From: Brevibacillus humidisoli
Lineage (GTDB): Bacteria > Bacillota > Bacilli > Brevibacillales > Brevibacillaceae
Assembly: GCF_020923435.1 (NCBI RefSeq)
Contig: NZ_CP087263.1
Location: 3,491,970 to 3,555,969 of the forward strand
Direction of reading: 5' to 3'
DNA: 64,000 nt
The notes beneath the pieces were generated by a model, which was not told where the DNA came from, did not search any database, and saw nothing but the letters and a program-made list of their open reading frames with translations. A program made the position numbers and the translations under genes. The stretch's first letter is position 1, and each line of letters begins with the position of its first letter. Below are positions 1-64,000 of this stretch, piece by piece.

Positions 1-504
1 GGCATCCTGCTCTTCTCGGGTGATATGGTAGCGACTGGCCACCTGTTCGGCTGTGTGTCCCATGCTCATGTAGGCATCGGGCATGGTATCCACCAGTGTC
101 GGGTTCAACGCTACTTTATTGCCGAGCATCGGCACGAGACTCATACTCTCAACTCCGCCGGCGACAATCACATCGGCCCCTCCGACCATGATCTGCTGTG
201 CCGCATAAGCGATCGTCTGCAGTCCTGACGAACAAAAACGATTAATGGTAATGCCCGACACATTGGTCGGCAGTCCGGCTCTTAGCCCGATCAGTCGGGC
301 CATGTTCATCCCCTGTTCCGCTTCCGGAACAGCGTTGCCGATCACCACATCCTCAATCTCTGCCGGATCGAGAGCGGGTAATCGTCGCAGCAGATCTTCG
401 ACCACGGCAGCCCCCATATCCACTGGATGGACATCTTTCAAGCTGCCCCGCTTGGCTTTACCGACCGCTGTACGAGAGCCGGCCACAATCACTGCTTCCC
501 TCAT
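1..504 (-). CDS. fadA: Acetyl-CoA acyltransferase (thiolase), C-terminus cut by window edge
   Basis: This is the N-terminal 168 residues of a thiolase, which performs the last step of beta-oxidation by cleaving 3-ketoacyl-CoA with CoA. The reading frame is open from the ATG at 504 to the window edge. The start reads MREAVIVAGSRTAVGKAKRG, typical of FadA-type thiolases. The nucleophilic cysteine is C91 in the motif NRFCSSGLQ, followed by the GGVESMS segment. A strong GGAGG-type site precedes the ATG. It lies 70 bases downstream of fadN on the same strand, as in the Bacillus subtilis fadN-fadA-fadE operon, so the two are probably co-transcribed. An acyl-CoA dehydrogenase gene may follow outside the window. 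The degradative role is inferred from the fadN neighbour; the fold assignment is firm. Confidence 0.93.
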   Translation of the reverse strand, partial: MREAVIVAGSRTAVGKAKRGSLKDVHPVDMGAAVVEDLLRRLPALDPAEIEDVVIGNAVPEAEQGMNMARLIGLRAGLPTNVSGITINRFCSSGLQTIAYAAQQIMVGGADVIVAGGVESMSLVPMLGNKVALNPTLVDTMPDAYMSMGHTAEQVASRYHITREEQDA

Positions 505-574
505 CGTCTCTCCTCCCTCTATATGGCGAAATCCTACGTCGAATTCACTTCCTTGCTTTGAGCCAACACTCACA

Positions 575-2983
575 CTAATTGCGCAGCGGTTTGTTCTTGG
601 TAACCATATGCTGCATCCGCTGCTGTGTCTTCGGAGTCTTGATCAACTCCATGAAGGCCTGGCGTTCCAGTTCCAAAATATACTGTTCGTTTACTTCCGT
701 TCCCGCCGGAACACTGCCACCTGACATCACGTATGCGATCTTGCTGGCGATCAGCTCATCGTGTTCGCTGATCATGCCGCTGATCTGCATCGCGTGAACA
801 TTCTGGCGAAGCGTCGCGTAGCCGGCTTCGCCGATGACCCGGATCTTGCGCGGTTTACGCGGCGCATAGCCTTTTTGGTCCATCTCCAGGACCAACTGTT
901 TGGCATCGTAGAGCAGGTGGTCGCCATTGATGCTGATCCGGTCAGTGGGGCGGAGATACCCTAGTTTGATCGCTTCTTTGCCACTGGTGGAGACTTTGGC
1001 CATCGCGATGGTCTCAAACGCACGGGCCACATACGGGAGTGGATCGACCGGCATGCTGCCGCCTTCCGGTACGTTTTCCATCGCACGGAACAGCATTTCC
1101 TTGGTACCGCCGCCCCCCGGCAGCAGACCGACGCCTACTTCCACCAGACCGAGATAGGTCTCCGGAGCCGCCTGCACTTGGTCAGCGAGATAACATACTT
1201 CCACGCCACCACCCAGCGTCATCCCGAACGGCGCTGCTACCACCGGACGGTTGATGGCTCGAAAGGTATCGCCTATCTTGTGGAAGTTCTTGATCAGCAT
1301 CTCCAACTCAAACCAGTTTTCATCCTGTGCTTCCATCAGCGCCATCGCCAGGTTCATGCCGACACAGAAGTTTTTCCCCTGATTGCCGATCACCAGGCCG
1401 ATGAAGTTCTTCTTCACCTCTTCTGCGGCATAGCCAGCCATCTGCAGCACGTCCATCCCAAGCGCGTTGTGCGGTGAAGTAAACTCCAGGCAGGCTACTC
1501 CGTCTCCCAGATCAATCAGCGCTGCTCCAGCGTTTTTCTTGATCAGGCGGCCCTGCTCTTTTAACTGGGCCAGGTTGATGATCTCTTTTTTCTCTTCTAC
1601 GTCTCGATACGCTCCACCGATAGCGAAGGCGGCTGTACGACCTTCCTTTCGCTCATAAAATGAGGTTTTGCCGGTGGCGAGGAGTTCCTCAACAAGTGGC
1701 GGCATCGTTTCTCCCTCTTCACGCATCCGGGCGACTGATTTCTCTACACCGATTGCATCCCAGGTCTCGAACGGCCCTAGTTCCCAGCCAAAGCCCCACT
1801 TCATGGCCTGATCAACCGAGACGATATCATCGGCAATCTCCGGCACTTTGGCGGCGGAGTAGAGCAGCACTTTCTTCAGTACGTTCCAGACAAACTGGCT
1901 TCCTTTGTCTTTGCCGTATGCCAGCGCCTGCAGCTTTTGCGGCAGTGTTTTGGCTGCTTTGGCTGCGTCCAGGGAAGGAAAGGAGGCTTTTACACGCGGC
2001 CGGTAGATAAGCTGTTCGTAATCCAATGCCAGAATCTCTTTCCCTGCTGCTGTCCGTTCCTGTTTGAAGAAGCCCTGCCCGCTCTTTTGTCCGATCCAGC
2101 GCTTTTCTACCATCTGCAGGACAAAGTCTGGCACTTCAAAGACGGCTTTCTCTTCGGCATCCTCGCTTTTCAGTTTTACATTGTTGGCAACATGAACGTA
2201 CGTATCAAGACCGACGACATCAAGCGTGCGGAAAGTCGCGCTTTTGGGACGGCCGATGACCGGACCGGTCAGCGCGTCCACTTCGTCGACGCCAAGACCC
2301 AGCTTCACCATCTCCTGTATGGAGACCTGCAGTCCGTATGTGCCCACCCGGTTGGCGATAAAGTTGGGCGTATCTTTGCACAGGACGGTTCCTTTCCCCA
2401 GCGAAAACTGGCCGAACTGCATCATAAACTGGACGATCTCCGGCTTGGTATCCCGCCCAGGGATGATCTCCAGAAGTTTCAGATATCGCGGAGGATTAAA
2501 AAAGTGGGTGCCGAGGAAATGCTCCCGGAACTCATCAGAACGACCCTCGCACATCTCGTTGATTGATACGCCAGATGTGTTGGAGGAAACAATCGTACCG
2601 GGCTTGCGGTACTCTTCAATCTTGGCGAAAACCTGCCGCTTTACATCCAGATTTTCCACGACAACCTCGATGATCCAATCCACTTCAGCCAGTCTGTGCA
2701 GGTCGTCCTCCAGGTTGCCCACCGTAATCAGATCGATATCCGCCTTGTCATACAGAGGCGCTGGTTTCTCTTTGAGCAGCCGCTGCTTGCCCGCCTCAGC
2801 GAAGCGGTTGCGAACACTTCGGTCCTCCAGCGTCAGTCCCTTCTTCCCTTCATCGTCCGTCAATTCGCGCGGAACGATATCCAGCAGATACGTCGGGATG
2901 CCGACATTAGCCAGGTGGGCGGCAATCCCTGCTCCCATAACGCCTGCGCCCAGAACCGCTGCTTTGCGAATGTTTCGTTGCAT
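575..2983 (-). CDS. fadN: 3-hydroxyacyl-CoA dehydrogenase / enoyl-CoA hydratase, FadN type
   Basis: This 802-residue cytoplasmic protein combines the two middle steps of beta-oxidation. The N-terminal half is the NAD-dependent 3-hydroxyacyl-CoA dehydrogenase, with the dinucleotide motif GAGVMG at residues 12-17 and the motif HFFNPPRYLKLLEIIPG. The C-terminal half is a crotonase fold with the oxyanion segment GKNFCVGMNL and the glycine-rich GLLPGGGGTKEM. This order (dehydrogenase first, hydratase last) matches Bacillus FadN, about 790 residues, and is the reverse of Escherichia coli FadB. The frame is open further upstream, but the ATG at 2983 is preceded by GAGGG at good spacing and begins the conserved protein. 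It heads an operon with the thiolase gene. A promoter and a perfect FadR-type operator lie upstream, so expression is probably released by long-chain acyl-CoA. Confidence 0.94.
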   Translation of the reverse strand: MQRNIRKAAVLGAGVMGAGIAAHLANVGIPTYLLDIVPRELTDDEGKKGLTLEDRSVRNRFAEAGKQRLLKEKPAPLYDKADIDLITVGNLEDDLHRLAEVDWIIEVVVENLDVKRQVFAKIEEYRKPGTIVSSNTSGVSINEMCEGRSDEFREHFLGTHFFNPPRYLKLLEIIPGRDTKPEIVQFMMQFGQFSLGKGTVLCKDTPNFIANRVGTYGLQVSIQEMVKLGLGVDEVDALTGPVIGRPKSATFRTLDVVGLDTYVHVANNVKLKSEDAEEKAVFEVPDFVLQMVEKRWIGQKSGQGFFKQERTAAGKEILALDYEQLIYRPRVKASFPSLDAAKAAKTLPQKLQALAYGKDKGSQFVWNVLKKVLLYSAAKVPEIADDIVSVDQAMKWGFGWELGPFETWDAIGVEKSVARMREEGETMPPLVEELLATGKTSFYERKEGRTAAFAIGGAYRDVEEKKEIINLAQLKEQGRLIKKNAGAALIDLGDGVACLEFTSPHNALGMDVLQMAGYAAEEVKKNFIGLVIGNQGKNFCVGMNLAMALMEAQDENWFELEMLIKNFHKIGDTFRAINRPVVAAPFGMTLGGGVEVCYLADQVQAAPETYLGLVEVGVGLLPGGGGTKEMLFRAMENVPEGGSMPVDPLPYVARAFETIAMAKVSTSGKEAIKLGYLRPTDRISINGDHLLYDAKQLVLEMDQKGYAPRKPRKIRVIGEAGYATLRQNVHAMQISGMISEHDELIASKIAYVMSGGSVPAGTEVNEQYILELERQAFMELIKTPKTQQRMQHMVTKNKPLRN

Positions 2984-3123
2984 TACATAACCCTCCCTCT
3001 TATTCGCGATATTGCGTAGATTGTCCCTAGCAAGAGCGAAACGTCTGTCGCTGCGATCCTCCCATCTTCCCTGTTTCATACGTATGAGTATGGACACTGC
3101 TCGATGTCCTTCCGGCAACATCT

Positions 3124-3141
3124 TGAATGAATACTCATTCA
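3124..3141. promoter_or_regulatory. FadR (YsiA-type) operator
   Basis: The 18-bp sequence TGAATGAATACTCATTCA fits the B. subtilis FadR consensus TGAATGAMTANTCATTCA at every position, with the preferred T on both flanks. It lies about 140 bp upstream of the fadN start and about 110 bp downstream of the best promoter. Binding there would act as a roadblock or would repress a closer, weaker promoter. FadR repressors of this TetR family release DNA on binding long-chain acyl-CoA. The fadR gene itself is not in the window. Confidence 0.88.
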
Positions 3142-3254
3142 TTATGTTGCTCTAAAAAAACATCCTCCGTTACGGAAGTGACCGCTGCCGCTCTTCGCAT
3201 GGCCAATCACGCAGTATGGGGATGCATTTTAGTGTTGTTTCCTGATCCATTTTT

Positions 3255-3283
3255 ATTGTAATGCAAAAAGGAAACGGTTGCAA
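3255..3283 (-). promoter_or_regulatory. Sigma-A-type promoter for fadN-fadA
   Basis: Reading the minus strand, a -35 element TTGCAA at 3283-3278 and a -10 element TACAAT at 3260-3255 are separated by exactly 17 bases. Transcription would start near 3248, giving a long leader of about 265 bases that contains the FadR operator. A catabolite-response-like 14-mer overlaps the -35 region (3269-3282). Apart from this promoter and the operator, I see nothing else in the gap from 2984 to 3362. Confidence 0.65.
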
Positions 3284-3362
3284 TCGGATTTTCTCTCTGT
3301 CCATCCCGCCGATCGTTGTACGAGATCGCAGCCTCTACCCGTCACGGCGCTGGACATACCTA

Positions 3363-3779
3363 TCACATCTGCGGCACGAAGCTGCCGTCACGAAGCATCG
3401 TCAGTTCACCGATCAAAAAGGCAAAGTCTTCCGATTCCTCAAACTGTCCGCTCTCCTGCAGCCCTTCCAAGCGGCGCAGCAGTGTGTTGGCGAAGTCCTG
3501 GATCTGAACCGGATGCGCCTCCATATCCACATCGTCGAGAACTTGTACCGCAGTCAGTGCTTCCAAATGGGTAATCATGCGGAAGCCGCCGATGTCTCCC
3601 AGGTACTCTTGTTTGTTAAAGGGAGACTTCTGCAGTTTGCGAAACATGCTGATCACATCATTTGCCACTACGCTGGGAAACGCTACCTGATAAAAGGTGC
3701 GATTTTTGCCTTCCTCCGTCTTGATCAGCAAAATGTCAATTCCGTCCATTTTTTTTGCTTTCTTGCCAAACCCGAACAT
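3363..3779 (-). CDS. Hypothetical protein, 138 residues
   Basis: I do not recognise this protein. It starts MFGFGKKAKKMDGIDILLIK, is soluble, has no signal peptide or membrane segment, and ends in an acidic stretch followed by GELTMLRDGSFVPQM. The ATG at 3779 follows GGGGTGAT, an adequate ribosome binding site. Codon use and GC resemble the flanking genes, which supports it being real rather than a chance frame. It stands alone between the fad promoter and a divergent lipoprotein gene, so context gives no function. Function unknown; that it is coding is moderately sure. Confidence 0.65.
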   Translation of the reverse strand: MFGFGKKAKKMDGIDILLIKTEEGKNRTFYQVAFPSVVANDVISMFRKLQKSPFNKQEYLGDIGGFRMITHLEALTAVQVLDDVDMEAHPVQIQDFANTLLRRLEGLQESGQFEESEDFAFLIGELTMLRDGSFVPQM

Positions 3780-3937
3780 GCCATCACCCCAAATGATTAT
3801 TCCTGTCCTCTATCATAGAGGGAAACCTGCCGCCAGACAACCCCTACTCTGCCGCAAGGAAAAAGTTGACGCGATTATGATCCTCTGCCCAACCGCAAAC
3901 TATAAAAAATGGTTTGTCCAACAGGGGGTATCACAAG

Positions 3938-4573
3938 ATGAAAAAATGGCTCGCACTACTGGCCCTCTGTCTCGCTATCGTCGGCTGCGGAGACAAGGAC
4001 GAGCAGGAATCGAAAGGCAATGAGAATGATGACACCAAAACAGCCCGTGTCCAACAGCGAAACGAGGCTGACTCAAAAGCAAAAGCCCTCTCCCGTCATC
4101 CCCAGACAAATAAGCAAGATTTGGTTCTATTTATCAATCGTGCCGAACACGTGTTTGAGGAACTGTACTACGCCGCCTCAAGCATGCCAGGCGGGAAGAT
4201 ACAGCGCGACGACGGACTGCTGTATCGGCAGCTTCCGCCACGCTTTTCCAGCAGGGAAAAGGTGATCGCTTTCTTTTCCCGCTACTGGAGCCGCCCATTG
4301 GCTGTTCAGATGTACGACAATCTGGACACCAAAATCGTGAACGGCAGACTTTATCTGCGGATTCCCGACCAAGATGATCCCGTACTGATCTCGCAGCAAA
4401 ACACGACGATCTCCTCTGATCTAAACGGCGTAACAGTGGTCGTCCAAAACGCAGGGTTGCCTGACCGCAGTGGTCAGCCCACCGTTTCCTACCGCCTGGA
4501 GAGAGACAAACGCACCGGACAGCTTGAGATCGTACGGCGAGAAGGTTCGTACGGCAGCAAGATGTTTCAATGA
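3938..4573 (+). CDS. Lipoprotein, possibly IseA-like
   Basis: This 211-residue protein begins MKKWLALLALCLAIVGCGDK, a classic lipoprotein signal with lipobox cysteine at residue 17, so it should be anchored to the outer face of the membrane. A charged linker rich in E, D, K and N follows, then a domain from about residue 50. That domain has a helical INRAEHVFEELYY segment and beta-rich sequence ending TVSYRLERDK. The layout recalls IseA/YoeB inhibitors of cell-wall DL-endopeptidases, but the match is only by general pattern. The frame is open 8 codons upstream to a TTG; the ATG at 3938 is preferred because AGGGGG sits about 8 bases before it. It is monocistronic; the proBAC leader follows. 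Confidence 0.72.
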   Translation: MKKWLALLALCLAIVGCGDKDEQESKGNENDDTKTARVQQRNEADSKAKALSRHPQTNKQDLVLFINRAEHVFEELYYAASSMPGGKIQRDDGLLYRQLPPRFSSREKVIAFFSRYWSRPLAVQMYDNLDTKIVNGRLYLRIPDQDDPVLISQQNTTISSDLNGVTVVVQNAGLPDRSGQPTVSYRLERDKRTGQLEIVRREGSYGSKMFQ

Positions 4574-4588
4574 AGTTGTCGTTTCTCC

Positions 4589-4618
4589 TTGACATTTTTA
4601 TACGAGCAGGGGCATAAT
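4589..4618 (+). promoter_or_regulatory. Promoter of the proline T-box leader
   Basis: A consensus -35 TTGACA at 4589-4594 and a -10 CATAAT at 4613-4618 are 18 bases apart. Transcription would start near 4625, just before the T-box leader. Confidence 0.7.
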
Positions 4619-4625
4619 TATGTAC

Positions 4626-4931
4626 AAATCAAACGGTGAACGCAGTGAAGGGAAATAGTAGGATCGTCCATCTGGTTCAGAGAGCGGAATCCAGCGGCTG
4701 AGAGGTTTCGCCCATGACACGGTTTGAACCCATCCCGGAGCGGCCAGGGGTGACCTGGACAGGATCACTTTCTCCTGTTATCAAGGAAAGCACTGATCGA
4801 TCTCTGCCAGACGGCAGCAGTTGATCGGTGAAAAGCTGGATGGCTGTCGGCGCCGTGCGTTGACAAGTCATCAAATAAGGTGGTACCGCGAAAGAATCCC
4901 TTTCGTCCTTATCCGGACGAAAGGGTTTTTT
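4626..4931 (+). promoter_or_regulatory. T-box leader, proline specifier (CCC), ahead of proBAC
   Basis: The leader carries the T-box core AAGGTGGTACCGCG at 4877-4890, followed directly by an intrinsic terminator. The terminator stem CCCTTTCGTCC (4898-4908) pairs with GGACGAAAGGG (4915-4925), and a T run follows. Upstream, an AGTA-box-like segment and a GAGAGC...GCTGAGA pattern typical of stem I are visible. In the specifier loop the triplet after GAA is CCC (4729-4731), a proline codon, which fits the downstream genes. Uncharged tRNA-Pro would stabilise the antiterminator and switch on proline synthesis. The stem I pairing was read by eye; the T-box core and terminator are certain. Confidence 0.94.
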
Positions 4932-4959
4932 ATTTTGATGATGGAAGGATGGGCGTTGG

Positions 4960-6084
4960 ATGAAGACGTCAAGGAAGCGAATCGTCGTAAAAGTAGGCAG
5001 CAGTTCTCTCGCCTCGCCGCGTGGTGGCTGCGATCCAGGCAAGCTAAGCTTGCTGGTGTCGGCGCTCGCCCGCCTGCGTCAGGCCGGACACGAAACGCTA
5101 CTGGTCTCATCCGGAGCGGTGGCCAGCGGGTACGTGGGGCTCGGCTACCAGCAGCGCCCCCGTACATTGGCAGCCAAGCAGGCAGCAGCAGCGATCGGGC
5201 AAAGCATGTTGATGCAGCAGTATTCAGCGCTGTTTCATCAGTACGGCTACACGGTAGCGCAGATTTTGCTGACACGGGATGACTTTTCCAACCGGGAGCG
5301 GTATCAGCACGCCTTCCAGACGATCTCCTTGCTGTTGAGCCGGGGTGTCATCCCCGTGATCAACGAAAATGACACCGTCTCCGTCGCAGAACTCACCTTT
5401 GGTGACAACGACATGCTGGGGGCATTGGTTGCGGGGCTGACCCACGCTGATCTCTACGTGATGCTGACCGATACCAACGGACTGTATGACAAAGATCCGC
5501 GCAGACATCGAGACGCCAAACGGATCAGTCGCCTGGAGGTAGTCACCTCAGAGTGGGAGGAGAGAGCCGGCAGCGCCGGTGCGCTCGGCACTGGCGGGAT
5601 GCGCTCCAAACTGCTGGCTGCCAAGACGGCTCAGCAGCTCGGTCTCCCCAGTTTTATCGGCATGGCCGATCAGGAGGATTCGCTGCTGCAGATTCTGGCT
5701 GGTCAAGGTGACGGTACCTATGTGGGAGCGTACAGTGATTCTTTGGAAAAAGTAAACATCCCTACCCGCAAACAGTGGATCGCCTTGCACTCCCCCGTCA
5801 ACGGGCAAATCGTCATCGACGATGGGGCTGCCGAAGCGCTGCTCCACCACAGCCGCAGTTTGCTGCTGGCTGGAGTCACCGGCGTGAAGGGCAGCTTTGC
5901 GGCGGGTGATGTAGTAGAAGTGTACACAGGCGATCGGCTGATCGGTCGCGGTGTCAGCCGCTACTCGGCCAGTGAACTGAGGCATGCACTGACATCTGAC
6001 AGACAAACCAACCGGACGAATGAGGTGATTCACCGAGATCAATGGGCGATGCTGCCTACTGCTGTGACGGAACAGACAATGTGA
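4960..6084 (+). CDS. proB: Glutamate 5-kinase
   Basis: ProB phosphorylates glutamate with ATP to gamma-glutamyl phosphate, the first and feedback-controlled step of proline synthesis. The 374-residue protein has the amino-acid-kinase fold: VVKVGSSSL near residues 9-17, the segment VINENDTVSV, then MLTDTNGLYDKDPR. The last 100 residues form a PUA domain, the normal long form of the enzyme. The ATG at 4960 is chosen because GGAAGGATG lies just before it and the leader terminator ends 29 bases upstream. It is first in proB-proA-proC under T-box control. GC is like its neighbours; nothing odd. Confidence 0.96.
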   Translation: MKTSRKRIVVKVGSSSLASPRGGCDPGKLSLLVSALARLRQAGHETLLVSSGAVASGYVGLGYQQRPRTLAAKQAAAAIGQSMLMQQYSALFHQYGYTVAQILLTRDDFSNRERYQHAFQTISLLLSRGVIPVINENDTVSVAELTFGDNDMLGALVAGLTHADLYVMLTDTNGLYDKDPRRHRDAKRISRLEVVTSEWEERAGSAGALGTGGMRSKLLAAKTAQQLGLPSFIGMADQEDSLLQILAGQGDGTYVGAYSDSLEKVNIPTRKQWIALHSPVNGQIVIDDGAAEALLHHSRSLLLAGVTGVKGSFAAGDVVEVYTGDRLIGRGVSRYSASELRHALTSDRQTNRTNEVIHRDQWAMLPTAVTEQTM

Positions 6085-6209
6085 TCACCGGAGGACCGAT
6101 TGGACCCGTTAATGTGCAGCAAGCACAAAACGCACGTTAGTATTGAGCATGCAGTTTGATTACCACTAACAAATAAGCACCAACAAAATGGAGAGAGGAG
6201 CGTTGGAGT

Positions 6210-7487
6210 ATGAGCCATCAGGTAGATGTTGGAGCCAGTGTTGCTGATCAGGCCCGCCTGGCCAAACAGGCATCACGTCGGTGGGCCTTGTTTACACAGG
6301 AGGAAAAGGATGACGCGCTGCGTGCCATTGCCCGCCGCCTCAAGCAGGATGAAACAGAGATTTTAGCTGCCAATCGAGAGGATATCATGGCAGCGGAAGC
6401 GGAAGGTCGGCCGGAGAGTTATCTGGATCGCCTCCGCCTCACACCGAAGCGAATCGACGAACTGGTAGAAAGTGTGGAGGCCCTGGCTGACCTGCCTGAT
6501 CCGATCGGGGAAGTAACGGAACGCTGGACACAGCCAAACGGACTTGTCATCCAGTCGGTACGTGTGCCTTTAGGGGTGATTGGCATGGTCTATGAGGCGC
6601 GCCCCAATGTAACCGTGGATGCAGCAGGTATTGCACTGAAGACAGGCAATGCTATCGTACTGCGCGGCAGCCGCTCGGCAAAGCGATCCAATCTGGCGCT
6701 GGCCAACAGCATGCAAGACGCGCTGCAGTCGCTTCAGATGCCGCACGAAGCGATTCAGTACCTGCTCGCCGACCAGCACGAATCAGTCGATGCGCTCTGT
6801 ACGTTGAACGAGTTCATCGACGTGATTATTCCTCGCGGTGGCGCTGAATTGATTCAGCGGGTGGTGCGCAAGTCAACGGTGCCGGTACTGGAAACCGGCG
6901 TCGGCAACTGCCATCTGTTTGTTGATGAAAGCGCGCTCTACGAGATGGCAGAAGCGATCGTGCTGAATGCCAAAACGAGCCGTCCGTCCGTCTGCAATGC
7001 AGCAGAGACGCTGCTGATCCACAGCAAATGGCCGCGTGAACAGACGCTCTCCCTGCTGCAGCGACTAGTGGAAGCCGGAGTCGAACTGCGCGCTTGCGAG
7101 CTCACCCGTTCCAACTGTCCTGAACTGGCTGACGCCTTAAAGCCAGCTACGGAAGAAGACTGGCATACGGAATACCTGGAGCTGATCATGTCGGTTCGTA
7201 CAGTCGACAGCCTGGAGACAGCGCTTAGTCACATCGAGCAGTACGGCTCCGCTCACTCGGAGGCGATCATTACGGAAACGGAAGCGAATGCACGCCGTTT
7301 TCTCGCTGCCGTTGACGCCGCTGCCGTATACCACAACGCTTCCACCCGATTTACCGATGGCGGTCAGTTCGGATTCGGTGCGGAAATCGGCATCAGTACC
7401 CAAAAGATTCACGCTCGCGGTCCAATGGGGCTGCGCGCACTCACTTCTACCAAGTATCAGATTCTCGGCACAGGACAAATCCGCTGA
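6210..7487 (+). CDS. proA: Gamma-glutamyl phosphate reductase
   Basis: ProA reduces gamma-glutamyl phosphate with NADPH to glutamate semialdehyde, which closes to pyrroline-5-carboxylate. The 425-residue length is normal. Recognised segments are GVIGMVYEARPNVTVDAA, IPRGGAELI, the catalytic-cysteine region NAKTSRPSVCNAAETLL, and FTDGGQFGFGAEIGIST near the C-terminus. The ATG at 6210 follows GAGAGGAG. The 125-base gap after proB holds no visible terminator, so proA is read from the same T-box leader. Confidence 0.96.
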   Translation: MSHQVDVGASVADQARLAKQASRRWALFTQEEKDDALRAIARRLKQDETEILAANREDIMAAEAEGRPESYLDRLRLTPKRIDELVESVEALADLPDPIGEVTERWTQPNGLVIQSVRVPLGVIGMVYEARPNVTVDAAGIALKTGNAIVLRGSRSAKRSNLALANSMQDALQSLQMPHEAIQYLLADQHESVDALCTLNEFIDVIIPRGGAELIQRVVRKSTVPVLETGVGNCHLFVDESALYEMAEAIVLNAKTSRPSVCNAAETLLIHSKWPREQTLSLLQRLVEAGVELRACELTRSNCPELADALKPATEEDWHTEYLELIMSVRTVDSLETALSHIEQYGSAHSEAIITETEANARRFLAAVDAAAVYHNASTRFTDGGQFGFGAEIGISTQKIHARGPMGLRALTSTKYQILGTGQIR

Positions 7488-7502
7488 CAGAGGAGGATCT
7501 TC

Positions 7503-8366
7503 ATGCGTATGACTGCTCAACACGACGTACTTGCCCATGTTCGCATCGGATTCCTCGGTGCAGGTTCGATCGTCGAAGCGATGCTAGGTGGAATCCTGCA
7601 GAACAACCTGCTTCCCGCTGAGCGAATCACCGTTGTCAACCGCAGCGGCGGACAGCGTTTAACCCACTTGTCCGCAAAGTATGGTGTGCAGACTGCTACG
7701 GACAAGACTCTCTTGGTGGAGCAAAGCGATATTCTGATCCTGGCCATCAAGCCAAAGGATGCGGCAGAAGCGTGTCAATGCCTGCATGGCCAGATCCGCC
7801 CTGATCAGTTGGTGATCTCGGTCATCGCCGGTGTCTCCACTGAATGCATACAAAACTGGTTGGGTGTTGACTGTCCGGTCATTCGCACGATGCCCAACAC
7901 ATCCTCCGCCGTCGGTCACTCGGTTACAGGGATCGCCCGCGGCCGCCACACCAGCGAATCGCATCTGGAAGTAGCGCTCCGCTTGTTTGAAGCGATCGGT
8001 TCCGTCTACGCCGTCTCGGAAGATGAACTGGACATCTTGACCGGATTGACCGGGAGCGGTCCTGCCTACATCTACTACCTGGTCGAAGCGATGGAAGGAG
8101 CGGCGATCCAAGCAGGACTATCTCCTGAGATCGCCCGCCAGCTCACCGTGCAAACCCTGCTCGGCGCTGCTCAGATGCTGATCCAGACCAATGAAGAGCC
8201 AGCTACTCTGCGTCAAAAAGTGACCAGTCCCGGGGGCACCACCCAAGCCGGCCTGGAGGCCTTACAGTCGTATCACTTCCAACAAGCAGTCTCTGCCGCT
8301 GTTCTGCGTGCCGCCGAACGCTCCCGTGAATTGGGAGCTGCTTATCTAAAACCGTCTCCACGGTGA
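7503..8366 (+). CDS. proC: Pyrroline-5-carboxylate reductase
   Basis: ProC reduces pyrroline-5-carboxylate to proline with NAD(P)H, the final step. The 287-residue protein opens with a Rossmann motif, RIGFLGAGSIVEAMLGGIL, at about residues 14-32. It contains MPNTSSAVGHS and the signature TGSGPAYIYYLVEAM, and near the end VTSPGGTTQAGLEAL. An N-terminal extension of about a dozen residues precedes the Rossmann strand. GAGGAGG before the ATG at 7503 supports this start. It sits 15 bases after proA, completing a three-gene operon that makes proline from glutamate. Confidence 0.96.
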   Translation: MRMTAQHDVLAHVRIGFLGAGSIVEAMLGGILQNNLLPAERITVVNRSGGQRLTHLSAKYGVQTATDKTLLVEQSDILILAIKPKDAAEACQCLHGQIRPDQLVISVIAGVSTECIQNWLGVDCPVIRTMPNTSSAVGHSVTGIARGRHTSESHLEVALRLFEAIGSVYAVSEDELDILTGLTGSGPAYIYYLVEAMEGAAIQAGLSPEIARQLTVQTLLGAAQMLIQTNEEPATLRQKVTSPGGTTQAGLEALQSYHFQQAVSAAVLRAAERSRELGAAYLKPSPR

Positions 8367-8445
8367 CCCAACGTGGTATACTGGAAAAAGAAAAACCACA
8401 GGCCAAGCCTTTGCCGGCTGGCAGTCAGCCGAGGGAGGGGTATGT

Positions 8446-9258
8446 ATGGAGATTTACGCTCTGTTTGGCTCAAGCGGCACCGGAAAAAGCTCCAGCGCGC
8501 TCGAACTGGCTCACCGCTACAAGATTGACGCGATCATCGATGATGGCATCCTGATTTATCAGGGGCGTAAGGCAGCCGGAGCGTCTGCCAAGTATGAAAA
8601 AACAAAAATACAGGCCGTGAAGCGAGCGATCTTTTTTTATCATGACCAAGCCGAAGATGTGCGCCAGGCGCTGCGCACGCTGCCGATCGAGCGACTTCTC
8701 ATATTGGCGACTTCCCAGCGGATGATCAGCCGGATTGTTGACGCATTGGGACTGCCTCCTGTCAGTCACAATATCTCGATTGAATCGATCAAACCGGAGG
8801 ACGAGATCAAGGCAGCCCGTTTTGTCCGGGAGACCCAGGGAAAGCACGTGATTCCCATCCCTCGTGTTGAAGTGGAGAAAGATTTCCTGCAGCGGCTAAT
8901 CCACTCCGCCCAGCAGATCTTATCCCCCCGGAAAGAGATTATCGGCGAGTCCACCGTTGTTTATCCTCCGTTTTCCGGTGGCCGCATCCAGATCTACGAA
9001 CAAGTGTTAAAAAAGATCGTACAGCACGTATGCTGCCGATTTCCACAGGTCGCACAGGTGCACAAGACGAAGTATCTGTTTGCCGATCTGCCCCGGCTTC
9101 ATGTTTCGATCAGTCTGCGCTTGCCGTTTGGCGCCTCGATTCCCACCTGCACCATGACCATTCAGCAGGCCCTGTACGAAGAACTGGACTACTGCTTCAG
9201 CATCTTGCCGTCCAGTATCGACTTCACGATCGTTTCACTAGAAGTACAGACAGAATAG
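8446..9258 (+). CDS. P-loop NTPase with Asp23/Gls24-like C-terminal region
   Basis: This 270-residue soluble protein starts with a Walker A motif, GSSGTGKS at residues 8-15, soon followed by the acidic pair in DAIIDDGILIY. Up to about residue 165 it looks like a compact P-loop NTPase or kinase. The last 100 residues, with RIQIYEQVLKKIV, LHVSISLRLPFG and a final VSLEV strand, resemble the Asp23/Gls24 alkaline-shock fold. No exact family name is known to me. AGGGG precedes the ATG at 8446. It starts 79 bases after proC with no terminator between, so it may share the proline transcript, but its role need not be linked to proline. A terminator follows. Confidence 0.75.
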   Translation: MEIYALFGSSGTGKSSSALELAHRYKIDAIIDDGILIYQGRKAAGASAKYEKTKIQAVKRAIFFYHDQAEDVRQALRTLPIERLLILATSQRMISRIVDALGLPPVSHNISIESIKPEDEIKAARFVRETQGKHVIPIPRVEVEKDFLQRLIHSAQQILSPRKEIIGESTVVYPPFSGGRIQIYEQVLKKIVQHVCCRFPQVAQVHKTKYLFADLPRLHVSISLRLPFGASIPTCTMTIQQALYEELDYCFSILPSSIDFTIVSLEVQTE

Positions 9259-9280
9259 CTGCCTAGTGGGAAATGGAAAA

Positions 9281-9308
9281 ACCCGCTTACCCAAAAGGGG
9301 AAGCGGGT
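9281..9308. terminator. Bidirectional intrinsic terminator
   Basis: ACCCGCTT (9281-9288) pairs with AAGCGGGT (9301-9308), and an inner CCC/GGG pairing extends the stem around an AAAA loop. On the plus strand it ends the NTPase transcript. On the minus strand it is followed by a T run, so it can also stop transcripts coming leftward from the MFS operon. Confidence 0.75.
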
Positions 9309-9426
9309 CTTCTTGTCGTTACAAAAATCTGTAATAGGACGCACATGGTTGATCCATACTAGGAATTACAAAATGGAAAATCTGCTGCCTACGTTGCACA
9401 TCACAACAAAAGGGAGTTGATCAGCC

Positions 9427-9624
9427 ATGTTTCACCGTCTATACCATATGCGCTACCCGATCTTTGCCCTGCTGATGATTCTGACACTGTTGGCTCTGTA
9501 CAGCGGACTGTCAGCCGGCCCATCCTCAGCGCCGGCAAAACGAAAAGCGGAAGAAGTTACGCTCATCCAGAATGGTTCCAGCCCCCATTCAACCTCATTT
9601 TCGATACGGTCCGAAGCAGATTAG
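9427..9624 (+). CDS. Small membrane or exported protein, 65 residues
   Basis: A short gene preceded by GGGAG about 10 bases before its ATG. After a basic start (MFHRLYHMRYP) comes one hydrophobic segment, IFALLMILTLLALYSGL, at about residues 12-28. A polar tail of about 35 residues rich in S, K and E follows. It could be a single-pass membrane protein or carry an uncleaved signal. It overlaps the 3' end of the convergent MFS gene by 30 bases. No family is recognised, and a chance frame cannot be excluded. Confidence 0.5.
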   Translation: MFHRLYHMRYPIFALLMILTLLALYSGLSAGPSSAPAKRKAEEVTLIQNGSSPHSTSFSIRSEAD

Positions 9625-10785
9625 AACAAGCGGGATCAATCCGAGAATCGAAGCTGTACCAAAGAAGTAGTAGGTCGCAAGAATACCGGCATAGTCCATG
9701 ATCACTCCACCCAACAGGTTGCAGGTCATGGAGCCCAGCCCGTGTCCGATGGAGGTAAAGATCGCCAATGCGGTCACCTGCAGGGAGTCTGGTGTATTTT
9801 CACGAACGTACTGGGCAGCCGAAGCCAGGTAAAACCCGACGGAGATCCCCTGAATAAAGAAGAGGGCAATCACCATCGTCGTACTTGGTGCCGTTCCATA
9901 CCAAAACCAACGCAGGGCAGAAACGGTGCCCGCCAACAAGATAGTCAGCTCCAAACCATAGCGGCGGACGAAATATGACGATACCTTCATAAACGGGGCT
10001 TCACTGCCGGCGAACAGCAGAAAAGCAAGCCCGATCCCTGCAACCGTACCGCCAATGTGCTGATAGTAGATCGCAAACCAGATGTTATTGGCGTTGATTG
10101 CCCCAAAGATGAAGAATGAACTGACCAAAAACAGGACAAAACGAGGCAGTCGGATCAGTTCCCCTAATCCCCGAAAGACGTTGACGCTCATCTGCGTCCC
10201 TCCGTCGGGAATCCCGCGCAAAAAGAAAACGGCCATCACGAGAGCCGCTGCAAAGAAGTAGAAAATCACATGTGGCCCCCACGCCTGCACGCCCAATCCG
10301 GTGAAAAACACGGCCACGGCAAAGCCGACCGCTCCCCACAGACGCAAGTTGCCGAACTGCATCTTTTGCTTGATTGCGTACGTCAGCCCTAGACTGTCGG
10401 AGATCGGCACAAGGGCACACTGAAAGAGCGAAAGCACTGTAATCAACACGAGAATCCACGCGTAGGTACTGACCATCGTAAACAACAGCGAGATCCCGGC
10501 AGTGGCCAGCAGAGTAAGAACCAAAATGGGTTTGCGAATCTGGTAGCGGTCGCAAACCATTCCCCACAGAGGTTGTGCGATGATCGAGATGATCGGTGTT
10601 ATCGAGCTGACGGTCCCGATCTGCGTTCCTGTCAATTGGATGGACTGGTAGTACTGCGAGATGAGCGGGTAAAAGGCTCCCAATCCATAGTAGATAAACA
10701 AATACAGTCCGCTAATGGAGAAGTAGGCGCGGACTGCATCGCTGCGACGTCCCTGCAGCAGTACGTTCGTTTCTGTATCTGGCAT
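9595..10785 (-). CDS. MFS transporter (MFS_1-like, sugar/nucleoside permease type)
   Basis: A 396-residue integral membrane protein with about twelve hydrophobic segments. Its N-terminus YFSISGLYLFIYYGLGAFYP and the loop WGMVCDRYQIRKP after the second helix fit the MFS_1_like group, relatives of LacY, NupG and B. subtilis YwbF. A second loop reads LGLTYAIKQKMQFGNLRLWG, typical of this group. Substrate cannot be told from sequence. GGGGAAAG precedes the ATG at 10785. It begins 29 bases after the ispH stop and could be the last gene of pyrD-panE-ispH-MFS. Confidence 0.85.
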   Translation of the reverse strand: MPDTETNVLLQGRRSDAVRAYFSISGLYLFIYYGLGAFYPLISQYYQSIQLTGTQIGTVSSITPIISIIAQPLWGMVCDRYQIRKPILVLTLLATAGISLLFTMVSTYAWILVLITVLSLFQCALVPISDSLGLTYAIKQKMQFGNLRLWGAVGFAVAVFFTGLGVQAWGPHVIFYFFAAALVMAVFFLRGIPDGGTQMSVNVFRGLGELIRLPRFVLFLVSSFFIFGAINANNIWFAIYYQHIGGTVAGIGLAFLLFAGSEAPFMKVSSYFVRRYGLELTILLAGTVSALRWFWYGTAPSTTMVIALFFIQGISVGFYLASAAQYVRENTPDSLQVTALAIFTSIGHGLGSMTCNLLGGVIMDYAGILATYYFFGTASILGLIPLVLICFGPYRK

Positions 10786-10813
10786 GGTCTTTCCCCGTTT
10801 CTATTCGTATCCC

Positions 10814-11752
10814 CTATCCTTTTACAGCCGGCAGGATCTTCCTCATGTTGACCGTACGGTTTTTCTCCCAGGTAGCCGGGTTGTTTTCATCGTACTGTTC
10901 CAAAAATGCAATCACTTCTTTGGTCAGTGGCGTTGGCGTAGAAGCACCGGAGGTAACCGCTACTCTTTGCTTGCCGTGCAGCCAATTGAGATCGAGCTCA
11001 CTCAGATCAGCAATGCGGTAAGCCGGAACCCCGGAAATCTCCTCCGCTACCTGCGCCAATCGGTTGGAGTTGTTGCTGCGCGGATCGCCGACCACAATAC
11101 ATAGCTCTGCTTGCTTGGCCTGCTCGGCGACCGCTTCCTGACGGACTTGTGTCGCGAGGCAGATCTCATTGTGAATCTCCACATGTGGATAGCGGCGGAC
11201 AATCGCGTCCATCAAGTGTTTGACATCCCATTGACTCATCGTCGTCTGGTTGGTGACGATCAGTTTTTTTCCGTCCAGTTCCAGTTTTTCTACGTCTTCC
11301 TGCGTTTGCACGAGGTGAACCCGCTCCGGCGCAATCCCAATCGCCCCTTCCGGCTCTGGATGCCCTTTCTTGCCGATGTAGATCACGTCATAGCCCTCTT
11401 TCAGCTTGTCGCGAATCAAATCGTGCGTCTTGGTTACGTCTGGGCAAGTGGCGTCAACGATCGTCAGGCCCTTCTCACTAGCTCGCTTGCGCACTTCCGG
11501 CGAAACGCCATGCGCTGTGAAGATGACCGTCCCCTCGTCGATTTGCTCCAGCAGGGAGAGACGATCCTCACCGTCCAGCGTGATAATCCCCTGCTCCTTA
11601 AAGGCTTCAACGACATGGGCGTTGTGGACGATCATCCCCAGGATGTAGATCGGTCTGGGCAGATCAAAGTTTTTTGCCGTCGTCACAGCCAACACCATAG
11701 CGTCCACGACACCATAACAATAGCCGCGCGGTGAGATTTTGACTACCTCCAT
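10814..11752 (-). CDS. ispH: 4-hydroxy-3-methylbut-2-enyl diphosphate reductase
   Basis: IspH (LytB) is the iron-sulfur enzyme that makes IPP and DMAPP in the last step of the MEP isoprenoid pathway. The 312-residue protein shows the three cluster cysteines: C12 in SPRGYCYG, the cysteine in [13 protein letters not shown], and the cysteine in [26 protein letters not shown] supplies the conserved histidine and proline region. The frame begins six codons earlier, but the ATG at 11752 has GGAGGG at ideal spacing and matches the family start. It lies 44 bases after panE on the same strand. Confidence 0.95.
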
Positions 11753-11795
11753 GGTTCGCCCTCCTTCCATTCTGTGTGGATTCTGTTAGATCAAG

Positions 11796-12722
11796 CTAGA
11801 TCTGCTGCATCCGTTTCAATTCGTACACCTTGAGATTGTGGTAAACGACCCGCAGTAAAGGTACGTTCACTTGTTTCGCCTCAGCCAGCCGAAGCAGGTA
11901 GCCTTGTAGATGGTCCGCTTCTACCGGCAGGCCTTTTTCCATATCGCGCAGCATCGAGGACTTCATCTTGTACCCCTGGGCTTCAAACACCTTCATCTGC
12001 CGGTCGACGATATCAGCAGCCATAGGGGCACCTGCTGCTTTCATCACCTCTGCCGCTTCCGTAAACAGCTGACGCGACAGCTCCAACCCGTACTCGGCAT
12101 CGCGGATCGGCCCGACCGGCGCATTCATCAGTGTCGTCATCCCCGACAACGTGACAATAAACAAGTATTTGTTCCACATCTCTTCGATGATATGATCACT
12201 AGGCGTATACGTCGCCTTTGCACCAGCAAACAACTCCTGCAGCGCCTCAATCCGGCTGGTGCGGCTGCCGTCCCACTCGCCGTACTTCACTTCATGCGTT
12301 TTACTGGTTTGCCGCACGTCTCCGTTCTCATCGAGAGTGGATTCGATAAAGCACATGCCCCCGAGTACACGATGCGAACCAAACTGCTCTTGCAATCTTT
12401 CCATATGGGCAAAACCGTTTAAAAGCGGCAGTACCGTAGTCTGCTCCCCGACGTAGGGTCGAATGCTCTCAATCCCTTCGTCCAAGTGGTACGCCTTCAT
12501 CGTCAAGATTACCAGGTCAAACGGACCCGCTGGCTCGCTTGAGACGATCAGTTTCGGTTGGATATGGGCATCTCCGTGAACACTGTGAATCCGCAGACCG
12601 CGTGCGGCAAGCTGTTGACGTCGCTTTTCCCGCACCAAAAAGGTGACGTCCGCCCCCTTCTCTGCCAGTCTCCCCCCAAAGTAACCCCCAACTGCCCCTG
12701 CACCCAGCACCAGCACTCGCAT
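11796..12722 (-). CDS. panE: 2-dehydropantoate 2-reductase
   Basis: PanE reduces ketopantoate to pantoate with NADPH for pantothenate and CoA synthesis. The 308-residue protein begins with the Rossmann motif VLVLGAGAVGGYFGGRLAEK. It contains LLNGFAHMERLQEQFG and, in the C-terminal helical domain, MWNKYLFIVTLSGMTTLM, where the lysine is the usual catalytic base, and MKSSMLRDMEKGLPVEAD. GGAGGGG precedes the ATG at 12722; the longer frame upstream is ignored. Paralogues of ApbA/PanE with other ketoacid substrates exist, so the exact substrate is likely rather than certain. Confidence 0.88.
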   Translation of the reverse strand: MRVLVLGAGAVGGYFGGRLAEKGADVTFLVREKRRQQLAARGLRIHSVHGDAHIQPKLIVSSEPAGPFDLVILTMKAYHLDEGIESIRPYVGEQTTVLPLLNGFAHMERLQEQFGSHRVLGGMCFIESTLDENGDVRQTSKTHEVKYGEWDGSRTSRIEALQELFAGAKATYTPSDHIIEEMWNKYLFIVTLSGMTTLMNAPVGPIRDAEYGLELSRQLFTEAAEVMKAAGAPMAADIVDRQMKVFEAQGYKMKSSMLRDMEKGLPVEADHLQGYLLRLAEAKQVNVPLLRVVYHNLKVYELKRMQQI

Positions 12723-12821
12723 GCCAATCCCCTCCTGGCCGTTCGATTTTTCTGTTTCTCTCATGTAGCTATTGTACACGAAATCATCCGCAGCCAAAAG
12801 CATCCGACTGCATCGGTGCTG

Positions 12822-13910
12822 CTATCGGGCATCCGCCCCCACAGCCTGCTCGACAGAGGAAAAACCGTCGCGTTCCAGCAGTTGGATGAGTCGTTTGTTG
12901 ATCGCCTGGACGATGCCGGGTCCCTGATAGATCATACCCGTGTAGACCTGCACCAGATCGGCGCCCGCGCGAATCTTCGCATACGCGTCATCGCCGTCAA
13001 AGATGCCGCCTACTCCGATGATCGGCAGCTTGTCGCCTACCTCCTGCCGAATCTCCCGAATCCATTCGGTTGAACGGGCTGTGAGCGGACGCCCGCTTAG
13101 CCCACCTGCCTGTCGGCTGGTTTCCGCATCCCGCAGCCCTTCCCGCGACAAGGTCGTATTGGTGGCGACGATTCCGTCCAATCCGACGTCCAGTGCCACC
13201 TGGATCACATCCCGCATCTGCTCGTCGGTCATGTCCGGTGCTACTTTCAGGAGGATCGGCTTGGAGGGTTCCCCTCTTTGCACCCATTCATCCTTTTTGA
13301 TCTTGATCGCTTCCAGCAGCTTGCGCAAACTCTCCGTCTGCTGCAAATCGCGAAGATTAGGTGTGTTGGGAGAACTCACGTTGACCACAAAGTAATGGCC
13401 ATATGGATATAGTGTATCCAAGCATGTTTCATAATCACGCGCCGCTTCCTCATTGGGAGTATGCTTGTTTTTCCCGATGTTGATCCCGATCGGCACATTG
13501 GCGGCAGCATAGCGGCTCAAGTTCTGGGCCGCATGGTCGGCTCCCAGGTTGTTAAAGCCCATCCGGTTAATCACTGCCTCATCCTCGATCAGCCGAAACA
13601 GGCGAGGACGTTCGTTGCCCTGCTGAGCGACAGGTGTAATCGTACCGACCTCGACAAACCCAAATCCAAGTGCTGCCAGGGCATGGTACACTTCCGCATT
13701 TTTGTCAAAGCCGGCGGCCAGCCCTACCGGATTGGGAAAGCGGGTGCCCCACAGCCGCGTCTCCAGCCGTTTATCATGATAACCGTACATCAGTTGGAGC
13801 ACCTGTTTTCCGCCTGGTGCACGAGAAGCAAAACGAAGCGCTCCGGTCACCTGCTCATGGGCCGCTTCGGGGTCTAATCGGAATAAAAATCTCTTCATCA
13901 ACTGGTACAT
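12822..13910 (-). CDS. pyrD: Dihydroorotate dehydrogenase (quinone), class 2
   Basis: This flavoenzyme oxidises dihydroorotate to orotate in pyrimidine synthesis. The 362-residue length, the N-terminal amphipathic region MYQLMKRFLFRLDPEAAH, and serine rather than cysteine as base in NVSSPNTPNLRDLQ place it in the membrane-linked, quinone-using class 2. FMN-binding segments include GLAAGFDKNAEV, INIGKNKHTPNE and IIGVGGIFDGDDAY. GCAGGGAG precedes the ATG at 13910. B. subtilis instead has a class 1B enzyme within its pyr operon; here the gene stands outside any pyr cluster, heading panE-ispH-MFS. Confidence 0.95.
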   Translation of the reverse strand: MYQLMKRFLFRLDPEAAHEQVTGALRFASRAPGGKQVLQLMYGYHDKRLETRLWGTRFPNPVGLAAGFDKNAEVYHALAALGFGFVEVGTITPVAQQGNERPRLFRLIEDEAVINRMGFNNLGADHAAQNLSRYAAANVPIGINIGKNKHTPNEEAARDYETCLDTLYPYGHYFVVNVSSPNTPNLRDLQQTESLRKLLEAIKIKKDEWVQRGEPSKPILLKVAPDMTDEQMRDVIQVALDVGLDGIVATNTTLSREGLRDAETSRQAGGLSGRPLTARSTEWIREIRQEVGDKLPIIGVGGIFDGDDAYAKIRAGADLVQVYTGMIYQGPGIVQAINKRLIQLLERDGFSSVEQAVGADAR

Positions 13911-14030
13911 ATGGCCACTCCCTGCAAACATACTCTGCCTACGAGCATAGCATATTTTATGTGGACAGGCATAGCAGGGCGAACGGTGATTGACTTACCC
14001 ACGATTGCTAAAGAAAAAAAGAATCAACAT

Positions 14031-14059
14031 TTGATATAAAGAGAATATTATGATATTGT
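14031..14059 (+). promoter_or_regulatory. Promoter for the metalloprotease-like lipoprotein gene
   Basis: TTGATA at 14031-14036 and TATTGT at 14054-14059 are 17 bases apart. The leader then contains a small hairpin (GCATTTT pairing with AAAATGC) before the GAGGTG ribosome binding site. Confidence 0.5.
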
Positions 14060-14102
14060 GTGGATAAGCATTTTAACAAAAATGCCCAAATGAGGTGATT
14101 TT

Positions 14103-15725
14103 TTGAACAAGTTTACACTAATCCTCTTATCTCTGTTTTTGTTTTATGGATGTTCTCTAGAATCTGACAACGTGGACAGCCAAAGCACTAGCTCACCGGG
14201 GGTAGGGTACCTTGAACTGGATGCGAAACTTGAGGATGCAATCGTAAATGAGAAGAAAGGAAAGGGAAAGGTAAAAATCACTCTCAACGTGACAAAAGAA
14301 ACCAAGGCGGACATTCATTTAACCTACAGCTTATTTGAGTGGCAAGATGATCGTTATCTCGAACCCATTGCAGAAGAAACTTTGTTCAAAGATCATGTAA
14401 AAGTGAATGAACATAAAAAAATAAATGTACCGTTTGATAACTTAAAGCCTGCTGAGTACATGGTTACATTACAAGCTACTTCTAAACAAAATGAACATAT
14501 CACTTGGGGAGCATCAAAAACAATACATTTTACGGTTACTGAAGAAACAATTAAGGACGGTTGGGAAAAAAGAAAACAGAAACCCGGACGGGCTGAGTAC
14601 GAACCGAATTCTGGCAGCCCCAATATACAGATCTTAGATGAGGAATTACCTGAACCTCCTGATGAGGATGACGAAAAAACCTCAGCGAACGAGACAACAT
14701 CACGTGACCAGCCAACAACTAATGAACAATCAATAAGCACTAGTACGGATATTAGTGGGGTGTTTAAGTACTATGACGAAAACGGCAGATCAGACGAAGT
14801 AAACGGCGCTCATGTAAAAGTATATGATAAAACTAAATATTACACTTGGAACTTCTTAGATAGTGATTACACCGATAGTTATGGGGAATGGGAACTCAAT
14901 GATGTTACAATTCCCTCAGACTCTATCTCCAGTGATTCTTTAACGGTTTATGCAGTACTTTACTCACTTACAAATTCTTCTGTTGACGTTGAGGATGATA
15001 GCTCAATTACATACAGATGGCAAACTCCCGCAGTCGCCAATGTATATTCCGGTTCGATTGGAACGTACTATATTCAAGATGATAATAAACGTGCAATATG
15101 GATTATGCATCAAATAGATAGCGTGTATAGAAAATTAGATAACTATGATACTAGTACAAATGTACCGCTTAGAAAAGCATATGTAGAATGGGATATCTCT
15201 ACTTCAAGAGTTGCTTACTTCGATGGCTATAATCACACAATTTATTTAAGTCATGATAGCGCGGATAATGGCAGTTCAGTGGTAATGCATGAAGCTGCTC
15301 ACAGTTACATGTGGGATGTATATGACAGCTGGTTTCCAAGTGACAGTTGCCCAAAGCCACACTATATAACGAAAGCCTCAAATGCGGAATGCGCATGGAA
15401 AGAAGGGTGGGCGGATTTTTTACCGCTTGTTATAAAAAACGATCCGTATTTTAGATTCCCTAATGGATCTGCTATTGATATGGAGAATACAAGTAGTTTT
15501 GATTTAGGTGATACAGTAGAAGGCAGAATTGCTGGTTCCCTTTGGGATATGTACGATTCTAATAACGATGGACAAGACACGCACACCTATGCGTTCTCCA
15601 ATATTTATGAGGCGATGTATAATTCAAGGGTAGCGAACTTTTCTGATTACTGGTATGAGTGGTTATATCTCGCAAACCCAGCAATTGCTGAAGATTGTTT
15701 AAATCAAAACTCTATTAACTATTAA
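14103..15725 (+). CDS. Secreted lipoprotein with HEXXH zinc-metalloprotease motif
   Basis: A 540-residue protein from an unusually AT-rich gene. The TTG start at 14103 is preceded by GAGGTG. It begins with a lipoprotein-like signal ending FLFYGC, though phenylalanine at -3 is not ideal. Residues about 30-150 look like a beta-sandwich region, followed by an acidic linker (PEPPDEDDEKTSAN). About residues 215-320 resemble a carboxypeptidase-regulatory or transthyretin-like repeat. The C-terminal part has H396-E397-A-A-H400 and, 34 residues on, E434 in WKEGWADF, the arrangement of a gluzincin zinc site. It ends near AIAEDCLNQNSINY. No family name is recognised. Low GC and Asn/Lys-rich composition suggest horizontal origin. 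Confidence 0.8.
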   Translation: MNKFTLILLSLFLFYGCSLESDNVDSQSTSSPGVGYLELDAKLEDAIVNEKKGKGKVKITLNVTKETKADIHLTYSLFEWQDDRYLEPIAEETLFKDHVKVNEHKKINVPFDNLKPAEYMVTLQATSKQNEHITWGASKTIHFTVTEETIKDGWEKRKQKPGRAEYEPNSGSPNIQILDEELPEPPDEDDEKTSANETTSRDQPTTNEQSISTSTDISGVFKYYDENGRSDEVNGAHVKVYDKTKYYTWNFLDSDYTDSYGEWELNDVTIPSDSISSDSLTVYAVLYSLTNSSVDVEDDSSITYRWQTPAVANVYSGSIGTYYIQDDNKRAIWIMHQIDSVYRKLDNYDTSTNVPLRKAYVEWDISTSRVAYFDGYNHTIYLSHDSADNGSSVVMHEAAHSYMWDVYDSWFPSDSCPKPHYITKASNAECAWKEGWADFLPLVIKNDPYFRFPNGSAIDMENTSSFDLGDTVEGRIAGSLWDMYDSNNDGQDTHTYAFSNIYEAMYNSRVANFSDYWYEWLYLANPAIAEDCLNQNSINY

Positions 15726-15779
15726 TATAAAAATCTAAGAGGGGGGACTATGTCCCCCAGACAAAATCTCGGTATAGGC

Positions 15780-15982
15780 GGAGAGTAGCTCTTTTCCGGA
15801 AGGAGCAACTTTTGCCGACCAGCCCAGCGGAGCCAGTCCGAAGCGGAGGCTTTCGGGCGCAACTCTGAGATACTTTGTAGCAGCACCACTTTTGCGCCCG
15901 ACCGCTTTGGACTGGCACATCGGACAGTTCCGCTTCCTCGCAGGTTGGCAACGGCGCGACTGGAGGAAAAGAGCTACTCTCC
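15780..15982. repeat. About 200-bp imperfect palindrome with 18-bp perfect ends
   Basis: GGAGAGTAGCTCTTTTCC (15780-15797) is the exact reverse complement of 15965-15982. Inside, GCCAGTCCGAAGCGG (15832-15846) pairs with one mismatch to CCGCTTTGGACTGGC (about 15902-15916), and TCGGGCGCAA pairs with TTGCGCCCGA around the centre. RNA from either strand could fold into one long irregular hairpin. The short reading frames crossing it look like artefacts. A shorter perfect hairpin lies at 15742-15758. No target-site duplication was seen. Together with the hairpin at 16014-16036, this accounts for most of the gap 15726-16083. Confidence 0.8.
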
Positions 15983-16013
15983 CCTGCGCCGCTCCCCTTT
16001 GTATACAGACTGA

Positions 16014-16036
16014 AAGAACCTGACGAGCAGGTTCTT
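16014..16036 (-). terminator. Hairpin after ald, probable terminator
   Basis: AAGAACCTG (16014-16022) pairs perfectly with CAGGTTCTT (16028-16036), followed on the minus strand by a short T-rich run. It lies about 50 bases past the ald stop. The T tract is weak. Confidence 0.5.
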
Positions 16037-16083
16037 CCTCCAGTATCGTATCTGGTTGACCTCAGTGTTTTTACCACCGGGTT

Positions 16084-17208
16084 TTAGTTTTTCACCAGCA
16101 AAATATCCTCAATCGGGACGTACGGCAGCCCGTGGGCTTCGGCAACGGCACGGTAGCTCACCTTGCCGCCGATCACGTTTACCCCTTTGGCCAGCACCCG
16201 ATTGTCTCGAATCGCCGCCTGATAGCCTTTGTTCGCCAGCTGCAGCGCATACGGAACGGTTACGTTGGTCAGTGCCAGCGTAGAGGTGCGGGCCACAGCG
16301 CCCGGCATGTTGGCTACGGCATAGTGGATCACGCCGTGCTTTACATAGGTCGGGTTATCGTGCGTCGTGATCCGGTCAATCGTCTCGATTGAACCGCCCT
16401 GGTCGATCGCCACGTCCACGATCACCGAGCCAGGCGTCATCGACTTGACCATCTCTTCGGTCACCAGACGCGGGGCACGTGCTCCAGGAATCAGGACAGC
16501 CCCCACCACCAGGTCTGCCTTTTGCACCGCATTGGCGATGTTGAAGCTGTTGGACATCAGCGTCTGCGCGCGCCCCTGGAACAGATCATCCAGCTGACGC
16601 AGTCGATCCGCACTAATATCGAGGATCGTCACGTTGGCTCCCAAACCGACTGCCATCTTGGCTGCATTGGTGCCGACGATTCCCCCGCCGACTACGACAA
16701 CTTCGCCCTTCTGCACCCCTGGGACACCACCCAGCAGAACTCCTTTGCCGCCGTACTGCTTCTCCAGGAATTGAGCCCCGATCTGTACAGCCATCCGTCC
16801 CGCTACTTCACTCATCGGCGTGAGCAGCGGCAGTGCACCGTTGTCCAACTGGATCGTCTCATAGGCGATGGCAACTACTTTTTTCTCCATCAGGGCACGG
16901 GTCAGTTCCGGCTCCGGTGCGAGATGCAGATAGGTGAACAGGATCTGCTCTTCACGGAAAAAACGGTACTCGGAAGGAAGTGGTTCCTTTACCTTCATCA
17001 CCATGTCGACATTCCAGGCGTCTGCCGCATCTGGAACAATGGTCGCTCCTACCGCTTGATAGTCTAGATCGGTAAATCCACTGCCGAGGCCGGCATTGGT
17101 CTCGATCCGCACCTCGTGTCCGTTCTGCACCAATGCGGTCACACCAGCAGGAGTAATCGCCACACGGTTCTCATTGTTCTTAATCTCTTTTGGAATCCCT
17201 ACGATCAT
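16084..17208 (-). CDS. ald: Alanine dehydrogenase
   Basis: Ald interconverts alanine with pyruvate, ammonia and NADH, and lets Bacillales use alanine as carbon and nitrogen source; in B. subtilis it is also needed for normal sporulation. The 374-residue protein starts [20 protein letters not shown]. It shows the pyruvate-binding [13 protein letters not shown], the conserved [13 protein letters not shown], the NAD motif [20 protein letters not shown], and [22 protein letters not shown] precedes the ATG at 17208. A terminator separates it from the upstream AdeR-like regulator gene on the same strand, so it probably has its own promoter under that regulator. Confidence 0.97.
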
Positions 17209-17341
17209 CAGTTAAGCGCCCTCCTTTTTTCCATCACCGCAATTGTTTGCTTAGTTCCATTTTACAGCGATTTGAACCGAATCTCATTGGCGATTCCTTT
17301 GAGTTGAACAGACTCCATTTGTGAAAATCCACAAAGAGAAA

Positions 17342-17362
17342 AGCCCGGCTATTTGCCAGGCT
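17342..17362 (-). terminator. Intrinsic terminator of the AdeR-like gene
   Basis: On the minus strand AGCCTGGC, a short loop and GCCGGGCT are followed by TTTTC. The stem overlaps the last codons of the regulator gene and insulates ald. Confidence 0.7.
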
Positions 17363-18590
17363 CCTTTCCAATCTTGGCCATCTTTAAGTCCAGATAGAGA
17401 CTGGTTCGCTGATTGGCATCATCCAGATCAACGCCAATAATCTCTTCAATGCGGCGCAGTCGATAGCTCAGTGTATTGATGTGGATATGCAGTTTCCTGG
17501 AGGTGATGTTTACCTTCCCCACCGTGTCGAGAAACGTCTCCAGGGTAAGCAGCAGGTTGGTCTGATTTTCGTCGTCATACTGCTTCAAGCGAATCAATCG
17601 TTCATTTTCGTATCCTTCGGCATCGGCCCATTTTTTTAACTGCGGAAGAAAGCGGTAGATGCCTAGTTCGGAGTAGCCTCGTACATTTCGTGTTTCATCG
17701 GGAAAGAGTCGTTTTACCTGCAGTACCTGCAGCGCTTCGCGATAGCTTCGGGCCACATCGGTAAACATGTGATACATCCGTCCGTACACGCCAAGCGTCT
17801 GCTCTTCGCGAAACCGCTCCTGTACCTTGCCGGCCGATTCGGACAGGAAGTGCTCCACGTACTGCGGCAGCGACATCCCCTCGGATGCGGCCACAGCGGG
17901 CAGGCCAACCAGGATCACCATCTGGGTTCCATCTGCCACCCAGAGCATCTTGTCACGCTGCAGCAGCGGATAGAGAAATTGTTCCAGCCGTGGAGCGGCG
18001 GACTCAATGATGCAGACGATGTACGGATTGGGCAGGTGGAGCTGCAGACTCTCCTGCTTTCGTCGGATGGCCGTTTCGCTGCTGTGGTTGCCCAGCAGCA
18101 GTTCCCAAAAAAACTCTTTTCTCCGCTGATCCTCTGCCCGCCGTTTCCCTTGACGTTCAAGCAGCCGGGAGACGGCCACCCGGGCTGCCTGTCGCAGAAT
18201 CTCATCATCTTCGGGAGTAAAAGGGCGATTCACCTCTTGCGCCCAGATGTAGCCCAGCACATCCGCCCCTTTGCGAATGGCGATGGCGACCCGATTGCCC
18301 AGTCCCACCTCATCCTTGGCCGGTACATGCACCGGATAATCGTGTGTCCATAACAGTTGAAACACGCCGTCCTTCCACAGCCGGGTCAGCACCCGCTCCG
18401 GCACACGACGGCCCATAATCGTTGACCAACGTGCATGATCGGTACTTTCACCATGCGAGCTGTAGGCAATGAGCTTATGGTCTACATCTTCTATCGTAAT
18501 CGGATTCTCCAGCAGTTCACCGATCGCGTCCGCCAACTCATCGATGTCCGCATGTTGGAATTGGTCAAAATAGCCTTTATCAGCAGCCAC
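17349..18590 (-). CDS. adeR: PucR/CdaR-family transcriptional regulator, AdeR-like
   Basis: A 413-residue regulator. Residues about 30-160 form a GAF-like sensing domain (HKLIAYSSHGESTDHARW). The middle resembles the CdaR GGDEF-like domain. The C-terminus carries the PucR helix-turn-helix: ITSRKLHIHINTLSYRLRR and IEEIIGVDLDD. In B. subtilis AdeR (YukF), a PucR-family activator, lies next to ald and is needed for its alanine-induced expression; the same neighbourhood here supports the name. The start is GTG at 18590 with GGGTG about 7 bases upstream. The ligand is not known from sequence. Confidence 0.82.
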   Translation of the reverse strand: MAADKGYFDQFQHADIDELADAIGELLENPITIEDVDHKLIAYSSHGESTDHARWSTIMGRRVPERVLTRLWKDGVFQLLWTHDYPVHVPAKDEVGLGNRVAIAIRKGADVLGYIWAQEVNRPFTPEDDEILRQAARVAVSRLLERQGKRRAEDQRRKEFFWELLLGNHSSETAIRRKQESLQLHLPNPYIVCIIESAAPRLEQFLYPLLQRDKMLWVADGTQMVILVGLPAVAASEGMSLPQYVEHFLSESAGKVQERFREEQTLGVYGRMYHMFTDVARSYREALQVLQVKRLFPDETRNVRGYSELGIYRFLPQLKKWADAEGYENERLIRLKQYDDENQTNLLLTLETFLDTVGKVNITSRKLHIHINTLSYRLRRIEEIIGVDLDDANQRTSLYLDLKMAKIGKEPGK

Positions 18591-18657
18591 TACCTCACAC
18601 CCTTTTTATCTGACGTCCAGCTACGGCTTTTTGACAGGAACATTCAGATGGACAGCC

Positions 18658-19011
18658 TTATACCCAGCGGGAGATGGCATCAAGCAGACGCTCTTTTTGA
18701 AACGGCTTGACGATGAAATCTTTCGCCCCCAGCTTCATCGCCTCCAGGACAATCTGTCGCTGTCCCATTGCCGAACACATCAGGATTTTGGCATCCGGGT
18801 CGTGGGCGATGATCTCCCGTAACGCATCGATCCCTTGTATATCTGGCATGGTCACATCCATCGTCACAATGTCTGGAGAGAGTTCCTTGTACAACCGGAT
18901 CGCTTCCCTGCCATTGCCAGCTTCACCGCACACTTCGTGTTCGCCTTCCAGCATCTCGATTAGTATCTTCCGCATAAAGGCCGTATCCTCCACGATCAAC
19001 ACTCGGGCCAC
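18658..19011 (-). CDS. CheY-like single-domain response regulator
   Basis: A 117-residue receiver domain without an output domain. It has the acidic pocket (LIVEDTAFM), the phospho-acceptor aspartate in TMDVTMPDIQG, the switch residue in MCSAMGQ, and the lysine in FIVKPFQ. It is very close in pattern to Bacillus CheY (MCSAMGQ, AGAKDFIVKPFQ). The start is taken as GTG at 19011 because GGAGGAGG lies 7 bases ahead; the ATGs further upstream have no such site. There are no chemotaxis or flagellar genes nearby, so it is an orphan, probably receiving phosphate from a histidine kinase such as those encoded nearby. Confidence 0.88.
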   Translation of the reverse strand: MARVLIVEDTAFMRKILIEMLEGEHEVCGEAGNGREAIRLYKELSPDIVTMDVTMPDIQGIDALREIIAHDPDAKILMCSAMGQRQIVLEAMKLGAKDFIVKPFQKERLLDAISRWV

Positions 19012-19103
19012 CCCGATACCTCCTCCATCCCGCATGATCACTTTCTAGTTTTACTCTTGCAAAAAAATCGTCAATTGTCCATGATTTCTTCCAAATAGAA
19101 AAA

Positions 19104-19121
19104 AGCACCGCTGCCGGTGCT
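19104..19121 (-). terminator. Intrinsic terminator of the 65-residue gene
   Basis: AGCACCG pairs with CGGTGCT and, on the minus strand, a run of six T follows. It begins directly at the stop codon of the gene at 19122. Confidence 0.8.
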
Positions 19122-19319
19122 TTACGGTTTAAATCCAATCGGTGGGAGCTCTACTTTCACTCCGTCTGCGGACAGGTCTGCTGCCGTGCTGGTTCGCTGC
19201 TCAGCCTGTGGATTTGGTGATGTCGGGTGCGGTGTCGTCTCCTCGATCTCAGGACGGTTCACGTGTGTGACTTCATCGGGTATGTCGATCTGCGGTATTT
19301 CCGGCACATGTTTTTCCAT
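19122..19319 (-). CDS. Small acidic proline-rich protein, 65 residues
   Basis: A real small gene judging by GGAGGGAG six bases before its ATG and a perfect terminator at its stop. The protein (MEKHVPEIPQIDIPDEVTHV at the start, VKVELPPIGFKP at the end) is rich in P, E and T, lacks cysteine and hydrophobic segments, and is probably disordered. No family is recognised. It lies 71 bases after the downstream end of the three-PAS kinase gene on the same strand. Confidence 0.65.
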   Translation of the reverse strand: MEKHVPEIPQIDIPDEVTHVNRPEIEETTPHPTSPNPQAEQRTSTAADLSADGVKVELPPIGFKP

Positions 19320-19390
19320 GGGTCTCCCTCCTAGCGTTTTGGTGTACGCAGCTTAGGGTTTCCCAAGCAAGACAGGTTTATCAATGACGA

Positions 19391-21271
19391 TCAGGAGATG
19401 GGCAGCACAATATCTACTTTCGTTCCCTTTCCAATCTGGCTGGAAAACGAAATAGTCCCTTGATGATCCTGGATAATTTTATAACTGACCATTAATCCAA
19501 GTCCCGTTCCCTTTTCTTTTGTCGTATAGAATGGCTCGCCCAATCTGGGCAGACGATCCTCCGGAATACCGCATCCCTGGTCGATTATACTAATAATGAC
19601 GCGATCCGCTTCCTGACAGCCGACACGGATCATAATCTCCCCTCCGCTTTGCGGCATGGCTTCAAGAGCGTTCTTCAGCAAGTTGATAAATACCTGCTTC
19701 AACTGGTTTTCGACACACAAGATGGGCAGCTCCTCCACTTCGAATGCCGTGCGAATCTCTACTTTCCGCATGATCGCCTGGGTATCGAGCAGGGAGATCA
19801 CGTTTTTGAGCAGGCTGATTACGTTTTTTTGTTCAAACGTAAACACCTGTGGTTTGGCCAGAAGCAGCAGTTCGCCAACAATCGAGTTAATCCGATCCAA
19901 TTCGGACAACATAATCTCAAAATAGTGATCATGCTTGCTCTCCGACGATCTCAACAGCTGGATAAATCCCTTCAGCGCGGTTAGAGGATTGCGGATCTCA
20001 TGGGCAACCCCCGCCGCCAATTCTCCTACAGCAGACAGCTTGTCCGACTTGCGCAGCAGATCTTCCGTCTTTTTGCGGTCGGCGATGTCCCGCCCGATCA
20101 CTACAAGCGCCTGACGCTTGCCGGAAGCATGAAAGATAGGGACCTTGCTCACATCAAACGTTCGTACCGAGCCATCTGGCTGCGCAATCATTTCTTCGAT
20201 CCGAACCGCATGACCAGCCGCCCACGCTTGCTCGTCAGAGGCCTCGCAAGATTTCAATGCTCCCCGGAAGGATTTGCTATATTCAGCCAGTTCTGAATCT
20301 TTTTTGCCTTTGTAATCTACACCTTCCAATTGAAACAACTGAACAGCGAATTCGTTGGCGTCCAGCCATCTCCCCTGACCATCCTTGAGACAGATGAAAT
20401 CAGGCATCGCGTTGATCAGGGTGCGCAGCTGCTGTTCACTCTCCTGCAGGCTCTCCTCTGCTCGCTTCTGTTCCGTGACGTCTTTGGCGATCAGGTACAC
20501 TCCGACTATCGCCTCGTCAACAATGATCGGAACATTGGTGACGTTCAACTCGATCCTCCAATCATGTCGGTCTCTGATCGCAAACTCGTCGCTCTGCCGA
20601 ACGCCTTGTTTGGCCAACCCGAATAATCGCCTTGCTTTATCTTCGTCTACGACCAAAGAATCCAGCGGTTTGTGATTCACCTCTTCCGGGCGGTATCCGG
20701 TAATCCGGTAAAATGCGTTGTTGGCCGAAACCAACCGGCCCTGCAGATCAAGCGAACATACCAGGTCAAGATTGTGCTCAAACAGCGATTTGTAGCGCTG
20801 TTCCTCCTCCTTGAGCCGCCGCTCCGTTCTTCTCCACTCCGTGATGTCGACGCAGGAGGCAATCACCTCGATTACCCGACCGTCTCGCTTGATTGGTTTT
20901 AAGGAGGCACGAAGCTGGATTCCATTTCCTGCACTCACCTCGTAGACCACATCTTCCCCTTGCCACGCCCGTTCATAGTACGGTAATTTTTCGTCCACAA
21001 GGTGTTTAGGAAGAAAATCATGTAATTCTTTGCCCACTACTTGTTCCGGCGTCATTTCCATCCGGTACAGGAGTTCACCGTCACAAATCGTATGGACGAA
21101 GCGATCCCCTTCCTTTCGAAAGGCAAAAATCATTCCTTGCTGCTGCCTGACCACTTCCCTGAAATCTTCCTGAACACAGCGCAGCTTCTCCTCAAGGCAC
21201 GGACGCTGGCTATCCTGACCCAGTCCGGCACTGATGCACTCTACAACGTCTACCGGTCGATCCCGCTTCAT
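19391..21271 (-). CDS. Cytoplasmic sensor histidine kinase with three PAS domains
   Basis: A 626-residue soluble kinase without membrane segments. Three PAS domains are seen at about residues 40-150, 160-280 (SLFEHNLDLVCSLDLQG) and 285-405 (LINAMPDFICLKDGQG). The HisKA region follows, with the phospho-histidine in AAGVAHEIRNPLTALKGF, then an HATPase domain with NLLKNALEAMP, DQGCGIPEDRLP and GTGLGL. The layout is that of sporulation kinases KinA and KinE feeding Spo0F, but no regulator is adjacent, only an orphan CheY-like gene further on. GGGGG precedes the ATG at 21271. The sporulation role is inference. Confidence 0.9.
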   Translation of the reverse strand: MKRDRPVDVVECISAGLGQDSQRPCLEEKLRCVQEDFREVVRQQQGMIFAFRKEGDRFVHTICDGELLYRMEMTPEQVVGKELHDFLPKHLVDEKLPYYERAWQGEDVVYEVSAGNGIQLRASLKPIKRDGRVIEVIASCVDITEWRRTERRLKEEEQRYKSLFEHNLDLVCSLDLQGRLVSANNAFYRITGYRPEEVNHKPLDSLVVDEDKARRLFGLAKQGVRQSDEFAIRDRHDWRIELNVTNVPIIVDEAIVGVYLIAKDVTEQKRAEESLQESEQQLRTLINAMPDFICLKDGQGRWLDANEFAVQLFQLEGVDYKGKKDSELAEYSKSFRGALKSCEASDEQAWAAGHAVRIEEMIAQPDGSVRTFDVSKVPIFHASGKRQALVVIGRDIADRKKTEDLLRKSDKLSAVGELAAGVAHEIRNPLTALKGFIQLLRSSESKHDHYFEIMLSELDRINSIVGELLLLAKPQVFTFEQKNVISLLKNVISLLDTQAIMRKVEIRTAFEVEELPILCVENQLKQVFINLLKNALEAMPQSGGEIMIRVGCQEADRVIISIIDQGCGIPEDRLPRLGEPFYTTKEKGTGLGLMVSYKIIQDHQGTISFSSQIGKGTKVDIVLPIS

Positions 21272-21548
21272 CCGTTTCCGCCCCCTAATGGATTCCTTGA
21301 CAAAACCTTACATTCCCTTTCAGCATAGTAAACATGGCCCATGACAACAAGCACATCTCTCCGACAGGCTTCGACAACTATGCCCCTGCTCAACCACGGT
21401 TCGTCAAAATCGGGCGGCAACGAAGGCAGCCTGAACCTGTCTGTGGATGATGGGCAAGAATCGCCTCCATCACCGTGAAGTGAGGTTGACAATGTGATAC
21501 AGTATAGATAAACCATATTTTTAACTGGTAGAAAGGAGAGGTATAGCC

Positions 21549-22112
21549 ATGGCATTGACGGAATCGAACATGTTTCCACTAGGCACCATTGCCCCTACTT
21601 TTTCGCTCCCTAACGTCGTATCGGGAGAAACCGTTTCTTTAGAACAACTACGCTCTTCCAAAGCAACGGTCATCATGTTTATCTGCAACCATTGTCCATA
21701 CGTCAAGCACGTGCAGAACCAACTGATCGAACTGGCCAACGACTATCTGCCGAAGGGCATCTCTTTTATTGCGATCAGCGCTAATGACGCAGAACAGTAC
21801 CCGGATGATTCGCCGCAAAAAATGAAAGAGGTGGCACAAGCGTTGGGCTATCCCTTCCCTTACCTGTACGACGAGACACAAGAGGTAGCCAAGGCGTATC
21901 AAGCAGCCTGCACGCCCGATTTTTACATCTTCGACGGCCTGTTGCGCTGTGTCTACCGTGGCCAACTGGATGATTCCCGGCCGGGTAACGACATTCCGGT
22001 TACAGGCCGTTACATCCGGGACGCACTCAATCAACTGTTAGCGGGAGAATCGGTTACTGTTGAGCAGAAGCCAAGCATTGGTTGCAATATCAAGTGGAAG
22101 CAAACCGTCTGA
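21549..22112 (+). CDS. Thioredoxin-fold redoxin (AhpC/TSA-type)
   Basis: A 187-residue soluble protein of the redoxin group. The active site C46-N-H-C49 lies in MFICNHCPYVKHVQNQL, followed by FIAISANDAEQYPDDS and the cis-proline region ACTPDFYIFD. This pattern is typical of uncharacterised thioredoxin-family proteins in bacilli that act on thiols or peroxide. AAAGGAG precedes the ATG. It is followed 24 bases later by a small membrane protein gene, possibly in one transcript. Confidence 0.88.
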   Translation: MALTESNMFPLGTIAPTFSLPNVVSGETVSLEQLRSSKATVIMFICNHCPYVKHVQNQLIELANDYLPKGISFIAISANDAEQYPDDSPQKMKEVAQALGYPFPYLYDETQEVAKAYQAACTPDFYIFDGLLRCVYRGQLDDSRPGNDIPVTGRYIRDALNQLLAGESVTVEQKPSIGCNIKWKQTV

Positions 22113-22136
22113 GGAGCAAGGCGGACGAACCTGGGG

Positions 22137-22412
22137 ATGAGCGAGCAAAACGGAAAACCGACGGTTCATCTGATCGTCCGAGGATTGATGGGTGTCAGCC
22201 TGGTGGCTTGCTGGTACGTCGTCGGGCGAATCTATGGGTACCACACGATCTGTGAGGTGCTCCCTTCCAACCGTCCAGACGGCTTGCCGCAGGCCTACGG
22301 GTTGAGAGAAGTGATCTCCCCGTTTGGCTGGTGCTGGTGGGTTGGTATACCACTCGCGGGGATCATGTTGTATCTGGTATATAGCCGCAAAAAGAGGTTG
22401 CAAATAAAGTAA
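22137..22412 (+). CDS. Small membrane protein, 91 residues
   Basis: A 91-residue protein with two hydrophobic segments, at about residues 12-32 (LIVRGLMGVSLVACWYVVG) and 62-82 (FGWCWWVGIPLAGIMLYLVY), and a basic tail SRKKRLQIK. Both termini are probably cytoplasmic. Only GGGG is seen before the ATG at 22137. It follows the redoxin gene closely and ends before a strong terminator. No family is recognised; the two cysteines near membrane faces make a redox link with the redoxin conceivable, which is speculation. Confidence 0.6.
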   Translation: MSEQNGKPTVHLIVRGLMGVSLVACWYVVGRIYGYHTICEVLPSNRPDGLPQAYGLREVISPFGWCWWVGIPLAGIMLYLVYSRKKRLQIK

Positions 22413-22422
22413 CAAAAATAAA

Positions 22423-22463
22423 AATCCCCGTTCACCCACTCGATACAGGGGGAAACGGGGATT
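22423..22463. terminator. Bidirectional terminator between redoxin unit and tRNA genes
   Basis: AATCCCCGTT (22423-22432) pairs with AACGGGGATT (22454-22463). On the minus strand it is followed by a T-rich run and would end the two-tRNA transcript; on the plus strand it ends the redoxin unit. Confidence 0.8.
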
Positions 22464-22487
22464 GTATTTGTCACAAATGAGCAGCAA

Positions 22488-22561
22488 TGGTGCCCCCACG
22501 CGGAATCGAACCACGAACTGATCATTACGAGTGATCTGTTATACCGTTTAACTATAGGGGC
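22488..22561 (-). tRNA. tRNA-Thr, anticodon CGT
   Basis: The minus strand folds as a standard cloverleaf: acceptor GCCCCTA with TGGGGGC, D-stem GTTA/TAAC, anticodon stem GATCA/TGATC around the loop CTCGTAA, and T-arm CGTGG-TTCGATT-CCGCG. CCA is encoded. The anticodon CGT reads ACG, threonine. It is second in a two-tRNA unit behind tRNA-Leu. Confidence 0.95.
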
Positions 22562-22604
22562 AACGGATCCCAATCACGGGGCAAACGTATTATAATAATA
22601 GAAA

Positions 22605-22691
22605 TGGTGCGGTCGAGAGGACTTGAACCTCCACGGTGTTGCCACCACTAGAACCTGAATCTAGCGCGTCTGCCAATTCCGCCACGACCGC
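22605..22691 (-). tRNA. tRNA-Leu, anticodon CAG
   Basis: A class II cloverleaf with a long variable arm: acceptor GCGGTCG with CGACCGC, anticodon stem CTAGA/TCTAG around TTCAGGT, variable arm with GGTGGCAACACC, T-loop TTCAAGT, CCA encoded. The anticodon CAG reads CUG, leucine. It is the first gene of the tRNA unit, about 30 bases downstream of its promoter. Confidence 0.96.
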
Positions 22692-22726
22692 ATGAGCATG
22701 ATGTGTTTCGTACAGTGACAAAAAGT

Positions 22727-22755
22727 AATATATCATCCTCTCAACCCAAAGTCAA
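22727..22755 (-). promoter_or_regulatory. Promoter of the tRNA-Leu/tRNA-Thr unit
   Basis: On the minus strand TTGACT (-35) and TATATT (-10) are 17 bases apart, a near-consensus promoter as expected for stable RNA genes. Confidence 0.85.
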
Positions 22756-22782
22756 TAGCCAATTTACGCCATACACACCTTC

Positions 22783-22811
22783 TTGCAAGAATTCGACAAT
22801 GTTCGTAGAAT
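22783..22811 (+). promoter_or_regulatory. Promoter of the BMP-protein / histidine kinase pair
   Basis: TTGCAA at 22783-22788 and TAGAAT at 22806-22811 are 17 bases apart, directing transcription rightward to the GTG at 22865. Confidence 0.7.
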
Positions 22812-22864
22812 AATCACAGGGCATGCTTGATAAACTTGCACGAATGAAAGAGGGGGGAGCGCTC

Positions 22865-23887
22865 GTGAACATACGATTAAAGAGGCTTCCCTTATTTATT
22901 GGCATATTTGTCTTCATACTTGTTCTCTTTTTGACGATACAGTTCTTGTCTAACATGCTGCAGACGATAAACAAACAGACGGGGCGAACATCAGAATACC
23001 GTATCGCTCTCCTGCTGGAGGGGCCCACCTATGACCAAGGGCGGAACAGCAGCGCATGGGAATCGCTGCACCAGCTGAAAGAGATTCACGGCTTCACCCT
23101 GTTTGTAGCTGATAATCTGCAAGTGGCTGATATCGCCAAAACAGCGTCGTCTCTCGGTCAGCAGGGCTATGATCTGGTATTTGGTCACGGAGTGGCTTTC
23201 TCCAAGCCATTTATTGAAGTTGCTCCCAACTATCCCGATACGCGGTTTGTCACGTTTAACGGCAAAGCGATCCACCCGAATCAAACGAACGTCCGTTACG
23301 AGATGAGATCGGCCGGCTATCTCGTTGGCATGTTGGCGGCGCTGATGAGTGAGTCCCAAAAAGTGGGCTACATCATGGTTGACAAACCTACTGAGTACCT
23401 TCAGGTGGAGGGGTTTCGTGAAGGCGTAACGGCGGTTAGTCCCGAGACATCCATATCTATAGAAAAAGTTCCAGATTTCAATGACAAGGAGTCAGCTCTG
23501 TTGGCGGCGCGCGGCATGATCTCCGAGGGTGTTGATGTCCTTTATACCACTGGTGACAGCTTTAATCTCAACGTGATTACGGAAGCACAGCGCGCCAATA
23601 TCTACGCGATCGGCTACATCGCCGATCAGCGCTACATGGCACCCCAGCATGTCATTTCTTCCCTCATCCAGGATGTCGGGAAAGTGTACGCCACCATGAT
23701 CAGCCAATATCTGGCCGGGGAACTGCCCACTGGCGAAGTCTCATATGGACTTACTGAAGGGGTAAATCGGTTGGGACCGTTTGGACCGATGGTGCCGGAG
23801 ACCGTAAAAAACCGAATCTATCAGGAGTTGGAACACCTCATCCAAGAGCCGCAGCGCCAACTCAAACGCAGATCCAGGGGGCAGTAA
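22865..23887 (+). CDS. Membrane-anchored BMP-family binding protein (Med-like)
   Basis: A 340-residue protein with a short basic start, one hydrophobic anchor (residues about 8-28, LFIGIFVFILVLFLTIQF), then a periplasmic-binding-protein fold of the BMP/PnrA type. Recognisable segments are YDLVFGHGVAFSKPF, RSAGYLVGMLAALMSES and VDVLYTTGDSFNLNV. BMP proteins usually bind nucleosides and are lipoproteins of ABC transporters; here there is no lipobox and no transporter gene. The start is GTG at 22865, chosen for GAGGGGGGAG. The kinase gene begins 4 bases after its stop, so it is likely the extracytoplasmic ligand sensor for that kinase. Resemblance to B. subtilis Med is by domain only. Confidence 0.82.
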   Translation: MNIRLKRLPLFIGIFVFILVLFLTIQFLSNMLQTINKQTGRTSEYRIALLLEGPTYDQGRNSSAWESLHQLKEIHGFTLFVADNLQVADIAKTASSLGQQGYDLVFGHGVAFSKPFIEVAPNYPDTRFVTFNGKAIHPNQTNVRYEMRSAGYLVGMLAALMSESQKVGYIMVDKPTEYLQVEGFREGVTAVSPETSISIEKVPDFNDKESALLAARGMISEGVDVLYTTGDSFNLNVITEAQRANIYAIGYIADQRYMAPQHVISSLIQDVGKVYATMISQYLAGELPTGEVSYGLTEGVNRLGPFGPMVPETVKNRIYQELEHLIQEPQRQLKRRSRGQ

Positions 23888-23891
23888 ACAG

Positions 23892-25733
23892 ATGTCTTTG
23901 TTTCGTACGATGGGCTTTCAAAAGAAAATGATGCTTAGCTACTTCGTCATGATCCTGCTGATCGGCTGTGTCGTCCTTTTATTCAGCTACCAGATGACCA
24001 AGATCACCGAGGAGGAAATGTACGTCTCCCAACACGTGATGCCGCAAAAGACTGCCCTGCTGGAAGTAAAAAACCAGTTGTACACAAAGATGTACGCGCT
24101 CAAGATGTACATCTCGACACGCGAGCCGTCCTATCTGGACGATTACTACATGGCGCTGAGCCAAAAAGATCAACTGCCTGCACTCAGGAAAACGGAGGAA
24201 AACGCCCAGCTCATCAGGGTGATTCAGTTGATCAAGGAGTTGGATCACATCTATCTCGACCAGATCGATCCGCTGCTGCAGGCGCACAACGTGGCCGCTG
24301 TCACCTTTGTGCTGGATAACGAAGTCGATCCCCGACTGGAGCAGTTGGAACGGGAACTAAGCCTGTCACTCGTGCTGATGGAGCAGCAGACCCAGGAGGA
24401 ACTGAACAATCGAACCAAAAGTTTGCGGCTCTCTCTCATTGTGACGTATACCGTCTCCGTACTGGCGATCTTATTCAGCCTGTTCTGCGTCTTTTACTTC
24501 AGACGGGAAATGCTGCGGCCGATCCAGTCTCTGATACGCCAGGTGCGGATCGTTTCTTCCGGAACATTCGGGGAACAGGTTAACTACAGTGTAAAGGATG
24601 AATTTTTTGAGTTAGCCAAAGAGTTTAACAAAATGTCCCTTAACATCGCAGAAATCTTTGGAAAATGGCAGCAGCAAAACCAAATCCTCGAGGCGGAAAA
24701 GCGCGTGCGGGAGCAGATTCTCGATTCACTGCCGGTTGCTGTTATTACTCGTCACAATCCCACTTCAGATGTCCACATCAACGCCAAGGCAAGAGAGTTG
24801 GTGCAGCTCGAGCCGACCACATTTCTTCCCCGATCACCGGATGATTTGTTCTGGCAGAGTGACTCCACTGATGAGAATGGCAGATGGTTCGAAAACCGCA
24901 AGATTCAAGTATGCAACAAAAACGGCGAACCGTTTCCAGCCCTTGTCTCCTACGTCCCATTGTTGGACCAGCATCGTCAAGAGGTAGGCTGGATGGTCGT
25001 CTTATCTGACATCACGGAACAGGAAAAGGTGCAAGAGTACATTAATCAATCGGAAAAACTGGCATTAGCAGGCCAGTTGGCCGCAGGAGCAGCTCACGAA
25101 ATCCGCAATCCGCTCACCGTTATCTACGGCTTCATGCAGTTGCTTGAGGGAAAACTGTCGGAGCAGGATCAGCAAGAATATCATCTGCCGCTGATCCTAA
25201 AGGAAATCGAGCGTGTCAACCAGATCGTAACCGAGCTGCTGCTGCTCTCCAAGCCGTCGCGTCCCAATTACCGGGAAGTGACATTAGATGACGTCCTCTC
25301 CTCGATCATTCCGCTGATGAAGGGAGAAGCCCGACTTCACAATATCGAGATTGTCGAGTCGTACGAGAAAGAGACAAAGCTGCTGGTCGATGTAGAACAA
25401 TGTAAGCAAATCCTGCTGAATCTGATGAAAAACGCGATTGAAGCCATGCCAAACGGTGGAACTCTTACCATCGAGGGCAGGTGCGATCAAGACAAGCTTT
25501 ATCTCTCCGTTACCGATACTGGTGTTGGCATTTCTAGTGAAGATCTCAGCCGTATCTTTGACCCCTTTTTCTCGTTAAAAGAAGAAGGAACTGGACTTGG
25601 GCTGCCGATTACGATGCGGATGGTGAAAAACCACGGTGGCGATCTGAACGTTTACAGTCAGGTAAACAGAGGAACCTCGATTCAGATCTCCCTGCCTCTG
25701 CAACCCGCTGGAACGGTTCAGTCTCTGCACTGA
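23892..25733 (+). CDS. Transmembrane sensor histidine kinase
   Basis: A 613-residue kinase. One membrane helix at about residues 12-32 and another at about 180-200 enclose an extracytoplasmic helical domain of about 145 residues, CHASE3-like. A HAMP domain, a long helix, a PAS domain (about 270-380) and the HisKA motif AAGAAHEIRNPLTVIYGF follow. The HATPase has NLMKNAIEAMP, DTGVGISSEDL and GTGLGLPITMRM. It follows the BMP-type gene by 4 bases, suggesting a receptor pair. No response regulator gene is adjacent, so it may feed the sporulation phosphorelay. Its last 16 bases overlap the convergent esterase gene. Confidence 0.92.
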   Translation: MSLFRTMGFQKKMMLSYFVMILLIGCVVLLFSYQMTKITEEEMYVSQHVMPQKTALLEVKNQLYTKMYALKMYISTREPSYLDDYYMALSQKDQLPALRKTEENAQLIRVIQLIKELDHIYLDQIDPLLQAHNVAAVTFVLDNEVDPRLEQLERELSLSLVLMEQQTQEELNNRTKSLRLSLIVTYTVSVLAILFSLFCVFYFRREMLRPIQSLIRQVRIVSSGTFGEQVNYSVKDEFFELAKEFNKMSLNIAEIFGKWQQQNQILEAEKRVREQILDSLPVAVITRHNPTSDVHINAKARELVQLEPTTFLPRSPDDLFWQSDSTDENGRWFENRKIQVCNKNGEPFPALVSYVPLLDQHRQEVGWMVVLSDITEQEKVQEYINQSEKLALAGQLAAGAAHEIRNPLTVIYGFMQLLEGKLSEQDQQEYHLPLILKEIERVNQIVTELLLLSKPSRPNYREVTLDDVLSSIIPLMKGEARLHNIEIVESYEKETKLLVDVEQCKQILLNLMKNAIEAMPNGGTLTIEGRCDQDKLYLSVTDTGVGISSEDLSRIFDPFFSLKEEGTGLGLPITMRMVKNHGGDLNVYSQVNRGTSIQISLPLQPAGTVQSLH

Positions 25734-26542
25734 TCCCTGGGCGGGACTTGTGGCTGCTCTGCCAGCCAGGCAAACATCTGACGCGTATACTTCTCGATCT
25801 GAACGCTGTCAAACAGGTGAGTTGCCTCCTCTACCAGCCAGACGTCATGAGGTTTTCGATGCTGTGTGAGTGCACGCGAGAGACGATAGGCGTGTTCTAC
25901 ACTGACGTTCTCATCGCGGACCCCGTGGATGATTAAGACAGGACAGGCGATGCCATCAATATGGAAGACTGGGGAGCGGATCAGATACGCTTCCCGATTT
26001 TTTTGTGGATGCCCTACAACGCGTCGCAGCATGCGGCGCAGATCGACCCGTTCTTCATAGGTGAGAAACAGATCGCATACACCATTCCAAAAGATGACCG
26101 ACTGAAAACCTGGTCGTTCGATCGCAGCCAGCAATGCCATCATGCCACCACGTGAAAACCCGAACAGACTGATGCGATGGGGATCTACAATCGGCAGCTG
26201 ACGGAGAAGCTCGTCCGCCTGATACACATCGTGACGGTCGGCACCGCCGAACTCGTCTCGCCCCTCTCCACCCTCGTTTCCACGGTAGTGCGGCGCCAGT
26301 ACCACATATCCGAAGGAGGCCAGTTGGGCGATCCGTTCAGGACGGACACGGCCAACATTCCGAATGCCGCCGCGGCAGTACAGCAGCGCAGGAAACGGTC
26401 CGCTTCCGTCCGGTACGGCAAGGGCGGCTTTTACCAGCCAACGTTCGCTCTGATAGGTAACCGTAAACATCGAGACGCTATCGACGGGACTTGCATCCTG
26501 CACCACGTCTAAAACCAGTTCCGAGCGGTATATGTTCTCCAT
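25718..26542 (-). CDS. Alpha/beta hydrolase (prolyl-oligopeptidase-like esterase)
   Basis: A 274-residue serine hydrolase. The nucleophile elbow is GFSRGG with S130, the acid is the aspartate in IHGVRDENV, and the histidine is in VEEATHLFD. Earlier segments PALLYCRGG and YVVLAPHYRGNEGGEG fit the S9/dienelactone-hydrolase group. There is no signal peptide, so it is cytoplasmic. The ATG at 26542 follows GGAGGG at 9 bases; a TTG two codons upstream is too close to that site. Substrate unknown, probably short esters or peptides. It is convergent with and overlaps the kinase gene. Confidence 0.85.
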   Translation of the reverse strand: MENIYRSELVLDVVQDASPVDSVSMFTVTYQSERWLVKAALAVPDGSGPFPALLYCRGGIRNVGRVRPERIAQLASFGYVVLAPHYRGNEGGEGRDEFGGADRHDVYQADELLRQLPIVDPHRISLFGFSRGGMMALLAAIERPGFQSVIFWNGVCDLFLTYEERVDLRRMLRRVVGHPQKNREAYLIRSPVFHIDGIACPVLIIHGVRDENVSVEHAYRLSRALTQHRKPHDVWLVEEATHLFDSVQIEKYTRQMFAWLAEQPQVPPRDQCRD

Positions 26543-26586
26543 GTTCAACCACCCTCCAGCTCACAACACGATCCGTCCTCCACATG

Positions 26587-26624
26587 AAAAAAGAAAAAGA
26601 AGGTGAACCCGTTCGTTCCCCTTC
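26587..26624 (-). terminator. Intrinsic terminator of the yabR-like gene
   Basis: On the minus strand GAAGGGGAAC, a short loop and GGTTCACCTTC form a stem followed by a T-rich tract (TTTTTCTTTTTT). Confidence 0.85.
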
Positions 26625-26652
26625 CTGCATCTTCTATATGTGAAGCCCCGGC

Positions 26653-27057
26653 TCAGTAGCCGCGTCTGTTGTTCTTCTTGTTAATCGTAGCCAGGTTCTC
26701 CTCACTGTGTTTCAACCACTTTTTCAGCTTGTCTTCAAAGGTGGCATTACTGTCGCGCTTTTGGAAACCCCGATCTCCGCGACCTCCACCCCTGCGTCCT
26801 TCTCTCCCGGTCTGCTCCTCAGGCGGCAACGCAGCACGGACGGAGAGTGAGATCTTGCCGGCATCATCAACCGAGAGGACCTTCACCTTGACGGTGTCCC
26901 CCACAGAAAAGTGATCGTTAATGTCTTTGACATAACCGTTTGCTACTTGGGAAATGTGCACCAAGCCCTGCTCGGTGTCAGTCACGGCTACGAACATCCC
27001 AAACGGTTTGATCGCCGTCACTTTTCCTTCAATGATGCTTCCCACTTCTACTGCCAT
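26653..27057 (-). CDS. yabR: S1-domain RNA-binding protein, YabR-like
   Basis: A 134-residue protein whose first 75 residues are an S1 OB-fold: VGSIIEGKVTAIKPFGMFVA, GLVHISQVANGYVKDINDHF and GDTVKVKVLSVD. A basic arginine-glycine linker and a C-terminal helix FEDKLKKWLKHSEENL follow. This layout and the phrase NYVKDINDH are those of B. subtilis YabR rather than general stress protein 13. It probably binds RNA or ribosomes. AAAAGGAG precedes either a TTG at 27060 or the ATG at 27057; the ATG is chosen. The 200 bases upstream hold no other feature I can support. Confidence 0.88.
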   Translation of the reverse strand: MAVEVGSIIEGKVTAIKPFGMFVAVTDTEQGLVHISQVANGYVKDINDHFSVGDTVKVKVLSVDDAGKISLSVRAALPPEEQTGREGRRGGGRGDRGFQKRDSNATFEDKLKKWLKHSEENLATINKKNNRRGY

Positions 27058-27261
27058 CAAGTTTGCACTCCTTTTAGCTTTTACAAAAGTGTCGAGAACC
27101 CCTACGGATTACAGGCTCATTGCAATAGTATAGCAGACATGAATTACGAATGAAAAGCCCGTTTTTTTTGGCATGTTGCTCACGACTACAGCGGTTCCGT
27201 CACTTTCATCGATAACAGTCTCATATGTCACGTATAGGATGGATGTTTTGTCAGCATTTTA

Positions 27262-27738
27262 TCACGCTCTCCGGTGCGCCAGCAAGAGCAGAACAAGAGT
27301 GAACAGCACACCCGCCGCGTCCAGCACCACATCAATGGCCATCCCCGTGCGATTCGGAGTGAAGGTCTGGTGCCACTCATCCAGCGCGGCCGTACAGATA
27401 GCGAGAAATCCACTCAACAGCATCGCTGCCCGCCGCTGCAACCAGTAGTTCAGCACCCGGTACAACAGAAATGCCACCAGGGCAAAGCCAAAAAAATGAG
27501 CCCCCTTGCGAATAAAAAACTCGATGAAGCCGGCGGCGCCGTGCTCTGCGACGCTGATCTCCCGGGAGCCGTATGGAAACGAAACCGCTCCCCACTTCTC
27601 TTCTACCCATTCCTCGTCAATCAGATTGGCGATCGTTTTGCGCAAGTCCTGCTGCTCGTAGGGCATGGATGAGGCAATATAGATAGCGGCCATGACCAAA
27701 ACGAGCAGCGAGAGATCAATCAGCGCTTTTTTGCTCAA
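27262..27738 (-). CDS. VanZ-family membrane protein
   Basis: A 158-residue membrane protein with four hydrophobic segments. The VanZ signature is visible as RKGAHFFGFALVAFLLYRVL and CTAALDEWHQTFTPNRTG, followed by DVVLDAAGV, which carry the conserved His, Glu and Asp. VanZ in enterococci gives low-level teicoplanin resistance; in Bacillales such genes are common and of unknown role. The frame is open upstream, but TTG at 27738 is preferred because GAGGGAAC lies just before it and the first helix starts soon after. It follows the RND gene after 84 bases. Confidence 0.85.
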   Translation of the reverse strand: MSKKALIDLSLLVLVMAAIYIASSMPYEQQDLRKTIANLIDEEWVEEKWGAVSFPYGSREISVAEHGAAGFIEFFIRKGAHFFGFALVAFLLYRVLNYWLQRRAAMLLSGFLAICTAALDEWHQTFTPNRTGMAIDVVLDAAGVLFTLVLLLLAHRRA

Positions 27739-27822
27739 TAGACGTTCCCTCCTCAAGATGCTCGGGATTGCCGGAAGACAGACGGCCACCCTTCGATGAT
27801 GACAGCTGGGTTATATGGGACA

Positions 27823-30800
27823 TCATCTGGACAGCGGAGTAAAATCGTCGGACGTCAGCTGATCAACGCGTCGAGAGGTTCCATTTGCAGTTGCAGTTCC
27901 CGCTGAATCCCAGACCGGCATCCCGTCTTGCCGCCCAGTCTGGTCGTGTTGCTTCTGTCGTCTTTCCCTCCGTTCGAACTGCTTGTTTTGCCACCATCTG
28001 GTGAACTCCGCCCTGAGCAGCTGCCAGTTTAGCGATGACGCACTTCCCCCGGTACCGGCGGCCACCGCCTGGTAGAGCGATGGTACGATATAGAGCATGA
28101 TTACAACCTGGGCGGCAAGACCCAGCAACAGAACGGCAGCAAACGATGCATGAAAGTCCCCATCCGGGAACATGTCGGTGAACATCGGTAAAACCGCAGC
28201 TAGCACGGCCGTCCAAACGGCGATCTGTGCCGACATCTGCCGACGAACCACTTGCAGCACATAGGCTTGGCTATCCTCTCCATCGGAGCGGGCTGCTTCC
28301 AGATCCGCCGTCAGCGTAAAGGCCTGTACCAGCAGCAGCAGCGCCGCAGCCCAGATCCCCAGCAAAGCGGTTAGATTGAAGGGATCGTTAAACATCAGCA
28401 GGCCGGCGACCGTCCCCGGCGCCAGAAGCGGCAGCAAGAGCAGGAGAGCCGCAGCCACCCGATAACGGAAGCGACAGAGGGTACAAGCCAGCAGAAACAG
28501 AACGATCGCCAGCCCCCATGGGAGAAGGGGGATCGTCTGCTCTTCCGCTTCTCCCATTACCTTCTGCTTTTCCAGTTCTTCTTGGGACAGGACCGTGTAT
28601 CCGTCCGGGATCAAACCGTTCTCTTCCAGACGAAGCGGCAGTACAAAATGCATGTTGGCAGCGGTGGTAAACTCCGTGTTTACCTCCGCCGTGACGGTCA
28701 CCACGTTTTGTCCGTCTTCACGGACAAACTGTGTCGACACCGGCTGTTTCACCGCTTCGACCAGATCGGCAGCCGAAACAGCGCCTGTCGGTGTTTTGAT
28801 CATGATCTGTCTCACCTGGTCCGGATGCTGCATCAGGTATTGCGGATAACGCGCAGCGAGCTCCACTCCCTGCTGATCCCAGCGGAGCAGGCCGACCGAC
28901 TGAACCCCCATGTGAGCCGCTATCTGCTGTCGCACTTCCGCTTCGCTCACCCCATAGTGAGCCAGCATCTGGGGACGGGCACGCAGAATTACCTGAGATT
29001 TGCTGCCTTCGTAGCTGGTCTCAATGTTATAAATAAACGGTTCTTCCATCGCTCCTTTGCCATAGGGATAGTTCTCCATCATCTCCGCCAACTGATCGGC
29101 CAGCGTCTTGGCCGCGAGCAGCGATGGTCCCTTTATTTCAAACTGAACCTGTTCGGAGGATGTGTCTCGCTCTTCTCCGCTCTTGATATGTTCAATCCCG
29201 ACAATCTCCATCAGTGATTCAACTACTTCTTTTTCAAACTGGGCAGCACTCCGCATTCTCTCCCGGCGATCGACAAGCTGCAGCTCATACGTAATCTCTT
29301 CTCTGCTGACGGTGGCTACGAAATCACGCATCTCCGCAGCTCGTCCCAGTTTCCCACTGATCTGCTTATCCAGACGAACCGCCTCGTCCCAACTGGTTCC
29401 CTCCGCCAACCTAACCTGCAGGAGGTGCCGCTGTTCCCCATGATCCAACAGATCGGCGGTCCGTACAAACGGCTGGAAGAAGAAACTGAACGCCAACCCC
29501 AGTAAAAGGAACAGCAAGTAAGGACCGAAGCGAAGTGAAAGGACTCTTCTCCAATGTGCCTGTACGGGCTGGAGCCTGTGGAGAAGGCGGCTCTGCCGAG
29601 ATGACACAGAAGGCACGGGCAGCCGTTCTGCCAGACAAGGCAGAGTCCACCCGTAGACGAGCAGCAGACCAGCGATGCCGATCAAAAACACCGGAAGTGC
29701 TGCCGCCACGATCGGTTTTTCGGTCAGATCGAGCCAATTGGTTTGCAAGAACAAATAGAGCAGCCCAGCCAGACAAGCTGTCGCAAACAAGATCGGCACC
29801 AACGTCTGCTTCGTAACCAGGCTTATCCTGTTCCTTTCCCACTGTATTGCCTGAGCATAGCCATACAACAGATAGCAGCCCGTGACCGTATACAAGAGCG
29901 AGATGATCCCAACTGCAGGCAGCGTGACCACATCAAGCCCGAACCCGCTTAACCACATCGTCCCTAGCACAAATCCGTTTCCAAGCACGACACCGAACAG
30001 AGAGAGCAGAGCGGCGGACCAACTTTTCATCCCAACACCGATAAACAAGGCGACCACGGCTGCAGATACTGCCGCTGCCAGTAAAAAGGCGCGAATCACA
30101 CTGACTATCGGCGCCGTCCGATCCTCAAACAACGTAAGGGTATACCGATCTGCTGCCGCACGATTCAGCTCTTCTACTGCCTTAGTCAGTTCGGCCTGTG
30201 TCCGCGGGTACTGTGCTCCACCTGCTGCATAGACACGAATCGCAACAGCCGGTTCTCCGTGGTAATACGTGACGGAATCCGCTCTGCTTCGCCTAAGGTC
30301 GCGAATCTCCACCAGTCGGTTGAGGACGACGTCTCCCTTTTCCGAGGAAATCAGGATTCGGCCGAGAGCCTCTATATTATCCGGCCCCTCCAGCCAGCGA
30401 AAGGTAGTTTGATCGCTGCCAGAACCAATCGCACCGACCGGCGTGATCGTACCGGCCTCGTTCTGCTGCTGCAGTTGGCGGATCACATCGAGCGGCGTCA
30501 ATCCGTAGTAGTGAAGCATCGAGGGACGAAAGACCAGTTCAATCCGATTTTGCACTCCTGTTGCATCAACCTCTACCCGGGATACCCCGGCAATGTATCC
30601 AAGCCGATCACGAACCGTCTGTTCCGCCTCTTCGACAAGTGTGAGCAGATCGGCACCGTGCAGCAGGTAGTGGGCGAGCTGATTGTCCCCGGTTCGCTGC
30701 TGCTCTACCCGTATATCCCCAACTCCACCGGGCAGCAGTCGGGCCTGATCGGCAACAGTCTCTCTCAAGCGCTCCAACCAGTCATCTGAGGCGGTCTCAG

Positions 30801-31080
30801 CCGTAACGACAATCTCTGCTTGACCGGCGCGAGAGGTGGCCCTGATCTTGCGAATGCCGGGCAGTGCGCGAATCGCCTCTTCCAGCGGTCTTGTCACCTC
30901 GGCATCCACCGATTCTGGCTGCATCCCCGGAACCGCAGCACGCACGGTATAGGAGGGCAGCGGAAGATCAGGATCAAGCGTTACTTCTAGATTGGCAACC
31001 GCCCCTATACCTAACAGCAAGAGGAGGAGCGCGAGCAAGGCGGCAATGACGGTACGCGACTGCTGCAGTCTAGTTTTCAT
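27823..31080 (-). CDS. RND-family (AcrB/SwrC-like) membrane protein, diverged
   Basis: A 1085-residue protein with the RND plan: one helix at the N-terminus (about 10-28), a large external domain, helices 2-6 (about 330-500), a second external domain, and helices near 860-1010. The opening NLEVTLDPDLPLPSYTVRAA and VTRPLEEAIRALPGI match HAE1-type transporters. Odd: the fourth helix (about 380-405) reads PAVGIISLLYTVTGCYLL where the family has the proton-relay Asp-Asp, and the tenth (about 905-930) lacks the matching Lys. Activity may therefore be altered. The ATG at 31080 overlaps the adaptor gene by 11 bases, so the two are coupled. Confidence 0.9.
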   Translation of the reverse strand: MKTRLQQSRTVIAALLALLLLLLGIGAVANLEVTLDPDLPLPSYTVRAAVPGMQPESVDAEVTRPLEEAIRALPGIRKIRATSRAGQAEIVVTAETASDDWLERLRETVADQARLLPGGVGDIRVEQQRTGDNQLAHYLLHGADLLTLVEEAEQTVRDRLGYIAGVSRVEVDATGVQNRIELVFRPSMLHYYGLTPLDVIRQLQQQNEAGTITPVGAIGSGSDQTTFRWLEGPDNIEALGRILISSEKGDVVLNRLVEIRDLRRSRADSVTYYHGEPAVAIRVYAAGGAQYPRTQAELTKAVEELNRAAADRYTLTLFEDRTAPIVSVIRAFLLAAAVSAAVVALFIGVGMKSWSAALLSLFGVVLGNGFVLGTMWLSGFGLDVVTLPAVGIISLLYTVTGCYLLYGYAQAIQWERNRISLVTKQTLVPILFATACLAGLLYLFLQTNWLDLTEKPIVAAALPVFLIGIAGLLLVYGWTLPCLAERLPVPSVSSRQSRLLHRLQPVQAHWRRVLSLRFGPYLLFLLLGLAFSFFFQPFVRTADLLDHGEQRHLLQVRLAEGTSWDEAVRLDKQISGKLGRAAEMRDFVATVSREEITYELQLVDRRERMRSAAQFEKEVVESLMEIVGIEHIKSGEERDTSSEQVQFEIKGPSLLAAKTLADQLAEMMENYPYGKGAMEEPFIYNIETSYEGSKSQVILRARPQMLAHYGVSEAEVRQQIAAHMGVQSVGLLRWDQQGVELAARYPQYLMQHPDQVRQIMIKTPTGAVSAADLVEAVKQPVSTQFVREDGQNVVTVTAEVNTEFTTAANMHFVLPLRLEENGLIPDGYTVLSQEELEKQKVMGEAEEQTIPLLPWGLAIVLFLLACTLCRFRYRVAAALLLLLPLLAPGTVAGLLMFNDPFNLTALLGIWAAALLLLVQAFTLTADLEAARSDGEDSQAYVLQVVRRQMSAQIAVWTAVLAAVLPMFTDMFPDGDFHASFAAVLLLGLAAQVVIMLYIVPSLYQAVAAGTGGSASSLNWQLLRAEFTRWWQNKQFERRERRQKQHDQTGRQDGMPVWDSAGTATANGTSRRVDQLTSDDFTPLSR

Positions 31081-32326
31081 CTTGATTCGCCACCTGTACA
31101 GCGTCGCCATCCCGAACATACGTGATGCCGCTCTCCACTACCTGCTCGCCTGCGTTCAATCCATCCACGATCTGATACCACTCTCCATGCAGGGTGCCTA
31201 CCTGGACCGGCTGTTTGGAAACACTAGCTCCATTGGCGATTTTCATCACGTAATACGCCTCATCGGCAAAGCCAACGCTGGAGGCAGGCACAAAAAAGCC
31301 GTTGTCCGTCTCCAAAACATATCGACAGGCAACCGACATACCTGCCTTAAACAGGTCGTTGGCGTTTTCTATACGCACTTCAACCGAATAAGAACCGGCG
31401 TGGTTCATCGCTGGCGAGACAAAACGGACAATCCCTTCCGTCTCCTGCCCATCTCCAGAAGCGACGGTCACACGTTTTCCAACCTGCCACTGACCGATCT
31501 GACCGCTGTCGACCTGGAGCTGTACAATCCACTCAGCCGGATCAATCAGCCTGATCACTTCCTGGGAGGAGCTGATTTGTTCGGAAGCGGTCCGGTAGAT
31601 ATCAGCCACAACTCCGGCAAAAGGGGCACGAAGCTCGGCCTGCCGCACATCCTGCTGTGCCCGCCGCAGCTCGGCGGTCGCCTGTTCGACTCGCACTTGT
31701 GCCGCCACCACTTCCGAGGAATCCGTTTCGTTAAGCAGTTCTTCATATGTAATCTGCTCTTCTTGGAGAGTCAGTTCTGCATTCTTTTTCTCCCATGCCC
31801 GTCGATCCAGTTCCTCTCTGGCGATCGCTCCGTTGTCATACAGTTGTTGAGCCTGTTCATAGGCTTGGACCGCTCGTTTGGCCTGTTCTTCGGCGCGTTC
31901 TAGCTGCAGCTTCTGGAGACGAACGGCTTCCGAGTCGTCCCCTTGCAGCATTTCCTCCCTCTCCACCTGTGCCAACCTCACCTCATTTTGTGCCGCAGCC
32001 AACTCCTGCTGCCAGACCGCTGTATCCAAGGTTGCCAACAGGCTGCCTTTCTGAACATGGCTGCCTTTTTCCACCAGGATGTGATCGATCGTACCCGACG
32101 TCCCGAAAGAGAGGGCAAGCTCTTGGCGCGGCGTCACGATCCCGTAGATCTCCTGTTTAATCTCCGCATGCTCCCCGACCGTATAAGCGTGTACAGGCTT
32201 GATATGTTCAGCCAGTTCTCTGTCTCTCTCTTCTGCCTCCCTTAGTCGATCGACACCTTCTTCCAGTTCCTCGCAACCGCCTACGAGGACCAGGACGGCG
32301 ATCAGTGAGAACATCCATCGGCCCAT
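31070..32326 (-). CDS. Efflux adaptor subunit (HlyD/MFP family), lipoprotein
   Basis: A 418-residue membrane-fusion protein with a lipobox ending LVGGC at residue 18, so it is membrane-anchored from outside. Domains in order: beta-barrel and lipoyl half (FGTSGTIDHILVEKGSHVQK), a long alpha-hairpin coiled coil of about residues 105-220, the second lipoyl half (AELRAPFAGVVADIY), beta-barrel and a membrane-proximal domain (LNAGEQVVESGITYV). AAAGGGGAC precedes the ATG. It is translated before, and overlaps, the RND gene, forming a two-gene exporter without an outer-membrane partner, as expected in a Gram-positive cell. Substrate unknown. Confidence 0.92.
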   Translation of the reverse strand: MGRWMFSLIAVLVLVGGCEELEEGVDRLREAEERDRELAEHIKPVHAYTVGEHAEIKQEIYGIVTPRQELALSFGTSGTIDHILVEKGSHVQKGSLLATLDTAVWQQELAAAQNEVRLAQVEREEMLQGDDSEAVRLQKLQLERAEEQAKRAVQAYEQAQQLYDNGAIAREELDRRAWEKKNAELTLQEEQITYEELLNETDSSEVVAAQVRVEQATAELRRAQQDVRQAELRAPFAGVVADIYRTASEQISSSQEVIRLIDPAEWIVQLQVDSGQIGQWQVGKRVTVASGDGQETEGIVRFVSPAMNHAGSYSVEVRIENANDLFKAGMSVACRYVLETDNGFFVPASSVGFADEAYYVMKIANGASVSKQPVQVGTLHGEWYQIVDGLNAGEQVVESGITYVRDGDAVQVANQDEN

Positions 32327-32459
32327 TTGAATCGTCCCCTTTGCCTTTTCCTCTTCCGTTTCTTTTTCTCATCATGCGACACGTGTCTGCTATAGCGCTG
32401 CCTCTACCCTGCCTGTGTGAAGGCACAGCTACTCCTCTATGTGTGCATAACGTCCAAAT

Positions 32460-32488
32460 CAAGTGTACAAAAAATTCTTACAAGTGTA
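32460..32488. repeat. Two direct CAAGTGTA repeats 21 bp apart
   Basis: CAAGTGTA occurs at 32460-32467 and 32481-32488, exactly two helical turns apart. They sit in the divergent region between the efflux pair and scoAB, where an operator would be expected. No regulator gene is adjacent. Evidence is pattern only. Confidence 0.35.
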
Positions 32489-32525
32489 AAACTTGGTTGT
32501 GTAACTGGACCGTAACCCGGCTCCG

Positions 32526-32658
32526 TATAATAAAGATAACTCAGTGATTGCCGAGCTCTCTCGACGGTTCATGCGGCTGCTGCACGAACGGGGATACACT
32601 CGGTTGATTCGCCGAGTCCGGCTTGCGTCTTTTCGCCACTCGCAAGCTTTGCTACAAT
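32526..32658 (+). promoter_or_regulatory. scoAB upstream region: -10-like boxes and two adjacent hairpins
   Basis: A consensus TATAAT stands at 32526-32531 with a poor -35, and a TACAAT at 32653-32658. Between them lie two perfect hairpins: ACTCGG/CCGAGT (32598-32617) and GCTTGCG/CGCAAGC (32621-32647). The segment also holds a 38-codon frame from GTG 32544 to 32660 without a ribosome binding site. I read it as the scoAB leader and promoter region; which box is used is uncertain. Nothing else is seen between 32327 and 32759. Confidence 0.4.
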
Positions 32659-32759
32659 AAGTTTGACAAAATGAGAGCGGTTTCATAACAATCCCATTTT
32701 GCCGCCAAACGTGTCAAACCAGAATTTTTTAAAAAAACACAGGGGAGTGACGTACAAAC

Positions 32760-33455
32760 ATGGCAAAAATTTATACGTCTTATTCCGACATCGTTGCCGA
32801 CATCCATGACGGGGCCACGCTGCTGGTCGGCGGCTTTGGGCTGGTAGGGATTCCCGAAAACCTGATCCTCGCCCTGCGCGACAAAGGAGCCAAAGACCTG
32901 ACTGTCGTCTCCAACAACTGTGGCGTGGACGATTGGGGCTTGGGACTGATGCTGCAGGAGAAGCAGATCAAAAAGATGGTCTCCTCCTACGTCGGTGAGA
33001 ACAAAGAGTTTGAGCGGCAGTTCCTCTCCGGCGAGTTGGAAGTGGAGCTCAATCCGCAAGGTACGCTGGCAGAGCGGCTGCGCGCCGGAGGTGCCGGCAT
33101 CCCGGCCTTCTACACGCCTGCTGGTGTCGGCACGCCGATTGCCGAAGGACGGGAGACGCGTGTCTTCGACGGCAAGGAATATCTGCTGGAGTACGGCATC
33201 ACGGGGGACTTCGCCCTCATCAAGGCCTGGAAAGCTGACAAGATGGGCAACCTGGTCTACCGGAAAACAGCGCAAAACTTCAACCCGATGATGGCAGCGG
33301 CTGGAAAAGTGACGATTGTCGAGGTCGAGGAGATCGTCGAAGCAGGCGAACTGGACCCTGATCACATTCACACGCCGAGCATCTATGTACAGCGTCTGAT
33401 CCAGGCACCTTCCTTTGAAAAACGGATCGAACGTCTGACGGTACGCTCGTCATAG
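32760..33455 (+). CDS. scoA: 3-oxoacid CoA-transferase subunit A
   Basis: The alpha subunit of succinyl-CoA:3-ketoacid CoA-transferase, which moves CoA between succinyl-CoA and acetoacetate for ketone-body use. The 231-residue protein has the family start [19 protein letters not shown], then [14 protein letters not shown] and [14 protein letters not shown]. It also has the [14 protein letters not shown] segment. GGGGAGTG precedes the ATG. scoB follows after 63 bases, and the two subunits form the active enzyme. It complements the fad genes at the left edge by consuming acetoacetate-type acids. Confidence 0.95.
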
Positions 33456-33472
33456 CACGAATCGCATGATAG

Positions 33473-33501
33473 ATCGGGCTTAGCATATATCGGGCTTAGC
33501 A
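33473..33501 (+). repeat. Tandem 13-bp repeat between scoA and scoB
   Basis: ATCGGGCTTAGCA occurs at 33473-33485 and again at 33489-33501, just ahead of the scoB ribosome binding site. It looks like a local duplication. Confidence 0.6.
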
Positions 33502-33518
33502 AAAAGGAGGAATCTCTG

Positions 33519-34175
<657 letters not shown>

Positions 34176-34207
34176 TGCTGTCCTTTTTCCATCTGTCGAG
34201 TGAGAAA

Positions 34208-34291
34208 AACCGTCAGGGTTGGACTGCATCTCCCCTGTTAGATGGTGGCTAACAACGGGGGACAGTCAAGGAAAACGTCACCCTGGCGGTT
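34208..34291 (+). terminator. 84-nt compound hairpin after scoB, probable terminator
   Basis: Outer arms AACCGTCAGGGT (34208-34219) and ACCCTGGCGGTT (34280-34291) pair with one mismatch. An inner stem CTCCCCTGTTAG (34230-34241) pairs with CTAACAACGGGGGA (34249-34262). A short T-containing stretch follows. It is larger than a normal terminator. Confidence 0.55.
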
Positions 34292-34318
34292 CTTTGCGTT
34301 CGACGAACAATAGTGGGG

Positions 34319-34444
34319 GGCGAAAGAGAAAAACAGGTTCGCTCGGCTCGTGCCAGTGCCTGCGAAGAAGTCGAAAATGACCGTCTCCGCTCCGACTCTG
34401 TGGGCACTGACAAGGCTTTCGCTCACCTGTTTTTCTCTTTCGCC
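34319..34444. repeat. 126-bp palindrome with 20-bp perfect inverted ends
   Basis: GGCGAAAGAGAAAAACAGGT (34319-34338) is the exact reverse complement of 34425-34444. Inside, GCCAGTGCC pairs with GGGCACTGAC (one mismatch), and AGTCG pairs with CGACT. Because of this symmetry, reading frames on both strands encode the same EREKQV-like peptide; they are artefacts. It could be a structured RNA or a small mobile palindromic element. With the hairpin to its left it fills most of the gap between scoB and the deaminase gene. Confidence 0.75.
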
Positions 34445-34545
34445 TCGCAACGTTTGCTTGCGCTCGCAGATTTCCTTGCGCACGTTCGAAATCTTGTGCT
34501 GGTATCCAGCAGCAATTGTTTATCTTTCTTGTCCACCAAGTGAGA

Positions 34546-34564
34546 CCCGGAGCTTCGCTCCGGG
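34546..34564. terminator. Terminator after the deaminase gene
   Basis: CCCGGAGC and GCTCCGGG pair perfectly around TTC, starting 6 bases beyond the deaminase stop. A T-rich stretch follows on the plus strand; on the minus strand it is followed by TCTCACTT. Confidence 0.65.
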
Positions 34565-34569
34565 CCTTT

Positions 34570-35016
34570 CTATGCTCTCCACAGCTTCATCGGGTTTTCT
34601 TGTCCCTCTTGCAATGGCATTTGTGTCAACGCAAGCGTACGTTCCGATTTCGGTTTTTGCAAATCCTCATAGATCACTTTTGCACGCCCTAATCCCGCTG
34701 CAACGGCATCTTCAAGTGACGTGCAATAATAAACCTTGTCGATTCCGGCAAAGTACATTGCACTCAAGCACATCGGACACGGCTCTCCGCTCGCATACAT
34801 GGTGCAGCCGGACAGGTCGTTCGTCTGCAATTGCTGCTGCGCCCGACGGATAGCAAGGAGTTCAGCATGCCCGCTGACATCATGCGTTTTGTGCAGCTCA
34901 TTGACACCTTCGGCTACAGCGGTTTTGTTTTTCACCAACACAGCCCCAAAAGGTTGCCCACCTTCGCGAACATTGGCAACTGCCAGTTCTACTGCTCGTT
35001 TCATAAATTTGTCCAC
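34570..35016 (-). CDS. guaD: CMP/dCMP-type nucleoside deaminase, guanine deaminase-like
   Basis: A 148-residue zinc deaminase. The zinc histidine and catalytic glutamate are in SGHAELLAIRRA and the two zinc cysteines in ASGEPCPMCLSAMYFAG. The C-terminal half, with AAGLGRAKVIYEDLQKP, ERTL and the final MKLWRA, follows the B. subtilis guanine deaminase GuaD (which ends in FQAWRN) rather than tRNA deaminase TadA. It would convert guanine to xanthine. The start is GTG at 35016, with GGGGGAG close upstream. It stands alone; substrate is inferred from resemblance. Confidence 0.82.
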   Translation of the reverse strand: MDKFMKRAVELAVANVREGGQPFGAVLVKNKTAVAEGVNELHKTHDVSGHAELLAIRRAQQQLQTNDLSGCTMYASGEPCPMCLSAMYFAGIDKVYYCTSLEDAVAAGLGRAKVIYEDLQKPKSERTLALTQMPLQEGQENPMKLWRA

Positions 35017-35123
35017 GTTAGCTCTCCCCCTCTTGCCCGCACCTAGGCGATGGCTCTTTTGTTTTCTCCGTTATTTTGCTATGTTTAAGTCGTATCCGAT
35101 ATTCTAACGAAGGAATGACAGCA

Positions 35124-35807
35124 ATGAAACCAGGCTGCCTGGTCATCCACGGTTTTGCGGGTGACGTATACGAGGTGCTGCCATTGGCGCAGCAGTTAAA
35201 GGACGCAGGATATGCAGTGGAGTGTCCCACGTTGGAAGGACACGGTCTGACCCGCCGCCAACTAGCCAGAAGCAAACGGCACGATTGGCTTGGCTCAGCC
35301 GAGGAAGCTTATAAACGACTAGCGATGCGCGCTGATCCCATCGTGCTGATCGGCTTCTCCATGGGCGGCCTGCTGGCGATCCATCTGGCGTCAAAGTACC
35401 CGTCTGAGATGCTGATTACGGTCAATACACCATATCAATACTGGGACTTGGGTCAGGTCGTTCGCAATCTGCGCAGCGATTTCCGGCCTCATGCTTCCCG
35501 CTACCTCAACAGCATGACCCGCATCCCGGTAAGCAGTATGCTGCAGTTCCGCCTTTTGCTGACAGAGACGAAGCAGATCATGCCAAAGGTCACCTGCCCC
35601 AGCGTGATCTTGCAGACAAAACGAGATGATACGGTGAAAGCGATCAGCGCCGAACACCTGAAGCGGGAATTAGGCAGTGAAGATTGCTCCGTATACTACT
35701 TCCCCGAATCGGGTCATAAGCTGCTGCTGGACGTTGAAGCCGAACAGGCGATCCGCCTCATCCAGGAACAGATCGACCAACGGCTAACGGATCGTGCTCA
35801 CGTCTGA
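35124..35807 (+). CDS. Carboxylesterase (alpha/beta hydrolase, Est30-like)
   Basis: A 227-residue serine hydrolase. LVIHGFAGDVYEVLPLAQQL opens the fold, the nucleophile elbow is GFSMGG with S79, and the C-terminal histidine is in FPESGHKLLLDVE with aspartate in TKRDDTV. Size and motifs match thermophilic Bacillus carboxylesterase Est30/YvaK. ATG at 35124 is chosen because AAGGA lies 9 bases before it. It is cytoplasmic and unlinked to its neighbours; natural substrate unknown. Confidence 0.88.
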   Translation: MKPGCLVIHGFAGDVYEVLPLAQQLKDAGYAVECPTLEGHGLTRRQLARSKRHDWLGSAEEAYKRLAMRADPIVLIGFSMGGLLAIHLASKYPSEMLITVNTPYQYWDLGQVVRNLRSDFRPHASRYLNSMTRIPVSSMLQFRLLLTETKQIMPKVTCPSVILQTKRDDTVKAISAEHLKRELGSEDCSVYYFPESGHKLLLDVEAEQAIRLIQEQIDQRLTDRAHV

Positions 35808-35878
35808 TGCTCCTCCCCTCCGGTGCCCCCGCTTTTTTCAGGAACCTTCTTAGCGAGGGGTGGGCTGCCAAGCTGCTG

Positions 35879-36781
35879 CTAGGGAAAGACGACTGTTTTA
35901 TTCTGATAGACCAACACCCGATCTTCCAGATGCCAGCCGACGGCGCGGGCCAGCACGGTTCGCTCGATCTGCCGTCCGATCTGTTTGAGCGCCTCCACAT
36001 CATAGCGATGGGTGACTCGCTGTACATCCTGTTCGATAATCGGTCCGGCATCCAGCTCTTCCGTCACGTAGTGGGCGGTCGCTCCAATCAGTTTGACGCC
36101 TCTGCGATAGGCCTGTTCATACGGTTTGGCCCCGACAAAAGCGGGCAGGAACGAATGATGGATGTTGATGATGCCGTTGGGATGATCCTCCAGAAAACGA
36201 GGCGAGAGGATCTGCATGTAGCGAGCCAGCACGATCAGGTCTACTTTTCCCTGCAGCAGTTCCAACTGCTGCCGCTCCGCTTCCTGTTTGGTGTCCTTGG
36301 TAACCGGTATATGATGATACGGGATGCCAAACGACTCCACCAACTGCTGCATATCGGGGTGGTTGCTGACCACCATTTCGATATCGGCGTGCAGCATGCC
36401 CGATTTCCACTGCCAAAGCAGTTCCAACAAGCAGTGGTCTTCTTTTGAGACAAAGATGGCAATCCGCTTCCGTTTTTTCGCTTCCACGATCGACCATTCC
36501 ATCTGGAAGGTGTCAGCAATCTGCCGGAAATCCGCTTTCAACTCCTCGCAGCGCCACTCCAGCTCAGGCAGATCAAACTCGATCCGCATGAAAAAGCGCC
36601 CTCCCTCCGGGTCGCTCGAATACTGATCCGATTCCGCGATATTGGCACCGTGAGAAAACAAAAACTGCGAGACAGCGGAGACGATCCCAGGCCGATCCGG
36701 GCAGGTGATCAACATCCGGCCTCTATCTTTGTTTTTGGCCTGATAGGCCAGCCAATCGCGTTCTGACAAACGGTACATCAT
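35879..36781 (-). CDS. purU: Formyltetrahydrofolate deformylase
   Basis: PurU hydrolyses 10-formyltetrahydrofolate to formate and tetrahydrofolate and so balances one-carbon pools. The 300-residue protein has an N-terminal ACT domain ([20 protein letters not shown], residues about 23-100) and a formyltransferase-like hydrolase domain. The latter has the catalytic region [20 protein letters not shown] and the aspartate in [22 protein letters not shown] precedes the ATG at 36781. It is monocistronic and separated from the sugar operon by a terminator. Confidence 0.95.
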
Positions 36782-36905
36782 CTCTCTCCTCCATACACTT
36801 GTTGCTTAAACTTTCACCAGTATAGCATGTACGGGCGGGCTGTCCAGTTCCTTCCTCCTAGTATGTACATCTAAAAGAAAACGTCTTCGCCGGATGGACG
36901 AAAAA

Positions 36906-36928
36906 CCGACCCCCTTACATGGAGTCGG
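36906..36928 (-). terminator. Intrinsic terminator of the SorC-ABC-TrpA-like-kinase operon
   Basis: On the minus strand CCGACTCC, a loop and GGGGGTCGG are followed by TTTTT, 7 bases beyond the kinase stop. It marks the end of the six-gene unit. Confidence 0.85.
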
Positions 36929-36934
36929 CTCTTA

Positions 36935-38440
36935 TCACAACCTGGAAAACAACGGTTGCAGCGTAGGATACAACTGTAAAAATGTCTGGTAGCGCTGTTG
37001 ATAGATCGTACGATGTTCTGGGTTGGGACTGTAGACTGCCACTCGCTGTCTGTTCAAATAGGTTTCGCTGAAGTGGGTATAGCTGTCTGCCCAGCCGAGC
37101 CGGACGAAGGCCGCCGCTGCAGAACCGAGAGAGGGCAGGAATTCTGCCTGCTCCGGTACGACGACACGGGCGTCACAGACATCGGCCAACAGTTGATTCC
37201 ATACTGCACTGCGACTGCCGCCGCCGATCAGGGTCATCTGTTCTACGCTTCTCCCATCGGCAAGCAAGTCTCGAACCTGGCGGATGGACATGGCCACTCC
37301 CTCCAGGACGGCACGAGCCATCTGTCCCCGTGTCGTCGTTGGCCGCACCCCGAGGTAGCAGCCGCTGGCATCGAGATCCTGCACCGGACAGCGCTCCCCG
37401 TGCAGATAGGGCAAAAAGTACACATCCTGAGCACTTGGACCGCTTTCTTTCATCAGTCGTTCCAACTGCCCAAAGGCATTGGCTTGATCCGACTGCACCT
37501 CATCCGCAAAAACCCGGGCTGCCCAGCCGTGTGCATTTCCTGCATTGGACAAGGGAGCAACGGCGAAGACCAGCTTTTCAGGAAGATGAGCCAAATGAAA
37601 GATCCCGTTTCCCTGTTCCGCTACTGTTTCCGACGGCATCGCCACCCAGCCGGTTGTTCCCAGATAGACGTACATGCTGCCAACCTCGGTAACGCCTGCA
37701 CCAACCGTGGTTGCCCCTGCGTCACCTACTCCGCAGAGTACTGGTGTTCCAGCGATGAATCCGGTGGCAGCGGCGGCTTCATCCGTTACCTGCCCGGCGA
37801 TCTCGTCGGCAGCCAGCAGCTGTGGCAGTAGATCACACCTTACTCCACACTCCTCCACCATCCCGGTCAACCATTCCCGCCTGCTGATGTCCATCATGCC
37901 GGTGGTTGCGGCTGAAGTCGGGTCGGTTACACAGGCACCGGTCAGCTTGCGGATAACGTAATCTTTGGAACTGATTAGCACCACCTGTGTGCGGGCGTAT
38001 TGTTCCGGTTCCGACTCCTTTAACCAAAGCAACTTTGGCAGCGGCATCAACCCGTCCAGATGGTTGCCGGTCCAGCGGCGAATCTGCTCTTCCGGGAACC
38101 TCTCTTTGATGTTGTCGGCCTGCTTTGCCGCACGCCCGTCCGAATAGAGAATGGCCGGACGAACTGGCTGACCTTCGTGGTCGATAGGGATGCAGTCCTG
38201 CATCTGTCCGCTGAAGGAGAGCATCGCCACCGAGTCGGGGGAGTACCCATTTTCCCACCAGGTACGGCAGATGGATACAACGGACTGCCACCATTGCTCC
38301 GGGGATTGTTCGACCTCACCCGCATCTCCGTAATGGGTATCGATTGGTACGGTCACTTCTCCCTGGATCGAACCGTCTTTGGCAACCAGGACTCCTTTGG
38401 CCGCCGTTGTGCCAATATCAAATGACGCCACGTATGGCAA
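36935..38440 (-). CDS. FGGY-family carbohydrate kinase
   Basis: A 501-residue sugar or polyol kinase with the ASKHA fold. The first phosphate loop is SFDIGTTAAKGVLVAKDG near the start. The second is GVGDAGATTVGAGVTEVG, and the adenosine motif is LIGGGSRSAVWNQLLADV. It is closest in general pattern to xylulokinase/LsrK-type kinases, but the substrate cannot be named. The start is probably TTG at 38440, 10 bases after the upstream stop codon and just behind GAGGTGA; a GTG at 38449 is possible. Last gene of the operon. I infer that it phosphorylates the imported sugar for the TrpA-like lyase. Confidence 0.88.
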   Translation of the reverse strand: MPYVASFDIGTTAAKGVLVAKDGSIQGEVTVPIDTHYGDAGEVEQSPEQWWQSVVSICRTWWENGYSPDSVAMLSFSGQMQDCIPIDHEGQPVRPAILYSDGRAAKQADNIKERFPEEQIRRWTGNHLDGLMPLPKLLWLKESEPEQYARTQVVLISSKDYVIRKLTGACVTDPTSAATTGMMDISRREWLTGMVEECGVRCDLLPQLLAADEIAGQVTDEAAAATGFIAGTPVLCGVGDAGATTVGAGVTEVGSMYVYLGTTGWVAMPSETVAEQGNGIFHLAHLPEKLVFAVAPLSNAGNAHGWAARVFADEVQSDQANAFGQLERLMKESGPSAQDVYFLPYLHGERCPVQDLDASGCYLGVRPTTTRGQMARAVLEGVAMSIRQVRDLLADGRSVEQMTLIGGGSRSAVWNQLLADVCDARVVVPEQAEFLPSLGSAAAAFVRLGWADSYTHFSETYLNRQRVAVYSPNPEHRTIYQQRYQTFLQLYPTLQPLFSRL

Positions 38441-38450
38441 ATCGCTCACC

Positions 38451-39269
38451 TCATTTCGACAATAGCTTCCCGGGTCGACGGGCAGCAATTTTCATATCAG
38501 CAATCAGCTGATAGAGAGAGTCCATCTCCCCACGCTCTACTTTCGCGACGTAAGCAGAGCCTACCACCGCACCATCATAGCCGCCGGAGGTTACTTCTCG
38601 TACCCGCTCAGCCGAGCGAATGCCAAATCCAGCCACGACCATGGCTTCCGACAGGGAACGTACACGAGTATACAGCTGGTTCAGATCGTTGGACTGACTC
38701 AAGAAGTCGCCTGTGGTGCCCGTATAAAGCTGAGCGTAGAGGACCGTCGCGCCACTCACCGTCTCTCTCAGTTCATCTTGATCCATCTGTGAGTGAACCA
38801 GACGGACGACATCGACGCCTTGCGAACCAACCTCCCGCTCTACTTCGGTCAACACGTTCCGTGGTGCGTCAGGCAAAACCAATCCGTCGATTACCTGCTT
38901 GTCTGCCAGTTCCCGGTACAGTCCACTATCGACGATGTCCTGGCTATAGCCCATCAGCCACATCGGAACATCGACACGCTCGCGCAGTTGGGTGCAGTAG
39001 CGGATGGTCAGATCCCTGGTATCGGGCGAGAGCTGCTGGACTCGCTGGTGTCCGCGTCGGATGATGTTTCCTTCCAGAAACGGGTTTGGACTGGGTACGC
39101 CGATCTCCAATACGTCCACTCCGGCGGCCACCGCCTCGGCAGCGATGTTGATCGCTTGCGGCAGATCAGGGTCTGCCGCGATAAAGTATCCGACAATCAT
39201 TGCCTCATTGCGATTCCTTGCCATCTCGTAGGTATTCATCATGCGGTTGCTGTGGAATCGGGAACTCAC
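38451..39269 (-). CDS. Tryptophan synthase alpha-like TIM-barrel protein in a sugar operon
   Basis: A 272-residue TIM barrel with clear TrpA resemblance: VDVLEIGVP (E55 matching the TrpA catalytic Glu49), IDGLVLPDAP, YAQLYTGTTGDF, VVAGFGIRSAERV and GAVVGSAYVAKVE. The highly conserved TrpA stretch containing the second catalytic residue, normally SDPLADGP, is here SPNPFLEGN, so Asp60 is replaced by Glu (E66). No trpB or other trp gene is near; it sits between an ABC permease and an FGGY kinase. TrpA performs a retro-aldol cleavage releasing glyceraldehyde 3-phosphate, so a similar cleavage of a phosphorylated substrate is inferred. GTG at 39269 overlaps the permease stop (GTGA); an ATG at 39242 is an alternative. 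Confidence 0.85.
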   Translation of the reverse strand: MSSRFHSNRMMNTYEMARNRNEAMIVGYFIAADPDLPQAINIAAEAVAAGVDVLEIGVPSPNPFLEGNIIRRGHQRVQQLSPDTRDLTIRYCTQLRERVDVPMWLMGYSQDIVDSGLYRELADKQVIDGLVLPDAPRNVLTEVEREVGSQGVDVVRLVHSQMDQDELRETVSGATVLYAQLYTGTTGDFLSQSNDLNQLYTRVRSLSEAMVVAGFGIRSAERVREVTSGGYDGAVVGSAYVAKVERGEMDSLYQLIADMKIAARRPGKLLSK

Positions 39270-40231
39270 CGCGCATCACGTCCCAGCTTTTGGACGATCA
39301 CAGCTGCAATCACGATCATACCCGTGATCACATCTTGCATAAATGTCGGTACTTCCATGATCGTCAATCCATTGGCCAATATCCCGATAATTGCTGCACC
39401 GACGAAGGTACCCCAGATGTTGGGCACGCCTTCTTTTCCTACGGTTATGCCGAGAAACACGGCGGCATAGGCCGACAGGAACAATCCGTTTCCACCTGTT
39501 GGATGGGCTGATCCCAAGCGGGACGCCATCAGGATGCCGGTAAGCGCAGCCAGGGCGGCACAGAGCGCAAAGGCAGCGTTTTTGTTAAAACGGACATTGA
39601 GACCGGCTACCCGTGAGGCCATCTCGTTTCCGCCAATCGCGTACAAGCGACGTCCCAATCCGGTATGGGCCATGACAAACCAGAACAACAGCACAATGAG
39701 AATCATAATGATCGATAACAGCGGAACACCGAGCCAACTGGTTTGCCCCAGGTAGCGAAACGAATCCGGAATGTTCTCAAAAATCGTCGTACCGCCGGTA
39801 AACCAGAACGTAAATCCACCCAGGATGGTACCCATCGCCAATGTGGTGATAAAGGAAAGCACACGGAATCGAGTGATGATCCAGCCGTTTACATATCCAA
39901 TCACCAAGCAGATCAGCAGCGGAGCAACTATGCTGATCAGAATCGGCATTTGATCGGCAGCCATCTTGGCGGCAATCACCCCTGCCAAGCTGGCCATTGC
40001 TCCGATGGAGAGATCAAACTCGCTGACCGACATAACCAGCGTCGCACCGATCGAGATGATCACCAAAAAGGAGATCTGTCGGCTGATGTTGATCATGTTG
40101 TCCCAAGTGGCAAATGTGTCCGGATTCAGCACGCTGAAGCCGATGATGATCAGAATCCCTGCCAAGACGGTTCCATAGGAACGCAGGAATTCAGCGAGCG
40201 AGAATGAACGCTGCAAGTTAGTTTGATTCAT
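39266..40231 (-). CDS. Sugar ABC transporter permease (RbsC/LsrC family)
   Basis: A 321-residue integral membrane protein with eight to ten hydrophobic segments. Family motifs include VLAGILIIIGFSVLNPDTFA at the start, GATLVMSVSEFDLSIGAMAS, the helix with AIGGNEMASRVAGLNV, and GTFVGAAIIGILANGL near the end. It should form a homodimer, since only one permease gene is present. The ATG at 40231 follows AGGAAGG and overlaps the ATPase stop by 14 bases. Confidence 0.93.
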   Translation of the reverse strand: MNQTNLQRSFSLAEFLRSYGTVLAGILIIIGFSVLNPDTFATWDNMINISRQISFLVIISIGATLVMSVSEFDLSIGAMASLAGVIAAKMAADQMPILISIVAPLLICLVIGYVNGWIITRFRVLSFITTLAMGTILGGFTFWFTGGTTIFENIPDSFRYLGQTSWLGVPLLSIIMILIVLLFWFVMAHTGLGRRLYAIGGNEMASRVAGLNVRFNKNAAFALCAALAALTGILMASRLGSAHPTGGNGLFLSAYAAVFLGITVGKEGVPNIWGTFVGAAIIGILANGLTIMEVPTFMQDVITGMIVIAAVIVQKLGRDAR

Positions 40232-41750
40232 GAGATGTGGCACCTTCCTTCCTCTGGCGATAACAAAGTTGCAAGACATCTTCTGCCTTCAATCCTTCCA
40301 CCGGCAGCTCAGCGATCGTCTCTCCATCATGCATCACGACCAAACGGCCCGCCACCTCCAGCACTTCCGGCAAATCGGATGAGACGAACAAGACGCCATT
40401 TCCTTGCTCCGTCTGCTCCCGCAGCAGGCGATGAATCTCATTACGCGTCATGATGTCGACCGCTTGCGTCGGTTCATCGCACAAAAAGAGACACGGATTG
40501 GACATCAACGCTTTGGCAAACACCACTTTTTGCTGGTTCCCCCCGCTCAGCTGACCAACGCGCTGTTCAGAACCGGTCGCTTTCACGTTTAGCGCACTCA
40601 TCTTTTCTTTTACGTCAGCATGTTCCGCCTTCCCCTCGATCACACCACCGTTGGTATAGCGAGAGAGGATTGGCAACGTCATGTTTTCCCGGATGGTCAA
40701 GCTCATCACCAAGCCGCTGCCCCGCCGATCTTCGGGGATCAGGACTACGCCTCGTTGCAGGGAATCGGCTGGACTGGGGGTATCGACCTGCTGTTCACTT
40801 ACGGCAACCTTTCCCCGACTGAGCGGGCGCAAGCCGTAAATCGCCTCCAGCAGTTCCGTCCTGCCCGCCCCGGCTAACCCAAACACGCCGACAATTTCTC
40901 GCTGGCGAACGGATAGCGAGGCGTTCTTCACTTTCCCGTCGGCTGTCGCCAGGTCCTTCACTTCCAGTACGATCGGCTCTTGTGAGGCATCGTATCTTTG
41001 AATGGGTGCGGCGAAAGTAATCCCGCTCTCTTCTGTCATCAGTTGAATCAACCGCTCACGATTCGCCTCTTCACGTGTCAAGATTCCGGATTTTTTGCCA
41101 TTTTTCAAGACAGTGATCCGGTCAGAGAGACGAAACACCTCATCGAGGCGGTGGGATACGTAAATGATCGCTGTCCCTTGCGACTTCAAGCGGCCGATCA
41201 GCTCAAACAGAATCTCTGCCTCTTGGTCAGTCAAGGAAGCGGTCGGTTCATCGAGAAACAGCAGCTTGCATTCCAACAGCATCGCCCGCAGGATTTCCAA
41301 CAGCGTACGCTGGGGTGGCGACATCTCCGAAGCAGGCAGATGGAGCGGAATGTCGATTCCCAACTCTTTTTTCAATTGCTCAGCACGGAGCTTCATCTCG
41401 TTCCAGCGGATGCCTGGCCACCACTTGCCGCGCGGGTATGGCAAGCCGACAAACAAGTTTTCCATCCCGGAAAACGACGGTACGAGGTGGCGCTCCTGGT
41501 GGATCACGTTGATGCCCAACCGTCGGGCCTCACTCGGATTGCCGATCTGGACTTCCCGTCCCCCCCAGTAGATGTGCCCTGCCGTCGGCTGGTACACGCC
41601 CGTGATCAACTTGATGAAGGTAGACTTTCCCGCCCCATTCTCTCCTACCAAGGCATGTACTTCTCCTGCTTCGATCTCGATGGACACATCTTTCAGCGCG
41701 TAATGTTGTCCAAATACCTTGTCTAGTTGTTCTACACTCAATAGAGGCAT
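40218..41750 (-). CDS. Sugar ABC transporter ATP-binding protein (RbsA/LsrA type)
   Basis: A 510-residue double-domain ATPase. The first domain has the Walker A GENGAGKS (near residues 37-44) and LLFLDEPTASLTDQEAEI. The second has the altered Walker A GLAGAGRTELLE usual in this family and the signature LSGGNQQKVVFAKALM. GGGGGAAG precedes the ATG at 41750. It energises import with the neighbouring permease and binding protein. A hairpin between its gene and the binding-protein gene probably lowers its expression relative to the binding protein. Confidence 0.95.
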   Translation of the reverse strand: MPLLSVEQLDKVFGQHYALKDVSIEIEAGEVHALVGENGAGKSTFIKLITGVYQPTAGHIYWGGREVQIGNPSEARRLGINVIHQERHLVPSFSGMENLFVGLPYPRGKWWPGIRWNEMKLRAEQLKKELGIDIPLHLPASEMSPPQRTLLEILRAMLLECKLLFLDEPTASLTDQEAEILFELIGRLKSQGTAIIYVSHRLDEVFRLSDRITVLKNGKKSGILTREEANRERLIQLMTEESGITFAAPIQRYDASQEPIVLEVKDLATADGKVKNASLSVRQREIVGVFGLAGAGRTELLEAIYGLRPLSRGKVAVSEQQVDTPSPADSLQRGVVLIPEDRRGSGLVMSLTIRENMTLPILSRYTNGGVIEGKAEHADVKEKMSALNVKATGSEQRVGQLSGGNQQKVVFAKALMSNPCLFLCDEPTQAVDIMTRNEIHRLLREQTEQGNGVLFVSSDLPEVLEVAGRLVVMHDGETIAELPVEGLKAEDVLQLCYRQRKEGATSHESN

Positions 41751-41774
41751 GAGCGACTTCCCCCCTGCTTAGAG

Positions 41775-41809
41775 AAAAACGGGGGGTTTTGCACAAATCC
41801 CCCGTTTTT
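41775..41809 (-). terminator. Intercistronic attenuating terminator between binding protein and ATPase
   Basis: AAAAACGGGGG and CCCCCGTTTTT (41775-41785, 41799-41809) form a perfect stem with a T run on the minus strand. In binding-protein operons such a site lets the binding protein be made in excess. Confidence 0.75.
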
Positions 41810-41825
41810 ATCGGAATCGTGATGA

Positions 41826-42788
41826 CTATTGGATATCGGCCGCATTCTCTTTGGTTACCAATGTCGCGGGGGCATACAGTTCTGTGCCCTCAACCGATTT
41901 GCCGTCAAACACCAGTTGCATCTGCTCAGCTACGATTTCCGCCATCCCGACGAAGTTTTGCTTGACGGTAGCCTTCAGTGCGGAATCTTCTTTGATCATT
42001 TCAATCGCCTGGCTTGTCCCGTCAATACCGGTCACGACGATGTTGCTGCGACCTGCTGCCTTGATCGCCTGAGCTGCGCCAATCGCCGGCTCATCCCAGC
42101 CTGCCCATACAGCGGTAATCGATCCTTCCGCCTGATTGGCCAACAGGAGGCTCTCCATCTGTTTGCGGGCATTTTCGATCGGTCCAGGTACTTGTACCTG
42201 CTGTTCCGTAATGACCTCGATCTCCGGATGTTCTTTCAGCATCGCATCCAGCTGTTCGGTCCGCTTCAGTACGCCTGGGTGCGGACGGTGGGTCAGTACG
42301 ATCAGTTTTCCTTTGCTGCCGATGGCATCAAACAGATACTGGGTAATCATTTTGGACATTTCCTGGTTGTCGCTGGTCGCATTCATCGTCATTCCATCGA
42401 TGTAACCGGCATCACAACCAAACACAGGGATTCCTTTTTCTTTGGCCTGCGCGATTTGACTCTTTACCTGGTTGGGATCGGTACTCACCAGCACAATGGC
42501 ATCAACGTTGGTTGAAATCACGTCTTCCATCCGACTGGCCAGCTGTCCAAAGTCTCCTTTGGTATCGACAACATTGGCTTTCCAACCGCGGTCAGCCGCC
42601 TGACGAGTCAGTTCTGCCACCATCTCGTTGGTCGTTACCGACGACAAGTACGGTGTGAGAATCGCTACCTTTTTCTGATCCGGTGTGTCAGCGTTTTCAG
42701 AACTTCCAGAACTGTCTCCGCCTCCGCCGCATGCCGTCAAGCCTGCGGCCAGACACAGCGACATGAATAAAAAGATGAGTTTTTTCAT
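41826..42788 (-). CDS. Sugar-binding lipoprotein (RbsB/LsrB-like)
   Basis: A 320-residue type I periplasmic binding protein. The signal MKKLIFLFMSLCLAAGLTAC has a lipobox cysteine at residue 20 followed by a glycine-serine linker. The fold shows KKVAILTPYLSSVTTNEMV, AIVLVSTDPNQVKSQI, GIPVFGCDAGY and ITAVWAGWDEPAIGAAQAI. It presents the substrate to the permease. AGGAGGGAG precedes the ATG at 42788, 54 bases after the regulator gene. The ligand is probably a sugar or polyol, not identifiable here. Confidence 0.93.
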   Translation of the reverse strand: MKKLIFLFMSLCLAAGLTACGGGGDSSGSSENADTPDQKKVAILTPYLSSVTTNEMVAELTRQAADRGWKANVVDTKGDFGQLASRMEDVISTNVDAIVLVSTDPNQVKSQIAQAKEKGIPVFGCDAGYIDGMTMNATSDNQEMSKMITQYLFDAIGSKGKLIVLTHRPHPGVLKRTEQLDAMLKEHPEIEVITEQQVQVPGPIENARKQMESLLLANQAEGSITAVWAGWDEPAIGAAQAIKAAGRSNIVVTGIDGTSQAIEMIKEDSALKATVKQNFVGMAEIVAEQMQLVFDGKSVEGTELYAPATLVTKENAADIQ

Positions 42789-42841
42789 GAAGTCTCCCTC
42801 CTATTTCTACCTTTGTTCTTCATCGAGACCACAGCCCGGCC

Positions 42842-43816
42842 TTACGATTCGACCGGGTGTGTGCGGTTCCACTCAAGTATTGCTTTCGCCGTCCTGTAAT
42901 CTGTCACCAGAACGTCAATCCACTTGCCGCGAAGCGTTGCGGTGATGGCCGCCACCTTGTCTTCGCCACTTGCGATGCCGATGACTTGCGCTTGCCTGCG
43001 CAGTTCGGGCAGTGTCACCCCGATCATGCGAGCCGATACCGGCAGTTCGAGGATCTCGCCACGGTCGTTGAGGAAAGAAGCGCAGAGGTTAGCCACTGCT
43101 CCGCTCTCCTCAATGGAGCGCAGTTCTTCGGCTTTGAGATACCCGGATTTGACGATCGTCGCCTGTTCGGACAGCTGCCCGATCCCCAGCAAAGCGACTG
43201 TAGATTGACGGGCCAGGCCCAGCACTTCCTGTATTTCCGGTTCGTTCAGCAGCGCATCCCGTGTCTCTTTTGATGAGACGACAGCAGGAGCATTCAACTG
43301 CCAGTATTTGCTTTTAAACGTTTCACCCAAGACGCGAGCATTTGTATTGGCATGCCAATCGGCCCGCTCGATTCCCCAACCGCCGACCAGTGGGACGAAC
43401 TGCAGTCCCTTCCGCGGGAAATACTCCGCTTCTCTGCCAAGTGAAGCAGTCGCCCGGCCAGCCATCACTCCTACGATATCGCGGTCCTTCAGTGTCGTCT
43501 CCAGCAGGGCGGCACCAGCAAGCGCCAGCTGCCGTTCAATCAGCTTCGGATCGTTATCCGAGATGTTGTGGACAATCACATCGTGAATGCCGAATGTTTC
43601 GGCAATCGCCCGCTCCAACTGCTGCTCTTCCTCATACGGGTTCTTGATCGTGATCGTAACGATTCCTTCCGATCTCGCCTCACTCAGCATCCTGCTGACA
43701 TTTGGCCGTGAGATCCGCAGGCGCTCCGCGATCTCCTGCTGGTTCAATCCATCTACGTAATACAGTTTGCTCACTTTCACCAGCAGTCGTTTTCGCTCCT
43801 CGACGAGATTACCCAC
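42842..43816 (-). CDS. SorC-family transcriptional regulator
   Basis: A 324-residue repressor or activator with an N-terminal helix-turn-helix (DGLNQQEIAERLRISRPNVSRMLSEA) and a C-terminal sugar-binding domain, as in SorC, DeoR (B. subtilis), CggR and LsrR. Segments VGVMAGRATASL, LQFVPLVGGWG and LLGIGQLS belong to that domain, which usually binds a phosphorylated sugar. GTG at 43816 is preferred, with GGAGG 7 bases upstream. Its first-gene position means it controls its own operon. The effector is probably the product of the operon kinase. Confidence 0.9.
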   Translation of the reverse strand: MGNLVEERKRLLVKVSKLYYVDGLNQQEIAERLRISRPNVSRMLSEARSEGIVTITIKNPYEEEQQLERAIAETFGIHDVIVHNISDNDPKLIERQLALAGAALLETTLKDRDIVGVMAGRATASLGREAEYFPRKGLQFVPLVGGWGIERADWHANTNARVLGETFKSKYWQLNAPAVVSSKETRDALLNEPEIQEVLGLARQSTVALLGIGQLSEQATIVKSGYLKAEELRSIEESGAVANLCASFLNDRGEILELPVSARMIGVTLPELRRQAQVIGIASGEDKVAAITATLRGKWIDVLVTDYRTAKAILEWNRTHPVES

Positions 43817-43840
43817 CAAGACACCTCCTCCCCCTTCTGC

Positions 43841-43879
43841 ACGTTTGTTCACATAGTTGACGTTTGTTCAAATGTACAA
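43841..43879 (-). promoter_or_regulatory. Promoter and candidate SorC operator of the sugar operon
   Basis: On the minus strand TTGTAC (43879-43874) and CTATGT (43856-43851) are 17 bases apart. Two exact copies of ACGTTTGTTCA (plus-strand reading, 43841-43851 and 43860-43870, 19 bp apart) overlap the -10 and spacer, the place expected for an autoregulatory operator. Confidence 0.55.
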
Positions 43880-43958
43880 GATTTATCTCTGGCTGTCAAC
43901 TGTTGTGAAGGCAGAATTGATTTCCTTATCTTTATCGGATCTACCAAGATGGATTTGC

Positions 43959-44594
43959 ATGAAAAGGTTTTACCGCTTATTTACTTCAGCTTTACTGATC
44001 GGGACGATTATCTCTCCGAGTGTTCTCGCTTCCACTGATACAATCGTATCGAATGAAGAAGTCAAGCCAATGGGACCTGATGATCCATATTACAACATGC
44101 ACTGGACCTGGCCTACAACGGATGACACGATAACGGACGATTATGGCGATGTCGGTTGGCGTTGGCACAAAGGAATAGACATTGGAGTCTATAAGAAACC
44201 AGTATATTCAACGGCATCAGGTGAGGTTATTCAAAGTGGGCATTTCTCTGATGGAGTAACGTATGCTATCACCATCAAGCACAACGATAAAGATCCCGAT
44301 ACTGGAAAAAACTTAATCACGAGATACCTACATTTAGAACCCGGAACACTTAAGTTCACAAGAAATGAAGAAGTAAACAAGGGTACTACAATTGCAACGT
44401 CTGGAACAAGTGGAGCCAGTGGTTATCATCTACACTTTGATGTGAATGCCAAAGGAATGACATATCCTGGTGGAACCATGACAAACTTCAAAAAGCAATT
44501 CAAATTATCCGACAAAGAGATAAAATCAATCTTGGAAACTTCACTCTCCAAGGAAAAAAAGCAGGCGATATTAGAAACACCTACTCAAAGATAA
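43959..44594 (+). CDS. Secreted M23-family (LytM) peptidase
   Basis: A 211-residue exported protein: MKRFYRLFTSALLIGTIISP begins a signal peptide probably cut after SVLA. The LytM zinc site is H70 and D74 in WRWHKGIDIGV and H157/H159 in GYHLHFDV; TRYLHLEP supplies another family histidine. The domain should cleave peptidoglycan cross-bridges or a related wall peptide. The ATG at 43959 has a modest AAGATGG site; the frame extends upstream across the operator region, which is unlikely to be translated. The gene is AT-rich, unlike its neighbours, suggesting transfer. A strong terminator follows. Confidence 0.85.
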   Translation: MKRFYRLFTSALLIGTIISPSVLASTDTIVSNEEVKPMGPDDPYYNMHWTWPTTDDTITDDYGDVGWRWHKGIDIGVYKKPVYSTASGEVIQSGHFSDGVTYAITIKHNDKDPDTGKNLITRYLHLEPGTLKFTRNEEVNKGTTIATSGTSGASGYHLHFDVNAKGMTYPGGTMTNFKKQFKLSDKEIKSILETSLSKEKKQAILETPTQR

Positions 44595-44603
44595 CTTTTG
44601 TAA

Positions 44604-44633
44604 CACACTCCCATAACGTATTATGGGAGTGTG
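44604..44633 (+). terminator. Intrinsic terminator of the M23 peptidase gene
   Basis: CACACTCCCATAA and TTATGGGAGTGTG form a perfect 13-bp stem around CGTA, followed by CTTTTAT. Confidence 0.9.
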
Positions 44634-44696
44634 CTTTTATGATTGTTTACCGCAGAAGCATCACAGGTAAACTTACCATTCAGGGAGGTTTGGAGC

Positions 44697-45233
44697 ATGC
44701 ACAGAAAGGCTAGTCTATCGATTATCCTGATTGTAGGGATCTCCGCTATTTTGGTAATTTATTATCTCACTACAATATTTGACCAACCACTTCTTTCCCA
44801 AGGAAAAGAAGCAATCCGTGATGAAGAAGTTTTAAAAAAAGTCGCTGGAATCCAAAATAACGTGAAAATGGGCTTATCTGAGGAAGAAGTAATTGACTTG
44901 TTTGGAGACGACTATGTTCTAGTGGATCATAATGGCGATCTTGAGACCGGGCTTGATCAGTACTGGAAGTACCGCTTCTATAAGGATGAGAACTATCATC
45001 CCTCTGTCCCCGACCACGTCATTGATGAAGATGGACTCCGCAGTGGAATGATTGGGGTTGAGTTGTTGATTGGCTGGAAAGATAAACATGTGTCCTTGTA
45101 CACGATCGCCTACACACAGGAACCCTATCAAGATCTTTACTTTTTTGTGAATGACAAAGGGATGATCCGTGAAGAAGTGATGAAACCCGATGGAACCACC
45201 CAAATCATTAAACCGGGCAACACAGACCAATAG
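44697..45233 (+). CDS. Membrane-anchored hypothetical protein, 178 residues
   Basis: Starts MHRKASLSIILIVGISAILV: a basic stub and one hydrophobic helix (about residues 7-27), then an extracytoplasmic domain of about 150 residues. That domain contains VKMGLSEEEVIDLFGDDYVL, a pattern reminiscent of small SmpA/BamE-like or YjgB-like folds, and KYRFYKDENYHP. GGGAGG precedes the ATG at 44697. It is AT-rich like the M23 peptidase gene before it and presumably arrived with it. No firm family; function unknown. Confidence 0.72.
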   Translation: MHRKASLSIILIVGISAILVIYYLTTIFDQPLLSQGKEAIRDEEVLKKVAGIQNNVKMGLSEEEVIDLFGDDYVLVDHNGDLETGLDQYWKYRFYKDENYHPSVPDHVIDEDGLRSGMIGVELLIGWKDKHVSLYTIAYTQEPYQDLYFFVNDKGMIREEVMKPDGTTQIIKPGNTDQ

Positions 45234-45291
45234 GATAGAGGAAAAGAGCTGCTCTCCTGTGTGCTCCCCTTTGTCTGCAGTCTGTGTTAGA
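45234..45291. repeat. Partial copy of the end of the 15.8-kb palindrome
   Basis: The stretch starting GAGGAAAAGAGCTGCTCTCC and continuing GCTCCCCTTTGT and CAG.CTG matches 15963-16012 (GAGGAAAAGAGCTACTCTCC, GCTCCCCTTTGT, CAG.CTG) nearly base for base, apart from a 3-base gap. Both copies follow an AT-rich inserted gene in the same orientation and precede the 3' end of a minus-strand operon. The left arm and centre of the palindrome are absent here. Confidence 0.7.
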
Positions 45292-45302
45292 TTTGCCCGA
45301 TG

Positions 45303-45334
45303 AAAAAACTGCCCTCCCGATTGGAAAGGCAGTT
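45303..45334 (-). terminator. Terminator of the dipeptide transporter operon
   Basis: On the minus strand AACTGCC and GGCAGTT flank a 14-base loop and are followed by a T run. It begins 6 bases after the dppF stop. Confidence 0.75.
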
Positions 45335-45339
45335 GATCG

Positions 45340-46301
45340 CTACTCATACAGATGGCAAGCAACGTGACGTCCAGGCGCTACCTCCCGCCATTTGGGCACG
45401 ACCGAGCGGCAGGCGTCGGTTGCTACCGGACATCGCGTGTGAAAAGTACAGCCGCTGGGCGGGTTTTGCGGACTGGGCACATCTCCCGTCAAAACGATGC
45501 GCTCCCGGCCTGATTCGGGATCTGGTACAGGAACTGCCGACATCAGCGCCTTGGTATAGGGATGAAACGGTTCAGCAAACATCTCCTGAGTCGGAGCGAG
45601 CTCCACCAGCCGTCCCAGGTACATCACCCCCACCCGGTCGCTGATGAACTTGACGACCGACAAATCGTGGGAGATAAACATGTAGGTGAGGGAAAACTGC
45701 TCCTGCAGATCCTGCATCAGGTTTAGCACCTGAGCCTGGATCGACACGTCCAGGGCGGACACCGGTTCGTCGCAGACGATAAACCGTGGCCGCAGTGCCA
45801 GTGCCCGGGCGATCCCGATCCGCTGCCGCTGTCCGCCGGAAAACTCATGCGGATAGCGGTCGGCATGATAGGTAGAGAGTCCGACCACTTCCATCAGTTC
45901 GCGGACGTTCTCCTTGATCTCAGCATCGGAGAGGCGTTGGTGCGTACGGATCGGTTCTTCCAGGATGCGCTGGACGGTCCACCTGGGATCCAGCGAGGCA
46001 TACGGGTCCTGAAAGACGATTTGCATGTTGGTGCGAAACGTTCGCAGTTCATCTGCTTTCAAGGCCCGCACATCAACACCGTCAAACAAGATCTCTCCCT
46101 CGGTTGGCTCAATCAAGCGGAGAACAGCACGTCCCGTAGTCGATTTGCCGCAGCCCGACTCACCGACGATGCCCAGTGTTTCTCCCTCGTTGATCGTCAG
46201 CGACACGCCGTCTACCGCCTTCACTGCACCCACTTGCTTGCCAAACAATCCTTTGGTGATCGGATAATGTTTTTTCAGATTGCGTATTTCCAATAATGGC
46301 T

Positions 46302-46305
<4 letters not shown>
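45340..46305 (-). CDS. dppF: Peptide ABC transporter ATP-binding protein, DppF/OppF type
   Basis: A 321-residue ATPase: Walker A GESGCGKS, signature [19 protein letters not shown], Walker [13 protein letters not shown], and the C-terminal oligopeptide motif [10 protein letters not shown] with conserved cysteines. It pairs with DppD. The start is GTG at 46305, behind GGAGG, overlapping the dppD stop by four bases (GTGA). The earlier in-frame ATGs lie inside dppD. The transporter imports peptides for the peptidases encoded in the same locus. Confidence 0.93.
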
Positions 46306-47279
<974 letters not shown>

Positions 47280-47304
47280 CGCAATTCTCCTTCCTTCACT
47301 CGTG

Positions 47305-48240
47305 CTATTCCTCTTTGCCGAGTGTTTGCAGATGCTTCATCGAGCCGTACAAGCTCTGGATTCGGGCAAACTCTTCCTGTGAGTAGAACGCGCACTTTTG
47401 GCGACCGTACTGTTTGGCTGTCTCTACTGCAAAACGGGCAGCCAGCGCAATGTCCACCTCGTGGCTGGCACCTGTAGCGCAGCCAGGCACAGCCGTCTCT
47501 GCCGTAATCGCTACACCAACCACTGGGGCAGAAGTAGCCACAGCCGGCTGCAGGATGCTGTTGATATGATACAATCCGTTTCCGTAAGGTGTAATATCCT
47601 GGGTGGTGACGGCAAAGGTAACAGCGGGACGTCCGGATACGGTCTGCAGGATGTCAACCAGGTCATCGCTGATGCGCAATACATAGCCCTCTTTCACCGT
47701 TGGAGAAATGGCAACACCCTTGTGATTGATTACGCGATTTCCCTTGGTCGTATCGATGGAGAGAATGGCCTCCATTTCCGGCGATACCTCGTACTCGTTC
47801 ATCGTCAAAATGTCAACAGGCGAACCCATAAACGGCACCGGATCGTGCGGTTGTGTCGGCGCGTCCGGGCAAATATGGGTAGAGATAATCACATCCCCAT
47901 CGAGAACGTCACCCTTGCTCTGCATATCAAGCAGTTTGGCTGCAGCCGCAATCGCAGCCGCTGCCCCGTCACCGTCGGAAACAAAACCAATCTGCTCGGG
48001 ACGGGCACCGATTCCGCCCAAACGGCCAATAATGCCCAGTGTAGGGCTATTTCCACCACTCAATCGCCCCGTTTTTCCCGGAATGGTGATCTGAACGAAG
48101 TCAGTCGATCCCTCAGCTCCGCTGACCGTTTCCACTTGAATCGTCGCTTTGCCGAGCCCGTCCAAATAGGCTTTTATCTGCTGACCAGATACACTGGCAC
48201 TGTCCATTAGCTCCAATACTTCGATAACTTGTTTTAACAT
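47305..48240 (-). CDS. DUF1177 family protein
   Basis: A 311-residue protein that I recognise as DUF1177, a family of unknown activity often found beside peptide transporters, M20 peptidases and AroM or racemase-like proteins. It shows GIIGRLGGIGARPEQIGFVS, STHICPDAPTQPHDPVPFMG, VEVDIALAA-like VDIALAARFAVETAK, and a glycine-rich middle. The histidines and acidic residues in the second segment could bind metal. GGAGGGG precedes the ATG at 48240, overlapping the upstream stop. The role is unknown; context suggests handling an imported peptide or amino-acid derivative. Confidence 0.85.
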   Translation of the reverse strand: MLKQVIEVLELMDSASVSGQQIKAYLDGLGKATIQVETVSGAEGSTDFVQITIPGKTGRLSGGNSPTLGIIGRLGGIGARPEQIGFVSDGDGAAAAIAAAAKLLDMQSKGDVLDGDVIISTHICPDAPTQPHDPVPFMGSPVDILTMNEYEVSPEMEAILSIDTTKGNRVINHKGVAISPTVKEGYVLRISDDLVDILQTVSGRPAVTFAVTTQDITPYGNGLYHINSILQPAVATSAPVVGVAITAETAVPGCATGASHEVDIALAARFAVETAKQYGRQKCAFYSQEEFARIQSLYGSMKHLQTLGKEE

Positions 48241-48824
48241 GGTGATTCCCCTCCTAGTGTTTTGCGCATCCAGTACGAATGTTTCGCCGCCAGCTCAGCT
48301 AACAGCAGACAGGCATGAGCACTGTCAATGATCGGAATGGAATGGGCTCGCTTCCTCCCCGATGCTTCAGGCCGGGGCGGACGATCTCCATCCACTGCGA
48401 TTGCCTCTGCGTGCTGATAGGCGAAGGTGAACAGATCCGTTTCACCGATCTGCTCGCGGACGACAGCAATGCGTGATCCGTATACCTGTCCGACAATCAA
48501 GGGGGCGGTTGAAGCACAAATCACAGGTTGATGGACAAGTTCCCGAACCAGTTCAACCGCTTCCTCCACTCCCGGTCCGAGGATCAACGCATCCGTCTCC
48601 TCGCCCAACTCCTTGACCACACGAAGCAGTTCCGGCAAATCATGTGACTCTCTGCTCCCCTGTATCTCGCTCCACTTGACGGTACGACTGACGATGATCG
48701 TATCCCGCCCGTCGGAGAGCTGCCAAACAGACGGAGACTCCTGCTGTCCGGACCCTTCCAGCATCTCTGCATCCTCGCTGCAGACCCAACCAATCCGCCA
48801 TGGGACGGCTTCTGGTGGCATCAT
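48234..48824 (-). CDS. Conserved hypothetical protein of the peptide operon, 196 residues
   Basis: A soluble protein without clear motifs. ALILGPGVEEAVELVRELVH and PVICASTAPLIVGQVYG resemble the alternating pattern of Asp/Glu-racemase or AroM-like folds, but the two catalytic cysteines are not clearly placed. IIDSAHACLLLAELAAKHSY ends the protein. It begins 3 bases after the M20 stop and its own stop overlaps the DUF1177 start, so translation is coupled with both. Function unknown. The conserved tight packing suggests that it works with the DUF1177 protein. Confidence 0.7.
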   Translation of the reverse strand: MMPPEAVPWRIGWVCSEDAEMLEGSGQQESPSVWQLSDGRDTIIVSRTVKWSEIQGSRESHDLPELLRVVKELGEETDALILGPGVEEAVELVRELVHQPVICASTAPLIVGQVYGSRIAVVREQIGETDLFTFAYQHAEAIAVDGDRPPRPEASGRKRAHSIPIIDSAHACLLLAELAAKHSYWMRKTLGGESPC

Positions 48825-48827
48825 GTT

Positions 48828-50096
48828 TTACCGTGAGCCCCCGTCTGCTGTCCCCAAATACTTGAGCGCAGTCAAGGCATAGACTTTGGCCGATTGGATC
48901 ACCTGGTCAATAGGAGCCCGCTCGTTGAAGGAGTGGATGCCGGAGAGCTCTGCAGGGCCGTACTGCAGCACAGGGATGTCGTGTTTGCGGAAGTGGCGCG
49001 CATCACTGGAGGCCCATTGCAGGACGCCGTATGCTTCTTTGCCGCTCACCTCGCTGATGCTCTCTACCAACAGGCGAACCACATCTTCCGTCGGAGGCGT
49101 CCAGTTGGCGTTGCCATGGAAGCCGAACGGTCTCAGCTCTACGTCGATGCCAACCTCCAGCAGCAGCCGTTTGGCCTCTCTCAGCACATCCCGATGGTCA
49201 ATCCCAAACGGTACCCTCGTATCCACCTGAATCGTACAGCGGTCGGCTACCACATTGGCCTTGGTTCCGCCATGGATCGTGCCTATGTTTACCGTCACAT
49301 GGTCAAACGCTGCGCCGAAGTCTGTACGCTCCCGTTCCTTTACGTACTTTTTGGATATTTCGATGATCTCCTGAACTTCCTCCGGAATCTGCGGCTTCAT
49401 CTCCCACAGCTTCTGCAGGGCTTCGATCGCTTTGGCCGCTTTCACAATGGCACTTTCACCGACCATTGGGGAGAGACTGCCGTGCCCTGGCGTTCCCTCA
49501 ATCGTAAACTCGAACCAGCAGCTTCCCTTTTGGCCGATCGTCGGATTTTGCGGGTGGGACGGTTCCGCAATGACTGCGGCTGTCCCGGTGATCAGCCCGC
49601 GGTCAAGTACCCAGGGAACGCCCAGATCCCCACCTGTCTCTTCATCCGGAACGATAAACAAGGAAAGATTGCCGGCCAACGGCACGCCCATCCGAGACAG
49701 CAGCGCGGTGACAAAGATCAGTCCTGCCAATCCGCACTTCATGTCACTCGCTCCGCGCCCGTGAATGTAGCCGTCTTTTACCAACCCGCTGAACGGCGGA
49801 ACCTCCCAGCGGTTCAAATCGCCGGCCGGCACCACGTCCGTGTGTCCACAGAACAGCAGGTGTTTGTCTGACGAAGAGCCTATCGTCGAGAGCAGGTTCC
49901 ACATCTGCTCCCCCGACTCATGGATCTCGGTCTCAATCCCCGCTTCTTTCAAGTAGTCGATAATAAAGCGGCTGATCGGACGAGAATCCCCTGGCGGATT
50001 TTCACTGGGAAACTGAATCAACTTGGAACAGAGTGAGATCAGTTCCTCCTGGCGTTTGTCGATCTCTTCGACGATCAAACGGTGCCAATCTGTCAT
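48828..50096 (-). CDS. M20-family metallopeptidase (ArgE/DapE/ACY1 type)
   Basis: A 422-residue amidohydrolase. Metal ligands are seen in FCGHTDVVPAGD, RGASDMKCGLAG and VPDEETGGDLGV (the catalytic Glu followed by a ligand Glu), with the last histidine in SGIHSFNERAP. The lid domain carries IEGTPGHGS. Such enzymes remove N-acyl groups or split dipeptides. ATG at 50096 follows AGGTGG. The gene lies between the binding protein and two unknown genes of the transporter operon, so its substrate is probably the imported compound. Confidence 0.9.
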   Translation of the reverse strand: MTDWHRLIVEEIDKRQEELISLCSKLIQFPSENPPGDSRPISRFIIDYLKEAGIETEIHESGEQMWNLLSTIGSSSDKHLLFCGHTDVVPAGDLNRWEVPPFSGLVKDGYIHGRGASDMKCGLAGLIFVTALLSRMGVPLAGNLSLFIVPDEETGGDLGVPWVLDRGLITGTAAVIAEPSHPQNPTIGQKGSCWFEFTIEGTPGHGSLSPMVGESAIVKAAKAIEALQKLWEMKPQIPEEVQEIIEISKKYVKERERTDFGAAFDHVTVNIGTIHGGTKANVVADRCTIQVDTRVPFGIDHRDVLREAKRLLLEVGIDVELRPFGFHGNANWTPPTEDVVRLLVESISEVSGKEAYGVLQWASSDARHFRKHDIPVLQYGPAELSGIHSFNERAPIDQVIQSAKVYALTALKYLGTADGGSR

Positions 50097-50111
50097 CCTT
50101 ACCACCTCAAC

Positions 50112-50152
50112 AATGGGTAATGTTTGCACCAAAATGGGTAATGTTTGCACCA
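50112..50152. repeat. Two 20-bp direct repeats, 21-bp period
   Basis: AATGGGTAATGTTTGCACCA occurs at 50112-50131 and 50133-50152 without a mismatch, directly upstream of the M20 ribosome binding site. It may be a duplication or a paired binding site. Confidence 0.75.
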
Positions 50153-50185
50153 TGTCTGCACATGGGCAGCGCTGTTTTGGCGCTA

Positions 50186-50262
50186 AATAAAATCAGGCCC
50201 CCCGAGGGATGGGCCGCCCGGCCATCGCTGGTGCCGGGCACGACCCAAAAACTGGGGGCTGA
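50186..50262 (-). terminator. Compound hairpin after the peptide-binding protein gene
   Basis: On the minus strand TCAGCCCCC and GGGGGGCCTGA close a structure that also holds a GCCCGGC/GCCGGGC inner stem, followed by TTTTATTT. It begins 5 bases after the binding-protein stop and probably terminates part of the transcripts. Confidence 0.65.
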
Positions 50263-50266
50263 CAGA

Positions 50267-51865
50267 TTATTCTCCTTTGGACAGCGGGTAGAAACGGATC
50301 ACTTCATCTGGGTAGTAGATGTAGCCTTTGACGTCTTTGTTCATCCCGACAATCCGGTTGTATTCGTACAGGTAAGCCCAAGGCGCTTCCGATGTGATGA
50401 TTTCCTGTGCCTGTTTGTACAATTCTTCGCGCTTCGCCTGATCCGGCTCATTGTTGGCCTGCTCCCACAGTTCATCCACTTTCGCGTTCACGTAGTTGCC
50501 GTAGTTGGAAGAACCTTTTCCATAGAGCAGGAAGCCGAGATGGTAGCCAGGATCATTGACGAACGAGGTCCACTTGGTGATGTAAGAAGTCAGCTTGCGC
50601 TCTTTTTGCATCTGCAGGAATTGGGCGCGAGCCACTTTTTCGATGTTCATCTCGACCCCGATCTTGGCCAGTTCCGCCTGGATCAGCACGGCGTCATCTT
50701 CCCAGTCCTGGAACCCGGAGCCCAGCGTAAAGTCAAAGCTGAATCCGTCTCCATAGCCTGCTTCCTCCAGCAGCTGCTTCGCCTTTTCCAAATCGTGCTT
50801 GTAGACAAATCCGGCATCTGTGTGGCCCGGCGTATTGCTTGGCACCGCGCTTTTCAGTTGCTTCGCCTGGTCGTACATCACGTCGTGAATCAGCTTGTCA
50901 TACGGAATGGCGTACGCAATCGCCTGACGTACCTTGACGTTGTCAAACGGCTTCACCTGCGTGTTCATCGCCAGGAAGAGAATCCGGTTACTCGCATCGG
51001 AGCGGACGGTCAGATCGGCGTTCTGTTTGAGCTGTTCTACGTCTTTCGGCGGGATCTCAATCGCCAGGTCGACGTCACCCTTGTCCAGCAGCATCACGCG
51101 GTTAGACGCTTCTTTGGTGAACTTCATCGTCACTTTGTCCACCTTTGGCGCACCTTGCCAGTAGTCTTTGTTGGCCACAAAGATAGCTTCTGAAGCAGGG
51201 TCCCACTTCTCCAGTTTGAACGGACCAGAACCGGCCGCGTTGTTTTTCAGGTAGTCGTCCCCTTTCTCTTTCACCACAGCCGGGTCGACAACCGAGAAGG
51301 TGTACATCGCGATGATTTGCAAAAACATGTGATTGGGACGCTGCAGCTTGATCTCGACGGTTTTATCGTCAAGCACCGTCACTTTGTCAATCGCTGCCAT
51401 GCCGTAGAGGAAGCTTCCGGAGTTGGAATTTTTCACTCGATCAAATGAATAGGCAACAGCTTCCGCATTGACCGGATTGCCGCTGTGGAACTTCACGTCG
51501 TCGCGCAGCGTAAAGGTGTAGGTCGTGTTGTCCTCAGACACTTTCCACTCCGCGGCCAGCATCGGCTTGATCTCGTCTGTCTTGGCGATTTCCGCCCCGT
51601 CTACGGTTTTCACACCGTAGGTGACCAACTGGTCGTAGGTGGCAAGCACCAGCGTATCAGAGGTGAGGTCATTCGCCTCAGCGGGGTCCATCGTCTGCCC
51701 GCCCTCAGAGTAGGCAATGGTGATATTCTTGCTCTGAGCTTCCGCCTGCTGATCTCCTTGCTTCTCCCCTTCAGCAGGCTGTTGGTTGGCATTCTCGGCA
51801 CAGCCGGCGACGGCAAACGCCATCGACACCGCGGCCAACAGGGCAAGCCATTTTTGCTTTTTCAT
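50267..51865 (-). CDS. Peptide-binding lipoprotein (SBP_bac_5 / DppA-OppA family)
   Basis: A 532-residue binding protein with a signal ending AFAVAGC (lipobox cysteine near residue 22) and a Gln/Glu-rich linker. Family segments are ITIAYSEGGQTMDPAEANDL, WKVSEDNTTYTFTLRDDVKF and VRQAIAYAIPYDKLIHDVMY. The C-terminal lobe contains LTSYITKWTSFVNDPGYHLG. GGGGG precedes the ATG at 51865. It captures the substrate for DppBCDF; in this family that may be peptides, opines or glutathione-like compounds. Confidence 0.94.
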   Translation of the reverse strand: MKKQKWLALLAAVSMAFAVAGCAENANQQPAEGEKQGDQQAEAQSKNITIAYSEGGQTMDPAEANDLTSDTLVLATYDQLVTYGVKTVDGAEIAKTDEIKPMLAAEWKVSEDNTTYTFTLRDDVKFHSGNPVNAEAVAYSFDRVKNSNSGSFLYGMAAIDKVTVLDDKTVEIKLQRPNHMFLQIIAMYTFSVVDPAVVKEKGDDYLKNNAAGSGPFKLEKWDPASEAIFVANKDYWQGAPKVDKVTMKFTKEASNRVMLLDKGDVDLAIEIPPKDVEQLKQNADLTVRSDASNRILFLAMNTQVKPFDNVKVRQAIAYAIPYDKLIHDVMYDQAKQLKSAVPSNTPGHTDAGFVYKHDLEKAKQLLEEAGYGDGFSFDFTLGSGFQDWEDDAVLIQAELAKIGVEMNIEKVARAQFLQMQKERKLTSYITKWTSFVNDPGYHLGFLLYGKGSSNYGNYVNAKVDELWEQANNEPDQAKREELYKQAQEIITSEAPWAYLYEYNRIVGMNKDVKGYIYYPDEVIRFYPLSKGE

Positions 51866-51909
51866 CTTGTTTTTTCCCCCTTTTTGCTTCGTGGTGTTGA
51901 GTGGTATCA

Positions 51910-52806
51910 TCATTTACTTGAGCGCAGACGCGGGTCCAGTACGTCCCGCAGGCCGTCACCCAGTAAGTTGAACCCAAGGATGGAAGTGGCAATGGCCAAA
52001 CCGGGGAAGGTGACAATCCACCATTGGCCGGAAATAATGTATTCACGACCTTCGGATATCATCGCACCCCACTCGGCAATCGGCGGCTTTACCCCTAGAC
52101 CGAGGAAACTGAGGCTAGCGGCGGTGAGAATAGCAAAGCCCATCCCCAGCGTAGCCCGAACCAACAGCGGGGCAAGCGCATTGGGGAAGATGTGACGGTA
52201 CAGGATCACCGTATCCTTCACCCCGATCGCGCGGCATGCCTCGACGAACTCCTTCTCCCGCAGCGAGACCGTCTGCCCGTACATTAAGCGGGCAAACTCG
52301 GGAATCCCGACGATGCCGACGGCAATCATCGCACTAAGCAGACCGGGTCCCATCGAAGCTGCAATCGCCATCGCCAACACCAGAGAAGGGAAAGCCAGTA
52401 ATGTATCCATCACCCGCATGATCACGTTGCCGGTAACTCCGCCGTAGTACGCCGCTATACCGCCAAGCGGCACGCCCAGACAAAACGAGATGCCAACGGC
52501 AATCAAACCGGTCCAGATCGAGATCTGCGCCCCGTACAAGACGCGACTGTATATATCACGGCCGAAGTTGTCTGTGCCAAACCAGTGTTCGGCGCTGGGC
52601 GCCTGCAGCTTAACCGCCGTATCCGGTTCATTGGGCGGGTACGGTGTGATCAGCGGAGCCAGCAGAGCGGCTATCGTCCACAGCACGATAAAGAGCAGAC
52701 CCACTGTCGCCAACCGATTTTTAAGCAGCAGACGGATCGTGCTCTGCGGCTTGACTGCCTGCTCCGTTTCCGCCGCTGTCGTCGTTGCTTGTGAAGCACT
52801 CGTCAT
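51910..52806 (-). CDS. dppC: Peptide ABC transporter permease, DppC type
   Basis: A 298-residue membrane protein with six hydrophobic segments. The OppC N-terminal motif LLKNRLATVGLLFIVLW is followed by HWFGTDNFGRDIYSRVLYG and the ATPase-contact loop EFVEACRAIGVKDTVILYRH. It ends FNLLGDGLRDVLDPRLR, the family C-terminus. AAAGGAGGAG precedes the ATG. It heterodimerises with DppB. Confidence 0.94.
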   Translation of the reverse strand: MTSASQATTTAAETEQAVKPQSTIRLLLKNRLATVGLLFIVLWTIAALLAPLITPYPPNEPDTAVKLQAPSAEHWFGTDNFGRDIYSRVLYGAQISIWTGLIAVGISFCLGVPLGGIAAYYGGVTGNVIMRVMDTLLAFPSLVLAMAIAASMGPGLLSAMIAVGIVGIPEFARLMYGQTVSLREKEFVEACRAIGVKDTVILYRHIFPNALAPLLVRATLGMGFAILTAASLSFLGLGVKPPIAEWGAMISEGREYIISGQWWIVTFPGLAIATSILGFNLLGDGLRDVLDPRLRSSK

Positions 52807-52832
52807 CCAGCGCTCCTCCTTTCTCTGACCGT

Positions 52833-53843
52833 CTATTCATAGCGGATTCTCGGGTCGATCAATCCGTAAATCAAATCAACCGACAAGTTGATCAGACTGT
52901 ACAAGACTGCACTGAGCAGCGTGAAAGCCTGGATCGGAGCATAATCAGTCGCCAGAATGGAATCCGTGATGTAGCCTCCGATACCGGGCCAACTAAAGAT
53001 CGTTTCTGTGATCACCGCTCCCCCGAGCAGGAAGCCAAACTGCAGACCGAGAATCGTCAGCGTCGGGATCAGCGCGTTGATCAAACCATGCTTGTAGATT
53101 ACAGTTCTCTCGAGCAGACCCTTGGCCCGCGCCGTGCGGATATAGTCCTGACCGATCACTTCCAGCATGCTGGAACGGGTCATCCGGGCCACGATCGCCA
53201 TCGTTCCCGTGCTCAGACAGATGGCTGGCAGCAGGATATGTGCAAGCGACTCTTTTAAGGCAACCATGTCACCTGTGAGCAGACTGTCGACGATGTACAG
53301 ACCGGTAATGTCCGTCGGCGGGTTAATGTCGCCGCTGATCCGTCCCATCGGTGCCGGTGCCCAGCCCAGATTGGAGTAAAAAATGTAGATCAGGATCAAG
53401 CCCAGCCAAAAGATCGGCACACAAGCGCCAATCATCGAGAAGACGCGGGAGATGTGGTCGATGACCGATTCCTTGCGGGTAGCAGCAACCACACCTACCG
53501 GAATCGCCACCAGGATGGCAATCAGGATACTGACCAGCGTCAGCTCAAGCGTAGCCGGGAAACGGGTCGCGAAGTCCTCCAGCACGGTGTGTCCGGTGTG
53601 CCAGGCAAATCCCAAATCCCCCTGCAGCAGTTGGCCGACATAGTGGAAAAACTGAACATAGAGCGGATCGTTCAATCCCATCTCTTCGCGGATTTTTTCC
53701 ACTACATCCGGCGGAGCCTGTTCACCGGCCAGCATGATTGCCGGATCACCGGGCAGCACGCGAGAGAGGATAAATGTGATGATCACAATTCCCATCAGTC
53801 CCGGAATCATCAGCAGCAATCGCCGAAGGATGTAGACAAACAA
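52833..53843 (-). CDS. dppB: Peptide ABC transporter permease, DppB type
   Basis: A 336-residue membrane protein. It starts YILRRLLLMIPGLMGIVIIT with the LPGDPA motif after it, and has the cytoplasmic loop DYIRTARAKGLLERTVIYKH and the end DLIYGLIDPRIRYE. The start is a TTG at 53843, with GAGGGG 8 bases upstream; no ATG is near. It is the first gene of the eight-gene peptide operon, downstream of a PucR-type regulator. Confidence 0.94.
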   Translation of the reverse strand: MFVYILRRLLLMIPGLMGIVIITFILSRVLPGDPAIMLAGEQAPPDVVEKIREEMGLNDPLYVQFFHYVGQLLQGDLGFAWHTGHTVLEDFATRFPATLELTLVSILIAILVAIPVGVVAATRKESVIDHISRVFSMIGACVPIFWLGLILIYIFYSNLGWAPAPMGRISGDINPPTDITGLYIVDSLLTGDMVALKESLAHILLPAICLSTGTMAIVARMTRSSMLEVIGQDYIRTARAKGLLERTVIYKHGLINALIPTLTILGLQFGFLLGGAVITETIFSWPGIGGYITDSILATDYAPIQAFTLLSAVLYSLINLSVDLIYGLIDPRIRYE

Positions 53844-53950
53844 GCGATCAACCCCTCTTTTTTCTAAAAAACTGAAATTAACGAACTGTTCTTACAGTTG
53901 TGCTTAATTGTACATGCTGGTTCCATTCCGCCACCACGTCCTGCCTCAAT

Positions 53951-53985
53951 AAAAAAAAAGCGGAAGACTTGTGCTTTGCGCACAA
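53951..53985 (-). terminator. Probable terminator of the PucR-type regulator gene
   Basis: On the minus strand TTGTGC and GCACAA form a short stem; 10 bases later comes a run of nine T. The stem is weak but the T run is strong. Confidence 0.45.
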
Positions 53986-53992
53986 ATGCGCA

Positions 53993-55525
53993 TCACACAT
54001 TTTCCTCCCCTTTCACATAGTGGCAAGTCAGGCAAACTTGGCAGATAAATCGTTCGCGCGGGTCGTTGAGATCGAGCCCGGCTATCTCCTTCATCCTCTC
54101 CAAGCGGTATTTGACGGAGTTTCGGTGAATGTATAGACGATTTGCGGTCTCGATCAGGCTTCCCCCTGACTCCAGATAGAAAAAAAGCGTTTTCAGCAGG
54201 TCAGATCCGTTCTCTTTGTCATACGAGTACAACTTGCCCAGTTTTTTGGTGAAGAGATCGGCAAATCCCGGGTGATCAGCAAATTCCGCCAGCAGTTGGA
54301 ACAGTTCCACTTCCGCATAAGCCGTAACACCTGCTTCGCTGCCCAACTTGGTCCCGATCGACAGCGCCTTTCGCGCTTCCGTATAACTGTAGTGAACGTT
54401 CCAAAGCGGGTACTCTCTGCCAACTCCGATGCGCAGCGCACCCATCCCTGAGCGATGGCCAACCCAGGCTTCTAGTGCCGCTCGCCAGCTCCCCTCCTGC
54501 CGGCCATTCGTCTCCTGGATCGGCAGCAGCAGCAGGGCACGGTTCCCTCTAGTCTCCGCGTGCAGGCGGATCGAGCGACGCTGCGCTTCCTGCTCCAGCA
54601 ACTGCTGCAAGCTAGCCCAAAACGAAGGGGGCTCTGTCGTCACCGCTTGATCGTTCTCCACTACCGCCACGATCCAGCGATACTCGGGGTGTAGCCCCAA
54701 CTGCCGTCCTCGCCGCTCCACTTCGTGCCTCTGTGGCGGCAGATGGGACAGCAGCTCATCCACGAAGTTGCCGCGCAGCCGACTCTCCGTGTCCTCGGCC
54801 GTCTTGCGCCGCATCAATTCCAGCGCCACCACCAGACGGGCTTGCTCCACACAGACCTGCTCCATCTCATCGAGGCGTTCTTTGTCCACCTGCAGCTTGC
54901 CGACCACCTGCTTGTCCACCGTAATGTCCCAAGAGAGCAGGCGATTTCCGCGTCCTTCCATCTGCTGCGGCGACGAGACCAGCACCTGGCCATAGATGTC
55001 CACCACACGTACCGGTGCTTTGACCAGATCAGCGACCAGATCGGCTACTGCCTGTAAGCCGCTGTTTTCCAGCACCATGTTGGTCAACGTCTTGTGGACT
55101 TCTTCGGAGCGGCGCAGCAGATACGCCTGACGATCCAGCACCTGTTCCATAACGGCATGAGTGATATCGATATAGGGAATCCCCGTCGGGATCTCGATGA
55201 TCGGCAAACTGTAGCGTTCGCTCATCAAGATCATCTCTTCCGGGAGGTCGTGCAAAAACCGTTCCGGCTTGATCGCCAGCGCGGCAGCCCCTGCTTCCGC
55301 CAGGTGCTGGACCAGTTCCGGCAGCCGGGAGGGATCGTGGCGAATCGAGTACGCCGTAGTCAGCAGCAGTTCTCCCTCTCTCAACCATCCCTCCACTTCC
55401 GGCACTTCCATGATGTCAATGTTGCGGACGATCCGGTCCAACCCTGCCGCTCCGCTGATCACCTTTGCCTCTTTCAGGAGTGGAATGCGCATCAATTCTC
55501 TCACTGTTACACCAGCTTTATCCAT
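53993..55525 (-). CDS. PucR-family transcriptional regulator
   Basis: A 510-residue regulator with the full PucR plan. The N-terminal PucR sensing domain is residues about 5-125 (TVRELMRIPLLKEAKVISGA, REGELLLTTAYSI). A GAF-like middle follows (VRVVDIYGQVLVSS), then the CdaR GGDEF-like domain, and the C-terminal helix-turn-helix, ETANRLYIHRNSVKYRLERM. ATG at 55525 has AAGGG 8 bases upstream; a GTG three codons earlier is too close to it. Members control purine, amino-acid and peptide use. Its position just before dppB suggests that it controls the peptide operon. Confidence 0.88.
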   Translation of the reverse strand: MDKAGVTVRELMRIPLLKEAKVISGAAGLDRIVRNIDIMEVPEVEGWLREGELLLTTAYSIRHDPSRLPELVQHLAEAGAAALAIKPERFLHDLPEEMILMSERYSLPIIEIPTGIPYIDITHAVMEQVLDRQAYLLRRSEEVHKTLTNMVLENSGLQAVADLVADLVKAPVRVVDIYGQVLVSSPQQMEGRGNRLLSWDITVDKQVVGKLQVDKERLDEMEQVCVEQARLVVALELMRRKTAEDTESRLRGNFVDELLSHLPPQRHEVERRGRQLGLHPEYRWIVAVVENDQAVTTEPPSFWASLQQLLEQEAQRRSIRLHAETRGNRALLLLPIQETNGRQEGSWRAALEAWVGHRSGMGALRIGVGREYPLWNVHYSYTEARKALSIGTKLGSEAGVTAYAEVELFQLLAEFADHPGFADLFTKKLGKLYSYDKENGSDLLKTLFFYLESGGSLIETANRLYIHRNSVKYRLERMKEIAGLDLNDPRERFICQVCLTCHYVKGEENV

Positions 55526-55780
55526 TCCAATCACCCTTTATCGCATTAATCATCTAGTCTAGCAAAGGAGGCGACTCGTTGAAATAGTATAAAATCTTTT
55601 TATTGAATCCCTTTCATTATAATCCACTTTTTTGGTCCTCCCCTGTGTTACTCTTTTCCAATCACTACGTACCGGAAAAAGGTGAGAGAAAAAGCAAAGC
55701 CGATCGTCCTGTCACTTGGATCGATCGGCGATTTGAAAGGGCGCATTCCCGTATTCGACTGGCTGCTGTTTCTGTCATCT

Positions 55781-55812
55781 ACTGATTGTTGATTGTATCC
55801 CACTGATTGTTG
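55781..55812. repeat. Direct repeat ACTGATTGTTG, 21-bp period
   Basis: ACTGATTGTTG occurs at 55781-55791 and 55802-55812, two helical turns apart, between the PucR-type regulator and the racemase-like gene. An inverted pair GCCGATCG/CGATCGGC lies near 55697-55731. Apart from these, and a hairpin at 55843-55892 that may end the racemase gene, I see nothing in the 360-base gap. Confidence 0.4.
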
Positions 55813-55887
55813 GGGCCGTGGGTGGAAGCATGGAAAAGGTGAGCTGAAGCAAACAGTCTAAGCTGCTCTCATCTGGCTGTTTGGTTT

Positions 55888-56541
55888 TCAGCCTATTTCG
55901 GCTTGATCGCTCGCAACTACTTGGGAAGCAGACGCTCCGATAGCCAGGATGGGATCAACAGCTGCAATCCCCAACTCCTTTGTCAGCACATCGGCCAGTC
56001 CGATCGTCACAAATCCCGTACAGCAGAGGGCGAGCGCCTGAGCCCCCCGTTCCTGAAGCCGTCGTGCCGCAGCCACCGCCTGCTGCATTCCACCCGGTTT
56101 CTGCAGATCAAGCGTCGTCCGAACACCTTCCGGCCGGTCCGCTCCGATATACGCTCCTCCTAGTATGTGTTTCACCGTTGGCGGCGCATCGGGGAGAATC
56201 GTGAGCACGCCCACCTTGTCCGCCAGAGTCAACGCGAGATGGGCTGCGGCAGACCCGGCGCTGATCACCGGTATGGACAGCGCTGCACGTACCTCTTGCA
56301 GCCCCGGATCAGCCGCACAGCTTATCCCAATGGCCCGACATCCTCGCTGCTCCAACGCTTGAGCCAAGCTGATAATCTTGGGAATCGCTGCCGCTTCTGT
56401 CTCTTGGTCATACACGCCTTCCGGCTGGTCCGGGATACATTCGCTGATGACCGGCAGATTGTAACGGGTGCGAATCAGTTCACCATGCATCGCAATCGCT
56501 TCCGGATCGGACAGCGTGATCACACGAATCATTCCTAACAT
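55888..56541 (-). CDS. Aspartate/glutamate/hydantoin racemase-like protein
   Basis: A 218-residue protein of the Asp/Glu racemase superfamily. The two catalytic cysteines are visible as C75 in AIGISCAADPGLQEV and C173 or C174 in QALALCCTGFVTIG, in the expected symmetric positions. VISAGSAAAHLALTLADKVG lies between. It is closer to hydantoin racemases than to cell-wall MurI. ATG at 56541 follows GGGGGG at 7 bases; the frame upstream is ignored. It sits upstream of the PucR regulator on the same strand, fitting catabolism of D- or cyclised amino-acid derivatives. The substrate is inference. Confidence 0.82.
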   Translation of the reverse strand: MLGMIRVITLSDPEAIAMHGELIRTRYNLPVISECIPDQPEGVYDQETEAAAIPKIISLAQALEQRGCRAIGISCAADPGLQEVRAALSIPVISAGSAAAHLALTLADKVGVLTILPDAPPTVKHILGGAYIGADRPEGVRTTLDLQKPGGMQQAVAAARRLQERGAQALALCCTGFVTIGLADVLTKELGIAAVDPILAIGASASQVVASDQAEIG

Positions 56542-56673
56542 GTTCAATCCCCCCTGTGCACCTGATTTCCCTCTATTATAGGTTCTCATCCCTCATCTTC
56601 GATATGTCTGCAGCAGACAAAAGCAGGCCACAGCGGTTGTACGATCGATACAGGCGAACAGAATCTGATGCAG

Positions 56674-59600
56674 CTAGTCTCTGACCGGTACGGAAATCGC
56701 TGCATCCCGAGAAAAGAAATACAGGTAGCACTCATCAACCGGTCGTTGGTACACGTGCTTGACAGCACGGGCATACAAGCCGACCTGCTCGCGATAACGA
56801 TTGGCAAGCTGGCGGCTGACCGCCTCGCTCCACTCCCCATATATCGCATCCGTCTTGTAGTCGATCAGGATCAGTCGCCCGTCTTCTCCCTCAACCAAAC
56901 AATCGATTACACCCTGCACGATCACCCGTTCATCTGCTCCAGCCTGTTCCGGGTCAATCTCACCCACAGGTATAGCCATCGTAAATGGCAGTTCGCGGTG
57001 CAGGCTGCGGGCTCCCCTCACGATCGCCCCCAGCTTGCTTTGGAAAAAGGCAGCGATCCGGGCCACATCCACCTGGGCCGCTTCCTCCGCCGTCAGATAC
57101 TGCCGAGCGACCAGCTCCGCCAGTTGACCACGCAGATCAGTCTCATCCAACGAGCCGGACATGTCTACATGCTGCATAACCAAATGCATGATCGTACCGA
57201 TCTCGCTGCTGGTGAAGCGGGCAGAACCGGCGCTTCTGCCATTCTCCTCTGAACTGGTCAGGAAACGGGGCCGCTGGGTAATCTGTGGCAGTCGCATCGC
57301 CTTGCGCGCTGATGGCGTCCAGAGTGCCGAATCGTCCCCCTGCTGACGCATCAGGACATGCTTGAGGTCGCTGACGCTCCACTTGGCGGCCGTCTGACTC
57401 GCCTGCCGATGCGGATACTGCCAACCCAGCCGCTCCTCAACCAACTGCTTGTAGGGGGCGATCTCCACATCGACAGGAATCGGCTCCAGCTTGAGGATGC
57501 GTTTCCAAACTTGTTCGTCCAGCTGGGCGGTCGTCGTCTGGGAGGGCAGATCACTGGCTTGATACAACTGAAACCGCCAGCGTGAATCGTCAGGGATGAG
57601 TGGTACCGAAACAGCATCCTCTGCCACCCCTGCCATCTCCCGCAGCATCAGGCCAGCAGGATGACGGATCAAGGCCCGACCGATCCAGTCGAGGTAGCAG
57701 CGGGCCTGGATCAACTCTTCATCTGCCATCCTCTCCCCCCGGAGAGCTTGTTCACACCAGCGACCTATCTGCTCACCCAGTCCCTTGGCCGAACCGACGA
57801 GCAGCAGTTTCTCGCGGGCGCGTGTGAGGGCCACATAGAGCACCCGCATCTCTTCAGCCAGCATCTCCAGCCGGAGCTGCTGTTTGATGCCATGGTGAGC
57901 AAAGGAAGGATAGCGCAAGCGCAGGGATGGATCTACTACATACGGACCGAAGCCCAAATCTTTGTGCACCAGAAACTGCTTCTGCAAGTCCTGGGTGTTA
58001 AACCGTTTGCCGAGCCCTGCGACAAACACGACCGGGAATTCCAGTCCCTTGCTTTTGTGGATGGTCATGACCCGAACGACATCTTCACTCTCCCCGATCG
58101 TACGCGCCTCACCCAGATCGCTGCCCTGCTGCTGCAGACGGTCGATAAAGCGGAGGAATCGGAACAAACCACGATGCGACCCGGCCTCGTACTGCTTGGA
58201 GCGGTCATGCAGCGCACGCAGATTGGCCTGTCGCTGTTTGCCGTTTTCCAGTGCCGAGACGTAGTCTACATAGCCGGTATCCCGGTAAATGTCCGTGATC
58301 AGTTCCGCCAACGAACGACGCCGCGCTGTCGTCCGCCAGTGCTCCAACCGGCGGAGAAAATGCTGCAATCTCCCTATCCATGCCACTTCGTCCGGCGTGG
58401 ATTGGCGGGCAAATCGCTCCACTGCTTCATGAAACGGCAGGGACGGGAAGCGAACGCGGATCTCCGCCAGCCTGTTCTCCGACAGTCCGACGATCGGGGA
58501 ACGGAGTACGGCCGCGAGCGGGATGTCCTGACGCGGGTTATCGATCAGACGGAGCAGCGAGAGCATCACCTCTACTTCCGTCGCCGAGAAGTACCCGTCG
58601 CTTTGTTCGGCGTAGACCGGAATCCCGGCGGCTCGGAACTCCTCCATCATCGGCTGTGCCCAACTGGAGGAAGCTCTCAACAAGATGACAATGTCACGGT
58701 AGCTGACCGGGCGCATCCCTTTTGTCTGCTTGTCGTAGACGAGCAGCGGCTCTCCTCCCTGTCCCGGCTCGATCCACCGGCGAATCTGCTGTGCGATCAA
58801 GCGCGCTTCCAGTTGCGCGGCTGACGCTTCTTCGGCCGCACTCTCCTCGCTCGCTTCCCCCTCGATGAGCTGATCGCTTTCGGTCGATTCGTGTGGCGGT
58901 GCAGCTCCCGCCACCACTTCTGTTCCGTCGACCAGAGAGCGGTCGATCAGGTGAACCTCAACATCCAACTGACCGTCGACAGCCAGCGGATAGTCTGCTC
59001 GACAGATCAGTTCGGCCGCCTTGTCGTAGGCAATCTCTCCCACTCGCGGTGACATGATCAGGCGAAACAAATAGTTTACAGCATCCACAACTTCGCGGCG
59101 GCTGCGGAAGTTGGCGGCCAGGTCGATCCGAACGCCTGGTTCTGCCGCCACCGCCTGTGTTGGATCGTCGCTTTCCACCGACAGCGACGCGATCTGCTGC
59201 TGCGATCGGTCAAACCGCCGGTAAGAGAGGTACTTCTGCATAAACAGCTTCGGCTCAGCCAGGCGAAACCGGTAGATACTTTGCTTTACGTCACCTACCA
59301 TGAAGCGGTTGGCTGACCAGCCATCTGTCGGCGGCCGCGACACCATCTCCAATATCGTCTCCTGAACCAGGTTGATATCCTGATACTCATCTACCAGCAC
59401 TTCCACAAACTGCTCCTGCAGCTGCCTGGCGACCGGGGACGGCTGGAGCCGCCCCGCTTGGTCGGTCTCCGTCAGAATCCGCAGCGCAAGATGTTCCAGG
59501 TCGCTGAAGTCAACCAGAGAACGAGCCTGCTTCTCCCGCTCAAACGCATCGGCAAACTGATTCACCAAACGGGCGAGTGTCTGCATCAGCGGTGCTGTTC

Positions 59601-60612
59601 GCTGCAAATCACGCAGGATCAAGGCAGCATCCTGGGTAAAGGTATCTTCGCGCAGTTTGTTGACAATCTCCTTCGCCTGATTTCGCAGTGACTGCACCTG
59701 CTCCTTTTGCGGTACAAGCTCTGGATCAAGTCCACGGATCGTCGGCAGACGGCCAAACGAGATGGCATGTACCGCCGCTGCAAGCCCTTCCCAACTGGTT
59801 TCCTCCCTGCGACAGGCAGCTGCGATCGCTGCCCGCTCCTGCTGCAGCAGCGGTACATATGCCGCAAGCTCCTCTGTCTCTTCAGCCAGTTCCAGCGCTC
59901 TCGCCACAGCTGCCTCTGCTCGCTGCAGCTCCAGGCAAACAGCAGCGAGCAGACTGCTCGTCCAAGGCAAGCTATCCAGCGACGTCGATTGGTCCACGTC
60001 AAACATCGCGGCGGCCTGCTCCAACCATCCAGCGGGATCGGGATGGCTGCGCGAAAAGTCGTACAAGTGGAGCAGCAGTTCTTCCAGACGATTGTCCCCT
60101 TGTTCGTCTACAAACCCCTCGGCCAGTTCCTGAAACTCCTGATCGTGCTCGTACCATTCTTCCAGCAGAGATTCCAGCACATCCCGGCGGAGAAGCTCTA
60201 CTTCCAGTTGGTCGGCAATCCGGAAATCGGGATCAATGTCGACGACGTAGTAATACTGCCGCAACAGTCCCAGACAGAAGGAATGCAGTGTGGTGATGGA
60301 TGCACGCTGCAGCAGTGCCAACTGCCGCCTGAGGTCGGCAGCACCTGGGTGCTGCTCTACCGCTTTGCGCAGCGCTTCGCCAATCCGGTGGCGCATCTCC
60401 GCCGCTGCCGCATTGGTAAAGGTGACCACAAGCAGCCGATCGACGCTGACCGGATCGTCCGGTTGGGTAACCTGCCGGATGATTCGCTCGACGAGGACCG
60501 ATGTTTTCCCTGAACCTGCCGCTGCCGCCACCAGCAGATGCTGACCTCTGACTGTGATCGCCTGCCACTGCTCATCCGTCCATTGTTCTGGTTTTGCTGT
60601 CTGATTGGACAT
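56674..60612 (-). CDS. addA: AddA helicase-nuclease subunit
   Basis: A 1312-residue UvrD-family helicase and nuclease, part of AddAB, which processes double-strand breaks for RecA. Walker A is VAAAAGSGKTSVLVERII near residues 28-45 and Walker B LVDEYQDINLVQ. Helicase motifs ANFRSRREVVDAVNYLF and VMTIHKSKGLEFPVVFVAG are clear. The C-terminal RecB-like nuclease has GVIDCLVEGEDG and LILIDYKTDAI. ATG at 60612 has AGGAG 8 bases before it, and the frame start overlaps the addB stop, so the subunits are translationally linked. Normal length for Bacillales. Confidence 0.97.
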   Translation of the reverse strand: MSNQTAKPEQWTDEQWQAITVRGQHLLVAAAAGSGKTSVLVERIIRQVTQPDDPVSVDRLLVVTFTNAAAAEMRHRIGEALRKAVEQHPGAADLRRQLALLQRASITTLHSFCLGLLRQYYYVVDIDPDFRIADQLEVELLRRDVLESLLEEWYEHDQEFQELAEGFVDEQGDNRLEELLLHLYDFSRSHPDPAGWLEQAAAMFDVDQSTSLDSLPWTSSLLAAVCLELQRAEAAVARALELAEETEELAAYVPLLQQERAAIAAACRREETSWEGLAAAVHAISFGRLPTIRGLDPELVPQKEQVQSLRNQAKEIVNKLREDTFTQDAALILRDLQRTAPLMQTLARLVNQFADAFEREKQARSLVDFSDLEHLALRILTETDQAGRLQPSPVARQLQEQFVEVLVDEYQDINLVQETILEMVSRPPTDGWSANRFMVGDVKQSIYRFRLAEPKLFMQKYLSYRRFDRSQQQIASLSVESDDPTQAVAAEPGVRIDLAANFRSRREVVDAVNYLFRLIMSPRVGEIAYDKAAELICRADYPLAVDGQLDVEVHLIDRSLVDGTEVVAGAAPPHESTESDQLIEGEASEESAAEEASAAQLEARLIAQQIRRWIEPGQGGEPLLVYDKQTKGMRPVSYRDIVILLRASSSWAQPMMEEFRAAGIPVYAEQSDGYFSATEVEVMLSLLRLIDNPRQDIPLAAVLRSPIVGLSENRLAEIRVRFPSLPFHEAVERFARQSTPDEVAWIGRLQHFLRRLEHWRTTARRRSLAELITDIYRDTGYVDYVSALENGKQRQANLRALHDRSKQYEAGSHRGLFRFLRFIDRLQQQGSDLGEARTIGESEDVVRVMTIHKSKGLEFPVVFVAGLGKRFNTQDLQKQFLVHKDLGFGPYVVDPSLRLRYPSFAHHGIKQQLRLEMLAEEMRVLYVALTRAREKLLLVGSAKGLGEQIGRWCEQALRGERMADEELIQARCYLDWIGRALIRHPAGLMLREMAGVAEDAVSVPLIPDDSRWRFQLYQASDLPSQTTTAQLDEQVWKRILKLEPIPVDVEIAPYKQLVEERLGWQYPHRQASQTAAKWSVSDLKHVLMRQQGDDSALWTPSARKAMRLPQITQRPRFLTSSEENGRSAGSARFTSSEIGTIMHLVMQHVDMSGSLDETDLRGQLAELVARQYLTAEEAAQVDVARIAAFFQSKLGAIVRGARSLHRELPFTMAIPVGEIDPEQAGADERVIVQGVIDCLVEGEDGRLILIDYKTDAIYGEWSEAVSRQLANRYREQVGLYARAVKHVYQRPVDECYLYFFSRDAAISVPVRD

Positions 60613-60626
60613 CCCGCTCACTCCTT

Positions 60627-63600
60627 TCATTGCCCCTCAGGCCGTGCATCCTCCGCAGAATGGTCATCAGCAGGGGAGACAACTTGCCGTATCATCGTCC
60701 ACAATTCATCGTCCCTAGCCTGGACGATCGGCCGTGCGCTGTTTCCCTCATGCAGTTGATCAAACTGGCATACCGGCTTGTACGAACAGTTCTGGCATGC
60801 GAGATAAGGTCCCTGCACGTACGGGGAAATCTCGATTTCGCCGCCTGTCATCCTCTTCGTGACCTGCTTGATCGTCTGACGGACGTACGAGGTAAGCAGC
60901 GAAAACTGCTCCGGTGTAGCGACAGACGAGCGAGAGGTAAAACTGCCATCTTTCTTTAGGCCAAACGGAAGGATATCGGAACTGCCGCTCCCGGTCTGTT
61001 CATCCATCAACCGCGCCACTTCCGGATCAGCCAGCATCCAGCCTTTCATGCGCAGCTTTTTGCTCCGTTCTTGTGCCAGTTCATCAGCTGTCAGGATGTT
61101 TTTGGCGGTAATAAACGGATCAGCCACCTGGTAGTAAAAAACGCCGCCAATATCCGCTTTTTCACCCAGCCATTTCTCCGCATGGCTGACCACTACATCC
61201 AGATAGACGAGCAGTTGCAGATTAAGCCCGTTCCAGATGTCGGAGAGCGCCAGCTTTTTGCTGCCGGACTTGTAATCAATCACACGAAGCAGGCGGCGCC
61301 CTTCTCCAATTGACTGGTCGACACGGTCGATCCGCCCGATCAACTGCAGCCGAATCCCGTCCTCCAACTGCAGCGTCAGTCCCGGCAGCTCTGCGTTTGG
61401 CCCAAAGGATACCTCCAGACCGACCGGCACAAACCGGCTGCGGCGGGCGTGTTCGCCCAACACCACTATTGCCCGTCCGACCGCTCGCTTCAGCTTGCCC
61501 GCCAGAAAACGGTAGCGAGCCGTACGACTCAAGATACTGCCCCGCGTCAGCGGCACGATCTCATCTACGACCTGATCGGCCAATGCCATCCCATGCCGCT
61601 CCGTGATGTTGGCCCAGTCGATTCGCTCCTGCTGCATACGCTCGACGGCCCGTTTCAGGGAAGCATGGAACAACTCGCCCACATCAAACCGCTCCAGCCG
61701 ATACAGCTCGCGCTCGGCGAGGCGCAGGCCGTGTGAGGAAAAATGGGAAAACGGGCAGGTCTGGAAGCGCTCCAGCCTGGACACACTGAGCCGCAGTTCC
61801 TGACCGTACAGCTGGCGACTGATTTCCGGCGCAAGCGGCGCTGCCCGATTGGTATAGTTCAGCCCAGACAACAGCCAGCGCTGCCGCAGAGCTGATTCTG
61901 CCCTTTTCACAAACCAGTCGTAAACAGCCCACCAGAACGGCGTCAACGTCGTTCCTTTTTTCACCTGACGAAACAGAGTCAGGAGATGGACAAACACTTG
62001 CTGCGGCGTGCCCAGCAGGCGGAGATCACTCTCTGCCTCACCGTTTGGTTCGTCGGCAAAGAAACGGACGTGAATCCCTGGCAGTGTCTCTTTGACCCGC
62101 TGAAAGACAGCGGAAGGCAAGAGCCCTTTTCCTTCTTCGTCTGCCAGCGCACAGCTTAGCCAGAGCCGTTCGGAGGGGCGGGTGAACGCCTGGTAGAGCA
62201 AAAACTGCTCGGCCAACAGGCGCTGTTTGGCACTCGGAGCCAATTCCACCCCTGCCTCTGCGAGCCTCTCCCTTTCTGCTTCGTCCAGGATACTATCCTC
62301 ACTGGGACGCAAGGGGATCACCCCGTCGTTTACGCCCAACACAAAGGCGGCTTTGACATCAGGCTGTCGCGAACGCTCCATCGATCCGACAAGCACTTGA
62401 TCCAGCGCAGGCGGCACCAAGCCCAGTTGGATGCTCTCCAAACCGCTGTCCAATATCCGGCTGTAACTGGTCAAGTCGATGCATTCGTCCCCCAGCACCT
62501 CAACCACTTGGTCGAACAACTCCATCAAATCGTTCCATACCTGGGGATGCTCGCGGGCTGTTTCCAAATCTCCCCGCTGCTCCGCTTCCTGCTGCCACCT
62601 CTCCAGTCTCTCTGGAACGTGCAGATCGGCGAGAAACTGATACAAGGCAGTCGTAATCGCCCGTACATTCCGTTTGGCCGCCGCTTTTGCGGCCCGATCC
62701 AGCACAAGCAGCGGACGAGCGTAGCGACGTCGTATCTCATCGATTCGTTCATAACGTTGATCGCCAGCCGGGTGATACCGCCACTGTGCATCGTCTGACC
62801 ACTGAGCACCCTGGATGCCGTAAGCCAGCACGTAGTTTTCCAGCAGGTCCACCTCGGCTCGCATCGCCTCCTGCTCCATCTCTTCCTCGGGCTGTACCAG
62901 ATCTGTCTTGAGGCAGCGGAACACAGCCTCATACTTCCAGCGCGATGTGACCACTTCCAGAGCGGAGCGAACCAACTCCACCAGCGGGTGATGCAGCACC
63001 GAACGCTTCTGGTCGAGGAAAAACGGGATCTCGTACTCGCGAAATACACTGCTGATCTCATCGGCATACGTCCCGATCTCCCTCAACAGCACGGCCATAT
63101 CCCGCCAACGATACCCTTCTTCCCGGGCTAAAGACAGCATCTGCAGGGCTGCCGCCTGTACTTCTGCCCGCCGATTGGCCGCGGTGACCAGTGTCACCTC
63201 ATCCTCTCGCCCCGCAGGTGGGCAGGAAGCAGGACTGCCCCAGGAAAAGTAACTCGCTTCCAACTGCGCCAACCACGGACTTCGGACAAAGCGTTCTGCT
63301 TGTGGAAGCAGGACCGGCGGTTTCATCTGCACTCCTGCTTCATCGGCAAGCTGAGTCAATCTGCGATACGTCTCTGCGGTCGGATAAAAGAGGGCCAACT
63401 CGTCGATCGCTTGCTCCCGTTCATCCGGATCGAGACTGAGGGCGATCGTCACCTGGCGAGCATGACGCATCAGCTGTTCGATCACCATGTACTCCTGGCG
63501 GGTGAAACCGCTAAAACCGTCAATCCATACCTCCGCCTTGCCTACATAGGCAGATGCAGCGATTTGCTCCGTCACCATCGTCAGCATGTCATCCGTATCG

Positions 63601-64000
63601 TAATACTGTCCGCTGAGATATCCATCGTAAGCCGCCATAACCAGACGCAGATCGTGCAGCTTTTGAGCAAGTGTGCCCCCGCTCCACTCCTGCTCAGCCA
63701 GCTGATCGAGGGCTACGCCATAGCGCTTGCATTCACTGATCATTCTGGCCAGCTGTCCGGCAAAACCCGGCTGCAGGGAGGCCCGCTGGAAGATCTGCAG
63801 TTCGTTCCGATGTTTTTCCAACAGCATCCGCAGCACCATCTGCTTCCCTAACTCATCAACGGGAAGCTTGGCGCCCCCGCCCATTTCCTGTGTAATCCGG
63901 TAGGCGAGCCGGCCAAAGCTTAACACCTGTGCCTGGACGACCGCCCCCGCTGCAGAGCGGGTCGCCAAATCATACTCCGCTTGAAACGTGGCTTGTTCCG
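60627..64000 (-). CDS. addB: AddB nuclease subunit, N-terminus outside window
   Basis: The last 1123 codons of AddB. The frame stays open to the window edge, where it reads EQATFQAEYDLATRSAAG, typical of the AddB N-terminus, so only a short part is missing. AddB lacks helicase activity but recognises Chi and carries a second nuclease: VIDYKSGSKKLALSD. Four cysteines hold an iron-sulfur cluster: one in FQTCPFSHFSSHG and three in CQNCSYKPVCQF near the end. It is the promoter-proximal partner of addA, whose start lies 15 bases past the addB stop. Confidence 0.96.
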   Translation of the reverse strand, partial: EQATFQAEYDLATRSAAGAVVQAQVLSFGRLAYRITQEMGGGAKLPVDELGKQMVLRMLLEKHRNELQIFQRASLQPGFAGQLARMISECKRYGVALDQLAEQEWSGGTLAQKLHDLRLVMAAYDGYLSGQYYDTDDMLTMVTEQIAASAYVGKAEVWIDGFSGFTRQEYMVIEQLMRHARQVTIALSLDPDEREQAIDELALFYPTAETYRRLTQLADEAGVQMKPPVLLPQAERFVRSPWLAQLEASYFSWGSPASCPPAGREDEVTLVTAANRRAEVQAAALQMLSLAREEGYRWRDMAVLLREIGTYADEISSVFREYEIPFFLDQKRSVLHHPLVELVRSALEVVTSRWKYEAVFRCLKTDLVQPEEEMEQEAMRAEVDLLENYVLAYGIQGAQWSDDAQWRYHPAGDQRYERIDEIRRRYARPLLVLDRAAKAAAKRNVRAITTALYQFLADLHVPERLERWQQEAEQRGDLETAREHPQVWNDLMELFDQVVEVLGDECIDLTSYSRILDSGLESIQLGLVPPALDQVLVGSMERSRQPDVKAAFVLGVNDGVIPLRPSEDSILDEAERERLAEAGVELAPSAKQRLLAEQFLLYQAFTRPSERLWLSCALADEEGKGLLPSAVFQRVKETLPGIHVRFFADEPNGEAESDLRLLGTPQQVFVHLLTLFRQVKKGTTLTPFWWAVYDWFVKRAESALRQRWLLSGLNYTNRAAPLAPEISRQLYGQELRLSVSRLERFQTCPFSHFSSHGLRLAERELYRLERFDVGELFHASLKRAVERMQQERIDWANITERHGMALADQVVDEIVPLTRGSILSRTARYRFLAGKLKRAVGRAIVVLGEHARRSRFVPVGLEVSFGPNAELPGLTLQLEDGIRLQLIGRIDRVDQSIGEGRRLLRVIDYKSGSKKLALSDIWNGLNLQLLVYLDVVVSHAEKWLGEKADIGGVFYYQVADPFITAKNILTADELAQERSKKLRMKGWMLADPEVARLMDEQTGSGSSDILPFGLKKDGSFTSRSSVATPEQFSLLTSYVRQTIKQVTKRMTGGEIEISPYVQGPYLACQNCSYKPVCQFDQLHEGNSARPIVQARDDELWTMIRQVVSPADDHSAEDARPEGQ

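Follow-up and report, generated by a model that had tools for sequence, protein, structure and literature searches.

A palindrome behind ald in Brevibacillus humidisoli is the core of a MITE, very probably moved by an IS1182-family transposase

What is the 200-bp palindrome that lies behind the alanine dehydrogenase gene (ald) of Brevibacillus humidisoli, and how did it get there? It stands in a stretch of 64,000 nucleotides, called the window here. An earlier note, made from the sequence alone, had described a palindrome with perfect 18-bp ends, a recurrence of its right end at 45.2 kb, and a position of both copies after an AT-rich gene and before the 3' end of a minus-strand operon; it proposed a small mobile palindromic element or a structured RNA tied to the insertion of the AT-rich genes.

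The palindrome, its copies, and the partner insertion sequences

The two 18-nt arms (15780-15797 and 15965-15982, plus strand) were 100% complementary in a repeat search, as the earlier note had seen, and the left arm belongs to covarying helix 1. The region 15759-16013 folds far better than shuffled sequence (z of -7.5 on the plus strand and -6.7 on the minus strand), and none of 200 shuffles was as good. The palindrome (15780-15982) is the core of a non-autonomous element (MITE) of ~265 bp. The window copy of this MITE spans 15759-16013 on the plus strand, as delimited by an alignment of near-full copies and as the best of 38 matching stretches. Its left terminal repeat is shortened, with only ~AGACAAAATC left, and its right end is present: the terminal inverted repeat CTTTGTATACAGACTGA (15997-16013, plus strand), found by pattern search with one mismatch and by the ends of insertion sequences (ISs), is of the type shared with the IS1182-family ISs of the same genome described below.

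With 15760-16020 as the query, 38 stretches matched in the organism's own genome (G000; 4,908,260 bases), some of them being two parts of one shortened copy. Thirteen of the 38 are near full length (85 to 100% identity), and the rest are halves and fragments. One of the latter, 45238-45284, corresponds to query positions 204-253 (the right end) with 80% identity (E 4.8e-5), and the recurrence at 45.2 kb was therefore seen correctly; this right-end fragment of a second copy spans 45238-45285 on the plus strand, with a terminal repeat (45270-45285) at its end according to the own-genome and pattern searches. Among 39 genomes searched, including its own, both other members of the genus matched the element, and none of the 36 genomes outside the genus did. 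With their own copies as queries, the two congeneric species gave 45 (G001) and 43 (G002) matches, and their matches to the window copy are 70 to 77% identical. Hence, the palindrome is not single-copy, and the earlier note had understated an element that is longer and genome-wide and for which the hairpin repeats outside other copies, described below, are more telling.

The MITE is ~265 bp long in G000 and G002. In G001, copies such as L088, L093, L097, and L114 measure ~440 to 620 bp because additional sequence precedes the same core on its left, and several of these have hairpin duplications. A different short element of the same genome, L131 (G001:C1:124322-124699), measures ~380 bp; its ends are similar, and it comes with a hairpin duplication (AGGCATCCGCACCGGATGCC). 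At L064 (G002:C1:3512009), the left hairpin adjoins what seems to be the right end of a further copy, and two elements may flank one hairpin there. An 18-mer scan of 257 Gb of genome contigs returned 13 loci and was discarded, with ~15 reckoned by chance and own-genome records possibly excluded.

Read with their flanks, the copies end in TCAGnnTGtaGACAAAG...CTTTGTCwrCAnnCTGA. A search for TTTGTCWRCANNCTGA with one mismatch found 68 sites in G000, 71 in G001, and 62 in G002, compared to 7, 2, and 6 sites for the reversed control pattern. Many end sites of G000 pair at a distance of 1.53 to 1.55 kb, and the 13 such places that were read hold two kinds of IS, of 1547-1548 bp and 1532-1539 bp; an IS copy broken by another insertion (2762 bp) was seen at L124. 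The ISs have terminal inverted repeats around a single transposase ORF with the Pfam domains DUF772 and DDE_Tnp_1_6. The transposases (499 and 525 aa; one copy per kind) score 491.5 and 478.1 bits with the IS1182 model NF033551 (cut-off of 270), which assigns both kinds to the IS1182 family. The short element has ends that match those of the ISs, lacks a transposase, and shows target duplications in many, not all, of its copies, and is thus a MITE; on reading of the sequences, its likeness to the partner ISs is confined to the ends. G002 keeps a decayed IS of the same type with the same ends (L130), and in G001 no IS of this type scored above the family cut-off; hence, no such IS of their own could move the MITEs of these two species today.

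Two composites were also seen in G000. L122 and L123 (G000:C1:2309611-2317030) are ISs in the same direction, with an identical hairpin at their outer sides, left of the first and right of the second; the ~7.4-kb unit resembles a composite transposon with a duplicated target hairpin and has an IS1272-like copy inside. At L126 (G000:C1:3274021-3278457), two ISs surround ~1.4 kb of other DNA, and the outer hairpins match, the loop of one being the reverse complement of the other.

Hairpin repeats at the insertion sites and alternative explanations

Many IS and MITE copies have a complete terminator-like hairpin as a direct repeat on both sides, a different hairpin for each copy. We tested 86 copies: 13 MITEs of G000, 30 of G002, and 29 of G001, as well as 10 single ISs and 1 composite of G000 and 3 ISs of G014, another genus of the same family; L122 and L123 stand outside the IS count as a composite. 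Repeats scoring higher than the 99th percentile of cross-pairings occur in 6/13 MITEs of G000, 24/30 of G002, and 7/29 of G001, in 9/10 single ISs and the one composite of G000, and in all three ISs of G014. Percentiles were used because the cross-pair control reaches 64, higher than most observed scores, probably owing to G001 flanks with a common repeated module. A test independent of the element ends gave repeats in 8/13 copies of G000 and 21/30 of G002. The 22 of 29 G001 copies without a repeat above the 99% control include some with decayed or poorly bounded left parts, and at L114 a repeat seen on reading was missed in the scored test. An exception among the ISs is L117 (G000:C1:183500-185046), with a repeat of only 6-8 nt and no clear hairpin. 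The repeat tests omitted L111 (contig edge), the 17 fragment loci L014-L030 of G000, L210, L249 and L250 (G014 copies fetched a second time), and the matches to which no locus had been assigned (13 in G002 and 15 in G001).

In the 46 clearest copies (score above 27.5, ~99.9th percentile, among the 86), a T- or A-run lies beside the hairpin in 37, compared to 8.6% of random window sites. The runs are on the right in 21 copies and on the left in 26; a run on both sides, as needed for the split of a two-way terminator, occurs in 10/46 only. The paired repeats are 99% identical for the ISs of G000 (8/9 perfect), 97% for the MITEs of G002 (14/22 perfect), 96% for those of G000 (2/6 perfect), and 93% for G001 (0/5 perfect), and therefore at least the IS insertions look recent. 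The MITEs of G002 differ by ~6-12% from their nearest neighbours, yet their paired hairpins are 97% identical; either several sources, already diverged, have been active or selection acts on the hairpins. At L121, L060, L076, and L009, the two hairpin copies have the same or nearly the same stems and loops that differ by substitutions or in length.

The interior of the MITE was also analysed as an RNA. Across 32 copies from three species, the 43 predicted pairs are 98% paired, and 100 cells are changed on both sides compared to 36 in shuffles, a signal that is abolished by sliding the partners. Pairs with two-sided change (10 versus 8.8 in shuffles, 32/500 shuffles being as high) and further pair types (32 versus 32.5) do not stand out; the covariation of the stem raised by the earlier note is thus found in the two-sided changes, and two of five measures are unremarkable. 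A comparison of 72 copies counted 38 distinct G.U and 16 distinct A.C events (p 0.004), an excess that one would expect of the strand shown if it has a role as RNA. Together, these numbers are suggestive of an interior that is also kept as RNA, their signal being weakened by common ancestry, arm-to-arm conversion, and a structure chosen on that strand.

How else might these traces be explained? An ordinary transposase with a fixed stagger and a preference for terminators could duplicate hairpins by chance fit, and the median repeat of 22 bp is indeed the size expected of a fixed stagger of 20-odd bp around many terminators. However, the repeats of the 46 copies range from 17 to 29 bp and track the hairpin span (r = 0.84), in 40/46 neither border is more than 2 nt away from the hairpin foot, and the repeats in G184 and G221 (below) vary with the hairpin as well, so that we regard a fixed stagger as quite unlikely. 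Among the six other copies (L002, L073, L084, L087, L105, and L125), the repeats of L002 and L125 are plainly palindromic, another hairpin having been picked by the script, and those of L084, L087, and L105 are imperfect. The pairing, the two-sided changes, the G.U excess, and conservation in three species would also suit a palindrome that is chiefly a structured RNA, spread by its function and only incidentally mobile. This is unlikely, since many copies have transposon ends and a hairpin duplication of their own, arm-to-arm conversion in an inverted repeat can also give covariation, two covariation measures are unremarkable, and Rfam 15 has no family above the gathering threshold on the element (its only matches in the window are two tRNAs). 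The structured RNA that the earlier note had offered as an alternative may instead be an addition to the mobile element. A group IIC intron was rejected with the same Rfam search; such introns likewise sit behind terminators. A REP-type palindrome spread by a RAYT (Y1) transposase would share the palindromic form, the many copies, and the link to terminators, but the Y1 pattern lacks terminal inverted repeats and target duplications as found here; given ends in common with a DDE IS, hairpin target repeats, and an IS1182 partner transposase, we consider it extremely improbable.

The window site itself suggests a second event besides insertion. To the right of the element, the hairpin AAGAACCTG-ACGAG-CAGGTTCTT (16014-16036, minus strand) is presumably the terminator of ald (16084-17208, minus strand; Pfam) and the original target, judging by its sequence and by hairpins behind ald in relatives. 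It has a single match across the whole window, that is, no second (left) copy. The truncated left end abuts an unlike hairpin (GGGGGGAC-TAT-GTCCCCC; 15741-15758, plus strand), from its sequence the presumed terminator of an AT-rich gene (14103-15725, plus strand) that is not part of the element and has no Pfam match. The left and right hairpins thus differ, and the window copy has no duplication. Elsewhere, unlike hairpins on two sides were also seen at the IS copies L194 and L208. The setting described by the earlier note was found at both sites: the element follows an AT-rich gene (GC of 0.386 for 14103-15725 and 0.411 for 43857-45233, versus 0.541 for the window) and precedes the 3' end of a minus-strand gene, ald in one case and an oligopeptide-type ABC ATPase (45340-46338; Pfam) in the other. 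The gene at 14103-15725 encodes 540 aa with a lipoprotein-like start (LNKFTLILLSLFLFYGCS) and lies between ald and pyrD. Its product had no tblastn match in the ald loci (1.5 kb on each side) of 10/10 relatives, and no element was found within 330 nt behind ald in these ten, in line with a mobile element; eight of them had no element match anywhere in the genome, and pyrD starts less than 180 nt behind ald in six. The congener G001 has a copy ~450 nt before the ald start, i.e., on the 5' side (L105, G001:C13:83338-83573; L251), whereas the window copy lies behind the end of ald. Could the palindrome end have mobilised the neighbouring AT-rich genes as cargo? Both window copies adjoin such genes, and at other places the same genome has IS composites whose outer hairpins match, but no left end and no second ald hairpin were found at 13.9-14.1 kb, and no left end or matching hairpin was seen at 43.7-44.0 kb. 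The proposed tie to the insertion of these genes is therefore not borne out, and a cargo transposon is very unlikely. In the simplest history, the MITE was inserted behind ald, and a later event brought in the AT-rich gene at the cost of the left end and the left hairpin.

Two modes in the IS1182 family and a model for insertion

IS1182 transposases were found at E ≤1e-80 in 65 of 250 Bacilli genomes. A hairpin repeat scoring at least 36 lies beside the ends in 7/28 loci (L163-L190); the repeats of L178 and L190 are false because these loci are short and their two flanks overlap. In nine further loci, a repeat is present in L134, L145, L154, and L144, weak in L135 (score of 22, other ends), and absent from L136, L137, L162, and L133. 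Three to six copies were then read from each of 12 genomes, G000 included. ISs ending in TCAG duplicate the hairpin in 15/19 copies (G246, 3/5; G184, 6/6; G036, 3/3; G221, 3/5), and the aligned repeats of G184 and G221 measure 24-33 nt. A second type we take to be putatively IS1272-like from its ends (GAGGCTGGGACA or similar) and its length of 1.72-1.96 kb. It shows a duplication in 1/38 copies, and this one is borderline (score of 24, control maximum of 25) and does not abut the ends. Both types occur in G000, with a duplication in 9/10 single copies of the TCAG type and 0/5 of the IS1272-like type; with the whole hairpin duplicated in 9/10, the TCAG-type ISs do not replace hairpins in the manner of IS1272.

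The two modes in Bacilli are in line with the transposase tree. Among 31 transposases, one change splits 11 duplicating from 8 non-duplicating rows, with a branch support of 100/100; 12 rows are unlabelled, and G041, G042, G050, and G108a are labelled from one copy each. The ORFs were chosen by BLASTP against two reference transposases, with L164, L166, L172, and L184 left out; L184, a 246-aa fragment, is a duplicating row. L135 is a long branch of unsure place. A first tree, in which L164 and L172 formed extreme branches and were probably wrong ORFs, was rebuilt.

In sum, we think it very probable that the palindrome forms the interior of a MITE and that this MITE owes its movement, in trans, to a DDE transposase of the IS1182 family, which inserts it at a hairpin foot and duplicates the whole hairpin. 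In our model, the transposase would recognise the common ends and place the element where a hairpin has its foot; this hairpin is usually a terminator and is possibly in extruded or cruciform state. The two ends would be joined at opposite feet, across the whole hairpin, and repair synthesis or gap filling would leave one complete hairpin on each side, so that the repeat length would be set by the hairpin and not by a fixed stagger. With a cut at the foot, the right copy keeps any T-tract that lay to the right of the target, and the left copy any A-tract that lay to the left. Most of a T-tract thereby remains outside: after the left hairpin comes TCAG (or a close variant), and before the right one CTGA. 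The transcript of a neighbouring gene may run past the hairpin nearest to it and across the element, to be terminated only at the farther hairpin, and for the 10 copies with runs on both sides such read-through is predicted for both neighbours. Similar traces would be expected from a transposase that senses the symmetry of the sequence and needs no extruded hairpin, and the evidence for mobility consists of apparent sequence traces of past insertion. A further-reaching idea is conceivable, and we put it forward only tentatively, as somewhat more doubtful than probable: a DDE clade in which the target's secondary structure sets the duplication length, through joining at both 5' feet of an extruded hairpin. 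The entire terminator would thus be copied and insertion be nearly harmless, the element would come to lie in the 3' untranslated regions of its neighbours, and its covarying palindrome would work there as RNA, while a sister clade would delete the hairpin.

Comparison with known systems

In the usual picture, it is the geometry of the transposase complex that sets how long a target duplication is, and family tables give repeat lengths of up to ~60 bp for IS1182. Here, the duplication length follows the hairpin, which is an unusual way of choosing and duplicating a target. In the literature searched, which excludes ISfinder/TnPedia and most subscription papers, we found no report of whole-hairpin duplication by an IS1182 element.

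The MITE resembles the bacterial MITEs of a recent review in being short and non-autonomous, with IS-derived ends and stable stem-loop transcripts; whole-terminator target repeats are not described in the parts of that review available to us, and the term IS1182 is absent from its main text (PMC10969869). Like the SPRITE, BOX, and RUP repeats of pneumococcus, it is a short chromosomal repeat, some of these being linked with terminator-like sequence; SPRITEs contain such sequence, whereas here the host-owned terminators stand outside the element (same review, as far as available). For ISCaa15, an IS1182 element of Amoebophilus (another phylum), 4-bp direct repeats are tabled for two copies in the section seen (PMC3196728), which argues against a single rule and for a mixed family.

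The closest relatives are IS1272 and TnSha1, likewise with an IS1182-family transposase and with stem-loop targets, several of them terminators, without a primary sequence consensus (PMC5678879, PMC4923244; both in excerpt, also for what follows). IS1272 takes out or replaces the stem-loop, wholly or in part, and does not duplicate it (PMC5678879, PMC4923244); our elements, in contrast, have the entire stem-loop on either side. For palindromic targets in the family, both papers refer to Siguier et al. (2015), a report that according to PMC5678879 came without detailed data; our measurements add a duplication that is exact at its borders and a split between clades. In Fig. 13 of PMC5678879, duplication of the whole stem-loop through attack at the 5' feet of a cruciform was drawn as the hypothetical "pathway b", and our elements look like this pathway. 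Thus, one family seems to give both outcomes, duplication, as measured here, and loss, as published for IS1272, whose look-alikes lack the duplication in our data, also within one genome; this makes the structure-dependent model of PMC5678879 directly testable and suggests how an element can enter a terminator without its host losing that terminator.
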